From: Halichondria panicea
Taxonomy: Eukaryota; Porifera; Demospongiae; Suberitida; Halichondriidae
Length of the DNA stretch: 64,000 nucleotides
Assembly (NCBI RefSeq): GCF_963675165.1
Contig: NC_087389.1
Coordinates: 2,514,001-2,578,000, forward strand
Direction: 5' to 3'
Made by a program: the position numbers and the translations under genes
Shown here: positions 1 to 64,000 of the stretch, in pieces
How the letters are laid out: each line of letters begins with the position of its first letter
Numbering within the stretch: the stretch's first letter is position 1
Notes under the pieces: generated by a model
What the model saw: only the letters and a program-made list of their open reading frames with translations
The model's database searches: none
Told to the model about the DNA's origin: nothing

Positions 1-519
1 CCCTCAATGTCACTCCTCACTCCTCTTTCTATCGCATTTTCATAAATACTTTCCATTATGTTAATGATAAGCATCACTTGATCTTTAATTTCCTCGTAAA
101 AAGTTTCCACTTGCATCCTGCATCTAGCAATTAGTTTTCCTCAATTAGTTTTCCTCCAAAGGAATTGTGGCTTGCCATTTCCCATACTGCTAGGCTCTAT
201 TTAGAAAAAAATAGGCTGGGCTCAGGCTGGGCTCTATTTAGGCAAGTAGAAAATAGGTGAGGTTGAAGTCCACCTGGATCTATCACGTGCACAATTTTGT
301 CACACACACGTGTTAAGTACTTCAGATTGAGGATTATACCAATCCCGAGGTTCAGATGGATTTAGAATCAATGTCTACTGAGGGATGTCTGTGATTATCT
401 GAAAGGAAGAAAGTTTAGAAAGGAAGAAAGTTTACTGAACACAGCTCCTGATAATATTAAGACATTTACACAAATAAATATGATTCTAGATCAAGAGTTA
501 GATGGACCAGCCATAAAAT
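1..519. other. AT-rich stretch without a recognised gene
   Basis: No coding, RNA or element signature is recognised here. The stretch contains short immediate duplications, for example a 16-bp one at 402-417 and 419-434 and a duplicated 'ggctgggctc'-type motif near 210-235. Confidence 0.5.
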
Positions 520-1740
520 TTGGTTTATGGCTTGGCCACAACTCCAGGGCCGGAGTGGCTTAAAGAAATTGTTCCTATTCTTGGAGAAAGTACACAATGT
601 ACTGAGGTCTCTATGAATGAGTATCGGGACTCTCTGTCTGGACCTGTCCCAGAACCAGTGATGTTAGCCCTGGTGGTTCAACGGTATGTTCGTTTTTCTG
701 TTTGCTGTTTACTTTTTTCTTCGACTAGATGTCAGTGTATTCCTCAGTTGAGAGGTCAAGGTCAACTTCAACGTCAAAATCAGCAAATCTCACAACTACA
801 CCATCAAGAAAGAAGGTATTACAAGGTATTACAGCACATTACACATTCAAAATTGAAACTCTCTCATTCCCATTCCCTGTTCCTTTGTTCCGAACTTCGA
901 CGGAAGAAAACCTTCGGAAGAAGAGACTGTTAACTGAAGATAGGAAATATATGGTTCAAGTGCTTGCGACTGTGACTGTTCTTATGACATATGACAAGAA
1001 TCCTATCAAGTATCACTGTGCACTTGCACTTGTCGCCAGGTCCTTGATTGAGAAAGTATCGTTCTTACAAGAGGGTGATTCTTACAAGAGGGTGATTCTG
1101 AAGCTGAGGTGATTAATTTAGTGTTCAAAAAGAATAAAAATTCCATTTTGAATGATTCAGCGTTTCAAGGAAGCAATTTCTACTGCTCACATTGTTACAC
1201 CTCCGGTAAACGCTGATGATGATGTTTCATTTGGTAGAAACTTGGAGGGCAAACCAAAACCTCGTTTTTTTGACGTCATAAGAGACTTTATGAAGAGAAC
1301 ATTCCCCAATCGATGGAAAAGATATTCAGATCCTATCAATCCTATAGGATCTATCCTAATCCCTAATCCCCCCACATTGCACCAGTACCTGACAGACTGA
1401 CTACCCATGCCTGAAGAAGTTCTCTGTTGTAAGTAATAGTGCAACATACATGTATCTATAATGCAGTGCGCTCAGGATTTTGCGCTCTTGACGTAACTTT
1501 GAAGAGCATTTCGTGAAGTGCATCAATGTTTACTGCAGAGACACAATACAAGCTGAAGTTGTTACGTACAGCGATGATCTCTCGGAGGGTAAAACATCTA
1601 TATATATAATTACACCCAGTGCTATGATTTTATACTCAGATTCTGTCTGTCTAATGGCTTTTCGTTGCCTGAGTCTTCTGAGAGAGGACATTCCGTACAT
1701 TCTAAAAGTTGTACCAGTAAGTAGCAAACATATTACACAC
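520..1740 (+). pseudogene. Multi-exon fragment resembling SAMD3-like transposon-associated protein
   Basis: Several open, exon-like blocks follow one another on the plus strand. The first (about 520-683) ends at a GTATGT donor. A Ser/Thr/Gln-rich block (729-817) follows, then a block around 940-1110 with a motif of the type RKYMVQVLAT ... LVARSLIEKVSFLQEG. The next block, about 1150-1400, carries KPKPRFFDVIRDFMKRTFPN. A later block near 1640-1720 is bordered by a plausible AG and a GTAAG-type donor. The order and wording of these motifs resemble proteins commonly annotated as sterile-alpha-motif-domain-containing-3-like, which are widespread and probably transposon-linked in fish and invertebrates. 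That comparison is from memory. Exon phases could not all be reconciled, so the copy is probably broken. No SAM domain is visible. Confidence 0.35.
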
Positions 1741-2560
1741 TCTTAATATTACACACTCTTATGCACAAGGCTATAGAAGGCTATAGAGCGGTTGTACACT
1801 CAGCCTTCATTTCGAGGAATTTCAACAGTACTTCGTCGCTATCGAAAACTCGCTCGTTTTGGAATCAAACAACTTTACAAAATGCTGTGTTTGCTGCAAT
1901 TTGTGCACACTACATTTACAACTTAAGTTATCACAAAAAATGCAGTGACTTTTGGTTGTTTCTCCAAGAGAATGTAGAAATCGCCAAATTGTTTTTCTGT
2001 TCATTTTGCAGGAATCAAAAGGGCATTTACTGAACTTTATGCCACAGACGACTCTGATTGAGTGTTGAACTGTTGAACTGATTGACTGGAACTTACCGCT
2101 GATTTTGAAAATGCGTGTACTGTAAAAATGCGTGTACTGTAATTCCAGGTCAACTTAACAAATTCTTTCTTGAAACAACATACTAACATTTTAATTGTCA
2201 TTTAAACATGTTATATATAGTTGTAACAACAAACAACTCCAGGTCAAATTAAAATTGTAGTGCCAACAAATTTAAATACTAACTAACACTAAAAATGTGC
2301 AATGATTGTCATTTCAACATGTTCATATGTAATGGTGACTAATATATAGGTGACTAATATATATTTGTTATAACAACGAACAACTGCAGTTGTGTTGTGT
2401 GAGATTCATCACAACAATTTTTTTGTTGTTGTGCTAACAAACTACAAACTTGTTTTTACAATGAGAAAAGTTAATGATGAAGGCAAAGTTGTAATGATAA
2501 TGTTAACATTACAGGAATAAGGAATAATTATAGAGTTAAATAGTCTGGTCTGGCGCGGGT
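1741..2560. other. AT-rich stretch without a recognised gene
   Basis: Low-complexity AT-rich DNA with repeated 'ggtgactaatatat' and 'aacaacgaacaact' patterns. It includes a 16-17 bp immediate duplication at 2108-2140. Open frames here are short and show no recognisable motif. Confidence 0.5.
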
Positions 2561-2599
2561 TGTTTGTGCGAGAGTATCTCAAAGTCCCTGCTGCCACTC

Positions 2600-3240
2600 A
2601 GATGACTTCACCACCATACACCCTCACCACCATACACCCTCCGTCTGAGATCACTCTGAGGGCGTGCAAAACGTGGTAGGCTCATGTTGACAGCATGTGT
2701 GGGACCACACACTTTTAAGTCTGCACCTCTCAATGCAACTGACCACTTGAGGAGAAGCTGAAATCCAAGCGTAGCATGCACAACTCCCACACTCTTAGAC
2801 AGGAGGACAGGTGAGAACAATATCACCCTGAGTGGTGAGGAGGCGATACAGGAGGCGATACAGATGAACTAACGATGTGTGTAGCTTCTCTTAACTGTTG
2901 ACTCTGGGTCAATAAGTTTCTTAAGATGGGAGTTGCCAGTTGTGCGATTACAGTGACCCCGTGACCCCGGGAAACTTCAAGGTTTTTAACGATTTAGCAG
3001 GCTGCTGGACCCAGACGATGCAAGACATCATCGCATTCATGCACAAAAAACCAGTTCATGAGGTAGGCACGCATGCATGCATCATCATAACAAATGCAAT
3101 AAGGTTTTAACCGTGGTGCGTACTGGTACTGGATGCAAAGTTGGTGGTATGGAAGTGGTTGCATTTCGCCCAGAGAAATTTGGTAATGACAGTCCTCATG
3201 CCATTACTGCAGCTCTGAAAAGTACGAAAGTACGAAACAG
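2600..3240 (+). pseudogene. Relic of RAG1-N-terminus-like element (copy A)
   Basis: The segment 2647-2760 shares a colinear core with 62570-62700. Both contain 'gtgcaaaacgtggt', 'ttgacagcatgtgtg' and 'tctgcacctctcaatgcaac', and both have 'ggcgatacagatg' 100-150 bases further on. At 62.5 kb this core follows a RING-like start, so this is a related but more damaged copy. A 16-bp duplication (2609-2624/2625-2640) and several stops interrupt every frame. Downstream, about 3110-3230, a stretch reading like VVAFRPEKFGNDSPHAI may be further 3' coding sequence of the same element, but I cannot place it. The family assignment rests on the 62-kb copy and is inference. Confidence 0.4.
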
Positions 3241-3385
3241 GGGGACTTTTTAGACGGCTAGACGGCACTATTATTCGTGGGGTCAACTCGTTAGGATGAT
3301 ATGTAATGTAGTACAGTCAACATCAGCAAGGTAAGGTAAGTGCATATTCCATATAGCAATTATACTGCCATGGACTGGATCCCTA

Positions 3386-3750
3386 GAAGGTCTCCCACCC
3401 CAAGACTGTCTCCCACCCAAGAAGATCTTTCACCCCTAGACGGTCGTCTCCCACTCCAAGAACAAGAAGATCTCCCCCACCCCTAGACGGTCTCCCACCC
3501 CAACCACATCGAACCCACCCCTAGACAGTCTCCCACCATGTCTCACACTCCAAGAAGATCTCCCACCCGATCCCACAAGACGGTCTCCCATCCCAAGACA
3601 GTCTCCCACCCCAAGACAGACTCCCCAAGACAGACTAAGAAGATCTAGACAGTCTCCCACTCAAAGAAGGCCCAAGACAGTCTCCCACCAGGCCAATCCC
3701 TACATGGTCTCCCTACATGGTCTCCCTACATGGTCTCCCACTCCAACTCC
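3386..3750. repeat. Minisatellite of TCTCCCACCCCAAGAC-type units
   Basis: Degenerate tandem units built on 'gtctcccaccccaagac' or 'ctagacggtctcccacc' repeat across about 350 bases. The run ends with three near-identical 'tacatggtctccc' units at 3700-3735. Minus-strand open frames here simply translate the repeat into a W/G-rich low-complexity peptide. Confidence 0.85.
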
Positions 3751-3939
3751 AAGAAGGTACCGCCTTCCGCCTTCACCAAAAAGGAGACAAACAACTAGAT
3801 CCACAGCAAAGGCGAAAGACTGGTCGAAACAACTGAGTTCAGCATACAATGAGAGTACAGTAAAGCTTATACTTTGTTCAGTTTGCCATGGGCGATCCTT
3901 GCGATCCTTGCTGCATGCTTTTGATTGAGCTCATCTATC

Positions 3940-4190
3940 ATATTATTATTATTTGGGATGGAACAATAATCATGAAGTATAAATAATTATACATACTATA
4001 ATAAGAGTCCTAATGAACAAGAATCCTAATAATTATGCACAACAAGCAGTATGTGATTGTATAAAATAATGTAGATAACACTACACGTGTTATCTATTGT
4101 GGTATCATTGTAGTGTTTGTCGCTTACCATGCAAGACCTAGCAAGACCTAGAAGAAAGTGTATAAGTGAAAAATCCCTAACTAAGAAGTA
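3940..4190. other. AT-rich spacer
   Basis: AT-rich DNA between two satellite blocks, with a 10-bp immediate duplication 'gcaagaccta' at 4132-4151. No gene is seen. Confidence 0.4.
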
Positions 4191-5010
4191 AAGAGGACAC
4201 AGAGGACACATGCAGAGAACGCACAGCGAACACAGAAAAAGCAGAGGGACACAACAGGCACACACAGAGGATACAGGGGACACAACGGGCACAGCGGACA
4301 CAACAGAGGACACAACAGACACAGCAGGACACAACACAACACACACAACACACACAACACACACACAACACACACAACACAGAGGACTGCATGCAGAGAC
4401 ACAATGGACACAGCAGACACAGAGGACACAGCGAACACAGAGGACACAACAGACGCAGAGGATACACAGGGGACACAGCAGACACAATAGACACACAGAC
4501 ACACAGACACACAGACACACAGACACAATACACACAGGACACGAGACACATGCAGAGGACACAGCAAACACAGACAGACACAGAGGACACATCAGCAGAC
4601 ACTGCGGACAAAGTAAACTCATGCAGCAAACACAGCAGTCACACAGCAGTCACAGCGGTCACAGTGGACACAGAGAGACACAACAGACACAGTGGACACT
4701 GCAGTCACAGTGGACAGACTTGCACAGCGGACACAGTGGACACAGCAGTCACAGTAGACATGCACAGCAGATACAACAGACACAACGAGAGACACATGGA
4801 CACAGAGGACACAGAGAGACATGGACACAGAGAGTCAGAGAGACACAACGCAGACACAGACAGACACAGACAGACACCACAGACACAGCGGACACAGAGA
4901 GACACAGCGGACACAGCAGACACATCGGAGACAGAGAGACACGAGAGACAGAGAGACACGACAGACACAGAGAGACACCAGGAAACACAGTAAACACCAA
5001 TGGACACAGA
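4190..5010. repeat. GACACAG-type satellite array
   Basis: About 800 bases consist almost wholly of 6-9 bp units related to 'gacacag', 'gacacaaca' and 'cacacagac', with interspersed 'ggacacag' steps. Long open frames exist in several phases on both strands (T/H/Q-rich one way, C/V/S/L-rich the other). This is the expected by-product of a stop-poor short repeat, so I do not call a protein. Confidence 0.9.
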
Positions 5011-5011
5011 G

Positions 5012-5580
5012 GACACATACGACATTTGAGACTGCGCATGCACACCTGAATCAATACATAATTATAAATGTACAACCACACCCACTTTAGGGTTAATTAC
5101 ATTCTCTATTTGGATACACTTTACTCCTACCCATCAGGTGAATATATAATTTGTCACGATGTGCACACACAGCCGACACACAGCCGACTCATCAACAGAC
5201 AGACATGGACACAGAGAGTCAGAGAGTCACAACGCAGACACAGACAGACACAACAGACACAGACAGACACCACAGACACAGCGGACACAGAGAGACACCA
5301 CAGACACAGCGGACACAGCAGACACATCGGAGACAGAGAGACACGACAGACACAGAGAGACACCAAGGAAACACAGTAAACACCAATGGACACAGACACA
5401 GAGGACACATACAACATTTGAGACTGCGCATGCACACCTGAATCAATACATAATTATAAATGATAAATGTACAACCACACCCACTTTAGGGTTAATTACA
5501 TTCTCTATTTGGATACACTTTACTCCTACCCATCAGGTGAATATATAATTTGTCACGATGTGCACACACAGCCGACTCAT
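5012..5580. repeat. 392-bp higher-order duplication containing the satellite
   Basis: A non-satellite block starting 'gacatttgagactgcgcatg' runs through 'ctttagggttaattacattc' to 'gatgtgcacacacagccgac'. It occurs at 5020-5180 and again at 5410-5575, offset by 392 bases (for example 'actgcgcatg' at 5031 and 5423). The interval between holds a second, shorter GACACAG array (5200-5400). The unit is therefore unique block plus satellite, duplicated in tandem. The copies differ by small indels, for example 'tgataaatg' at 5460. Confidence 0.85.
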
Positions 5581-5589
5581 CAACAGACT

Positions 5590-6060
5590 AATGTTGCAAA
5601 CAGATATCGTCACCAAAGCGCCGTTCTCATATAGGTATAGGGACATCAGGGATGAAAGTTGCATGTGTGTTAGTGTTAGTGAAAATATTTGCAATGATAT
5701 AATTAGTCCTAAACATGACACAAAATTAACGAATAATAATTTTACAGTAACCTTAAATGAGTCAAGAGCACCTATGTGGATCTCGCACGATGATAACGAT
5801 GATAATAAATGTAGCGACAACAATTGCTCTGTGTGTGAAAGTAGCATGTGTGTGAAAGTAGCAGCACTCCCAATGTTGGTGGGAGGCAACCAGCAAAAGG
5901 TCAACAAGAAACAGTCACATTTGTATGTCACATTTGTATGGAAATTGTAGACAAACCTGTTGAGCTGAAGGTGTGCCTTCGAGTTTCCAAAACAAATTTA
6001 GAGCACCTCCTTTCTGATATTTCCAACTCTTTATATTAGTTGACTCTTTATATTAGTTGA
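5590..6060 (+). pseudogene. Relic of RAG1-N-terminus-like element (copy B), RING start visible
   Basis: At about 5870-5970 one frame reads NVGGRQPAKGQQETV, then VCHICMEIVDKPVEL. This parallels the 62.4-kb copy, where the same position reads VGGQG..., then ECPLCLHIVDKPIEL. C-x2-C followed by an IVDKPxEL stretch is the beginning of a RING-type zinc finger. The later Cys/His ligands are not visible because the frame degenerates. Overlapping frames around 5558-5950 and two immediate duplications ('gtgtgaaagtagca', 'cacatttgtatg') show that the copy is broken. Confidence 0.4.
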
Positions 6061-6424
6061 GCTATCGCGATCAGCTTGAGAGAGAACGCAAAAGAAAGGA
6101 GGTTGTAGTAGGTACCTGCGTAGGTATGCATCAGATGACAAAATTGATTGGCCCTACCAGCCAAGTCAAGAATTATCAAAGAACAAATTAGAGAAAAAAT
6201 TAAGAGGAAAAACACTCTATAGTGCTCTATAGTGGAAACATCGAAATTAAGCCCACTCATTACCCCACTCATTAGAAACTATTCTTCTCTGTCTGCGTCT
6301 GAGTACAACGAATACATCAACAACAACGGTAAATGCATGGGTAAATGCATGGGTAAAGTAGCTACACCGTTAAAAACGGTGTATAGCACACTACTTTTCA
6401 CAGGTAATTTTTGGTGTGTGTTAA

Positions 6425-7308
6425 CCCTTTCCCCGTTGAAGCCGTCATATGACGGCCACTCTAGTGGTAATTTTCAAAAATTCGCTGTGCACACTGTGTT
6501 GGAGCTATGCACACGCTGTAGGTACCAGCACATGCGCATTGAGCTGCTCTTTCACATGGTATCTTTAATATGCTGCCTGGAGGTACACTTGGTACAATAA
6601 TGTCGAAAGAAAAGTGACCGTTTGATAATGTTTCAAGATCTTCGTAGTACAACCTCAGTGAGGTTCTAGAGGAGCTAGACAGTGAGAATATCAATGCTTA
6701 TGGCCTTATTGAGTGAGAGGATAGTGACTGGGATCATAGCTAGATAAGAAGCTACCTCAAGCTAAAGAATATAGAGCCTGAAGGCCTGAGGAAGAAGCTC
6801 TTGTGATGGATAAACTTCTTGGATCTGGTAAGTCTAGAGTAGCATATGTAGTCTTGTAGGCTTCAGTATAACTGTATTTAGGCTAGTTAGTACAGCAGTG
6901 GACATCATGAGCCACCATTGAACTTGTAAACTTGTGTGTAGGTGAAGAAAACATTTTCCGGGAAAAGGGCGTCTGCTGGTACGACCTCACAGAGAACTTT
7001 ATGCAGATCCTGATTGAACCATGTCACCGTGAGAACATTGAGAACACTTATTTAGTGTCTTTAGCCACTTTGTGCCCTCATACAATATTATTTGTGTACA
7101 TAATTGTGAATGTTTGTAAACAATTGCTAATTAGTGGGGGTGGTCAGTTGCTAGGTAACGAAGATTGTGTCAAGATACCTCTGGGGTCTGCGCTACCTGT
7201 AGGAAATAGTTACAAGTCATTTCAATGTATGGTTCATGATATATGAATTTTTAAAGAAAATTCTTATTTATTCTGTATTTTCTTGTTTTAATTAAAACGG
7301 GGAAAGGG
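6425..7308 (+). mobile_element. piggyBac-type non-autonomous element, complete (copy 1)
   Basis: The element begins CCCTTTCCCCGTT directly after TTAA (6421-6424) and ends AACGGGGAAAGGG directly before TTAA (7309-7312). This gives 13-bp terminal inverted repeats and the TTAA target duplication diagnostic of piggyBac. A subterminal palindrome CCGTCATATGACGG lies near 6441. Inside, at about 6655-6730, one frame reads EVLEELDSENINAYGLIE, stop, EDSDWDH, resembling the acidic N-terminus of piggyBac transposases. It is followed by a GGTAAGTC donor-like site. The 884-bp length leaves no room for the DDE domain, so this is an internally deleted derivative mobilised in trans. Related copies lie near 10.8-13.1 kb and at 35.1-36.0 kb. 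Confidence 0.85.
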
Positions 7309-7312
7309 TTAA

Positions 7313-7818
7313 TGTGTGCATACACTCAACTGCACAGTTATGCACAGTGTGTAACTGAACACTCCTGACATTCATCTATGTTTAAGTACAAGGTACTAAT
7401 GTTAAAGAATTTTACTCAATGACATTGCTCTAAAATCTCATTGGTTAGTTTGTAGTTTTCTCACTTCACTGCTACATGTTTCTCTTTGAAACTCAAGAGA
7501 ACCAGCTTGGAGAAGTTGGAGCTAGCTGAAGCAACAACTTGATCTAGTCTAGATATATATAGCTAATGATATAATAGGTCAAAGAGAGATCAAACCAGCA
7601 CCCAAGAACCAGCACCCAAGGACGCGAGGACACGAGTGTATCAAAGCAAGACAGCTGTACATATAGCCAGGAGTACTCAGTCCTGATAATAGCAGCCATG
7701 TAAGTCATTTGTTATACGGTTTATCTTACACAGGGAGCTCGTCTACATGTCTATGCCACTATGCCAGTGAATAAGAACCAAGAACAATGTCAATTCTTGA
7801 TGTGAGTATATATACATG
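7313..7818. other. Spacer without recognised gene
   Basis: AT-rich DNA with short duplications ('ccagcacccaag', 'gacgcgaggacacgag'). No coding motif is seen. Confidence 0.4.
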
Positions 7819-7820
7819 TA

Positions 7821-8284
7821 CCGTATTCACCCGAATTACCGGGACACAATTTTAAAAATAATTATGGCTTGCGGTGTCCCTTGAAGAAAAATTACGAAGA
7901 AAAATTACGTTTAAGTCTTGTATTAGGGTGTCCCGTAGTAATTAGAACGAATATTTCCACATTTAAGGGTACCTCGATTCTAGTAGAATCCAGGAGTTTC
8001 TAAGTCTCTACCGAGCTGACGTTAAATATCTAGATCCGTTCCTTTGCCTACCCCCTCCCTCTTGCTGAGCTTGCTGATTATTGTGTCTAGGAGCTTTCTC
8101 CACTAAGCAGCCCCTCCCCTTCTAGTCACGCTCCCGCATTACGCATGAGATCGGGACGCCTAAAAATATTTACATTTCCTGTTGTTCCTTTCCTGTTGTT
8201 CCTTAATATAGAGTGAAAAAAAATTAATTACCTAAGTCCGAATTGTCCCTTAGAATAGAGTGTCCCGGTAATTTGGGTATACAG
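7821..8284. mobile_element. Inverted-repeat MITE with TA flanks
   Basis: The left end (7821) reads CCGTATTCACCCGAATTACC then GGGACAC. The right end is the near-complement GTGTCCCGGTAATTTGGGTA then TACAG (to 8284), and both ends abut TA. An imperfect ~26-bp terminal repeat with a TA target fits a Tc1/mariner or pogo-derived non-autonomous element. 'Tgtccc'-type motifs recur inside (7875, 7930, 8245). There is no transposase frame. Confidence 0.65.
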
Positions 8285-8507
8285 TATACACGTTATACAC
8301 GTACTGAATATTTCTCTGTCTAATTATTATTATGATGGTATTCATTCAGGCTGAAGAATGTGTGTGGCTGAAGAATGTGGCTGAAGAATGTGGAGACAAA
8401 CATGAAGAGCCAGTATGGTATCCGAGTATAGTATCCGTCAGACAAAGAAAGTTCTTCAATTATGTGACTTTGGGTATAATTATACTGCTTAGGTTTCACT
8501 ACATCAC

Positions 8508-8936
8508 TATATGTGACAGGCTCTGGGAAAACAGACCAATTGGAGCAGATATTGGTATTGAGCAATAGCCAGATTTATAGACTACAGTGTATAATCTCAT
8601 AATTTTTTTTCTTGGATTATAGTTATCTACAGTCTTTATACTACCTCTCTGCAAAATCTGATGCTCTGAATCCAACTCTTTCCACCAAAGCGCTTTGTCT
8701 AAGCAGCCACCATTACCTTACTTTTCCCAATTTAGCAATCTTTGAGTGGGCGTTTCTCAATACTGCTGTTTTACAACTTCGAGTTTCCAACGCGCATAAC
8801 TCAGGCATGGAACAAGATATGTGCAAACTAAGCACATCAATACGTAGGCAATTCTTTGCTCTATCATCTGGTATATAGATCGCAAAAATTATAGCTTGCG
8901 CCAATTGGTCTGTTTTCCCAGAGCCTGTCACATATA
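8508..8936. mobile_element. MITE-like element with ~33-bp perfect inverted repeats
   Basis: The sequence 'atgtgacaggctctgggaaa' followed by 'acagaccaattgg' at 8511-8543 is exactly complementary to 8901-8933. About 360 bases lie between. The flanks are 'tatat'-type on both sides, so a TA target is possible. A plus-strand frame of 88 codons spans the interior (8612-8878, containing LRVSNAHNSGMEQDMCKLST) but matches nothing I recognise. Confidence 0.6.
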
Positions 8937-10828
8937 TATGTACGTTACATTGTTCCATTATACATACGTGTACTCTAATGTTTCATAATATTTTTATTGA
9001 TCAGATGATTGTGTAATTGTTAAATGCATGCCCTATATGCATAGGCACGCTTTGGCATGTAAGGCTAGCACACTAAGGGTGTTGCTTTACATTCATTATG
9101 TGCAGTAGAGCACACCACAGCAGTGTCCCTGAACACTCTTGAAATTACGCCCACCCCCACTTGAGCTAATTTGCCTCGAAAACACGCTTATCAGGAAAGT
9201 TTAAATTTAGGTACTAACTCCGGCTAGATGTATTTCGTTAAAACATTTAGAAATAGCAATGGAGAGTCACCTAGACTACTATCTGAAGTTGTATGTGTAA
9301 ATCTGGTGAAAAAACGTTGTTGATCAATTCTAATTGTTAATTGTTAATGCATGCATGGCCCAACCTGAGCAGCCACTATGTGACTCATAACTAACTGCTT
9401 CAGGCCAATTCTCTACCATAATGCCTCTCAAACAAATGGCTGGGTCAACACGCATCCCGACTTAGAGCTTCGAGCACGGATTTGCCTACAATTATACATA
9501 GACTATGTCATAGTTAAAGCTAGCACCAGATGAATGAATGTAAGACGTAATTATATATATGGCTGGCTAGGACGGTCATGAGCATGATAAGACTTACATG
9601 GGCAAAATCATTACAATGGAGTTCTACCTAATGAGCTCTGTGAAACAATACTCAATAGAGTGTTCTTTTATGTCGGTCAGGCAGTATTCCCAAAATCCAC
9701 AATACGTGGCCGGATACATTTTAACAAAGTAATCCCTAATACTACGTTGTCTATCATTGCAGCTTGTGCATGTAGATCAGTATTTGCATCCATGTCTTCT
9801 TAGGGCTTAATTTAATTTCGTTAGTCGAATACAAGGCATGCTGCTTCACGCTAGATGCTGCTTCACGCTAGAACAAATAGTGTGGTATATAGCTGGAATT
9901 TAATGGGCTGGAATTTAATGTAAGTAATATACTGGCCTAATCGATTCGACACAGACGTCAAAACACTCAGACGTCAAAACACTCATACGAGAGCATGTTC
10001 CAAACATTTCCTATATGAACATCACCACTCACCACCCCCATCTGCTAAACATTTCTCTGGAACTACAGTAACTCCTCGCATAGTATCAGCATTCGTACAC
10101 ATTCTTGGAGTTGCCTTGGGTAGACTCGTCTGCACTGGTGCATATTCAGATTCCCTTTCTTTTTCAGTACAGTTCTTTTTCAGTACAGTTTACGTATCAT
10201 GACATGCATAACAGGACTAATCAGATATCTTCTCGAGTAATGAGTAATAATTATTGCCAGTATTAAATGACAGCCATTTTAAGAGCATGATATCTATATA
10301 GCATTGCCAGTGCATATAGCATGCCTGTCAGAGAAAGGGTGATTACCTCCAGCTCAGGCTCTGGAAAAGCACTGCTGCAGCACTGATTTTAGGCGCACGG
10401 TTTATTAGCCACGATTGCTGAGTCATTAAAGATGGAATAGAGACTGAGAGGTCATCTGCCTCTTGGAAGCAATCGCAAATCTGAAGAAGAATCTGAAGAA
10501 GCGCTTTGTAATCCATCCAGGTTGTAGTCATTTGGAAACCCTGTGCAAATGCTGGGCAAGAAACTTACTTACTTATCACTTACTTATTCACTTACTTTAG
10601 TCAGTCAGACAAGAGCGGTAAAAGGTCAATTACAATATTCATTATGAATTATGGATTATAAAGTCTAGCCAGTTCCTTGATGTGGCCTTTTGAACAGTTT
10701 GAACATGAGTTATAAACACGGGCAAACCCACTGACAATCCCCACTGACAATCCTCAATCCCTCCACTGACAATCCTATGTAAAACCTACTGGTTTTACTA
10801 ATCCAACAATCAATCAATCATCCATCAT
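8937..10828. other. Long stretch without recognised gene
   Basis: About 1.9 kb of AT-rich DNA with no convincing frame. It is rich in immediate duplications: 17 bp at 9838-9854/9855-9871, 16 bp at 9952-9967/9968-9983, 'gctggaatttaatg' near 9893-9920, and 'cactgacaatcc'-type repeats at 10728-10775. Confidence 0.5.
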
Positions 10829-10829
10829 C

Positions 10830-11548
10830 GAGAAAATACATTGAAAATTCATGAAATGACTTGTAACTATTTCCTACAGGTAGCGCAGACCCCAGAGGTA
10901 TCTTGACACCATCTTTGTTACCTAGCAACTGACCACCCCCACTAATTAGCAATTGTGCAATTGTTTACAAATTATAGCATTCACAATTATGTACACAAAT
11001 AAAATAAGTGTTCTCAATGTTATGTTCTCACAGTGACATGGTGCAATCAGAATCTGCAGAAAGTTCTCTACGAGGTGCAGACGTGGGAAATGTTTTTTTC
11101 TTCACCTACACACAGGTTTACAGTGGTCCACTGCTGTACTAACCTAAATACAGTTATACTACCAAGACTACCAAGACTACAGATGCCTTACTAGATCCAA
11201 GAAGTTTATCCATCGCAAGAGCTTCTTCCTCAGCTCTATATTCTTTAGCTTGAGCTATCTTCTTATCTAGCTATGATCCCAGTCACTGTCAACAAGGCCA
11301 TAAACATCGATATTCTCACTGTCTAGCTGCTCTAGAAGGTTGTACTACGAAGATCTTGAACCATTATCAAACGGTCACTTTTCTTTCGACATTACTGTAC
11401 AAGGGTGCCTCGAGGCAGCATATTAAAGATACCATGTGAAAGAGCAGCCCAATGCGCATGTGCTGGTACCTACAGCGTGCGCATAGCTCCAACACAGCGT
11501 GCACAACGAATTTTTGAAAATTACCACTAGAGTGGCCCGGGGAAAGGG
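10830..11548 (-). mobile_element. piggyBac-type element, truncated (copy 2)
   Basis: Reading on the minus strand from 11548, the copy starts CCCTTTCCCCGGG after a TTAA (11549-11552). It matches copy 1 through the 'gtcgaaagaaaagtgaccgt' block, the acidic-exon region, 'ggtgaagaaaaa' and the 'ctacctgtaggaaatag' block. The distal terminal repeat and TTAA are missing; similarity fades near 10830 ('agaaaatac'). It is a one-ended copy. Confidence 0.75.
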
Positions 11549-11552
11549 TTAA

Positions 11553-11965
11553 ATTATGATTCATCGATGTATCGACCATTACCACATCACATACCTACAT
11601 GAAGATCGGTATTATGCTATTGCTTTTTTATCTTGTATACTTACTGACAGTGTTAATTGGGCGCTTGCATGGTTCAGTAGCCACATAATCAAATATCAAT
11701 CAAATATCTGCTTGTGTGTGGGCTCCCAGGGTATAAAGCTCCCAGGGTATAAAGTACAAATTTTTTGGTTCACCTGCAGCCATGTTTCAAAATTGTTTTT
11801 GGGAACGATAGTGCATTGCTGCAAGGAGCTCATAAGGTGGAGTCACGCAAGGCCCAATGCAATGGTTTTTCAGAGTCGTCAGAACTACTAGCATAACATA
11901 ACTACTAGATCCTAGATTACCAGCCTGGGGGTTTTTCGGGGTTTTTCGTGATTGTCGATGGATGT
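11553..11965. other. Spacer between opposed piggyBac-type fragments
   Basis: About 400 bases separate the intact end of copy 2 from the start of copy 3. It holds a 16-bp immediate duplication (11722-11737/11738-11753) and no recognisable gene. Confidence 0.4.
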
Positions 11966-12503
11966 TTGGTACAGTATTAAATGTCGAAAGAAAAGTGACC
12001 GTTTGATAATGTTCGTAGTACAACCTCAGTGAGGTTCTAAAGAGTGAGAATGCTAGACAGTGACCTTGTTGAGTGATTGTTGAGTGAGAACAGTGATTGG
12101 GATCATAGGCTAGACTACCTCAAGCGGAAAAAGATGAAACAACTTCTTCTTGGATCTGGTAAGTCTAGAGAGTAGCATCTGTAGTCTTTAGGCTATAGTT
12201 AGTACATCAGTGGACATCATGAGCCACCATTGAACTCGTAAACCTGTGTGTAGGTGAAGAATGTGTGTAGGTGAAGAAAACATTTCCCGGGAAAAGGGCG
12301 TCTGCTGATACGACCTCGCAGAATGTGAGAACATTGAGAACACTTATTTAGTGTCTTGTACAATTTAGTGTCTTGTACAATTGCTAATTGTGCTAGGTAA
12401 CGAAGATGGTGTCAAGATACCTGCGCTACCTGTAGGACTGCGCTACCTGTAGGAAATAGTTGGTTCATGATATATGAATTAAAAAAAAAAAACGGGGAAA
12501 GGC
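11966..12503 (+). mobile_element. piggyBac-type element, 5'-truncated (copy 3)
   Basis: Similarity to copy 1 begins at 'ggtacagtattaaatgtcga' and continues through 'gtgaccgtttgataatg', the donor-like 'ggatctggtaagtctagag', the 'ggtgaagaaaacatttcccg' block and 'ctacctgtaggaaatag'. It ends AAACGGGGAAAGG near 12503 without a TTAA. It is shortened by several internal deletions and carries duplications such as 'agtgtcttgtacaat' and 'ctgcgctacctgtagga'. Confidence 0.7.
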
Positions 12504-12529
12504 CGTATAGATATAACACTACACTACAT

Positions 12530-12965
12530 TAATCTGGCGCCGGACAGCCCACCCGCTCATACCTAATATGGCCGCACTTTTACCGTCACACCAGGGACAG
12601 TCCACAGTCCAGTCTCAGCAGACCCCAACCAGACCACCAACCTGTGGGCAGAACGTGTGGGCAGAACGAACGCTCACCTCAAACTGATAGACTGGTCAAA
12701 TACGATACCCAATAAGCCCTAGCCAGACTGGTCAATGGTCAACAATAAACAGTACACTATTCAACGAGGCCCGGGCTCCCGATGTGCTCCTGATGTGCCT
12801 AGAATTCCGTGGGTACACCGCCGACCCTCTGCAGGTAGTTCCAGCCTGGAACCATTACGGATTTCGAATCGGGTTTTTCAGAATGGGGTTTCAGTATGGG
12901 GCTTCAGTCTCAATCCGCAAGGTTACGGCGCCCCCAACCCAACTCAGGGCGCCTAATCACGGGTA
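12530..12965. other. GC-rich island, origin unrecognised
   Basis: Base composition shifts to clearly GC-rich ('ggcgccggacagcccacccgc') between AT-rich neighbours and between two piggyBac-type fragments. Two overlapping plus-strand frames (12735-12956 and 12784-12966) are open but show no motif I know. It may be a fragment of a retroelement or a foreign insert. Confidence 0.35.
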
Positions 12966-12973
12966 GCCTCCCG

Positions 12974-13066
12974 GCAGAATGTTCTCACGCTGATCTGTAG
13001 AAACTTGTCTGTGAGGTCTTCACCTACACACAGGTTTACAAGTTCAATGGTGGCTCCACTGTGAAA
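12974..13066 (-). mobile_element. piggyBac-type element, short fragment (copy 4)
   Basis: The stretch 'gaatgttctcacgctgatct' to 'acaagttcaatggtggctcc' matches the internal region of the family on the minus strand, as at 11025-11130 and 35360-35500. No ends are present. Confidence 0.6.
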
Positions 13067-16000
13067 ACAAACCTATAGTGAACAGCTACTCTATACTTAC
13101 TTACCAGGGGTAGACACAAACAAGAAATAACTCATTTCTTTCTCGTCTTGTGACGATGAGTAATAATTATAGTGTTACATGTCATAACTTTGAACTGTGC
13201 GACAGAGACATGCATTAGTTGTCAATGTTAGTTGTCAATGAAATGTTCATACAAATGAAAATACAATAAAGAATTGTCATAGGTCATAGGTAAACTCGCC
13301 GTTCGCGATTAATAAGCGCAGAAAAGGGTGCGAGTATATAAAAATTATGTTATTCGTCTTAGGTGTTACTCAGGATTAAACTTCATTAGTTAAAGATACT
13401 CTTATCACGAGATGACGGCGGCCAAGGACAACTTTCCACACTGAACTGATATTGGTCCACACCCACATGCTTAAGTCGTTATGTCTGAAGGTCGACCTTG
13501 TTTTGATGGTTAGTTCCAGCCAAATTATTTTACTGTCCAAATCATAAAGGATTTAAAATATGGACATTATTCGAGGAAGGATGAGCATCACCCATACAAT
13601 GAGTACCCATCCTGAAATAAATTACGCTGACTGTAGGTCACATGACTGTGTGTAGCCCAATAAGTAGCCCAATAAGTAGCCCAATAAAGATTGCAATAAA
13701 TCAATCTTTACTCCTCACATGCACAGTCATGGTCTCATTAATTCTCAATGGAAAGTTTAAAGTTCATTACACATTTCAAAGAAAAGTAACACTAAAATTA
13801 ATTATTACTCAACGTCACTTTTTTCTTGTGATATTGATCGTTAAAATTATAAAAAGTCACAATCGGTCAGACTGCATCTTGGATGCTTGAGCCTCTTCTT
13901 TTTCTGCAGGTGTGCTGATTGTTGACCAGGCATTGTGGTATAAATCACATCCGTATATGTGGGATGATTACAACATGGCTATGAGTACATTAATGTAATG
14001 AGTACATTAATGTAGATGTCTTGTAAAAAATCACTGAGTCTAGAGTAGATCCTCATCTGTCAAACGACAGTGCATCAGCATCAATAGAAAGTAGATGACT
14101 GACGTCTAGCTGTTTGTATATAATATAGTTTGTGTCAATATACAAAGATTTTGTTTGCAGTAGGGCACAGCCACCAAAATTTATTCCGCTGTTTAGAGCG
14201 TAGCTAGAGCTAGAGCAAAGTATTTCTATTGTGAATTTTTGGACACTGAGGTTCAAGTGCAGAGTGACTACTTTATTTTCAAGCGAACTGAGTGAAATGA
14301 GTGAAATGAGCGATGTAATTATGTTAATAATAATCAGATACACTGTTTCAACCATATAAAAATATGACTCACTTGATGAGATAACTGTCAGCTCCCCTTC
14401 CAAGCCCTTCCAAGCCTGAAGCAGAGATAACCAAGGAGAGTTTCAGCAAGGTTGCACTGATACTTTACTAGATTCCCAGAAATTCTGGCTTATGCTAACC
14501 CTTTTCTTGCACTTGCAGATTTTCAGAGTTTTAAACAGATGTTTGATGGAAAGTGCCACATCAACTGGATTTCATTTCTACTCCACAATCTTTCTTGTTG
14601 GCTAGCAGTAGCTAACTTATAGACCATGCAGTATGTATCTATAAACACAAAATCATCGTCCCACCTGGACATTTGCGTACTCCAAGAAAAGGATGTTTCT
14701 TGACAGACTGCCTAACTTAGTGCGTATGAAGAACCTGTACTGCTGCCTGTCCTGTTACTATTTGATTTGACCTAGGATAGCACCTAGCACTCTTCAGCAG
14801 ATAAAGTACAAGATACAAAACGTTACGTGTGTAGGATGGCAATCATGGGACATATAGTGCATACTAATTATTTGTATACCTGTGCAGTATGTATCATTTA
14901 ACGTGAGCGTAGCTGATATAGTGAATTCTGTATTACCAACATCGTCCAGTTTACCGTGCTTGGCTTCACTTTCTGGGGACAATGATCGTTCTGTGTCTAA
15001 ATTGTACATTATGACTTGTACCTTCAACTAACCTAAAGATTGATGCCTTTTTCGATTGAACTGCAGGTAGGGCTTCGATGGGGTAGGGCTTCGATGGGAT
15101 TTGATGGGAGAAGGCATCATGCAGCTTGCCTCGCTCACTGAGGCTCAGCCAGCGACGACTCCCCTTATTCAACTGCATTGTATTATTAAGCCAGTTCCAC
15201 ATCAGGTATCATCATCAGACTGCCAATGATGGTTCTGCTGCTCACTCGGTGGATCGTAGCAGTTACAGGAAGCACAGCATGTAACTAAGTAAAGGACACT
15301 AACACAAACCTTGTTCTGAGTGTTGACTGTAGCCTCGACTGTTAAGTCAGTCCAATTTGGATCAAGTTTTCCTTTAAGATTTCCCCTATTAAGAACATGT
15401 TTGGAATCATAGATCCTCTTCTGCTTATTCTGAGCAAGCTGCTGAGCGGTGTCATCGAAGGCTGTGCTGATTCCAGCTCAGAATCAGCTCACATGGTAAG
15501 AAGAAGCCTGTTTGAAGCCTGTTTGAAGAAGCCTGTTTGGAACAGGCCAATGTCTGGTTAAACCTACATTTGAGATATTCACTGATCAATATGAACTTGT
15601 TGATAAATTTCTTCCTTGATCAGACATGATGATTGAGGGGCAACTATGAATAATAACAATTCTTTGGTCTTGAGTGGAAGAGCTGGAGCTGGATGTACTT
15701 TTAATGGGGCCAATGTCTAGGCCAATGTCTATCCTGTGCTAATGTCTATCCTGTGCTGGAACAGGGTGAAGGGTAGCTGGTGTTTTTTTGAGAGTCAAGT
15801 CTGTCATTAATCATTCCATTCCAGTAGTGCCTGTACATAGTGCCTGTACACAACTGAGTGTAATAATTCAGCTGAATTCCGGAGGTGGACCGTGAACTAT
15901 GGCAGTTGCGTTAAACCATGTAAAGCTATTGACATTGAAACGCAAATATTAGAACGCATTTCAGTGGTTGATAAGGTATTTATTGGTTGATAAGGACTTA

Positions 16001-16735
16001 CCCGTTATTGACTGACGTTCGTTGTGCTATATACGTGATTTAATTTAATTGATTGGTAAACTTTTAAGGGAGCTAGTTGTAATTGTAATTTTTTTTTGTG
16101 TTTTGTGTATTTTTGTGTTTTGTGTAGGCTATAAAGTTTAAGGAACGCTTTGTGTCGGAAGCTTTGCGACAATAAGTGGTATATAATGTGCATTATTTGC
16201 TGGGCCCACAGCGGACCGCGATCCATCCTTTAACCTTTCGCCAACTCCATGTAGAATCAATCTTGGTCATATCTTGGTCTTTACATGTCGAGGTCTGAGT
16301 CATTTATTGCACCAACACCAACATTAACATTATAGCAACACCAACATTATAGACACACACACCGCTATTTCTTGTACCATTTCTTGTACCATAATTATGC
16401 GTAATTCTCAAGATGGTTTTTCCCCAGAGTCTTGCCCGTCCCAGCATCAGAAATTCTTCTCATGAACTTTTTCACCTGTTCTACGGGATACCGCATGAGC
16501 GTGCGTCAAATGTCTCCCTGCATACTTGTCTTCTCCAAAACGACCGTTTCCTAATATGCAGCAAAGCCCAGGCCCTGGAATGGAAAGTTTCCTTTTGCAC
16601 AGATCGTCCTGTGAATTAAACCTGTATTCGTTCGTAGAATGTCTTCAAGTCCATTGGTACAACGAGGTCTGCATATTTTGGTCTGCATATTTTAAAAACT
16701 AGCCTCGTAGCCTCGATTACGGGGAAATTATCCAA
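13067..16735. other. Long stretch with only weak exon-like frames
   Basis: No family is recognised. The best frames are on the minus strand. One at 14053-14403 reads like extracellular or secreted sequence (SLENKVVTLHLNLSVQKFTI). A second at 14966-15202 contains QLNKGSRRWLSLSERGKLHD and is followed by a frame at 14794-15027; these could be exons of an unknown gene. Immediate duplications are dense: 'agcccaataagt' three times at 13655-13690, 'gtagggcttcgatggg' at 15067-15098, 'gaagcctgtttg' at 15505-15540, and 'tttttgtgttttgtgta' at 16090-16127. Confidence 0.35.
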
Positions 16736-16800
16736 TAATTTTGCGCATGCGCAAACAGTCAGTAGCAGGCCTCAAAAGGAGGCCTTGTGAAGGAGGCTTG
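16736..16800 (+). repeat. Dispersed repeat with GCGCATGCGCAAACAGTC core
   Basis: The core 'gcgcatgcgcaaacagtc' followed by 'agcaggcct..aggcct' recurs at 55008-55060, with the same order of core, a palindromic GGCCT hairpin and a CTAGCCTCG flank. Two copies indicate a short interspersed family, either SINE- or MITE-like. Confidence 0.5.
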
Positions 16801-17099
16801 TCTGATGGCTCCGGTCATCTTGAACACCGTCCCATTCTCGAAGTTTTGTGACCACAAACCACCACCATTGTACAGGTCAAGAATCGAACTTGGTTCAAAT
16901 GTAGAGCTTTTTGGTGGTTTTTTTCTCTCCCTCTGTGTCTCTACTAACTATTGTGAAGTGGCTAGTTATTAATTGTATAAATGTAAATAGGTAATTTAAA
17001 TGCGTAATTATGTAATCACTTCAACAGCCACAACATTCCACAATATAAAACATTCCACAATATAAATTCCGGTGGAGCGTCTTTCAGTCGTCTTTCAGT

Positions 17100-17745
17100 A
17101 GTGTGCCAGTCAATTATTTTTATTACTCCAATTGGACCGTTGCTACGCTTTTCCAGTTGATCCCACCATTCGATTCCACAACTGTATCACCATCCTCCTG
17201 TTCATGTACTACAACACAGAGACCATCGATCGGGTGGTACATGCCTTGTTGCGAAGTTGTAGGTAATACACAGTAAACAAGCAAATTTCCACTGTGCTTA
17301 GAGGGACATGCCTGTTGGCCTGGGAGTTGGGCCAACTGCTTGTACGGACACAGCTCGCACACCCGGCCTGTGAAGGCCTCGTTGAAAGTATGCTATCTAT
17401 TGTTGACCACCAGTTCAGATCCCGTCTGGCTAGGGCGTTCCGATATTGTCCCACCCATGCTCCAGTTTGGTAATGGCCCGGACGATAATCCCTAGGTAAG
17501 GCGGTGAGGATCCCTGCCCATGAGTGCATACCGCTCTGCCCACCTTCTACCCGATGCCGAGTCGAGCCTGGTACTCCAGATTATCCGGTGCTGGTATAGG
17601 CGGGGCGCCAGTAGGTCAAGGCGTAGGCTCAGACCTGGTAGCAATCGGCTATCAGAATGGATAGCCAATGGGCCCAAGCCCAAACTTATCGGAGTGGATA
17701 GCTACTGGCGTGAAGCTATCGGAATGGATAGCCGGTGCCAATAAT
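17100..17745. other. GC-rich segment with repeated ATCGGAATGGATAGC motif
   Basis: The segment is markedly GC-richer than its surroundings and abuts the broken end of a Copia element. Near 17645-17735 the motif 'atcggaatggatagc' occurs three times with small changes. Open frames occur in several phases (minus 17209-17529 and 17123-17362, plus 17520-17744). None has a recognised motif. It may be part of another retroelement. Confidence 0.35.
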
Positions 17746-17799
17746 CTGGATGATTGTTGTGGCACCTCCAATTCGGAAGCTGTGGCCGGCCTCCAAACT

Positions 17800-18670
17800 C
17801 TCGGAGAACAAAGAACGGGTGTTTGAGTCTCCAAGAGTTACTTCTTGGGTATTTGACGTCTTTAAAATTGATATTGTTCTCGGTCATTGCACATATGGCA
17901 CGTCGCTCCAGAATCCACGATCTACTTTCCTCTGGACACGGCTGAGAATGCGTGAGTTGTCACCATCATTGTCTCAGTTTCACTATCGTCAGAGCTGCCT
18001 TTTGTTCCTGGCCCTTCAGCTGTGCTTGCGGATTGTTTGTGTTCCGTCTTCTTCTGAGCTATCTTGCCGCAGTAGTGACAAGTTAGCTTGCTCTTTTGGT
18101 ACTTCATTTCTTCATCCTCAGCTACACTCGTATGATTCTGCCTCAGCTCCTCGCTTTTCCTTCATGTCTGCTAATGAAGGTACGTCTTCCGTGCTTGCAG
18201 CCAGCGCGGTTTGGAACGATTCAGGTAGAGAGGCAAGAGGCAAGAATAAACATCACTTGTTTGTTCTGGATCTTCAAGGACTGCAAGGGAGTCGAATATT
18301 TCTTGCAACGCTTTCAAATGTTCATTCACTGATCCTCCGTCTCGTTCATCCGGGGCAAACTGAACAGTCGCTTCCAGAGTTCGTAGGACGACTTGCGTTC
18401 AAAGTGATCTGCGAGCAGGTTCCAGACAGCTACTGGATCTTCAGGCTCCCTCCCTATGAGATAGTGCAGTTCAGGGAGAATAATCATGGACAGCGCTTTG
18501 TTGCTGCGAGTTTTAAACGTCTTCAGAGCTGCGACTGTCTCCAACGGGTGCCGTTTCTGAGCCTTTCACACCCAGAGATCGTCTCGTATCAGGGCCATTC
18601 TAAGCTGCAGCTTCCAAGCCGCAGAGTTTGTGCCGTTCAGTTTTGACAGCTCGCTATTGGACATCGCCAT
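17800..18670 (-). pseudogene. Copia-type gag and protease region (5' half, inverted)
   Basis: Minus-strand translation starts with ATG at 18670 (MAMSNSELSKLNG...) and soon shows LIRDDLWV, then ELHYLIGREPEDPVAVWNLL and SSYELWKRLFSL (18326-18544). These are typical of the UBN2-type capsid region of Copia gag. A CCHC-like knuckle follows (CHYCGKIAQKKTEH, 17922-18107). The aspartic protease start VDSGATCHMCND is near 17885-17940 and VTLGDSNTR near 17825. Reading frames are broken by stops, for example after DDLWV, and by frame changes. Coding stops being recognisable at about 17800, exactly where the plus-strand half at 20.04 kb takes up. The 303-codon open frame on the opposite strand (17735-18646) is an antisense by-product. 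Confidence 0.8.
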
Positions 18671-18780
18671 TATTTGAATCCTCCAGTTGAAGAGACTTTT
18701 GTAGAGTAGGCTTGCTGTTCGACAATCGAGAAAGTTTATATTCGTAGATCTGGTTCAGTTTACAATAATAGTCTGTATGC

Positions 18781-18800
18781 CTGGGCCCATAACCATAACC
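18781..18800 (-). other. Primer-binding site of the Copia element
   Basis: On the minus strand this reads GGTTATGGTTATGGGCCCAG, immediately after the LTR end. GGTTATGGGCCCAG is the half-tRNA-iMet-type primer site known from animal Copia elements. Here its first six bases are duplicated (GGTTAT twice), which would space it wrongly. Confidence 0.7.
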
Positions 18801-19028
18801 TGAGTTGAGTGCTAGAACTAGCTAAGCAGTGGAGTCAGCTCGTAACAACTGACAAAACAGAACAACTGACATCATACATGCACCAAAATCATACATGCAC
18901 CAAAAACAAGAGAGACGCGCAGGGCCTCTTTACAACAAAGAATCTATTGTTAACACAAAAAGAAAGGAGTCCACAGGAAGAAAGGAGTCCACAGGAAGTG
19001 CTACAGTACAAGTGCACACACATACACA
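18801..19028 (-). repeat. Copia LTR (5' LTR of the inverted half)
   Basis: Read on the minus strand, the block from TGTGTATGTGTGTGCACTTG to about ...CACTCAACTCA matches the plus-strand LTR at 23231-23497. The shared core is 'aagaggccctgcgcgtctct' then 'cttgtttttggtgcatgtat'. It differs by two internal duplications, 'aggaagaaaggagtccac' and 'atcatacatgcaccaaaa'. The boundaries are set by the TG start and the following primer site. Confidence 0.75.
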
Positions 19029-20035
19029 TAATAATAACAACAATAATCGTGGAAGTTGTCGTCACCCCACCAAGATGAAACTGGACGTAGCCAATATTGA
19101 GGTAGTCTAGTCGGCAAAAGTGAAGAAGTGTGGGAGGACAGAATGATGATGGATTTGTTGCGAGGACTAAAATATCTCTACGCCTTTTTTCTCATGCTTC
19201 ATCATGTTCATACAATGACATTGTTCCTTTACTGTTGAATTGTTGGCCTCATTGACTTCTTAATCGTCCTATCTAGAACAAATATTGACAGCACACTTCT
19301 GACAGGACAACATCATTACTCATAATCATATGCGCCTCGTTCGTCAAAGAAATGCTGCAGTACAATACTGGTGGTCAAAAAGACAAACAATCATAGATAT
19401 GATGCCTCACTATACGATTATCCGTTTATTCTAAAAACAAAGTGTGCCTAGTTGTTCCAGCACAGAGCTTAGACGAAAGTTTATGATTCCTAGATCTACT
19501 TACTATAGTGAGAGATGAATGATATACGGACACTCATTGCACATAACGCAGTGGTAGTCGCCTGCCTTCGGTCTAGAACCAGCACTGTATATACCATGCA
19601 CTGGGAACATTCTCTCCTAAACAATAACGAAGCGCAAGCAGAATTAGCACCGGCAACTCAAAAAACTTATAGTGAATGTATGATCACTGACCCTTTCCAT
19701 TTCCATTATTATTATGCTCGTTTGCTGTTGCTGCCTACCTCGCTGACGAGGTCAAAACATACATACCTTGCATCTGTTAGTAACACCCAACTGTCTCTTG
19801 GTCCTCGTATCCTCGTATCCTTAAGTGGGTTGAGGCAGGGATCAGGTTGACTAAATCTTGAGTCCGATTGCCCATTACCACATTTTTGAGGGCTCAGGCC
19901 ACACGGCTGCCTTCTTTCGTCTTGGGGGGACGTCGAATCACGAAAAACGAAAAACCCCAGATGGTACAAATTCAAAATGTGAACCAGTTCGGCCGCGGAG
20001 CCGATGTCATTGTGGGTCGAACTGATGACATGACA
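19029..20035. other. Segment between the two Copia halves
   Basis: About 1 kb with no Copia similarity that I can see except possibly its last ~150 bases. A minus-strand frame at 19712-20074 has no known motif. The region separates the outward-facing LTR of the minus half from the pol of the plus half. Confidence 0.4.
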
Positions 20036-20039
20036 AAAT

Positions 20040-20470
20040 AGGCACTGGAATTGGAACAATAAAGATCGAAGCACTGTTACCAGATGGAAATACTACTGCA
20101 GGCTGGAGAATGTCCTGTACGTACCGAAGCTGTCTTACAATTTATTGAGTGTCTCTAAGGCGACTAAATTTAGTGGACTAGGATGCGAAATAGTGGACCG
20201 GAAAGGAAAGGTCACGGCATTCGCAACCAAAGTTGGGAGCCTATACTACTTGGAGTATTGTCGAAAGGAGAAAGTGAATGTGAGACAGCAAGGAGCGGTT
20301 ATGGCACCACAGATATGGGCGAACACAATCTTTGGAAACTAGCAAAAACCGGAATGATTGAACAATTCGATTACGATCAAATTGGCTTTTGTGAAACATG
20401 TGTTGGCGGCAAGCATCACTGCAGTCCTTTTGAGAAGAGCAAAAGGCACACCAACCACTGGAGTTAGTTC
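20040..20470 (+). pseudogene. Copia pol: protease end and GAG-pre-integrase domain
   Basis: The frame reads GTIKIEALLPDGN, then ENVLYVPKLSYNLLSVSKAT and, after a frame change, GEHNLWKLAKTGMIEQF and CETCVGGKHHCSPFEKSK. LPDG.....L.NVLYVP.L..NLLSV followed by LWH/LWK and a C-x2-C-x3-H-type knuckle is the standard Copia order before the integrase core. The segment continues logically from the VTLGD motif at which the minus-strand half ends. It breaks off at ~20470, where a palindromic element is inserted. Confidence 0.8.
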
Positions 20471-20599
20471 ACTCACTCACTCAGGTAGGTTAAGGGTTAA
20501 GGCATAATTATTAAGATCAGTGCCATAAATAGTATAGTGCAATGAAGTGCCTTGTCATTGTGAAATGGCATCATCAATGCATGTTTTTGTCTTATACGT

Positions 20600-21075
20600 A
20601 GAAAGGATCAGTATGATAACATCGTTGCCATGGTTACTGAGATGTTGTGTGCGTTACCTGTGACCATTTATTTTAAACAACTCTTTTCAGAATGCAGCCT
20701 CCAATACACAATTTCATGACCCCATCTTAGTATCAAAAGAAAGCTCTTGCAAGTATTTAGGGCTGCTTTCATGTATTTTGTACAGTATGCATTAATTTTC
20801 TCCATTTTTATCAATTAAGTTACTGTAATCTGAGCTAGAATGACCTCATACCAAATACTCACCTTTTTTCTATTAGATATCACCAATAGCTCTTTTGGTA
20901 GTAATATTGCTTTGTATAAAGTAGTATTGGAGGCTGCAGGCTGCATTTCTCATGTATAATATCTTGACAATCTAGTCATTTTTGGTCACAGCTAACGCAC
21001 ACAACAAGATAGTAACCATGGTAATGATTTTGGGGGAAAAAAGGTACTATTGTCAAGATATTATACATGAGTACA
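20600..21075. mobile_element. Palindromic MITE inserted in Copia pol
   Basis: The left arm (20613-20660, 'cgttgccatggttactgaga' then 'tgttgtgtgcgttac.tgtgacc') is an imperfect reverse complement of 20985-21027. The inner arms 'gaatgcagcctccaatac' (20691) and 'gtattggaggctgc' (20923) also pair. A further hairpin pairs 'ctcatgtataatatcttgac' (20950) with 21047-21071. The element sits between the GAG-pre-integrase motif and the integrase core, so it entered after the Copia copy. Exact ends and target duplication are unresolved. Confidence 0.6.
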
Positions 21076-21114
21076 CAGTACACTTCATCTTCAATTTAAT
21101 GCTGTTTTGCTACC

Positions 21115-21640
21115 TGAGCAGACGTGTGTGGCAAAATGGGCGAGAGGAGGAGCTTCCTCACCTTTGTGTCGCGACGATCACTCCCGATATGCTTGGGGTG
21201 TTCGAGCGATTTGTAGAATGGAAAGAAACTCAAAACGCTAAGAACAGACAATGGCGGAGAATATACCTCCACGAAATTCGGAACATATCTGAAGACCGAA
21301 GGAATTCGACACGAGCGAACTATACCAAAGACACCTGAACAGAACGGTGTGGTACAGAACTCTCGTTGAAATGTCAAGATCGATGCTACTTGATGCTAAA
21401 CTGCAGAATCAATCTCTACGGCTGTGTACCTGAGAGCTGTAAAAAGCCTTTCGAAAAACAGAAACCAAAAGTGAACAATTTGAGAGTTTTCGGATGCGAT
21501 GCATATGTCCACATTCCAAATATGTCCACATTCCAAAAGACGAGCGAGGAAAATTGGACTCAAAAGCCAAGAAATGTGTATTTCTGGGGTACGGCGACAC
21601 TCTATGACCCAGAAAAGTAGTATTCCACGAAACTGAAACT
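21115..21640 (+). pseudogene. Copia integrase region
   Basis: One frame near 21190-21230 gives [10 protein letters not shown] second carries [20 protein letters not shown] and [13 protein letters not shown] (21245-21360), the second Asp and the Glu region of the DDE integrase. The C-terminal part QKPKVNNLRVFGCDAYVHIP follows (21450-21530), then FWGTATLYDPEK. The copy changes frame several times and has a 16-bp duplication 'catatgtccacattccaaa'. It is inactive. Confidence 0.8.
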
Positions 21641-21889
21641 GAGAAAACTGAATCAAGCTCAGACTTCAGACTCTATCTCAACCTCAGGACAAACTGATAA
21701 TCGAAAACCACGAAGGCCAGGAAGTTTCTAGTCAAGAGATTGATGAAGCATCTCAACCACCCAGGGAACCTGAACCAATAAGAAGGTCGACCAGAGAAAG
21801 AAGGGAGAGAAGAAACAAACCTGACACTAGCACAGGAACCTACCTTGTATAACGAAGCAATCTCATGAAGAAAATGCGATGAAAACTGA

Positions 21890-23200
21890 GTCAAAGACAA
21901 CGACGTTTGGGAGCTGGTGGAGCTACCCCCAGGACGAAAGAAGGTCGGTAGTAAGTGGGTGTATAAGTTGAAAACTGGTGCAGACGGTAAAATCGAACGC
22001 TACAAAGCAAGACTGGTTGCACAGGGATTTACTCAAAAGTTTGGATTTTGCCCTGTCGCAAGACAAGAATCCCTCAGAGTATTGATGTCATTGTCCGTGC
22101 AGTATGGACTCAAACTACATCAAATAGATGTGGCTCTAAATGGAAATCTTGAGGAGGAGGTGTATATGGCTCAACCAGAAGGTTTCAAATCTGAAGGACC
22201 TGAAGGACGAGAACACTTAGTTTGCAAGCTTAAAAAGAGCATCTATCGGTGTTGGAACACGGCACTCGATACATATCTCAAGATTGGATTCACACAATCC
22301 AATAGTGATCCCTGTATATAGCACAGGAGGAGAACTTGTGTACATGGTCGATCTTTGCTGCGAAGACTGACGAACAGTTGCAACACGTAACGAATGCTCT
22401 GGCAAAATTTGAAATAAAGGACCTTACACTATTTCCTAGGAATGTCAGTTGTCCAAGATGACGAAAACAAATCGGTCTACACTGAAAATCTATTGACAAA
22501 GTACACTATGCAAAAATACACAGTATGCAAGAATATAAACCTGTGGAACCTGGAGCAAAGCTGAAAATAGCTGAAGAAAGTGATGAATGTGTGGACCAAC
22601 AGCTGTATCAGTCAGCAATTGGAAGTCTGATGTATCTCTCAGTTGGTACAAGACCCGATATCACCTATGCAGTGAGCAGTCTATCGAGATATTCAACGAA
22701 AGAACACTGGAGTGCAGTAAAACGAGTATTGAAATACTTGAAAGGAACGGCGAAAGTTCAAACAAATTGACCGGATACTCAGATGCTACTCAGATGCAGA
22801 TTGGGGAGGAGACATAAACGACAGAAAGTCTACCTCCGGCTATATCTTCAAGCTGAACGGTGGAGCCGTATCCTGGAGAAGTCATGCGTTGCATTATCTA
22901 CGTTGCACTGTCAGCAGCAGCTCAGGAAGCAATTGTGGTTGAAACAGCGTATGTCTGAACTTACCACCTCAAACGACCAGCCAATAACGATTTTCGAAGA
23001 TAATCAATCGGCAATTGCAATGACTCACAATCCACAATTTCACGGACGTTCTAAACACATCGGTATTAAGCATGTTCAAGCTGGAGACATTAAACTTGGT
23101 ATATTGAGAAATGACCGCTGATATGCTTACCAAGGGTCTAAGTCGAGAAAGTTTCTGCAAACTATGTATTCAAGCAGGAATAGCGAACTCAAACGAACAT
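21890..23200 (+). pseudogene. Copia reverse transcriptase and RNase H region
   Basis: RT begins at 21917 (VGSKWVYKLKTGADGKIERY, then KARLVAQGFTQKFG). It continues with a shortened LHQIDVALNGNLEEEVYMAQ and PEGF. The usual catalytic YVDD position is degenerate (VYMVDLCCED). At 22600-22770 come YQSAIGSLMYLSVGTRPDIT and RVLKYLKGT, and at 22790-22960, in changing frames, the RNase H motifs DRKSTSGYIFKLNGGAVSWRS and LSAAAQEA. Many stops follow. Domain order, spacing and single-strand continuity identify one degraded Copia polyprotein. Confidence 0.85.
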
Positions 23201-23230
23201 TGAACATTACCTCAAGTGAGGAGGATATTA

Positions 23231-23497
23231 TGTGTATGTGTGTGCACTTGACTAATGTGTACATTGTTTACTTAGTTAATTTGTACTGTAGCTATGGTTT
23301 CTGTGTTAAGTAGGTTAATTACTTCCTGTGTGTTAATAATAGATTCTTTGTTGTAAAGAGGCCCTGCGCGTCTCTCTTGTTTTTGGTGCATGTATGATCT
23401 CTGTTTTGTCAGTTGTTACTTTTGTCTATTTTGTTTAATGTTAAATCCTTGTCAAATCTTGAGCTGACTCCGCCGCTTAGCTAGTCAACTCTGCCAA
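23231..23497 (+). repeat. Copia 3' LTR
   Basis: The LTR follows the purine run AAGTGAGGAGGATATTA (polypurine tract, ~23213-23230) and starts TGTGTATGTGTGTGCACTTG. It shares its core with 18801-19028 in the opposite orientation. The end, near CTCTGCCAACA, is less certain. It contains no long duplication of the kind seen in the other LTR. Confidence 0.75.
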
Positions 23498-23603
23498 CAA
23501 TTATAGTGCCTATACTAGTACTAGATGGCTGATGGTTCAGGTAGCTATTTTCATGATTCACCACTGGATTTCTACAATCCACTGGTGACCTATTATTGTT
23601 GCA

Positions 23604-23890
23604 TTGGGAGAAATGGCAGTGGTTGTTGACGACAGTAGGTTTGTCCAGGATGAAATGATTTGGCCGGTCTACGTGGATAACCTGCTGGACAAGTTTGGAA
23701 TGCAAGATGCAAAGTCAGTCAGCACCTGAGGAGGTTGGTTGCTTGTTATATTTGTCGACGAGTACTAGGCCTGACATTTCGTTTGCAGTTAGCAATGTTG
23801 CTAAATATTCCTCTGACCTACTCGCAAACACTGATACCTCAAGGGTACTACGTCTGATAAGAGCCCTGATGATATTCATGGATACTTGGA
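23604..23890 (+). pseudogene. Second Copia family, RT C-terminal fragment
   Basis: The frames read LDKFGMQDAKSVSTPE, then EVGCLLYLSTSTRPDISFAV and NVAKYSSD. These are the connection between the Copia RT thumb and RNase H (K+FGM.DAK..STP ... VG.LLYL...TRPDI.FAV). The sequence differs clearly from the TRPDI region of the 18-23 kb element, so it is a different family. No LTR is seen. Confidence 0.7.
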
Positions 23891-24229
23891 TACTCGGATT
23901 CTGTATCAGCCTAGCTAGAGTATTGACATCAGAGAGAATTATAACATGATAGTGAATAACACGTGGTCACACTGACCTTTACACACTGACCTTTACAAGC
24001 ACACAGAACATTCTAGAACAGAGCTAAATATAGATACACTCATACTCGGGCAAGTCCTACACTCCAGTCCTTTTGTAAGTTATCGTTGTACAGATGGCTG
24101 CTTCGTATAACACCATAGGTTCTGACGATTCGAATTTTAGTTCAGATATCAGCTGGCATAACAGAGAGCTATATATTCAGCTGAGAGAGCAACTGCTTTT
24201 TGCTTCTGCTTTTTGCTTCTCCAGGCAGG

Positions 24230-24930
24230 AACAGGTATCACCTCATCAACCAGAGAAGCACTTGGCAGACCCCCACACAGCACAAGCCATCACGATCGGC
24301 AAGAGCTCCTTTACCGTAATGTGGACCCCCCACCCCACGAGGGGTGGGGGGGGGCCATGTATATCGTAGTGCAACGTGAAGCCTGAGTGAGAATGATGTC
24401 TGGGCCATTCCAGTCTGCCAGAAACCACCGAAGGTCCTCCCGATTGAGACGAACATGATGGTACAGCTGCTTTGCGTAGGTCGAGGTATATTGCGTCCAC
24501 TTTGTTTTGTGCAGCAACTGTAGTTCACCATTCCACGGCGACTGGCATCTCAGAGCAACTTCGAGGTAATGCCGTCGGCTAAGGCTGTGAAAAATTTTGG
24601 GCGCGGACCGTAGCCCGAACGACACCATTGAGATTGGTCCGTCGGGTGGACCAGGACATTCCGATAGGCACTGCTAGCAAAACTGCATTATTGATTGAAC
24701 AATATACCAAAGAGCACAGGTCGGCTCCGTTTACACATCCCCCTCAGGGTCTATTATCAGGCGCCACTTTCCAGGTTGTTGGGGATCACCCCAAACCTAC
24801 TCACGTGGGAATCTATAGGTAGTGGGGTCGACTGCAGAGCGCTGCAGCATTTGAATGAATTTTGCACCAAGTATCGGGTGTGTTCACCTGCACACAGGGC
24901 CGGGCAACTACGTAGTATGTTTACATGACT
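24230..24930 (-). pseudogene. DIRS/Ty3-like reverse transcriptase-RNase H fragment
   Basis: On the minus strand the motifs appear in order from 24830 downward: DSHVSRFGVIPNNL, GKWRLIIDPEG (frame-shifted), MVSFGLRSAPKIF (24590-24628), HHVRLNREDLRWFLADWNG (24390-24450) and ITVKELLPIVMACAVWGSAK (24245-24310). PFGLRSAPKIF, VRLN...DLRWW...WNG and KELLPIV.A..VWG are characteristic of the RT/RNase H of DIRS-type and some Ty3-type elements. A C/G-rich hairpin interrupts the RNase H near 24325-24354. Stops and frame changes show decay. Confidence 0.75.
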
Positions 24931-25399
24931 GCATTGTAAACTTCAGTAGATGAACCAAGATAGGTTTACAGCATTGTAGACTTGAAGTGTATACTATGTG
25001 TAAATGACCACACAGTAAACTAGGTATGCACACTTGGCATTAAAGTTCCTATATTCTTGCTGCATTTTCTTGCATTTGAAACCATGATGTTAACAGAACC
25101 AAAACCATAAGAACCAAAACCATAATTATATAATTATAATAAGCAACAGATAGCTAATGAATGATTTCACTTCAGCTCTACCCGTGATCTCTAGTCATGA
25201 TCAGCTTCTGCATAATTAGAGTAAAAAGAAAGTCCACTGTAGTACTCACCAATGTGATTCAGTGCCAGCAATCTCAGCAGCATTCTCAGCAGCTGTTCGT
25301 GTATTATACATACAAAGTTTGCTACTTACTTCTTCGCAACTCAGGACGTACTGCCCATCAACTGGTGGGCTTGCAACCAGCCCTGGGTTAGGCTTTCTC

Positions 25400-26590
25400 T
25401 AGTCCAAAACTCGAACAAAATCGTCCAGCCCTGTGTATGTATAATATTATCCATTAACTTCTGTGAAACAATTTTGTCTTTTTGTGCGCTCGGTGGACAC
25501 TACTTCTCTAACGAGGTATCCTATACGATTCCATTTTTTTGAATAGTCAAGAAAAACTTGAACTGCTGAGTCGTACCGATTCGATGCCTCGTGTAGCACT
25601 CTTACTTCAAGGGGTATGCCACTCTTGGACCTCCAGTGTATTTTATGCTCATTGGGGTTTTCGGAATCATCTGATTCTTCCGTCATGTACATGAGGTGTT
25701 TCCAATATTTGTCCATTTCATGCCACACTGGTCCGTCTCTTAAATTTCTGTATAGACTGGACACTAGGCACTAGGGTCAGGTAGAACATGACTCACCTTT
25801 CGCTCTCTTTTTTGATTGCTCCCCCTTCCTTCCCAGCCTTCTTCGAGCAGCAGCTGTAAAGTGTAATATGCCGAATATATGCCGACATTAATTATTATAG
25901 AACTTACTCCACAATAGCTGCACCCTCTGCTGCACCCTCTCCTCATCCAATCCCTGCTTTGTGCAGTTCTTTTTTTTGACATTTCAAGTAAACACCCGTT
26001 CATTTCCTTTAGGCAAGTCCATAAGCGTACACATCCCTTGCTCTTATCATCATAAGATTTATTCGTATAGCAGCTTACAATTACGTACCAGATACTTTAA
26101 CCCTTTTTGACAATGCCAGCAGCTGCTCCAATTTTTCCTCAATGCGGATCAATCTGTCCTGCAAGATGAATATGTGTGCACAATATAAATACCTGGTCTT
26201 GTTTGGTAAACGTAGATACAAAGTTTTCCAAGACTTAGAAGAGGCAATTGAACAATGACAGCAGCTTACCATCGACGTATACTACGATGCATAACATACC
26301 TCAGCTTTGGCAGCCTCGAGCATTGCAAGTTTTGTATTCGTTGCATCATACAGTCACTTCTTTTTTTTCGGAAGTTGAGGTTGAGTGGCTTCTGTGTAAT
26401 ATAACTTCCATCTGGAAATTCTGTCCCTTGTGCTCCAAAAAAACCTCCGAGCCATGTTGGAGATCTTTTTTTGTAACACCACATCCATTCTCCAGGGATA
26501 TGCTTGAGACCAATGCCAATGCCTTGACTCTTTTCCCACTTTGTGGGCACTTCAGAATAACTTTGCATGTCCCACTATACATGCAACTAC
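25400..26590 (-). CDS. Hypothetical multi-exon gene, minus strand
   Basis: From 26582 downward a frame reads CKVILKCPQSGKRVKALALV, then LENGCGVTKKDL and FLEHKGQNFQMEVILHR. It ends near 26300 at a GTATGT donor-like site. A short exon (about 26095-26160) bordered by TTGCAG and GTACGT codes for a coiled-coil-like DRLIRIEEKLEQLLALSKRV. Further blocks lie at 25915-26003 (basic; frame disturbed by a 13-bp 'gcagagggtgcag'-type duplication), 25795-25855, and 25447-25764 (WRSKSGIPLEVRVLHEASNR ... FLDYSKKWNRIGY). I do not recognise the protein. The order of coiled coil, basic and acidic segments and the neighbourhood suggest a transposon-associated gene. Exon joining is tentative. Confidence 0.35.
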
Positions 26591-26833
26591 AAAGTCTGAC
26601 TCACAGTGCTGCAAGTTTTCCTCCTCCTTTGATCCCCAATGGGGGTCAGCATCTTAAGTGGTGCCTTTTTTTAGATCTTGCTGGCCTTCTCTGTCACAGG
26701 TTTTACATGTACAGGCTCTGGAGACATCGATGAGGGTGAGGCGTGCAACAGTGAATCCAGTGAATTGAATCCAGTGAATCCATGTCTTCGTCTGATTCAG
26801 TTTCACGTGATTCAGTTGTATAGCTATACTTGA

Positions 26834-27787
26834 CACACGAGATCAACTTTCACAAGATCAACTCCAATTCTTACCAGATCAACTTTGCATGAGGTCAACT
26901 CTCAGTAGATCAACTCCCATAGAATCAACTTTTCATATGATCAACTTCATGGGATCAACTCGATTACAATTTGAATTTAATAAAAAGTGAAATTAGTAAT
27001 AAAAAAAAATTAGAAATTAGATCAGAGTCCAGTAAGATGCTTGATGGCTGATAAATATGCCATGCCTCCTGTGTCAACCAGGAGGAAGAGGCTGACATCT
27101 CTTCTGAGGGTCGGAAGGATGGGAGTGTCTTCGTGTCTAGCAGAGAGGACCTGATAGACTCAAGGCTAGGCAGTTGTGCCAGCACATCCAGCACACCAGC
27201 ACATCCAGCACATCCAGCAGAGTTCTGTTCTTGGCTAATTACCTCCAGTTGATCATCGTAGATCACATTTATGGAGGTACTTTCTTGTCTCAGCTGGATT
27301 CAACCACCACACTCAAACCCTCTGAAGTGGCTCTTGCTGGGCAACCAGCCTTATGGTTTTTGCACCTCCAGATTCTGGTTCCGTCTTATAAATTGAAGGT
27401 TCTTTCCTCCTCTTTCCTCCTCGGTTTGTCTTGTCTTGACGAAATGAGTGCATGCTAGTTCTAGTGGCCCTTTTATCACCTGTCAAAACCTGTCAACCTT
27501 TGGCACAAAATATTTAGCACATGTACTATAGTAATTAGCTATAAAAGAAAGGTCATCAACACCTATAAAAAATAGCTGGATTTTAAAATTGGAGTTGATC
27601 TCAGTTGATTTATAATTAAGCAGCTTCATAAATCACAAATGTAATAAGCCACTCTACTGTAGTTATCTCCGTTGAGTTGACTCTATGAAAAGTTGAAGTT
27701 GATCTACTGAGAGTTGACCTCATGCAAAGTTGATCTGGTAAGAATTGATCTCGTGGGAGTTGATCTTGTGAAAGTTGATCTCGTGTG
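26834..27787. mobile_element. Inverted-repeat element with GATCAACT iterons
   Basis: Both ends start CACACGAGATCAACTTTCAC then AAGATCAACTCC, in inverted orientation. The repeat extends about 95-130 bases through 'ttcttaccagatcaacttt' and 'catgaggtcaactctcagta'. Within each arm GATCAACT or a one-base variant recurs every 14-21 bases (eight times on the left from 26841 to 26960, about seven on the right from 27675 to 27782). The arms are not identical: one lacks a unit the other has. No clear target duplication is visible. Confidence 0.75.
26964..27450 (-). CDS. Unrecognised frame inside the iteron element
   Basis: A minus-strand open frame at 26964-27266 contains LDVLAQLPSLESIRSSLLDT and KTLPSFRPSEEMSASSSWLT. 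It lies wholly inside the inverted-repeat element. Upstream sequence to ~27450 is partly open but interrupted. A 14-bp duplication 'cacaccagcacatccag' near 27186-27215 makes the repeated AGCAGC peptide. I see no catalytic motif. It could be captured sequence or the remains of an element-encoded protein. Confidence 0.25.
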
Positions 27788-27957
27788 AGGCAATCACTTA
27801 AAGATCTCTTTGAATATTATTATGGCTTAAAATAGAACGTTCAAATTTTTCTACAGGAAAACATTAACACTTCAGTGACATTAACACTTCAGTGAAACAC
27901 TAGAATTCGTGCACAATTCGTGCACAAGGTTGCACAGGTGTCACATTGTTCTGAGCA

Positions 27958-28545
27958 TGGCTGAAGGCAATGGAAGATATACCCCACAATTCCAGTTCCG
28001 AGATCAACTTTACATAGATGGCGTCATAGATGGCGTCAAAGCCAGATAGCTAGTGCAGATAGCTAGTGCAGGCACAACGGAAGTACCAATGGACCAAGAT
28101 GATCTTCTAAGTGATGAAGAGACAGCATGGGCAAAGCGATGATGAAGGCAAGCATGGGCGATGAAGGCAGCGTGGACAATCATGACAGCGAACTTGAGTA
28201 AGCTAGCATGTAAGCAAATGCTAGCTTTTTAATTATTCCATATGCAATTAATTATTCCTCTGATTGATTTGGACGAAGATGTGTTTACTCTACGAAAATG
28301 CAATGACATCAGCACTTAGTATGATAATGCAGTTTGTTTCAAGACACAAGTCAGTGACCTGTTGGCTTTGCTATGATTTGATTGATTTGTCCAAGTCCGA
28401 ATCATCTTCCAGACAGTACTTCCACAGTGGTTACAAAAAGAAAACTCTTTGCTCGGATTGTCTTGGACCCCTCACCAACAGCAGAGACAAATGCCCAGTA
28501 ATAGCACGCATGGCGAGCATGCGAGTTGGAAACTCGCAAAATTAA
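27958..28545 (+). pseudogene. Hypothetical fragment with acidic N-terminus and C-x2-C pairs
   Basis: An ATG at 27958 opens MAEGNGRYTPQFQFRDQLYI but stops early because of a duplicated 'agatagctagtgca' (28047-28073). An acidic stretch (MDQDDLLSDEETAWAKR) and a second frame (28264-28545) with CWLCYDLIDL ... KKKTLCSDCLGPL follow. Two C-x2-C pairs ~30 residues apart suggest a zinc ribbon. Acidic start plus C-terminal Cys-rich region is the layout of piggyBac transposases, but the catalytic domain is absent and the link is conjecture. Confidence 0.25.
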
Positions 28546-28576
28546 GTAAGATTATACACTGTACACTTACCCTATA

Positions 28577-28962
28577 GAGTAAGTAATCAAACCTCGGACT
28601 ATACCTATATTCGGACGCGTTTTCCATGGACTCAAAGCAGCTATCCAGATTTTAGCCACATCTACAAGTCACTGGTGCTTGGTACTACCTAGCAGCCAAC
28701 TCTCAGCCTGTTCCTCACAACGACACACTGGTCACGAGCTCTCAAAAACGAGTCCGAAATAATCAAAATACGGACGAAGGTACCGTTATCCGGACACTAC
28801 TTTAGACTGCGTAGCTTGAGATATTTCTAGTTTCTGTGCCTCCTGTACTTCTTCTTAGCTAGATCTACCATCATGCAAAAAATCAGCAGTGGCAGCTGCA
28901 CAACAAACTCCAGAAACCAGACTGAAAATAGCAGCCCCACCCACTAATTTAGGATCTCGGAC
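28577..28962 (+). repeat. Left terminal inverted repeat (386 bp)
   Basis: It pairs with 33576-33961. Inner features shared by both arms are 'attcggacgcg', 'atccggacactac' and 'ggatctcggac', so a short CGGAC/GTCCG word recurs within each arm and may be the transposase-binding word. Confidence 0.9.
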
Positions 28963-29215
28963 GCATGTGCATTGCATATAATTATAGGCAGATCTACACG
29001 TGTTAATGAGCTAGTCTATGCGAGAGTCTATGAGCTATTAGCCAAAAGTCTAAAAGAAAAACTCTCTACCTGAAGGACAAAATCAAAGGAGGGGCAGAGA
29101 ATCGGTGGATTTGTTTGTAAGTGCCACACTAGATCTACATACAGTAGACTATAACTAGAGTGTCTTTATGTGATGATTTTTTGTGTGTATACAGATTGTT
29201 AGTAATTAACTAGGT

Positions 29216-30769
29216 ATGGCTGAAGGCTATATTTTAAGAAGTAAGCTTGCATCACGTCCATCAACACCAGCAGTGTTTGACGGTAGATTTACTCACCAAC
29301 GACCGCTGTACAAGTCATGGGTGGATGACAGTATGAAAAAAGCTATGGAAGCAGTTGTCAAGAATGGAGCAAGTGTTAGAGAGGCAGCAGTTCGCTTTGG
29401 TGTGCCCAAGTCAACTTTGGGGGATCGAATCAGTGGCAGAGTTCAACACGGTGATGTCAGTGGCCCCCTAAAATACCTCTCAACTGCGGAAGAAAATGAC
29501 TTAGCCAAATTCTTGATAAAATGTGCTGGTATTGGATATCCTAAGACAAGATTAGAAGTTATATCTCTTGTCCAAACGATTATTGATTATAAAGGGATTC
29601 ACTCAACTGTTACGGCTGGTTGGTGGCAGAGATTTATCAAGCGAAATGCGAACATCACTTTAAGGGCCCCTTCTCCACTATCAAATGCTCGAGCATATGC
29701 AACAGATCCTGATATCATGAACAGGTACTTTGATCTACTTGAGGAGACTTTGTTCAGCCGTGCTGCATATTTAACATGGATGAAACTGGCCTCCCCATGG
29801 ATCCTAAGGCTTCTAAAAGCGTTTACAGAAAAGGAGAAAAAAATCCTTTAGCATGCTCTAGTGGTAATAAATCCCAGACGACAGTAGTAGCCTGTGTGAG
29901 TGCTGCAGGCTATTGTATGCCACCTTTGGTGATCTTGAATCGGAAGAGTGTTCCGAGCTGCTATAAGGAAGGAGAAGTTCCTGGGACCAAATATGGCCTG
30001 TCACCAAAAGGATGGATTGACCGTGACTTGTTTCACCAGTGGTTTGCTTTTCATTTTCTTCGATATGCTCCTCAAAAACGTCCCTTATTGCTGCTTCTTG
30101 ATGGCCACTCCAGCCACTTTTGCCCGGAAACAGTTCATCTAGCTGATGAACATGATATAGTTGTATTTATTTGTTCTCCCTCCAAACTCTACCCACCTAT
30201 TGCAGCCTTTGGATAAGGGGACATTTTCCCCTTTAAAGACTTATTGGAAACAGGAGTGTCACGAATTTATGAGCAAAAATCCAGGCGAAGTAGTGTCCCG
30301 TTTTACCTTTTCCAAAATTTTGGGAAGATCATGGGAAAGATGTATGAGATTATCCAATGTGCAAGCGGGATTTAAAGTAACCGGTGTGTACCCATTTGAT
30401 CGTGAAGCAGCTTTCAAGCAAATTAATATGCCTTCTGGTGTTGCCAAAAGTTTTTCTCTGCCGTATCAACCCATGTTTAGTCCTGCGCCCAGGAAAAAGA
30501 AAGCTGCAGCTATACATGTAGATCTAGTACGTTATTCAGAAGATGATGATATCAGCTCTGAAGAATCGTTCAGTGACGTACGAGCAGTACATACACCTGT
30601 AGGTGGCAGTTTTGATTATGAGAGTGCAGCACGAGAACCTGGTTTTGGTGAACATGCCAAGATGCCACCCTATACGTCTACTGGTGATACGGATGACAAC
30701 AGTTCCAGTGACACTGATCGTGTGACACCTTTAATTTACTGCAGCCAAGCCAAACCAAAAAAATGCTGA
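29216..30769 (+). pseudogene. pogo/Tigger-type transposase with frameshifts
   Basis: The first block (29216-29850) starts MAEGYILRSKLASRPST. A psq-like helix-turn-helix follows at about residues 35-70 (KNGASVREAAVRFGVPKSTL), then a CENP-B-type second helix-turn-helix ending GWWQRFIKRN (residues ~100-145). The second block (29785-30216) holds IFNMDETGLPMDPKAS (first catalytic Asp) and LLLLDGHSSHF (second Asp). The third block (30161-30769) holds LPPNSTHLLQPLDKG (third Asp) and the C-terminal CMRLSNVQAGFKVTGVYPFD. With the frames in register the second and third Asp are separated by 36 residues (DD36D). Single-base frame changes lie at ~29770, ~30175 (TTCTCCC) and ~30755 (A7 run). Either the copy is dead or the assembly has indel errors. 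Confidence 0.9.
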
Positions 30770-31189
30770 AAACACCCATCCCACCTCCAAGAAAAGTTGA
30801 TCCTTTGAAAGTAAAATCTTGTGGTAAAATTCTCACTAGCAGCGAATGTATGGCTATTATGGATAAAAAAAAAGAAGAGAAAGATGAAAAGGAAAGGCTT
30901 AAGGCTGAGAGAAAGCGTTTGCAGGCTGAGAGGAAGCAATTGAAGGCTGAAAACAAGCGTTTGCTGGCTGAAAAACGAGCTTCGAAGCTATTAGCCAAGA
31001 AATCGGGAAAGAGTGTTTCCACAAAAGTGTCTAAAGCTCAGCATTCCTTATGTGTTGAAAACCCACCTGAACCGGTTTTTACTGCTAAAGAACTTGAACT
31101 TTTTACCACCAGGTTTGAAAATGGTTTTGACCTCACGCATGATGACCGATATAACTTATGGTTAAAAGAAAATGGATCTCCCCAGAATG
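30763..31189 (+). CDS. Lys/Glu-rich coiled-coil segment, probably transposase C-terminus
   Basis: The frame opens at 30763 inside an A7 run that also ends the preceding frame (ATGCTGA overlap), so it is probably the C-terminal part of the transposase in shifted phase. It contains CGKILTSSECMAIMDKKKEE, then about 60 residues of charged heptad-like repeats (ERLKAERKRLQAERKQLKAE). The tail includes ELELFTTRFENGFDLTHDDR and YNLWLKENGSPQN. The coding part most likely ends at 31189, where GTGTGT can act as a 5' splice site in phase 1, matching the phase of all exon-like units downstream. Confidence 0.7.
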
Positions 31190-31359
31190 GTGTGTATATA
31201 GTGTTTGGTATACTGCAGAATGTGCTATAATCATGTTTCTATTGTATTTAGCCAGGCAAAAGCGAGTTACGAAGCCTACTTTCAAAGTGAGAGAAAGCAT
31301 TGGTCAAGGTGGTTACTTCTGCTATTTAATACTGACATAGCTAATATCCATAATTGCAG

Positions 31360-33093
31360 ATTGGAGTGATGCTGATGAGTTGTGCCACGTGACGGGGATA
31401 GATTCAAGTGGCGTATCTGGTGTGTTGATTATTGATTTAGCTATAATTATACAGCTACATAATTATGTTATATATACTTGGATAGCACTTGAATTGAATA
31501 GCCTGCAACATGTCCGCTTAACACGTCATAACTTTCGCTCAATTTGGCGATGCATGAGGCTATTTCTATTGAGCATAATTATAGTACTGCAGTCGACTAT
31601 ACTCGTGATTAATACATTTTCTAACAGATGAAGAGCCAGTCAAGTCCAAGGTACTGTCTGGTAAGTAGGTTTATTTTATAATTATATGCGACCAATTCGG
31701 ATGATGTGCCTTTAGTTGCAGAGCAAAGAAGGAACGCTGGAGTGAGGGCAACTAGAGCTAACCCATCTGGTGAGTGAGTAAATTTAATTATCCCCCTTCA
31801 TATTAGGACCCACCCCCAAAGCAAATCTACCCCCCTGAAACAATTTAAGACTCTTAAAGGTAGCTCTGAACTCCGTCATATTCACATGTATATTATTAGG
31901 AAGCAGTGTTGGATTGAGAGCTACTAAATCTACTAGAGCTAACCCGTCAGGTTAGTGGCATATGTTGTACGTCGCATTCACATACACGTCTATTTTTAGA
32001 GCCCGTAAACAGTGTTGGAGTGAGAGCTACTAAATCTACTAGAGCTAACCCGCCAGGTTAGTGGTTCATGGTACCATAATTATGTTGTCGCATTCACATA
32101 CACGTCTATTTTAGAGCCCGTAAACAGTGTTGGAGTGAGAGCTACTAAATCTACTAGAGCTAACCCGCCAGGTTAGTGGTTCATGGTACCATAATTATGT
32201 TGTCGCATTCACATACACGTCTATTTTAGAGCCCGTAAACAGTGTTGGAGTGAGAGCTACTAAATCTACTAGAGCTAACCCGTCAGGTTAGTGGTTCATG
32301 GTACCATAATTATGTTGTCGCATTCACATACACGTCTATTTTAGAGCCCGTAAACAGTGTTGGAGTGAGAGCTACTAAATCTACTAGAGCTAACCCGTCA
32401 GGTTAGTGGTTCATGGTACCATAATTATGTTGTCGCATTCACATACACGTCTATTTTTAGAGCCCGTAAACAGTGTTGGAGTGAGAGCTACTAAATCTAC
32501 TAGAGCTAACCCGCCAGGTTAGTGGTTCATGGTACCATAATTATGTTGTCGCATTCACATACACGTCTATTTTTAGAGCCCGTAAACAGTGTTGGAGTGA
32601 GAGCTACTAAATCTACTAGAGCTAACCCGCCAGGTTAGTGGTTCATGGTACCATAATTATGTTGTTGCATTCACATACACGTCTATTTTTAGAGCCCGTA
32701 AACAGTGTTGGAGTGAGAGCTACTAAATCTACTAGAGCTAACCCGTCAGGTTAGTGGTTCATGGTACCATAATTATGTTGTCGCATTCACATACACGTCT
32801 ATTTTTAGAGCCCGTAAACAGTGTTGGAGTGAGAGCTACTAAATCTACTAGAGCTAACCCGCCAGGTTAGTGGTTCATGGTACCATAATTATGTTGTCGC
32901 ATTCACATACACGTCTATTTTTAGAGCCCGTAAACAGTGTTGGAGTGAGAGCTACTAAATCTACTAGAGCTAACCCGTCAGGTTAGTGGTTCATGGTACC
33001 ATCTGTTGTCGCATTCACATACATGTGTATTTTTTGGCCCAGGAAGCAATGTTGGAGTGAGAGCTATTAAATCTACTAGAGCTAACCCGTCAG
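31360..33093 (+). CDS. Array of tandem in-phase mini-exons encoding a ~19-residue basic repeat
   Basis: Fourteen exon-like units, each preceded by a (T-rich)AG and followed by a GT donor: 31360-31419 (60 nt), 31628-31660 (33), 31722-31769 (48), 31900-31950 (51), nine of 57 nt starting at 32000, 32115, 32230, 32345, 32461, 32577, 32693, 32809 and 32925, and 33043-33093 (51). Every length is divisible by three. Each unit starts two bases into a codon and ends one base into the next, so all introns are phase 1 like the upstream donor at 31189. The 57-nt units read (E)PVNSVGVRATKSTRANP(P/S) and alternate between Pro and Ser at the end; the earlier units are shortened relatives (QRRNAGVRATRANPS, GSSVGLRATKSTRANPS). 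Donors are GTTAGT in the array and GTAAGT/GTGAGT upstream. The terminal exon is not identified. No similar protein is known to me; the tail would be Arg/Lys-rich and possibly nucleic-acid binding. Confidence 0.65.
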
Positions 33094-33110
33094 GTTAGTG
33101 GTTTAATAGT
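31900..33110 (+). repeat. Tandem repeat of 115-116 bp (exon plus intron unit)
   Basis: The unit comprises the 57-nt exon-like core, the donor, 'ggttcatggtaccataatta' then 'tgttgtcgcattcacataca', and the acceptor. Spacing between unit starts is 115, 115, 115, 116, 116, 116, 116, 116 and then 118 bp. Copies are almost identical in exon and intron alike, so amplification is recent. The first and last units are the most divergent. Confidence 0.95.
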
Positions 33111-33228
33111 ACCGTATTGAAATTGGTAAAGAGCCCACCCAAGTGTGCTGTACATTTCTGGTTCATATATAGTCAAGTTCCTAAATGACAATGTCACTAT
33201 ATATGCATGTTACTCGTCTCAATTAACG

Positions 33229-33575
33229 TCATGTACAAACGCAATAAAAAGAAATAGTGGTTAGGGAGTTCCATGTATTTACCCTGTAGTGCTCGAGGAC
33301 GATTCTTTTTGTTCTGCTACTGATTGCTCTGTACAAAAGAGCGGGATAGAGTTCCCTGTGTGGATCAGTTGTGATGTGTGCTCCAGGTGGTATCATCTTT
33401 ACTGTATAGGACTGAAGAAAACCAAGAAACAGTTTACTTGTGTACAATGTATATAATGAACAGTAAGCTTGTGTAGATCTATATTCAATGTGTATAGTTG
33501 TGATTAAATACAGTATACTACCTTTCTGGGCTCTGGTAGAGATCGATTTTCTTTTAACCATTAAGTGAACTCTGT
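33229..33575 (-). CDS. Antisense exon-like block in the right arm of the pogo-like element
   Basis: On the minus strand next to the right terminal repeat is 'atggttaaaagaaaatcgat', nearly matching the plus-strand exon end at 31158 ('atggttaaaagaaaatggat', coding WLKENGSP). Here the frame WLKENRSLPEPRK runs to a GGTAGT donor-like site. After 'gttttcttcag' a second block (to ~33290) is open in more than one phase. This could be an inverted duplicate of the coiled-coil exon end or a short antisense gene. The functional reading is speculative. Confidence 0.3.
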
Positions 33576-33961
33576 GTCCGAGATCCTAAATTAGTGGGTG
33601 GGGCTGCTATTTTCAGTCTGGTTTCTGGAGTTTGTTGTGCAGCTGCCACTGCTGATTTTTTGCATGATGGTAGATCTAGCTAAGAAGAAGTACAGGAGGC
33701 ACAGAAACTAGAAATATCTCAAGCTACGCAGTCTAAAGTAGTGTCCGGATAACGGTACCTTCGTCCGTATTTTGATTATTTCGGACTCGTTTTTGAGAGC
33801 TCGTGACCAGTGCGTCGTTGTGAGGAACAGGCTGAGAGTTGGCTGCTAGGTAGTACCAAGCACCAGTGACTTGTAGATGTGGCTAAAATCTGGATAGCTG
33901 CTTTGAGTCCATGGAAAACGCGTCCGAATATAGGTATAGTCCGAGGTTTGATTACTTACTC
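33576..33961 (-). repeat. Right terminal inverted repeat (386 bp)
   Basis: Reverse complement of 28577-28962 over its full length with equal length and very few mismatches, ending CTTACTC then TA. Confidence 0.9.
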
Positions 33962-34009
33962 TACTTAAATTTCTATAAGCGAGCATAATTCCATAAAAAA
34001 TTGTAGCAT

Positions 34010-34400
34010 AAGCATAATCAGATCAGGTTTCTCATACACCGAACATTTGGCTCTCTCCATTAACACAGATGGTTCTTCCGAGCTTTTGGCCAGTGTACCT
34101 CGTTATTAACAATCTCCCACCACATATCCGAATGAACGAGGAAAACATTATCTTGTGTGCTGTTTGGTGTGGCTCAAAAAAACCGGCCATGCATCCGCTG
34201 CTTAAACCCATTAATCCGTAAAATTGGTATTGAAATGTTAACACCGGCTGCGGCTGGTAAAAAAGTCTTTACCAAAGCTGCCATCTTGAGTATGAAGCAA
34301 TTTAATGGATCGATAGTGCGGCCCTTGCTAGCAGTCTAAATAAGGCCGAGAAGCCTTTTATCTCGGACGGTATGTTAAGGAGAAGATTTGTTGAATCAAA
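34010..34400 (+). pseudogene. CACTA/EnSpm tnp2-type transposase fragment
   Basis: Overlapping frames read SGFSYTEHLALSINTDGSSE, then FWPVYLVINNLPPHIRMNEE and NIILCAVWCGSKKPAMHPLL. The pattern of LS.NTDG ... WPV.LVINNLPP.+R...EN..L...W.G..KP....LLKP is the core of the tnp2/Transposase_21 family, and NTDG carries the first catalytic Asp. A frame change separates NTDG from WPVYL and the sequence stops after LKPINP. It begins about 50 bases beyond the pogo-like element and is probably the older DNA into which that element jumped. Confidence 0.65.
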
Positions 34401-35086
34401 AACCCCCACACGAGTTCAGTCGCTCTCCTCGGTCACTATCAGCTCATCTCAAGTTACACTCTCTATTACTCCTATTACTCCCTTCCACTTCTCCTGCACC
34501 ATTACGCACTCTTTGTTGCAGTAAAGCAATTCATTTCCTTCTCCAATCATCTCAGAAGAACTACTGAAGGACTATGTACAGTTTCTCTATGGTGAAAGAA
34601 GCTGAAATTCACATGCACATGCACTAACTCACATTCCCAAATTTATACAACACTGGGGGACTCATCAGCACTCAAAAACATGATTCATGGAAAGTGCCAT
34701 AGCTGGTATTTGCTGCCATGACGACAAGCAAATGTGAAGACAGTGACACCATCGATTTCATCACAACCAAGAAACCCCGAGGCAAAGATGGGTGAACATC
34801 TCTACAAAATAGGACGATCCAGTGTCACCGAAGAAGAGTCGGTACTCAACACGTTAACACCTTCAGTCGTGCCTTTTCCTTTTATAATGGGGTGGTTTAC
34901 TATTCACGGGACAAACGTGACAGCACTGTCTGTACCTACAGTAACTCTCGTGGAAAACCAAGCTTTTGTCGAATCGAAAAGGAACCATTGTCCGAAAATT
35001 GACATGAAATCCTTGTCGAGAACTCTAAACTCTAAACTTGTACAAGCATGTAGACCATGTCACTCATTAAGCATTATTAAGCATTA
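34401..35086. other. Spacer with one open frame
   Basis: A plus-strand frame at 34734-35090 (MGEHLYKIGRSSVTEEESVL ...) is open for 118 codons but has no known motif. It may be further tnp2-element coding sequence. The frame ends in a triplicated 'agcattatta' next to the piggyBac target TTAA. Confidence 0.3.
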
Positions 35087-35090
35087 TTAA

Positions 35091-35991
35091 CCCTTTCCCG
35101 GCTTTAATTAAAAAAACAAAATACAGAATAAATACACATTTTTCTTTAAAAATACATATCTCATGAACCATGCATTGTAATCACTTGCAACTATTTCCTA
35201 CAGGTAGCCCATATCCTGGGGGTACCATGACATCATCATCGTTACCTAGCAACTGACCACCCCCCACTAATTAACGATTTTTTTACACATTTCACAATTA
35301 TGAACATAAACAATATTGTATGAAGGCATTAAGTAACTAAAGACACTAAATAAGTGTTCTCAATGTTCTCACGGTGACATGGTTCAATCAGGATCAGCAG
35401 AAACTTCTCTGCGAGGTCGTATCGGCAGACGCTCTTTTCCCGGGAAATGTTTTCTTCACCTACACACAGGTTTACAAGTTCAATGGTGGCTCATGATGTC
35501 CACTTGTGTACTAACTAGACTAAGCATACCATACTGAAGCTATCCAGACTACATATGATACTCCATAGTTACTTACAAGGTCCAGGACTTTGGTTCATGC
35601 TCAGGAGCTTCTTCCACCGGTTCTTCAGGCTCTATATTTATAGCTTGACCTCTGAAAAGTAGTTTCCTCTCTTGGTATGATCCCAGTCACTGTCCTCTTA
35701 CTCAACAAGGCCATAAGCATCGTTATTCTCACTGTCTAGCTGCCCTAGAACCTCGCTGAGGTTGTACTACAAAGATCTTGTAGCCATTATCAAACGGTCA
35801 CTTTTCTTTCGACAGTACTGCACCAAGCGTACCTCGAGGCAAGATATTAAAGATACCATGTGAAAGAGCAGCCCAATGCGCATGTGCTGGTACCTACAGC
35901 GTGTGCATAGCTCCAACACAGTGCCCACAACCATGTTTTGAAAATTATCACTACCGTTGCCGTCATATGACGGCTAAAGCCGGGAAAGGGT
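35091..35991 (-). mobile_element. piggyBac-type non-autonomous element, complete (copy 5)
   Basis: It is flanked by TTAA at 35087-35090 and 35992-35995, with 16-bp perfect ends CCCTTTCCCGGCTTTA / TAAAGCCGGGAAAGGG. The subterminal CCGTCATATGACGG palindrome is at 35961-35974. Its interior matches copy 1 on the minus strand: the acidic exon remnant reads NLSEVLGQLDSENNDAYGLV, stop, EDSDWD at 35685-35770. Length is 901 bp. Its termini differ slightly from copy 1 (CCCGGC versus CCCCGTT), so the copies are from distinct amplification waves. Confidence 0.85.
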
Positions 35992-35995
35992 TAAA

Positions 35996-38900
35996 CTGAC
36001 TGTGTTAGTCAAGACAAACCAGCATTCTGACAACCAAACAATTTTGAGAGATTTGTTCTATTATTGTTCTATTATTGTTTACATACTGCTATAATAATTA
36101 GCAGCCACATCTACAACTCAATCTATAATAATAAGAGACATGGCTGCTTCATGCCAATTTAATTGAGACAACAATTCAAGATGCAGATCTTCATTTCTAA
36201 CAATTATTTCTAACAATTATTTGATTTGATTATAGGTCCTTGAGGTTGAGGCTGATGGGGAATACCTCTTTATCCTGGTTCTCTTTGATGACGAAAGTGT
36301 GCAATTTATTAGATACGTAGAACTAATAGTGTATCAGTTTGTTCACGGAAAAACATAATTTATATGCAAGTAGAATCATTATCTAGTGTCAGATTGCAAT
36401 CAGTGCAATCAGATTATTCACTTAAACTCACTTAAACCAACAAGACATATCTGACATTATAGCTGGTTTGAATTTTGTCAGATTGCAATTGGAATATTCA
36501 CAGAATCTGATATCCTGAAACTTGGCTAGTCAGACTTTTGTTGGAGATTTTGCACACAGACACTGATCAGGATCAATCTGACACCATCTGAACAGAACTG
36601 ACGAAATTCTTACAAGAATTTTTAGTTGGGTACCTGGCAAGGAATTCTCACAACCCACTGTCTGTACATAACAATACTGCATGCACTTTGACCTTTGTTT
36701 AAGAACAAAAAACGGGTACGTACCCTTTTTCTTGGCGCGACATTGCTTGTGACATTATCATGTACATGTACGTCTGAGTCGGATGTACATAACAATACTG
36801 CATGAACCTTTGACCCTACTTCAGAACATACCCGACATGCGACCAAGCACTCTTGCACCTTGCATGACATCATTGTCTGAGTCTGATCCAGATCCACTGT
36901 ATGATACTGTGTACCTTAGTTCACACCTTAGTTCACACCACACACACCCTTCTTCCCGGTAGACCCGCATTTTACCTGCATGAAAAACAAATGCACAATC
37001 TTAATACAGATGCAGGCAAGCACACCATTTGTTTTCTGGAGATTCTTCAGCCCTTCTTTTTCTTTGTAGTGCTTTTCCTTTTTCCTTCATCTATTTCATC
37101 TCCACTTATCATCGAAAAATTAGACTTTGGCAATATATATTATGTTGGGTAGAATTAGAGTAAAGTCGTGGCTGTTTGTTTATGTCTACTAAATCTAATG
37201 GAGTTTGTACTTTCGTTTCTTTCGCTTAAATTGTGATGTCTCGTCTATTCGTGTCTCTTGGCGTCATCATTATTTTTCTCCACCCCTAGAGAAAAAGGTG
37301 ATTAAAATGTTATCTCTTTACACTCTTTACACTCGAACTGTCCCACTAAACATTTCCGTATTTTGAAATAAAGTGAGGGAAGTGAAAGACCAGTGTGTGC
37401 ATATAGGGCGTAATATTCTTTTCCTGAAACCCTTGACACTTGTGCTTCAAGCTCAAGAAAAGGTCTTTCGCCTATCATGACCTACTAGTAAACTAACACT
37501 ATACCTTTTGCTCAACCACTTCACTGGGAGGTGGAGTCCAGCTAGAAACCATTGAGCCAGACCATATAAATAATTTAGTACTCACTTGAATTTCTTCCTT
37601 CAGTAGGTCAGCAAACTAGACGTTCCAGAAACGTCCATTCGAAATGTCCTGAAGCCCTGAAGCTTTGCCATCTGGACCCCTTGCTCGTCTGTAGTGTTTG
37701 TAGGTGAGTGTGCGTTTCCTAGTCTGTCGTTTCCTTGTCTGTCTTGTTTAGCAGATCTCTAGAATGAGATTTCTTGTTAAAACGTCAGCTATACGTAGGA
37801 GTAGGTGTAGCTCATCGCTCTATGCAGTAGTGGTGTTGTAATTGATGTAATTGATCCTAGTCGTTTACTGCTGGGAAGTGCGCGCCTTTTTATACATTCT
37901 CTTGCCAGGAAAAACTCAAGGCGGTACTCTGTTTCATCAACAGTGAGTAGTGGGTGTGAAATAATGTCGTTCAACTCCTTCAATACCTCAGATAGTCCTG
38001 AACTAATTGTTTCATACAATTGTTTCATACGACTCTTCGCCTGTCAATATAAAAATATTTTCACCACTTTCTCGTTTAATATTTTTATTGTTAAGCTTAC
38101 CCATGCCTGATAAAACATTGTCTTGAATTTCTGGAAATGCAAATGAGATATTGAATGATCTTGTGACCATTACTTTTACTGGTTGGGTGATAGCTTTCCC
38201 TGAATGAACCCATAATAATAGTTCTAGCTAGGGATTGCAGCTTTCGGATAAGGACCTTCGAGATATCGGATGTCGAGAGAGTTGTTAATTGAGAGTAATT
38301 TCGGTACAGTGGAGACACTCAATTCATGATAAGCTTCGTCACTCACAGCAAACCTGTCAAGAGCTTGCTGTACCCTCGCAGAATCGTTTTGATGTTGTGG
38401 CTTGTATGGGAGATCTGCGTAGCTCTAAAGATTCTGGCTGGCTCCTCCATACGCTCAACCTACACAGAGAGCATGAAAGACTTGCCACACAACATAGCTA
38501 GCTACTCATCTGTGTGTATGCTGTTACAACAGTGGCTCCTCCACACTCAATCAACCTACCTACACGGAAGACACATGAAAGACACACTACACTGCTAAAC
38601 AAGCTATGGCTGAAGACCGAATGATTCACAATGCTAGCTTTCGTTTTACCTGTCGTGGTGATACCTCGTGACCTTTGTTGATGTGTGCTCTTGTTGAGCT
38701 GTGGTAGGTATACTTGTTTCAGGGATCGTTGTTGGCTGTGGAGATTCAGTGGATAGTTGCTGCTCAATTTCAGAATACGATTCTGCTTGATGCGAAGAGG
38801 TTGTATTCTCCAGCAAGTACGGCATACCCCCCGTACCGTATCCTTCTTGCTACCTTGCTAGCTTGTTCTGCAAGCCTTTTCTGCAAGCCTTTTCTCCAGA

Positions 38901-40950
38901 CGATCGCCATGCTATTAACTAAGCTAATGAATGTCTCTTCTGCCTTCTGGAATAGAGAGAGAGAAGTTTGGCTGTACTTGTGGTTCTGTGTGTCATGTAA
39001 TCCTACGTCGTAGTACTTTCATACTTTCATCACTGAAATAGGCCAGAGCATATAAAATTTCTGGAATGATTGACAAAACTCCATGATACAACCAGGATTT
39101 GCTTCCTCACGTACAGTAAGATTTGAATCAGGCAGAACTCCTTTGAGCAAAATTGGAGAGTAAATTACTCCACTGGTTTGCATTATACGGAATCCTACTT
39201 CTTGTATAGCCTTCTCTGCAGTAGCGCACCACAGGCTTTTACATGGGGATGATTTGGAGTGGATTCTGTTTGACCATTTACTAATGTACGAACGCAATCA
39301 GCACTGAGGGCTCGAGTCCAGTTCAGAAGCGCGCTTGACAAAGTACTTCATGCATTTTACGATAAACACCGATGAAGAAGCTGACGCTGCTTTCCAAAAT
39401 AACAGGAGCACCAAGAGCAGGATTGTTGGTATTTTGACATCCCTGTGGAACATGTACTTCCTCCAGCCTATATATCCACAGAATGTATAAATGTTATTGG
39501 TGCTCATAATTATGATCATTGTTTGTGACAGAGAGTGTGGTGTATATAATACTCATGCATGTATATTTTACATGCATGCATTTAATTACTAGTAATCACA
39601 AATCACAAATGCATGACACAAGGGCGAGCGTGTTAGCAGTACAGGTGTTTTGATGCATGTTGTTAGACTCTAACGAAACCATACCTTGCTCTCGAGGACG
39701 GTCTTAATATGGAGTGGTCCAATCCCTAAAGAAGGGCCCACTGGTGGTGGTTCTGTGCAAGAGCACATTATCGATGTACTTGGCGCAATTGATGCCCCCT
39801 TGACTGAAGTTGTCTATTTGTTAGCTACAATTTATTAGTGACAGCCAATGTAGATGTCCCTAAAATGGCAGTAGTAGTTGAACGACTTGAGGCTGTAGTT
39901 CGTGAATTGTGGCCCACATGGGCCCATGTGATAGGAACCATAATTGACGAACTGCCTGAAGTTGAACTTTCTGCCGAGTGCTTGGTTGAACTGAGAGTTT
40001 GACTGTCAGCGATCACTGGCTAAGTATATCCACAGACTAAAGTACAAGTACAACTTACACAAGACTCGAGAAGTTGAAGGGACAATTTGGAAGTATAGTG
40101 TCTGGAGGTGGGCGTCTATCCAAAGCAACAATCCTGTATCTAACGACCACCATCTAACGACCGACCTCTGAGTATTCCACAACGGTGTTACGGAGACCCT
40201 CGTTGAAGTGAGGGGTCATACACCGATGACCCTGGTGTATCGTTTGCAGAAGATTTGCAGAAGATTTGAAGGAAAACCGCTTGTCTGTTTCCCGACCAAT
40301 TCGTAACAGTCTCGCTCATACTTTCCGCATTGATAACATGCTTCCAAACACGGTCAACACCTTGAATCCAACACAGGGATAGGGATACGACTCGTGGTGA
40401 CACTCTTCAATAATAGTCTGGCTAGTGGCTAGTAACAAAACCGTTAATAATCAATCACAATTTTCTTCCGAGCTTGAGAGATGAGAGCTAGCTTAGCCTC
40501 CTTGTCTACTATCTATGGCACAAGTAAGATAATAGTCTATATATATCATGTCTCAGTACAGAGCTAGCTGGTACATGGGATACATGTCTGATGTAGATCT
40601 AGATCTAGCATTAGTAACGTTAGTAAAGCAATCCTTGACATGCAATCCTTGACATCTTGGTCTACAAAGCTCACTTCTCATTTCTCTTTACCTCTTTACC
40701 CATGTTCCTGTGCATCATTACTGTGTGGCTTGTGCTACACCTTGTGCTACACCGAGTACTATTTTTATCTTCAAATTTGATCTACTGGGCGAGGCTATAG
40801 GCTCTTTCACAATAATGATTGTTTTTTGTACATGTTGGGATGCATGAGCACATTAATTTTAATACCCTGTATGGATCTAAGTATCAATTGAAGATTAAAG
40901 TTTCTCTGGAGCCGCCCCCACATCACAGACAAAAATTAATTATAAGGTCA
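35996..40950. other. Long stretch with unassigned exon-like frames
   Basis: No family is recognised in ~5 kb. The most protein-like frames are on the minus strand: 36622-36897 (Cys-rich, EVGSKVHAVLLCTSDSDV), 37789-38028 (LNDIISHPLLTVDETEYRLE) and 39019-39297 (EKAIQEVGFRIMQTSGVIYS ... REEANPGCIMEFCQSFQKFY). They may be exons of one unknown minus-strand gene. A 121-bp-spaced duplication repeats 'gtacataacaatactgcatg' at 36663 and 36783. Other immediate duplications occur at 38870-38890 ('ctgcaagccttt') and 39009-39030. Confidence 0.3.
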
Positions 40951-42290
40951 AAGTTCATGGACATATTCCTGTCTTTAGGATGTTTTGAGGCGTCACAAAA
41001 AGGCATTCAAAGGCGAAGGGAAGAAAGGCAAGAAAGGACAATCTGATTGTAGAGGATGACAAGGTCAAGTTTACAGTCGGAAGATGATGGTGCATTGGTT
41101 GTTGGTGATTCGGTTGCCGGTCAGCAAATTGGATTGTGGATTGTGGATGATAAGAACTTGTTTGTGGAGTTTGTTTGTGGAGTTTGTGGAGTTTGAGTGC
41201 GATTGAGATGAAGTTGCCAGACGGGCCGAGGAAGTTATTGCATGTGCCGGTCGAATTGTGAGTCATGTGATTGACTCACTGCTACTGCTACAGTTGTTTC
41301 TGTTGATTTCCGTTGGCACAGGCGTTATGGACACCTAAATGGTCAGCAGTTGTCGTCCGAGGCGTTGGTTGACGGTTGAGAGTTCCGTACCGTAGCCAAC
41401 AAGTTGGTATAGGCAGAACAACCAAAAACTGTCATACCGACCTAGAAGGAGGTAAGACAGGGTTTCTGCCCACAGGTAGACCACTTCTCAACTCTCCATT
41501 CTGCTAAGTGAGTTCACCTTCAGACCTAAGGTATTCCACAAACCAATCAGACTTAGAGAACATAGAGAACACCCCAAGAGAACACCCCATCCTTCCGCTT
41601 CAGAAAATACACCCAGACGTACCGCGAGAAATCATCAATAAAAGTAAATACTCTGCACCACCAACCGACTTCACATTCATCTTTCCACAAATGTGAACCA
41701 GCAGTCCTGTGATGTTTCCCAATAGTACAGGGCCCACAAAAACCAATCTGCTTCACCCGGAAGGTGTTCTACAGTCGTGATGTCGTGATGTGAAACTGGT
41801 GTTGAGTTGAGAAGGTGCAGTTGGAACTGACAAGCAAAGATGATTTTGTTGATGGTGATGATGGTGAAGACTGTGGTGAAGACTGTTCGCAGGAAGACCA
41901 GTGTGTCTGTATTGAGAAGCGGTTTCTAGTCCAAGGTGGAAACAAGCCATGGCAGATGACAACGAGGTATCCACTTGCCACTTGGTCACTTGCCACTTGG
42001 TCGAAAGGTTGTCGGTTCTAAGTGGGTTTATAAGTGACGGTGATGGTCGAGTCGAACGGTACAAGGTGGCGCAAGGCTGCACTTAAACCAGAGTACGACT
42101 CTCCGGTAGTCAGTCACTGAGGATCATTGTTGGACTTGCTGCTAAAGTTACATCAGCTAGATGTAACAACTGCAGCCGCAACTGCAACCGGACGGTTTTA
42201 GGGACAGGCTACTTCTCGGGGCACCAGCTACTGCGTACTTGATAGTGACAGCAGCTCTGATTCAGATGACGAAAAGGCGAAAGGCTAAGA
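40950..42290 (+). pseudogene. Third Copia relic, with an inverted internal block
   Basis: The plus strand shows a GAG-pre-integrase start (RWHRRYGHLNGQQLSSEALV, ~41311-41372) and, from ~41930, the RT start (GSKWVYK, DGDGRVERYK, QGCT, then LHQLDVTTA at ~42150). The segment between, 41380-41760, codes on the minus strand: GFCGPCTIGKHHRT, FTFIDDFSRYVWVYFLKRKD (integrase core) and VFGCSAYTNLLATV (integrase C-terminal part). Order and polarity therefore require inversion of the integrase block within the element. Frames are interrupted throughout, and 'cacttggtcacttgccacttgg' is a duplication. No LTR was found. Confidence 0.7.
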
Positions 42291-42519
42291 TCCCAGAGTC
42301 TTGGTGATACAGATAAGGTAAGGAAAACGCATCCAGCATTAAGGACATATTGTGTAAAAATGTGGATAGAAACAGCCGAGCATTCGAGATAAGTATAGAA
42401 ATTATATTCTTACAATAAGTAATGGTGGATGTTTTCCGAAGCGAATAATTCCAGTCCTATGTAGAAAGAGGGGATGAAGGATGGGTGTATGGGTTAAATG
42501 GTTAAATCCTACATTTGAT

Positions 42520-42640
42520 GCTGCGGATATACGTGGTCTGTTTTACGTGGTCTGTTTACGTGGTCTGTTTACGTGGTCTGTTTATATATATACGTGGTCT
42601 GTTTAATAATTATCTGTAATAACATGGTCTGATACAAATC
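42520..42640. repeat. Tandem TTTACGTGGTCTG units
   Basis: About five copies of a 13-14 bp unit 'tttacgtggtctg' with an AT interruption, followed by a degenerate 'aacatggtctg'. Confidence 0.85.
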
Positions 42641-44272
42641 CTGTCAGACAGGGGTCGTCCCGCAGGCTTTGGACTTTGAAGGCAACCGTAGAGTCACTGG
42701 CATACGGGTTACCAACTTTGTTGACCAAAGACTTTGAACCAGGCTTATGCGCTTATGCAACTTATGCTAGGCCATCACAAGTGATCCACACAATTCCAAC
42801 TGACCAACCGCCTCCCAAAATGGCAGTCAATGATGTACAAGGAAATTGAAACTTTAACTTCATTTGGTATGCACTACTCGACAGATGTCTAATCGATCCC
42901 ATTCGATGAAGTGGCATTTTTGAGAGAGGAAGCTCGCTTTTGGCTTTCCCAAAACACTCGTTGAAACCAGGGGGATAACAGAATCGTCTATGATCTGTGA
43001 CAGATAGCTCACAAAGTTGCTTCTCTGTTCAATTACCTTTTTGAGTTTCTGCCACTCTGCTCTGTTGATGTAGAAGTTTCATTCGTTTGTACTAGTTCTG
43101 AGCCTGTTTAACTCGGCACACGTGTCTCTAGTGGAACGAAGGTTCATGGCACTGGTTTGATTCCACAGGCACAAGAATCTGACATCCACCATTCGCAAGA
43201 GCATGCCAAGAAAGATCACTGTGCTTGACGGCATGCTTGGAAATATGGACGTCCGATACATTCAACCATCCTCCTATTCAAGTATAGAGTCTAAATGAAA
43301 AACCGTTCACAGCACAATGGCAATCTTTAGCCTCTGCCTGAGGGTGAGCATCTTTCTCGGGATGGTAACTTTCAATTCACTGGCTCTCAACTTCCTAAAT
43401 TCATTCTTGCGGTTCAAATTCTGAATTTTCGGGTAAGTGCAAACAAAGACTATGCAAAACTTCTATATTAGTATTTATTGATCTAGTATACAATTACAAA
43501 CTGCAATTACATATCTGCTAGAGGGAGCCTACAAAACTGGCCTATTATTCTTATTATTCTGCTTCTGCTTCAATTCTACTTCAATTCTACTAAGCAAGGA
43601 GAACGCTATGCAATCCCGCCAAAACGTGATTACGTAACAGGAGTGTTTCAACGGATATCATTGCACTTATCTATGATTTTTCTTGCTATTATTACGCTAT
43701 TTCTTGTACATGTCAAAAACATGCACTGTGCTATCATTATAATTCTCAAGACAAAGTAAGTATTTATAGTATGCGTTATGTATGCATTATGTGTAAGTCT
43801 ATATTATGTGTAAGTCTACAAAGGTAGTCAATTTTTGCAAAGGTTCCCAGCTCTGGCATTGACGCTTGAACTTTAATGAGAAGGTTTAATGAGAAGGTTA
43901 TTAAAGCGAGTGATGACTAGATAAAATGATAGGGTACTGAGCCTCGGCTTCAAATTGTACCTGTGTTCATAGTGACATAGTGACCTTGTTTTTGGTTTGC
44001 TCACTACAGAATTGGCTTCAGTATTTCCAGGAGTGCAAGCCAGGTTCCAGAGTCACTGTAATAGTGACTACAGCAACATCAGGATCCAGAACAGAACAGA
44101 ACTAATTTGCCCAGAAACGCTGAATTGAAGTTACTTATTATGCCTCGGTGCGCATGCGTGCGCGTGTGTGTGTTGTGTGTGTTATAGAAATAGAATTGAA
44201 CAATTATTTATCACAGAACATGTGAATGTGAAATGTGATTGATTTCTCTATTAATTATTATGCTTGGTTATT
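42641..44272. other. Stretch without recognised gene
   Basis: A plus-strand series of frames near 43080-43440 reads SLVERRFMALV and LPEGEHLSRDGNFQFTG but does not match a family I know. The CTCGGTGCGCATGCG motif followed by a GT-rich run at 44152-44180 recurs at 47210-47330 next to the long GT microsatellite. The rest is AT-rich DNA. Confidence 0.35.
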
Positions 44273-45397
44273 CCATAGATAAACGAACAGAAAGGGATTG
44301 GAAACGCCTCACGTGATCCATTACAACAATCTCAACGTGTGACTCAGAATAGGACTCAGAATAGGCTTGTTACGCTCCAGAATCTATGCACTGGTTGAGC
44401 TCTGCCCACTTTTCTCTTCAGCCGATTTCTACAGGGGGAAATCCAGGTATGCACTGAACTTCTAGCATCCACATGGTTTCCCAGATAGCTCCAACTGATG
44501 CTCCAGTACGCTCACTGCCAGTTGTGCTTGGATTTGTGCTGCTTACATTTTAAGGTTTTGTTCCTCTCACTTTTGTAAGTCTATTACTTACTGAATGCTG
44601 TATTATATGAAAGCTCATATTCAATAGAATGGGAATAGCCATCAATCCTGGCATTCTATTATAAAAATAATAATTGGTAACTACTTGTAGTAAATTTTCT
44701 CTATCATGTTACCGTTCCTCCACAGTGACTTCTAAGTTAGCGTGATTAGCGTGAGTAGCGTGTTTTCTAATTGTTTATGCATAGTAGAATAGGAATATGA
44801 CATTTATTTTTGGTATTGTTTTAATACCTGGATATGAGCCATGTGTACCTTTCATCATTACCTTTCATCATTACATACATTTTTGACGCTCTGTGTGTGT
44901 ATATACTTTGTGTGTGTATATACTTTGTGTGTGTATATACTTTGTAATGATTTTAACATGTCATGTTTGTACGTATTGTGTTAATTTTGTAGGAGTTATC
45001 AATGACAAGCTTCTCCCAGAGACCCAGGAATAAATTGTTGTACAATGTTACAATTGTACTAGTGTAACTAGATCTAACAAGTTGGACAATTATTAGATCT
45101 AGTTGGACACAACACAACAACAGATCCTCTCATCATAAGTTAACATCATAAGTTCAGCAGATGCATCTTCTTCAGTGATGTAAACAGTAGCATACTCCAC
45201 CAAAGTTGAACCTGTAACAGTCCAACATAATTTTACAGATTCTAGATGCTGTTCCTACGGGTCGTTGCTATGGACTTGCAGTGGAAGAAGAGTTATTTTA
45301 GAGCTTCCTGTCATGTGACCGTAACTAGTGACCGTAACTAGCCTCTTACGTGGGCCAGATAGGCGTTTCCAATCCCTTTCTGTTCGTTTATCTATGG
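44273..45397. mobile_element. MITE-like element with 37-bp perfect terminal repeats
   Basis: The termini CCATAGATAAACGAACAGAA then AGGGATTGGAAACGCCT (44273-44309) are exactly complementary to 45361-45397. The element is bordered by TTATT on both sides, a 5-bp target duplication. The 1125-bp interior has no long open frame. It contains triple 17-bp units 'ctttgtgtgtgtatata' at 44887-44940. Superfamily is undecided; the length of duplication does not fit Tc1/mariner (TA) or piggyBac (TTAA). Confidence 0.8.
44887..44945. repeat. Triplicated 17-bp unit
   Basis: Three consecutive identical copies of CTTTGTGTGTGTATATA followed by a partial fourth (CTTTG). Confidence 0.9.
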
Positions 45398-47215
45398 TTA
45401 TTCTAGTTGCTAATTGTTGCACATGTGCAAATGTTGGTCGCCATCATTCACCGAAAGAATGAAGCAGTGAGGCCTGGAGTCATCAGGAACAGGTTGACCC
45501 CGTTGACCCCCCTCTACAGAGTTTTTCTAGTGGCTTGCTTCACGTAAAAACCGGAAAAACCTGAAAGAACCGATTTTTGTCACCACCTGCATGCAGACTA
45601 TGTGGACAACTTGAGAATAGTGTGGAAAAGTTGAGCTACATGTACAGTAGTTCTATTGATTGGTTTACAGTACTGTCCAGTACATGCTTGCTTTTTGCCC
45701 AAGCATACAAAATTAATAATTATATTTTTTTACCCCTTTAATAGTAGTCAGATATGACAAGACAGATATGACAAGACAACACCATTTGGAGTAGCTAGAT
45801 CGTTGTGTTAGTACATTGGCCAATTTTACCACTTAAGTATAGTCCTGCATGTAGGTTTACCTGCTGTACATACATATCTAGGATTGTTGTTAGGTTAAGT
45901 ACAGTCAAGTCAGATGGCCAATCAGCAAAAGAACGGAGCTGATATGTGGACTCACCTGTCTCATTCACTCACACTCATTCACTCACACCAGGAATTAGTA
46001 GTAGTGATGGGGAAATGCATCAATTCATCAGTCAATTCATCAGCCATCATGGTGAAGGCAATGCAGACGCGCCATGGTATAGTAAAAGCATATGCCGTCC
46101 TCCATATTGATCTACTCATTGATCTACTCTAACTCGACTCTAACTCTACTCTCGTGCTCAGTTTGTATTGTTGTACGTATTACGTATTCTCACTGAGTTC
46201 ATGAATCGTTGTGCTTTAGACTTGCGTTTTTTTTAGTACGTCTCTCAAGCATCTTTCCCTTGTCAACCAATTTTTATAATAATTATGCCAATTGCTTATG
46301 ATCCTTTCCTTGGCTGACCTGGGTGCCGTTTGCTTTCTAAGTGGGCAAAGTACATCACTTTGCATAAGTAAGAGGGTGACTTATGCATAAGACCTTATAC
46401 ATAATTACATCAGTGAGGGTGAGGGTGACTTATACATACCTATATATAAGATGTATATATACCTGAGTACTAACAAAACGGAGGTACTAACAAAACGGAG
46501 TGGCATTTTTAAATGCGCAAGCTGGATTCGAACCGATTGGTGGTGAAACCATGGTGCTATATAACTCAAGGTACAATCCTACTCTATAAAAGTTCCTCTG
46601 GCTCTGGCTCTGGCTCTACACTTGGTCACAATTAATTCTACGTGAATTAATGCTATAATTATACTGTTAAGTGAGTGGGTATGCAATAAAATTGTGTGCA
46701 TTGTGTCATTGCAATCTTTGCAGTGAAGAAAACGAACCTTTTTTGTCTTGATGTGGTTCATCTAGCTGACTGTGTACGTAACCTACTAGCTCGTAGCTAT
46801 GGAGCAAGTAGGTAACCACCACCCTGAGCACCCACCCGTGCAGGTACACATGCTATGGGTGGGTAATTACAAACTAAGTGGAGGTACCACTGCTCGCCGA
46901 ACTGCCTACAGTGTAGAACTTTTGATTTTTACTTGTGAAAATCTCAACTATTGGCGCTGACCACCACTAGTACTGCACCTTGCGCACTAGTAGGTCATGT
47001 TTACTAGTAGGTTCTAGTAGGTTCTGAGATACGTAAATTTATAGTACATAGTAGTTTAGCGACCTTCTTGTCAAAAATGGCGATTTTGGGCGATTTTCGT
47101 GCCGCTAAATATGCGAGGTGAAGGAATGTGGATGTGATCCTAAATACACCAGAATATTAGTGCTAGAGGCTGCTAGGTGGCTCCAAGTTAAATACTACAG
47201 CACAACACCTCGGTG
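45398..47215. other. Stretch without recognised gene
   Basis: AT-rich DNA. A GGTTCGAATCCAG-type B-box on the minus strand at ~46522-46535 is the only RNA-gene-like sign and lacks a matching A-box. Short duplications include 'gacagatatgacaa' (45755-45775), 'actcattcactcac' (45965-45990) and 'aggtactaacaaaacgg' (46470-46500). Confidence 0.4.
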
Positions 47216-47224
47216 CGCATGAGG

Positions 47225-47285
47225 TACACGGTAGTGTGTTTGTGTGTGTCTGTGTATGTGTATGTGTATGTTCTGTATGTGTGTG

Positions 47286-47332
<47 letters not shown>
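47225..47332. repeat. (GT)n microsatellite
   Basis: About 100 bases, mostly TG dinucleotides, interrupted by a few C/A substitutions. It is preceded by CCTCGGTGCGCATGAGG. Open frames across it (Thr/His runs) are artefacts of the repeat. Confidence 0.95.
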
Positions 47333-47333
<1 letters not shown>

Positions 47334-47399
47334 GTGCATCATGTTTACTTGTTTACTTGTTTTGCTGAACACCTAGTCTGCACTAGACCTGCAAGAGGC

Positions 47400-48225
47400 T
47401 GGCATCGAACCTGGCATCGAACAACAATCATGGTCGATCATTACCCACTCCGTATCATTACCCACTCCGTGAGTTTTTGCATGCATCATGTGTAAATATC
47501 TTATTTGTGTAGTAGGCATATCCACCGAGGCATCTAATTTTTTGTGCTCGAGCACTCCCGCCTTGGTGGGTGGCTCACCAAGTTTCCAAATGAGTTGTCA
47601 TGTGTACACACAGTACTACTGTCAGATGCACAATGTAGTATATTTGCACACTAATATAACCGGTGTTTTCAGTGTGTTCATCTTTTCACCTGAGTTGACA
47701 AATGTACACGTACAGCAGTTAAAGATGACAAAGTAAAGCCAGATGATGTATATACGTATACGGCACACGCCCACAACATCGTTACTACTGACGCTACTAT
47801 GCAACTGAAAGAAAAGAACGCCCCACCCTGCTGCTCGTAACTGCTGCTCAAACAGCTATCCTCTGTGTCGTCAACGAATTGAACTGGATGAAATTATGAG
47901 GCAAGCACAACGCGGTATCGAGAGAACTAAAACATTCTGAAGCAAAAAATCTGTCACGATGCAAACACTTAGCACGCCTATGCAAAAAGAATTTTGAAAA
48001 CCCTGATAACCCACAAAAGAAAATCCGAAAAACTAGGGCATACTATAGGATTTAAAAAACAGATTTCTTCTTCAAGGAGAGACAGGTATGCCCTGCGTGA
48101 ACCCTCTGAGCAAATACTTAAGCATAAACAAAAACAATTGCAAAATAGTTTGTATGCATGTGTAACGTATACGTATAGTTAACAAAATGTATAGGTCAGC
48201 TAGACATAACAGAAGCTAGGTGACA
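47400..48225. other. Stretch without recognised gene
   Basis: Short open frames on both strands without known motifs. A duplicated 'tggcatcgaac' occurs at 47400-47425 and 'cattacccactccgt' at 47438-47470. Confidence 0.4.
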
Positions 48226-48795
48226 ATGACGGATATACACCCGGTTGTTGCTGACAAAAGATGTTATTGACAGCGAACAAGTCTTGGCAGCTTGCTTTCA
48301 AAAGATGGAAATCTTGACAGCGAAATGGACACAGACACTACATCTTGGCAGCTTGCTTTCAAAAAATGGACCCCCCACTGCCGAAAGTTGGCAGCTTGCT
48401 GAAATGGACACATAAAAATGACCTATACAAGCTGGACATAACAGAAGCTAGGTGACAATGACGGATATACACCCAAAAGGATATATACACCCGCAGCTTG
48501 CTGACAAAATATGTGACATAATTATTGACAGCGAACAGGCCCCCCATATCTTGCTTTCAAAAGATGGAAATCCTGACAGCAAACAGGGAAATGGACACAG
48601 ACACTACAACCCCCCACTGCCGAAAGATGGGACATCTTGGCAACTTGCTAACAAAAGATGGGACATCTTGACAGCAAACAGGGAAATGGTCAACAGGGAA
48701 ATGGTCACATAATTTTTGACACATTACAATTTTTGACACATTACAACCCCCCACTGCCGAAAGATGGCTGACAAAAGATGGGACATCTCGGTCCA
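48226..48795. repeat. Degenerate repeat field built on CTTGCTGACAAAAGATGG
   Basis: Words such as 'cttggcagcttgctttcaaa', 'gctgacaaaagatggga', 'cttgacagcgaacaggg', 'gaaatggacacagacactac' and 'ccccccactgccgaaag' recur in shuffled order about every 60-150 bases. A larger block, 'ctggacataacagaagctag' then 'gtgacaatgacggatataca', occurs at 48200 and 48431. The pattern suggests repeated local duplication and deletion rather than a simple satellite. Confidence 0.75.
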
Positions 48796-49653
48796 CTTCA
48801 TCCACACGACTAACAATGCTCTACAGAGTTAGAACTTATTGACTGATCATGAGTATTGACTGATCATGAGTACGAGTACGACACCACACTCGACAGGGAT
48901 GCACCTCATAAAATGTTATGCACTCTGTTGTACAAGGTTAGCAAATCATATCCGTCATGCCCGATAACAAAAGTGATCAGTCTTCGAATATCTTGCTTTT
49001 GGCTATCGTTCCAATAGTTCGACTACTAGTGGTAGAGCTTGTATATCTCTTATGTACAAACTTCCAGAGCTTGCTCGGCAGAACCAGCTTGATACTCTTG
49101 ATGTTTTAGTAGAGGGAGGAACTGTGGCTCTGGCCAATTGTGGTATCCAACATTCTGAGAGTTACAAAATCGCCTCATTATTTGTACAGAAATATCATGT
49201 GAGTTAGTGTGGTGTGGTATGATGGTATCTTTCGAAGGCAAAGAGATAATATTAATCGTGTATGTATGGTTGTATGGCCTCTGCAGAGCTCTGCAGAGAA
49301 GTTACTTCCTATCTTTTGAGGAATCCGTCCTATGTCTGTCTACTTTGGATTGTATTACATCCATGGTGTGATCTGTCCCATATTCTTCAGATACTTCAGA
49401 TACCCATATTGAAAGGCAGTAGAAGATTATGCATAACTGAGTAGGCAGCAATACCGAATACCTGAGTACATGTTCCCTTTCAATTTCCTTCTGCTCAGTT
49501 TGTTAAGGATGATTATTGGGATTTATTGTGGATTTCTTGTATATGTGATTATATCTTTTGGATGGTTTCATATAAACTGATGAAACTTTGATAATGAAGG
49601 AACATGTTGAATGTGTTTTTAAAGTGACTTTCTTTACAATTTCTGGAATACAA

Positions 49654-49887
49654 ACAAGTGCAGCCACCCCAAAAAGTGCATCTCAGTTTTACCATTTTTA
49701 TGGCGCCCAGATATGATGTCTATCATTTTCGGTGAAGCGGAAAATTGAAATATGCATATTTAAGTAGAGGGGTAAAGGGTATTAAATAGAAAATGTGAAA
49801 TGATACGCATCATATCACAAAAATGCACAAAAATGGTAAAACTGAGTTATACTTTATAAAAAAAATTGGGGGTGTGGCTACACTTGT
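49654..49887. mobile_element. Short palindromic MITE (234 bp)
   Basis: The left arm 'acaagtgcagccaccccaaa' ... 'ctcagttttaccattttt' (49654-49700) pairs imperfectly with 49831-49887 ('aaaaatggtaaaactgag' ... 'ggtgtggctacacttgt'). The flanks AAACAAGTG/CACTTGTTT extend the palindrome. No coding capacity. Confidence 0.6.
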
Positions 49888-51283
49888 TTCTAATCCTCCA
49901 CACTGTAACGACATCGCTGAAGGTCACATGACCTCCAAACATATTTTAAGCGTGTACATTTTACATTCCTAACATTCTACTAAATTTCATCCATTAATAT
50001 ATCACGATATGATGCCATGTGGCTGAGCCACCAGTGAGTGGTTCTTGCGTTTTTGCACTTTCACGGTGTAATTGAAGGGTCCGTGCCGATTTTGAAAACC
50101 CTACCAACAAAGCTTCCGAGTAGCAGGGATATCGGCAAGCTAACAATAGTATGGATACAAGCAAGCTCACTAACTAGAGGACGTAAATACGTGTTTGTAT
50201 TGAACTTAACTTTGGTTCCTTCGGCCCAGGTATAACACCAACAAGAATGATGTAGTCATCTAGGCAAGTTTTGAAAGGCCATATAGATAGCACCGAGTGA
50301 GTATGCTTAAAGGTTCAGAGAAAGAGCCAGGTTGTAAGGTAGTGAACGCCCTCTGATGTCATACACATCACTCAGTTTACCTAGTTCATTCGTACGCCTT
50401 CTCTATTTAACATTGAATGATCTGCCGATCTGCCGTGGATAAAGTGAAGTTGTACCACTAGTACCACTACTATTACAAGGGCACAACATTACAAGGTAGA
50501 TCTCTGTATCCATGATACGGGAACTTCACATATGAACACTTGCGAGAGGTTATCACAGGTTATCACTTTGCATAAGTGGCATTTCGGGCAACTCACATAC
50601 TTGTCAGTTCCTTTACCAATGACCGCTCTAGGAAGCAAACTCACAAAGTTTCGGATCTGATTACCAGCGAGAACCAGAAGGAGAAACATTGACATTCATT
50701 CCAGAATCTGACACCGCGACTGCCACATAGAATCTCATTGCTCGAACTGTGCCAGGAGAGGGGTCCAGGAGAGGGGTCCAACACAAAAGGGTGATCAGTA
50801 GACGCTGAACCTAAAAATTGGATGTATTCGTTACCCAGAGGACAGTGAATTACTAGACAACCTATGTACAAGCCTCACCAGCACTGTCCCTATTCATTAT
50901 CAGAGAAAACAAAGTCGTTTTGGCTATCACATACAGGTGCAGCATTGCCAGTTTGCCAATCTTGTGCTGGAAGTACAACGTTTTACGGATTTTCTGGTTG
51001 CTGGTTGCAGTGCTCAGTGTCCATCTCGTATAGTAGTAGATATTCTGGATGACACACTGGCTCCTAACTGCAGAGCTGTACTGCAGTCTAGAGTTTGCCC
51101 CACCCTTTGTTAACCCAATCAGGCAATCAGGAATAGAATCAATTCACCTGCTCAGTTAATTAATAGTCTATTTGAGGCATCACAACTAAAAAAAGGTACT
51201 GATCAGATTAAAACAAGGCATATTGTGTTTGTGTCTAATTTTGAGACTTTTTATAGAGAATCTGATTTGGATACAGTCTGATT
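49888..51283. other. Stretch without recognised gene
   Basis: Frames at 50038-50235 (plus) and 50489-50871 (minus) are short and unmatched. AT-rich DNA with duplicated 'gatctgccgatctgccg' (50418) and 'ccaggagaggggtccaggag' (50752). Confidence 0.4.
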
Positions 51284-51985
51284 TCAGTTTTGACATAATT
51301 CTGATTCAAAATCTTGACAAAATATGTTAGTAAGAACAGAGTCAACAGTGTGGAATTCAACTTTCTTTCCAGCATCATGACACTTCTGATTCAGTTTCCT
51401 TTTCATAATACTTACCACATTTTCTCTGCACCCTGGCACAATTTTGGACAAAACCTGCTGATTGGCTGGTGAAATTGTTGAATACTTTCCTATACCTTTC
51501 TGACTTTGTTGACTTTGTTTCGAGAGTAGAATACAATGTACTGACTTTGGCCTGCATGAAAAAAGCATACCTATCGTTATGGCGGTAAAGGTTGTTTCAG
51601 TACATGGTGGGTGTTAATAATTTACCTCTAAGGCTACAATGCAATGGTAGCTTGTGATCATGAGGTCATGATTAGGTCCCTCTAAGCTTAAATCTATGGT
51701 GTTGTGTACAATTCGCTAGTAACAATTCTGTTTCCACTGCCACTTGATGCATCTCCAAGTTTGCTGTCTTTCTCCTGAAGTGCTTGTTGGCCTTGGCCTT
51801 GGAGCATGATCAAGAACTCCTTGCTGGCATTGTAACATCTGTAACATTGACACCATATCTTCAATTGAGGTGTTCACTAGCACTGGAGACTGACTAGGTT
51901 GTAGTGTACCTGGTCTGTCGGTGATCGTGTTGGAGTTGTGGTGTAAGGCTGATCTCTTTCACCGCCTTCACCTTCACTGTCCATG
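51284..51985 (-). CDS. Hypothetical two-exon gene, minus strand
   Basis: An ATG at ~51983 opens an acidic, Thr/Pro-rich segment (MDSEGEGGERDQPYTTTPTR), followed in shifted frame by NTSIEDMVSMLQMLQCQQGV. The shift coincides with a duplicated 'gtaacatct' near 51830. After a gap, a second block (51284-51568) reads KYSTISPANQQVLSKIVPGC, then RENVVSIMKRKLNQKCHDAG, and ends at a stop. The layout of acidic linker then a basic K/R-rich region looks gag-like or transposon-associated. I do not recognise a domain, and the splice junctions are unproven. Confidence 0.3.
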
Positions 51986-52186
51986 TTGAACTCATCAACT
52001 CATCAACTGTCTAGGTACATGCCTGGTTGGTATTCAAAGTTTGAGTTTAGCAACCGTAGGGGACGTCTTGGATCAGAACCATCTTGGATCAGAACCAGTG
52101 TTAGATCTAGTGGTAGACCTTGGTGTGGTTCGTTTGGTCCTACTGTAGAAGTGCTGTATACTATACCATGATCTATGTATTATTTA

Positions 52187-52303
52187 GAACACACCTAGCC
52201 AAGATTAAGTGTTTTAATCTGGATGGCCTCGAGGTTAACGTGGTGCTCGAGGCGCAGCCGAGTGCCATCCGAAGCATTAAAACTGACTTGGCTAGGTGTG
52301 TTC
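52187..52303. mobile_element. Foldback MITE (117 bp) with TA flanks
   Basis: The ends GAACACACCTAGCCAAG and CTTGGCTAGGTGTGTTC are perfectly complementary and sit between TA dinucleotides. The arms go on pairing through 'gttttaat' and 'ggatggc', leaving a ~40-base loop with a CTCGAGG/CTCGAGG pair. It fits a Tc1/mariner-type MITE. Confidence 0.75.
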
Positions 52304-53840
52304 TAAAGCTGTCACGTGAGCTCTAGCCTCGTGGCAGCTAGATCTAGCTACAGTTGCTGGTGGCTAGCTATACGTAGGTTTGTAGATCCAGTAACGGAGA
52401 AGTATCTGGACTGACTGGGCATGTTCTCGACTTATTTACCAACATCGGTCCCGATCCCACTACTGGATATGCCTCCAGCTTACTGGATGGGAAACTTTGT
52501 GCGCAAACTATTATCTGTTTGCTCTTTTGGAAAGCTATGATATTCGAAGCACCTTTGATGAAACGATTGATGAAACGATTATATGGATCTGGCTTAGGTA
52601 CATCTTCGAAGCAAGTTCTTCAGACGAAAAAGCAATGCTATGGTCAAGTCAGCAATTCGGTACACTTACACTTATATGAAACAAGTCGAAACAATAACAT
52701 TCAACTTTCCAGCTTTGCTTGTGTACATATTCAATCTGCTTGTTTATAATTATGATGACATTCAGATTCAATCTGCTTGTATTATGATTGTTTGATAAAA
52801 AGTGTGCCCTCGCGAAAATACAAATACGCCCACCCTTTTCTGCAAGAAGTCTAGGCTTATTAGGGGACTGGGACTGGGCGTTTAATCGAGTTTTCATAAT
52901 ATACGCCCACCCGCGGCCTCAAATCGAGGTTTACACTTTGCCAATTCTTTATTAGTTTTTAATACATAGTATAAACATTTTATTGACAACAACAATGTTA
53001 TAAACTAGCATGATTAAAGCATGACTGTAGCTTTATGTGTGCAAGCTTCCCTTGTTCCCTTTGTTAATTTGTCCTCCACTGCCTCACAGTTCTATCACTT
53101 TTACCAACAATTCTTGCTGATAATTTGGCAGCTTCTGTTAACTGCATGCTTTACTACAGCTACCAGCTAGCTATTTATCAGTTTTTGTGTTTTTGTCCAC
53201 TAATAGTTTAATCGACCTGTTGTTTTGATGTATTTGATGTATGATGTATCAACTGCAAAAGAGTGTTTAAAGTCGATTGTTAGCGCTATAGCCTAGGCTA
53301 GCTAGTTGAGCAGCAGCCAGGTTCTCAGACTTTCCCTGGCTGAGATGGGCCTAGTCTTACACAATAATTTACACGGATGTCCAGATTAGTGGTTACATTG
53401 GCATTGCATTGCATATTATCTGTGCACATCTAGGGTGGAACACCCTCTCTATTGCTACTTTCTTCGCCAAGAGGAGTCGACTTGGTAATAAAAGATAATT
53501 ATACCATTGAATTAATAAATACGAATCAATGTTTACTAAATTAGATGAATCAACAAGCACAACAAGCACATCTGACCCGTCACTGACACAGATCCAGACG
53601 TACAGGGTTCACTAGGTAAAATAAGAAAATTCAATCATAAAAACTTAAAATACTCTGACACAGGTGACACAGGTGACAAGGATACTGATTCTATGCAAGG
53701 TGACAGTGACAGTGACAGTGGTGACAGATGCTCTAGAAGACAGTCTAGCCTCAGAGTGTGATATTGGCAACCTCCTTGATTCGCATGTTGATTTGCAGTA
53801 GTATCGAATTCTTACTGCTGAGCCAAACAGAGACATACCC
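52304..53840. other. Stretch without recognised gene
   Basis: AT-rich; frames at 52497-52749 carry a duplicated 'atgaaacgattg'. A 'gtgacaggtgacag'-type microsatellite lies at 53660-53725. Confidence 0.35.
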
Positions 53841-53849
53841 TCGCAGTGT

Positions 53850-54887
53850 TGGTGGCTTGCGACAACTCTTTCTGTGTGTGTGTGTGTGTGTGTAAAGTTT
53901 TGGAGTGATACATCCCAAACAGTCTGTAATCGCTCAACTTTGGTGATCCAGGAGGGTAGTAACTGTTATCGCCCAGAGTGAGGTGGAAGTGAGCATACAA
54001 ATTGGCACACATGTCAAGTGAGCGACAGTACACAATCAATCGTTTGAATTACGAGACAAGTCCTTGACAACATCAGTGAAATCGTCGCTGGAACGCAGAG
54101 TACATGATATTGGCCTTGTTGGGTGACTCAGACACGAAAGAACAATCGATCATGTTCAGAGACTTGATGACGTGTGAGCGAATCGAATCCGTGACAGTGG
54201 CAGTGAGTGGCAGTGAGAGCAAGCATGGGGACACCGAAAGGCACGTAACTCATGAATGCGGGCATAGGCTGGTCTGAAGTCATCACTCCTTAAGAAAAGG
54301 TATATGTTACACTCAATTATAGCACACAATTATAGCACCCAACAACCAACAATATCATTTTCGTGTACAGACTATACAAATTACACTCATTGATCATGTC
54401 TATCTATGGTACACTTACACTTACCATTTATATACACAATGTGCTTCGTCCACAGCTACAGCAACAACTGTATTTGACAACGGAGGCTCAAGCAAAAGCT
54501 GCTTCCACCTCTCGCCACAAACTATAGCCTCTGGACAACTATAGAGGAAGCGATACATGCCAGCCTTAACTTCTACTTCTCTTTCATTGGCAAGATACTT
54601 TCATTGGCAAGATACTTCTTGTCTACCCCAGCAGCAGAAACACCACGACTATGGACCATCAGGGACACGAGGGGAGACACAACTATCACAACACTCAATT
54701 CAGCTTCAGGAGCACCAATCCTACCACATTTAAGGTAGAAGTTGCCATAGCTAGTCGGGAACCAAACGAAGCAGTCTTTGCCCTGATAGAGCGCCTTCAA
54801 TACATCTACTTGCTTACTCTTCAGCAACAGCTCATCAAGACCAACGCAAGCTTTGGCGTGCTGTAAAGCACTAGCGAACAGCTCCAT
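53850..54887 (-). pseudogene. RecQ-like DEAH helicase relic
   Basis: Minus-strand blocks in helicase order. Block 1 (54573-54887) reads LKSKQVDVLKALYQGKDCFV, then WFPTSYG; this is the Q-motif region and Walker A position, but the GKS is lost (PTSYGNF). It goes on to VVIVVSPLVSLM (motif Ia). Block 2 (~54430-54570) has YRFLYSCPEAIVCGERWKQL and AVDEAHCVYKW (DEAH box, motif II), ending at a GGTAAGTG donor. Block 3 (~53850-54285), in changing frames, has RPAYARIHELRAF, VPMLALTATVTDSI (motif III) and, at 53900-54035, VYCRSLDMCANLYAHFH and RLFGMYHS (helicase C-terminal lobe). Motifs IV-VI beyond this are missing. A duplicated 'agtgacagtggcagtgagtg' breaks motif III. RecQ-type proteins act in DNA unwinding and repair; this copy cannot be functional. 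Confidence 0.8.
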
Positions 54888-54974
54888 TGTCTTGACAATA
54901 GAATTACACTGCTAGATTACTGTACTACATATGTGGTTTGAATGTCATACCACGTCATGGTTTTACTGAGTGCT

Positions 54975-55082
54975 ATCCGGAGTCCCCAGTTTCTGGGGAT
55001 TATGTGGCGCATGCGCAAACAGTCGATACCAGGCCCTCTCTTCGAGGAAGAGCGGCCTGGGATCGAGGCTAGTCTGAGTGTA
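54975..55082 (-). repeat. Dispersed repeat with TTTGCGCATGCGC core and GGCCT hairpin
   Basis: Second copy of the family at 16736. On the minus strand it runs CTAGCCTCGATCCCAGGCCG, CTCTTCCTCG..., GGGCCTGGTATCGACTGTTT, GCGCATGCGC. The two CAGGCC halves form a hairpin. Confidence 0.5.
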
Positions 55083-56825
55083 GGTTGGGCATGACATGCA
55101 AGCTCAGGTTGCTAAGTACGTGACACACATACACACCCTCAATCTCATCAACTCCATGGCACGGTATGCTGCATATTATTGGATACATATATGCATCACT
55201 ATCAGGTACTAAGAACGTCGTCACAGAGGGTCGGGTCAGAGATAACGTGGTTCCCTGAACTCTCTGATAAACGTAAGTGAAGAGGTACGTATACGTCACT
55301 GATAAATGTCTGTTCATTTAGGGCGCAGTATCAAGATACATTTGTACTGGGCCTTCATGGTGAGGATTCTACAGCAAATGGCTCTCAACATCCCCAACCA
55401 AACCACCCAACCACTACAAGTCATCGCCCATTACTGTAGGGTTCAGTCGTGCTCAGATTACCAACAAGAAGCGCTCCTTAGGTGCATCAAGGCTACCTAC
55501 GTCTTCAAGAATGCGAACTCATGAAGATTGGCGAGTACTAGATTTGTGTTACACTGTAACTAGGGAAGATCTGACCTGTCAATGTTATATCATTACATTA
55601 ATTTACCTCCTCCTCTCCCCCCCTCTAGGTTTGTACATGTATGTCATCCAAACTCTTCTCAACAGATGTACCCTCCCCATGTCTATTTCTAATGTATGCT
55701 CACTACCCCCAACCTCAACTGGAGAGTACATTAATTAATTAATTATGAAATTAATTATGATTCTATACAACTACAGGTGTAGGTGGCTGTTGCCAGCATG
55801 AACTCGTGAGCATCTTCTTGGTTTATACCTGTTTGGAGCGTAGTTCGTTATAGGGCTGGTCAGGCATCTCAATAAAAGTAAGTAGCTTTTTTTTATTAAC
55901 AATTATCACTTTTCAGCTGAGAGTTTCCAGAGGAAGAAACGTGGGATACATGCAGATATATGATAACTCCCTGAACATAATTTGTTTTACATCAAATGTG
56001 AATTAATAGTATGATGCAAAGCATGTGTTTCAAATGTGTTTCAAATGTTTATGCATTATGCATGCCTCCCATAATATAATTATTAACTCAGCCATGATGT
56101 ATTTAATAATAAATTTGCTAATCCTGTACGCTGTACGCTGCGCTGCCCTCCTGTATGTTGTATTAATGAATCACGAAGATCTACAGGATTCCAACTACAT
56201 ACCATGGTTGCACTCGTGGTGGTGCCCCACCACCCCCCTACCGGGGATAGGTGGGGGATTAGTTGGGGATTAGACTTGAATTTGCTCAGGGAATGAGAAA
56301 TGAGGAAATGGAAATGAGAAATAAGAAATAGGAAACATTATAAATAGAAAGATTATACAAATAGACAAAACATTATATATGTGCATAAAGTACTGTCAGC
56401 CAATTAGTAATGAAATCACAACAATTAATACAAGTCATTCATTGAAGTTCAAGTTCAAGTAAACGCACCGAGAAGTGAAGAAGTCAAGTTCAAGTAGTCG
56501 CACCCAGAGCACCCAGAAGTTAGGTTGTCAGATACAAGTTTCACCATCACTTCATGTGGTAAACAGTAGTGTCAGCTTTTTTTGTGAGTGTGAATTACTT
56601 TCTTTCCCTAGAAACTGAACCCTGTAGCAAGATTAGAAACAAGCCTTCTTTCCGCTCTTGCTACTACCAAATCAAGAGTGTCATTACTTCATTACTTCCA
56701 TTACTTCCATCGTAGCCCTTTCGACACGACGACTGGCAGATTAGAATTTGATTGGTTTTAAACTTAAGAACAAACGGTTCTCTGCTTGGGATAGTGCTCT
56801 GCTTGGGATAGTGGGATCGTGCACA
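55083..56825. other. Stretch without recognised gene
   Basis: Plus-strand frames at 55306-55738 are separated by intron-like AG/GT borders but show no known motif. A C/G-rich imperfect hairpin ('ccccaccacccccctaccgg' / 'ggataggtggggg') lies at 56222-56260. Small duplications occur at 56100-56145 and 56780-56815. Confidence 0.35.
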
Positions 56826-56831
56826 TGAGTA

Positions 56832-57400
56832 CTACATGATAAAGTCACACCAGCTGACAAAGTATTTGGTGGTAGAGCAGGAGGTAGTAGACAGCAAAGT
56901 TGCAGAGGTGCTGTGAGGCAGCTCATTGCAGTGATGTTGCAGGTGCTCTGAAATTGTATTCGAGTGAGATACTGGAGTCCTTAAAGTACTGGCAGTTGGC
57001 AGTGATGTTGCATTCGAGTGAGATACTGTAGTCTTTAAAGTTGGCAGTGATGTTGCACGAGCACCTGGAATCGTATTCGAGTGAGTCCTTGAAGTACTGG
57101 CAGTTGGCAGTGATGTTGCACGAGCACCTGGAATTGTATTTGAGTGAGATACGGCAGTTGGCAGTGATGTTGCACGAGCACCTGGAATTGTATTCGAGTG
57201 AGATACTGGCAGAATGTTCGTTGTAGACCTATAGCAAAATGTGAATTTTAAACTGTACACAGCAGATATAATTGTTACGGAACAGGTGCTGAGGATTCAG
57301 CTTGCGATGAAAAGCTTGCTTCTAATGCTCTTTGAAAATCAGGATCATCGTCAGGAAGATCTTCCTCAGTAAGGTTAATATAGGCCCTAAACAACAAACA
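56832..57400 (-). CDS. UIM-containing protein with 18-residue VSHSNTIPGARATSLPTA repeats
   Basis: An exon-like block at 57292-57395 reads NLTEEDLPDDDPDFQRALEA, then SFSSQAESSAPVP, bordered by a GTAACA donor-like site. Acidic residues followed by F-x-x-A-L-x-x-S match a ubiquitin-interacting motif. Downstream on the same strand (56832-57235) is a Ser/Thr-rich frame of four to six copies of an 18-residue repeat (VSHSNTIPGARATSLPTA and shortened forms), corresponding to a 54-bp DNA repeat. I infer that both belong to one gene because strand and spacing agree. No catalytic (for example HECT) domain was found downstream in this window. Confidence 0.4.
56930..57215. repeat. Tandem 54-bp repeat
   Basis: Units such as 'gttggcagtgatgttgcacg' then 'agcacctggaattgtattcg' recur at 57045-57090, 57100-57145 and 57155-57200, with partial units before. 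Unit loss and gain is mostly in multiples of three. Confidence 0.85.
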
Positions 57401-57724
57401 ATATGCATATTACACTTATTCCTAACACTTATCCCTAACACAGCTGGATATGGTAGCTGGATATGGTAGCTGGATATGGTACTGCTGGAGTGGACAAGCT
57501 AACGGGTGTCTCTATTCACTGGACTGGACCACTGGACTGGACTACTAGACTCACCTTTGACCCCAATTTTAGATATATTTTTGCAATTTTAAGTGATTTC
57601 AATGTGCAATTTTCATTTATATGAAGTGATCTACAAATTAATGTCAGATATTAAACACCAAAATTTGTCAGCAAATGCTCTCTGTGTACTTCTGTTAGTT
57701 AACTTGCAATGTCAGATAGAATTA

Positions 57725-58480
57725 TTAAGAAGGATTGAAGGATCCCCATCTAAGCCAGACACATTGGGGATTGCAGTGGTAGTAAACATTAGAGAATTTT
57801 TTTTGTGAGGTTCGACTTCCTGTTGGTATAAACTCCCCCCATTCTTGGTGCTCTATACAGATATCATTAGGTGGCTTCAGATTCTTTTCGTACTGATTTT
57901 TACACCCAAAGCATACTTTAATGTTTCCCTTGATAAAGGTAACAGTCCATGGAGCTCCACTTGAATGAGGTGGACCATATGGAGTGCTCGTACACCTTGG
58001 ATTAGGCAAAAAATATGGAGATGGTGGACAGTACAGAGCGCTTAATCCACTTGGACAGTATGGATAAGATGGAGTGCTTGGTCCACTTGGAGTGCTTGAT
58101 CCACTTGGACAGTATGGATAAGATGGAGTGCTTGATCCACTTGGACAGTGTGGATAAGATGGCAGTGTGGATAAGATGGAGTGCTTGATCCACTTGGAAT
58201 GCTCGGTCCACTTGGACAGTACGGATAAGATGGATACGGTGCTATGGAAGTAAAGTGGTATGAAGGACTGCTTTTATCTTGAAACGTGGCTCCTACTGAA
58301 ATACTTTGCGTATTCGATTCAATCGATTGTGTAACAGTCATTGGCACACGGGTACAAGTTTTATCATCGCAATTCTGCTTCCTCTTGCGAGGAGGAACAC
58401 CACCTTTTCTGCCTCTTCCTTTTGGCATGTTTGTGGTGACAAGGTAGGTAACATTGGGTGCCTTCTTCTTCTTCAAATAC
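57725..58480 (-). pseudogene. Protein with YPYCPSG-type repeats and a conserved zinc-type module
   Basis: The minus-strand start is MPKGRGRKGGVPPRKRKQN (~58430), a basic nuclear-type N-terminus. Pro/Ser/Tyr/Cys repeats follow (YPYCPSGPSIPSGSSTPSYP). At 57800-57960 is a compact module TVTFIKGNIKVCFGCKNQY ... CIEHQEWGEF ... NVYYHCNPQCVWLRWGSFNP. The C-x2-C, H and H-C-x3-C residues suggest zinc binding. I recall similar modules in uncharacterised invertebrate and fish proteins, often in transposon-rich regions. A 17-bp duplication ('ccatcttatccacactg', ~58140-58175) throws the repeat region out of frame relative to the module, so this copy is probably broken. Confidence 0.5.
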
Positions 58481-59210
58481 GAAATAAATTGCTTGATTGT
58501 TTAGATAAATCTTGCTGACCTTCATCTTCTCCTTCTCCATTTCTCCTTCTCCATTAGACCATGTACACATGTACGGTACGTACGTACCATGAGGTGTTTG
58601 GGATGGACGCATGTACGTGCAGTAGGAAAATAATGAGGTCAAAGGTAAAAAAAATTGCTATAATAGAATATCTACTATACTTTTGTTCTATTAAAGAAAA
58701 ATCTGGTAGTCCAGTTAAAGAAAAATCTGGTAGTCCAGTAGTCCAGTCCAGTGAATAGAGACACCCCAAGCTAACTGTAATTAACCCTTTAACCTTAATT
58801 AACAGTGAAGTGAAATGTCTGTAAATTCTCCATCGGGTTTCCAGAGCAATAAAATGCATTTACCAATAGAATGCCCATACAACAAGGAATAAAATGTGTT
58901 GCCATAACAACCACGGTTATTACTCTCACCCGTTTTTATCATTTTAAATGCTCGGCCAGCAATCCAAAAATTTTTTTTTATGGATCAGCCTATCATATGG
59001 TATAAAGGCTTGACTAAGCTTGATTTTCACATCGTACATGTATTACTATATCGGTGAACGATCTATGAAATTTACAAGCTCACATCACATAAAGACTGTT
59101 CAGACTGTTCATTACTGACTGTTCATTACTGCTAATTCTATTTTAGCTATACTATACTCACTACTGATATATACTCACTACTGATATTCTAGCTATACTA
59201 TACTACTTGC
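58481..59210. other. Spacer without recognised gene
   Basis: AT-rich DNA with two exact 24-bp units ('aaagaaaaatctggtagtcc' + 'agtt/a') at 58694-58740. Tandem 'gactgttcattact' occurs at 59096-59131, and 'tatactcactactgata' twice at 59153-59186. Confidence 0.5.
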
Positions 59211-59214
59211 CAGA

Positions 59215-59458
59215 GTATACTACTTGCCAGAGTCACACAGTGAGCCCTCTCCTGGTCTTTCACCGTCCCGGTCCATAGTGCTAGCGTCTAGGTCCATGTC
59301 ATGCATGTCCTCAGTCCCAGACAGTTCATCAGCGTCTGGCATAAAGCTGGTAGCCTTTGGGAGGTATCCTACTAGGCACTGTCATCACCAGAGGAGACAT
59401 CGCCATTGCTGTCCTCAAGCTGTTCAAGCACATCGGCACCAGTAAACAACCTAGCCAT
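59215..59458 (-). pseudogene. Acidic N-terminal fragment, piggyBac-transposase-like
   Basis: ATG at 59458 gives MARLFTGADVLEQLEDSNGD, then VSSGDDSA and a stop. In the next frame the acidic theme continues (SFMPDADELSGTEDMHDMDL, DASTMDRDGE). A short hydrophobic start then a long D/E/S-rich stretch is typical of piggyBac transposase N-termini. There is no TTAA-bounded terminal repeat nearby, so the family is uncertain. Confidence 0.3.
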
Positions 59459-59696
59459 AGCTTCGTGCGGTAAGATGCTAATGAAATTTTAACATAGCAA
59501 CGTGGCTTGGAAATTTCTAGACTAAATTGCACGTGAGTATCGCAGAAGCAGAATTAGAATTTCGCAAAAAAAGTCACTATTGCGGGCCACGATCGTGGCC
59601 CGTTGGCGATTAAAGAATTATTTATATAAACTGGACTTTGCACTTTGTTTCTTCCTTTAAACACAAGTTTATTATAAAACGCAGACAATAGGGGGG

Positions 59697-60600
59697 TTAT
59701 TGGGCTGGTGGAAGTTCAACATCAGGATCCGAACTTTCCCTGCATGGGGACAATTTTTGGGGACAATTTTTGGGGACAATTTTTAAAAACAAAGCAACAT
59801 CATATTTCACACCCTTCCATTTCCTTCTCCTTTCTAAAAGCCAGTGCTGCAAACTTCTATATGAGTTTTCAAAAACGAGAGGTCTACTTCCTTCCCACAC
59901 TCCAGGCACGCACTTCTCCTTCAGGCACTTCTCCTTCGGCTCGTCTTCAAGCTGCATAAGTATAATTATTATATTAGCACCCACATACCCTCTTACTACT
60001 AACCACATTTGCCGCATCACCGATGGTCGGATATAAACTCTCGCTTGCTGCTTGAGCTTGGAAACAGAAGTGAGGAAGGTACAATCAATCGGAACCAATT
60101 GCTTGCTGTAAGACCATTCGTTCTACTAACCCACCAGCTTTTTCTAATAAGGGAAAGGCTTGCACAATTACTTCTTTCAGATGGGCGTAACTTCCACTTA
60201 GCTTAAATACCAACTTTTTTTCTCCGAGCTCAGCAGTCTTAAGGGTATACTTATCCTGTGGAGTCGGTACAAGTTCTACAGTAGATTGACCCAGGCACAC
60301 AAACTTGTGCATCCAGGTTAAACCTCCACGCTTCTTTTCATATGGGTTACTTCTTCGTCTGCCTGTTGCCCTTGGACGTAGCATATCTTGCACGTTAAAA
60401 TTACTACAGAATTAGAAGTAATTGGCTATAGTTACAACCAACATAAAATAGTGCACCAAACCCTATGAGTATAGCCTACCTTGGCTGTAAATTAGAGCTG
60501 GAGCTGGAACCTGCTTCCGTACGAACACTGGAACTGGGTTCCCCACTGTCATGACTACTTGAAGCTGGCTGCAGGAGTAAGTTTTAAAAGACCAACTAAC
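59697..60600 (-). pseudogene. Conserved YIRP-module protein (G2E3/HECT-associated type), frameshifted
   Basis: A Ser-rich exon-like block (60483-60580, EPSSSVRTEAGSSSSSN) ends at GGTAGGC. The next block (60085-60393) reads GGLTWMHKFVCLGQSTVELV, then PTPQDKYTLKTAELGEKKLV and AFPLLEKAGGL. A frame change follows, then LVPIDCTFLTSVSKLKQQAR and VYIRPSVMRQMW (60000-60098). A GTAAGAG donor and TTATGCAG acceptor join, in phase, to LEDEPKEKCLKEKCVPGVWE ... SYRSLQHWLLERRRKWKGV (59697-59950). The WTH.F.CL ... P....K..L..A.LG.KK..F ... FP.L...GG ... VYIRP series is a module I associate with uncharacterised sponge and cnidarian proteins, some carrying UIM and HECT domains. The UIM gene lies 3 kb downstream on the same strand. 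Confidence 0.45.
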
Positions 60601-60639
60601 CTACACTTTCTTTGCTTTATTTTTTGCAGATTCTTGTGC

Positions 60640-60960
60640 AGTGTTTTCGCACAACAGTGATGGTACCTTCGTGAAAATGCCGGCTGTTCATAGAGGAGTC
60701 CTTGTCAGTAATTACTTCATTCAAGACAAAACCAGCAGCCTTCACCTTGCTCGTTAAACATATCCCCCTCGGTACTGCATTGTGCCCTGGACCTTTCTTT
60801 GTTCTGTGAGAAAACCATGCAATGGCTCGTAATCGTGCAAAGAAGCTGAGGATTTGTTGGAATAGTGGCCCGGGTCAGTTCCGCTAATGCCATTGACATG
60901 CCAAAGGACACATCAAGAGACAATCCAACCTGCTGTGCGACGTCTCTGCACAATTCCTAA
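60640..60960 (-). pseudogene. Transposase-like fragment
   Basis: Minus-strand frames include GLSLDVSFGMSMALAELTRA and, in another phase, FVLNEVITDKDSSMN, then EGTITVVRKHCTRI. The pattern [V/I]xDxDSS...FPEGTxTYCxNHC occurs in uncharacterised invertebrate transposase-like proteins. Its Asp pair could be catalytic, but that is recalled rather than shown. The sequence is broken by frame changes. Confidence 0.3.
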
Positions 60961-61117
60961 CCTTGTTCAGGAACTTGGACACTCATGCTGGGGTGAGAAA
61001 CATTTATGTCTCATAATAATACCCCTATATACCCCTATACTTATATTATCGCTCTACGTCTCTAAAATATTGTCCAAGAAACTTTACTCTGCCTACTTTC
61101 CGGAATTAGATTTACTG

Positions 61118-61142
61118 TCTGTCTGTCTGTCTGTCTGTGCAT
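61118..61142. repeat. (CTGT)n microsatellite
   Basis: Six consecutive CTGT units near 61118-61138, within otherwise unremarkable DNA. Confidence 0.85.
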
Positions 61143-61488
61143 GTTGGTAGATTCGATGGTTCCTTTTAGGAAGTGGACCCATTTCTTTTAAGGTAATACA
61201 ATGCAGTGTTCGATGCACTGTTCATAAATCAAGCTGCTTGCTTGTCTCGTCTGTAACTAGGCAGTTTGTAGATAGATAGGACCAAGAACTCGGTAGGTCA
61301 GTTTATCGTCTAATTTAATATTTGACAAAATGGGCAATGACCACACGATATCTAGTTAGCGTACTGATAGCTAGCAATAGCTAGCAAGCGATATAGACAC
61401 ATAAAATATTTAGAAAATATAATAATTCATGAGCAAACACTGCATCGAACCTTAAAATCTTAATGTAAGCCTTGAAAGAAAACGAAGA

Positions 61489-61644
61489 ATGTTAGATATC
61501 AGTAGCGACTTCGAGAGTGAAGAGGAGGAGAGTGAGGAGAGTCAAGAAAAGTGGTATTCAGAAGTTGTTAATGGGCCGTATAGCATTGCAGCCTTTTCAG
61601 AAGAGTCAATAGCAAAACTTGTTCACCGAGTGTTGCTACTCTAG
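61489..61644 (+). CDS. Short acidic ORF, unrecognised
   Basis: The frame MLDISSDFESEEEESEESQE, then KWYSEVVNGPYSIAAFSEES, is 51 codons ending in TAG. The strongly acidic start resembles N-termini of transposon-associated proteins. It precedes the RAG1-like copy C by 500 bases on the same strand and might be its first exon, but no splice site is evident. Confidence 0.3.
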   Translation: MLDISSDFESEEEESEESQEKWYSEVVNGPYSIAAFSEESIAKLVHRVLLL

Positions 61645-62109
61645 TTAGCTCTGCACTGGAACGCTAGCTATTGGTAGCTGCAACAGTGAAAAAAAAAAAG
61701 CTGCAAGGCTGACTTGCAATTAATCAACTTTTGGCATCGATCACCATCCATATAAAAGGCAAATCCATATAAAGCTATAATTAGCATGGCAGTTATTCAT
61801 TTAAACATTTAAATTTAAATCACATGCAAGCAGAGTGACTGTCATGTGCATCTTGTCATCTACTGAATGTCATCTACTGAATGACACATGGACTGCATGG
61901 AAACTGCACTGCTACAAGGTGCTAAGTGGATGTGTTCATAAGTGATCACTGATCAGCTGGAGTTTTTCCACGAAGTGTACTCTGCAGCAACAGGTAATTG
62001 AACACATTTTTACAACAAGATATTAGGTCCAAAACTTGATGAAAATTTTGATTAGAATAGAATACAATACAAAAATAATACAAAAATAATAGTGTAGAAA
62101 CAATATATT

Positions 62110-63320
62110 ATTTATATAATGTCTAGGAATGAATCAAGGTAGGTGCACTCGCCCGAGTGTGTTGTGTGGTTCTCATTATAAAAATAAGAAGGGCCGAGCG
62201 TACTCTTGCTCAGAGAGAAAGGTCGATATCCTAAAGGTGTTCGGCATAGACATCAGTGAAGATGTGGAAACAACTCATCCACAGCAGTGTAACAATAATA
62301 TTATTATAGCTATGGACGTATTATAGCTATGGACGGAAGACTGCTCACAGCGAGGACAACTGCCTAGTTTGTTCTACTCACAGTATTGGTGGGAGGCCAA
62401 GGCTTCCGGTCATGCATCCAGTACGTCCACACAATTGCTCCTCCCACCTTCTCGCTCCTCCCACCTGCTGTCAACGATATTTTCGAATGCCCTCTTTGTT
62501 TACACATTGTAGATAAGCCGATCGAGCTGTTGTTTGTGCGAGCGCTTAAGAGGCCTGTCATGCCCACTCTGAGGGCAACATGGAGGTCACATGCAGTATG
62601 TGTGCAAAACGTGGTCATCTGAGAAATCAGTTGACAGCATGTGTGTCTGCACCTCTCAATGCAACTGACCTATTGAGCAGACGTGACCTTGACACGCTGA
62701 TTAACAGGTAATATACCATTATATAATTTCACAGCCTAGCTCACCTCACCTAGAGTGAGTGCCAGTCAAACCGACCCCTGAGACGCCGCAGTTGCTGGAG
62801 GGCGATACAGATGTGTAATGAGGTCAGGACGACTGAGCGGGAGAAGCAGCTGAAGACCAGTTGAAATTCTCGGTGACAGAAAGCCTGGGGATTCAATCGG
62901 TCCTCAATTAATATACCAATGAACAAGTTACGACTTATGAAACGGTCAGTGAATAAATCCAGGAAGACTTTACTTTTTTAACCAAACAATATGCAACCAA
63001 ATGTGAATTGCGGGTGGACAATCTTAAGAGTCAGCTTGTTCCCTTCACCTTCCCACTCAAGGATGGCAAGCACACAGTTGACATGCTCCACTTCGAATCT
63101 CTGGGAGAAGATTGAGTATATTACTTGTGTATAATACACTTAGACAATTTATAATGGTGTATTTTGTTTAGAGTTGGTGGGGATAAGGGCTGACCTTCCA
63201 AATTTGCAACATTGATCACCCAGTCAACACACTTGTGCCTTTGAAGCTCCAGACAATGTCTCGTACGAAAACAGTCTTCACAACAAGACATGGAGGTACT
63301 ACATGATTACTACATGATTA
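62110..63320 (+). pseudogene. RAG1-N-terminus-like transposon gene (copy C, best preserved)
   Basis: Block 1 (62129-62300) reads SVLCGSHYKNKKGRAYSCSE, then RKVDILKVFGIDISEDVETT and HPQQC. Spaced Cys residues followed by KVF.IDI..DV...HP...C closely resemble the segment just before the RING finger of vertebrate RAG1. Block 2 (62390-62700) has VGGQGFR, then IFECPLCLHIVDKPIEL, a RING start, and, after a frame change, CAKRGHLRNQ and NATDLLSRRDLDTLIN. Block 3 (62810-63115) has LTTEREKQLK-like and ELRVDNLKSQLVPFTFPLKD, then GKHTVDMLHFESLGE. Block 4 (63170-63300) has a frame-broken VGGDKG, then LTFQICNIDHPVNTLVPLKL. Known relatives of this layout are the N-RAG-TP elements of molluscs. Stops and frameshifts show this copy is inactive. 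Confidence 0.5.
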
Positions 63321-64000
63321 AAACATAAAACATAAAATAATAGTCAATATTTGTACAGTGTTCTTTAGTGGAGTTCTTATGCGTTTGGGTTGTCAGGTGT
63401 ATAATTATTATATACACGTACCTTGTATCATATCAATAAGGTTGAAATTGCTGCTTATGGTGTGTGATCAAATCAGAGCAGTTGCGTGATCCACCCGAAG
63501 CACTGACAGCATCCTGCAAGGCTTTGTTGCAGCTGGAGGGAAACTTGCTCATGCCAAACACTGTGTCAGGGAACCGTTTTTCAAGAAAATCCCTCTGAAT
63601 CAAGTAAATTAACACACACACCCACCTTATTCCTTAATTGGATGCAGGTTTGCCCCCCAGGACTGCACATTAGTTTAGGGATTTTCTATTTCCTGTTCTC
63701 ATTGATTGTAAATTATTTTGTAGGGAACTCAATCATCTAGATTGGCTCTACTGGTTGGAAGGTGAGGAGGAGGATGACCCACGACCTCCGCTCGGAACTC
63801 GAAAACAAACTGGTATGTGCTAATAGGTACACTAAATACAAATGACTAAACTGAACGCCACCATAACGAAAGGGTTCAAGAAAGAAGAGGGTTCGATGGC
63901 CCATTCATTAAAGCCCTCGATGCAGCAGCCCTCGACAATTTTAACGTCAGAAGGCAGTCCGAGGGACATTTGTTGGAAACAATGTACGTGTTAATGCCAC
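63321..64000. other. Window end with a possible exon
   Basis: After a TTTTGTAG acceptor-like site (63715-63722) the plus strand reads ELNHLDWLYWLEGEEEDDPR, then PPLGTRKQT, followed by a GGTATGTG donor-like site (63811). This has the look of a real exon. It may be a further exon of the RAG1-like element or of a gene continuing outside the window. A minus-strand frame at 63433-63621 has no known motif. Confidence 0.3.

Follow-up and report, generated by a model that had tools for sequence, protein, structure and literature searches.

A pogo-type transposon with a tandem array of predicted phase-1 mini-exons and a PHD-finger exon

Introduction

The window analysed here, a stretch of 64,000 nucleotides, contains a row of short exon-like units downstream of a transposase-coding region. 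The locus raises the question of what these units are: exons of the transposase gene, and if so with what role in its product, or a tandem repeat with the mere look of exons. The reading that is probably correct is a spliced, length-variable and mostly basic tether for a PHD finger, encoded by a pogo-type cut-and-paste element. The anatomy of the gene, the phase of its exons, the PHD exon, the variation in copy number and the recurrence in other subfamilies are results at the level of the sequence, and a gene anatomy that is real, unusual and recurrent within one genome appears well supported. The exons themselves are presumably spliced and translated.

The element and its transposase

A pogo-type DNA transposon of 5,385 bp lies on the forward strand at 28577..33961, as delimited by its ends and by a TA on either side (28575-28576 and 33962-33963). 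Its left terminal inverted repeat (28575..28965, 391 nt including the TA) is 99% complementary to the right one (33573..33963). The first part of the transposase gene (29216..31189, forward strand) encodes a helix-turn-helix, a DDE domain and a basic coil and ends at a splice donor, which is in phase 1 and hence in the phase of the units downstream, as had been proposed.

When the genome was searched with the first 211 residues of the transposase, at least 57 stretches matched, some of them pieces of one element. Only three copies of the window subfamily were found, the window copy (C13) and two others (C14 and C16), and C14 alone has a long open transposase frame; in the window copy this frame is broken, giving overlapping ORFs. 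The 674-aa ORF of C14 contains HTH_psq (34.0 bits, cut-off 20.4) and DDE_1 (79.4 bits, cut-off 22), and 35 residues lie between the second and the third D of its catalytic domain, which is a DD35D spacing. For the pogo superfamily, spacings of DD29-59D are reported, with DD35D in Passer and Fot (PMC7386202). A TA is present on both sides of C13 and C14, the flanks of which are not alike; in C16 it is seen on the left side only. The element therefore has what marks members of the pogo superfamily, i.e. HTH and DDE_1, the DDxD spacing, and TA duplication with terminal inverted repeats, in a comparison in which the relatives of the transposase were drawn from the source genome only. The label "pogo-like transposon" of the initial annotation is confirmed by the two domains above cut-off in C14 and by the TA flanks.

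Mini-exon units and the PHD-finger exon

The 14 units that had been described as phase-1 exons with AG/GT borders and lengths in multiples of three were all located as such: 14/14 have these borders and such lengths, and all are open in phase 1. On the forward strand they comprise mini-exons of 60 nt (31360..31419), 33 nt (31628..31660) and 48 nt (31722..31769), the latter a diverged relative of the amplified unit; a 51-nt exon that is the first RATKSTRANP unit (31900..31950); nine 57-nt exons (32000..32981) with introns of 58-59 nt, starting at 32000, 32115, 32230, 32345, 32461, 32577, 32693, 32809 and 32925; and a last unit of 51 nt (33043..33093). TRF describes the array by a period of 116, 9.8 copies and 97% matches.

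Two exons had been overlooked in the initial annotation. One is a 57-nt phase-1 candidate at 31252..31308 (forward strand, ARQKRVTKPTFKVRESIGQ), which was obtained by exon chaining only and has a weak-looking donor, GTGGTT. The other is the last exon of the gene (33290..33456, forward strand), which has a phase-1 acceptor and encodes a PHD finger and a stop; it scores 27.4 bits against Pfam PF00628 (cut-off 24). The zinc-binding Cys/His pattern of PHD fingers is present in the alignment, and the chains of known structure that match best by sequence are those of KDM5B, ALFIN-like 1 and BPTF. A structure predicted from the single sequence had a mean pLDDT of 53 and was set aside. When PHD stretches were scored singly, 7/8 exceeded the PF00628 cut-off, the one from related locus L026 being below it (21.4).

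With a PHD finger encoded by the final phase-1 exon, the array lies between this domain and the transposase as a linker and is not the tail for which it had been taken. This position is not universal, because in two related loci (L007 and L024) the array lies after the PHD finger.

Unit number in close copies

Outside the array, the three copies are close to each other: in pairwise comparisons of C13, C14 and C16, the 5' part differs at 13/3,034, 12/3,005 and 11/3,020 aligned positions, plus 32 to 114 gap columns, and 400 bases of the 3' part differ at 1 to 4 positions. A comparison of unit number among genomic copies, as had been suggested with the claim that the array is expandable, bore out this claim: C13 has 11 units of the RATKSTRANP type, C14 has 6 and C16, with an element length of about 7.9 kb, has 32. 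Units with an intact AG|51 or 57|GT structure make up 11/11 in C13, 6/6 in C14 and 25/32 in C16; five of the seven broken units of C16 lack the first acceptor AG and two have inserted bases.

Recurrence in related loci

Including the window copy, 31 transposase loci were picked from the genome matches for score and variety. In 16/31, a tandem array with a period of at least 90 follows the transposase; L006 is a 17th case, in which part of the PHD exon is doubled by an exact tandem duplication of 94 bp (5447-5635), and the related L027 and L031 have no such array. The arrays total 22, and those outside L006 were sorted into 10 unit families. Unit numbers within families are 1, 1, 2, 3 and 9; 2, 5 and 6; 2, 4 and 6; and 8 and 9, partial units being counted. 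Over the ~150 residues compared, identity among the transposases of ten loci with arrays is 32-69%.

Each consensus unit was searched, phase by phase, for the highest-scoring open exon whose length is a multiple of three; free pairing of splice sites had chosen cross-unit pairs in long-period arrays, and the per-phase comparison was used after this. Phase 1 is best or tied in 21/22 arrays: it wins outright in 10 and shares the top score with another phase in 11, and it is absent in L006. At the level of families, six include one or more arrays in which it is strictly best, and in the other four it is only tied. For L019 and L028, the top-scoring splice pair is not the exon favoured by eye. With length left free (16 arrays), 11 top-scoring pairs had a length divisible by three, the other five being those of L006 and of four long-period arrays (L005, L015 twice and L019). 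The array period is a multiple of three in 4/22 only and not in 18/22, so that straight read-through would shift the frame.

Ten exon queries, from eight of the ten families plus that of L032 (the units of L007 and L029 were left out), matched at E 1e-4 or better only loci grouped by transposase or by unit. The PHD exon alone as query gave 34 matches, of which the strongest new one, L032, was the sole new match fetched; its array has a period of 167 bp, 8.8 copies and a 90-nt exon in phase 1, and the exon after it ends in a PHD finger. A TG dinucleotide run of ~1 kb (506 copies; 2499-3509, gene strand) precedes the mini-exon array of L032. A possible C48/Ulp1-like protease domain lies before the PHD finger in L007 (2733-3554), L008 (3803-4618) and L032 (5574-6474; all gene strand); Peptidase_C48/Ulp1 scores 19.5 bits in L007, under the Pfam cut-off of 20.7, and the other two were judged by eye.

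Among eight loci examined for long inverted repeats, these enclose the gene in L003, L008, L012 and L018; the others have repeats of 35 nt (L005), 254 nt (L006) and 78 nt (L024) or none (L007). The controls for array frequency are small: elsewhere in the window there is a single array with a period of 90 or more, and of five further DDE_1 loci, three that belong by eye to other DDE_1 groups (L033, L034 and L036) have no array. The remaining two resemble by eye the clade of the window transposon, L035 being without an array and L037 with a 176-bp, 1.9-copy array that is unconfirmed, as its consensus exon was sought in the locus and not found, and was excluded from the counts. A search for relatives in viral contigs gave 7 pattern matches, none of which was confirmed.

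Frame, selection and linker composition

In four unit families, the frame is kept across the exons: full-length exons with a phase-1 stop number 0/44, 0/10, 0/17 and 0/5, whereas all introns longer than 40 nt (43, 6, 14 and 5), which vary in length, have a stop in the continuing frame. Left out of these counts were 4/48 units of the first family (58, 58, 58 and 49 nt) and 2/7 of the last (111 nt, a length that is also divisible by three), and in the first family the placement of the template masks one inserted unit of C16. AG directly precedes the template start in 37/48 units of the first family, partly because the end units have 51 nt. In the 142-bp family, phase 0 is likewise free of stops. 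The initial annotation would have given up its reading if the cores carried stops or off-frame lengths as often as the spacers; this check did not refute it (stops in 0/44 full-length cores vs 43/43 introns in the first family, the introns varying in length). Against the reading stand the 7/32 units of C16 that do not have the intact structure.

Amino acids are another matter. Within arrays, pN/pS is 3.3, 2.66, 1.14 and 0.39 in the four families (pairs of units are not independent), and exon diversity is near intron diversity. Purifying selection on amino acids within recent arrays was sought and not found in three of the four families: the frame is kept, and amino acids are unconstrained in these three. 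On a longer timescale, the old unit (31722-31769) differs from three younger types over 10 aligned codons by 4, 3 and 4 synonymous and by 1, 1 and 1 non-synonymous changes, with the old unit common to all three comparisons, and by a length gap of nine in-frame bases. The intron flanks of old and younger units are mostly unalignable, 5/6 comparisons being within the shuffle range and one slightly above.

Twelve unit peptides (307 residues, one peptide being the unconfirmed L037 consensus) consist to 46% of K, R, S or T, with a net charge of +29 and one aromatic residue; two of the twelve have a net charge of 0. A linker of such composition is probably disordered.

A proposed tether and its alternatives

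The observations are probably best accounted for in the following manner: The pogo transposase gene has a long first part (helix-turn-helix and DDE), followed by small predicted phase-1 exons, the last of which encodes the PHD finger. One exon-plus-intron unit has been amplified in tandem, and every unit would contribute 17-19 residues of a linker rich in Lys, Arg, Ser and Thr. Whole units may be gained or lost through unequal exchange or repair; since the coding piece is flanked by introns of one phase, such gain or loss keeps frame and splice sites whatever the length of the unit. The resulting tether would join the catalytic body at the ends of the element to a PHD finger that binds chromatin. 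A farther-reaching version is rather improbable: unit number and exon choice of mini-exons that were arrayed repeatedly in this pogo clade might tune a mostly basic, histone-tail-like tether, which controls PHD-steered integration or restraint of the transposase, each copy having its own setting and many isoforms. Weighing against a tether are the broken units of C16, the unconstrained amino acids in three of four families, the arrays that lie after the PHD finger in L007 and L024 and the 11/21 arrays in which phase 1 only ties another phase.

A neutral expansion comes close to an even chance. Duplication of units would be harmless in the phase-1 3' half of the gene, where arrays drift and recombine, and the units would be spliced and translated, their number having no role. 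The absence of amino-acid constraint within recent arrays of three families, the persistence of broken units in C16 and the duplication in L006, which strikes the PHD exon itself, all fit such a course, and the tolerance of changes in unit number by the phase-1 anatomy fits the facts nearly as well as a tether does. What speaks against neutrality is the frequency of arrays, which occur in 10 unit families and 16/31 loci vs one other in the window and no array at the three loci assigned to other DDE_1 groups; these controls are small, and tolerance alone can also give rise to high recurrence.

Regulated exon skipping, by which one copy would yield many transposase isoforms of differing linker length, comparable to micro-exon genes, is possible but unlikely. 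Every unit exon is symmetric, so that any subset keeps the frame, and the unit splice sites score moderately (5.6 bits per pair); the anatomy would be identical without any skipping. A spliced retrocopy, which could have proved splicing, was sought and none was present among the best-scoring candidates.

Exon chaining and shuffle tests

Exon chains were built between the final codons of the transposase part and the PHD exon with any phase allowed, stops and splice weights deciding; the weights are generic values, untrained on the source genome. With an exon penalty of 2, introns in phase 1 make up 16/16 in C13, 10/10 in C14, 9/9 in L018 and 10/10 in L026, and, weighing against a uniform phase, 29/30 in C16, 8/9 in L005 and 7/11 in L003. 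The array of L003 is interrupted at ~4241-5022 (gene strand) by foreign sequence, which looks like another inserted element. Chaining without knowledge of the frame gave mixed phases, so it is the frame that carries the result.

With arrays uncollapsed, 11 to 21 out of 60 shuffles at each locus had any path, and 0 matched the real score. As repeats inflate chaining scores, the arrays were collapsed before retesting, in C13 to one 57-nt unit plus the last unit. Phase-1 introns then make up 8/8 in C13, 4/4 in L026, 4/4 in L018 and 5/5 in L005. Among 300 dinucleotide shuffles for each of these four loci, a path existed in 77 (C13), 46 (L026), 44 (L018) and 68 (L005), and 0 attained the real score or gave a path of phase-1 introns only with an equal intron count; since L018 and L026 are one family, the test amounts to three independent cases. 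The claim that such consistency of frame is hard to get by chance is supported by this test for the collapsed arrays. It does not hold for the nine 57-nt units, which are recent duplicates, so that their common phase is one inherited event and not nine; as independent evidence it was rejected.

A minisatellite without coding function, lying in a 3' UTR or a 3' intron and exon-like by accident only, would agree with the failure of frame-blind chaining to recover the phase-1 chain, but it is very improbable in view of the stops in introns and none in phase-1 cores, the synonymous excess in the old unit, the collapsed-array shuffle test and the recurrence across loci; the last two led to its rejection as the main reading.

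Known systems and what is new

A linker made of repeated symmetric exons is found in the PEVK region of titin, which is a host muscle gene. The pogo superfamily (IS630-Tc1-mariner) shares with the present element HTH_psq, DDE_1, the DD35D spacing and the TA duplication (PMC7386202), whereas the PHD finger, the mini-exon array and the length of 5.4 kb (about 7.9 kb in C16) are features of the element described here; the reported length of pogo elements is 1.2-5.2 kb (PMC7386202). By term search, the main texts of two pogo surveys (PMC7386202 and PMC7325037) contain neither "PHD" nor "intron", and that of PMC7386202 does not contain "exon" either.

Three further systems share single features: (i) the hobo transposase likewise contains a coding repeat of variable number, and the number of its TPE repeats is reported to influence transposition; these are 9-bp units in one ORF of a hAT element, in contrast to an exon plus intron in a pogo element (PMC4807377), and hobo offers, by analogy, an earlier case of a transposase with a variable coding repeat; (ii) schistosome micro-exon genes also have many very small symmetrical exons, with variable proteins possible by skipping, but are host genes for secreted proteins (PMC4350168), whereas the predicted exons described here are tandem duplicates in a transposase gene; tiny symmetric exons, which make up most of the coding sequence in micro-exon genes, are confined here to the 3' half, the first part being one long frame; (iii) Ginger1 transposases, which resemble Gypsy integrases, have a C-terminal Ulp1 and, in one listed family, a PHD finger, with 0-4 introns in the listed families, and tandem repeats are not mentioned in the text of PMC2836005 covered by a term search. 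As Ginger1 elements have both domains, Ulp1 or PHD on a transposase is not new. In the RAG1-RAG2/Transib system, RAG likewise combines a transposon-derived recombinase with a PHD-finger partner, RAG2 being a separate protein (PMC4411706). A pogo transposase with both a PHD finger and a mini-exon array was not found described in open-licence titles and starts of abstracts, and its novelty is provisional.

A repeat that lies inside a constant-phase exon-intron unit frees the coding repeat from the rule that its period be divisible by three, and protein length can therefore change in large steps at the speed of recombination. With its ten unit families, one transposon clade of one genome provides a natural system in which to test exon amplification, selection on flexible linkers and the ways in which transposases might find targets by means of chromatin readers.

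Other features of the window

Of the 142 tandem repeats listed for the window (1-64000), 83 are perfect 11-18 bp duplications that do not exceed 2.5 copies, which gives the impression of a source genome prone to short tandem duplication. Low-complexity arrays of ACAGAC/CACAGA, among them one with a period of 399 bp in two copies, occupy 4273-5576, and open frames at 21917-23121 resemble by eye remnants of a copia-type retrotransposon.
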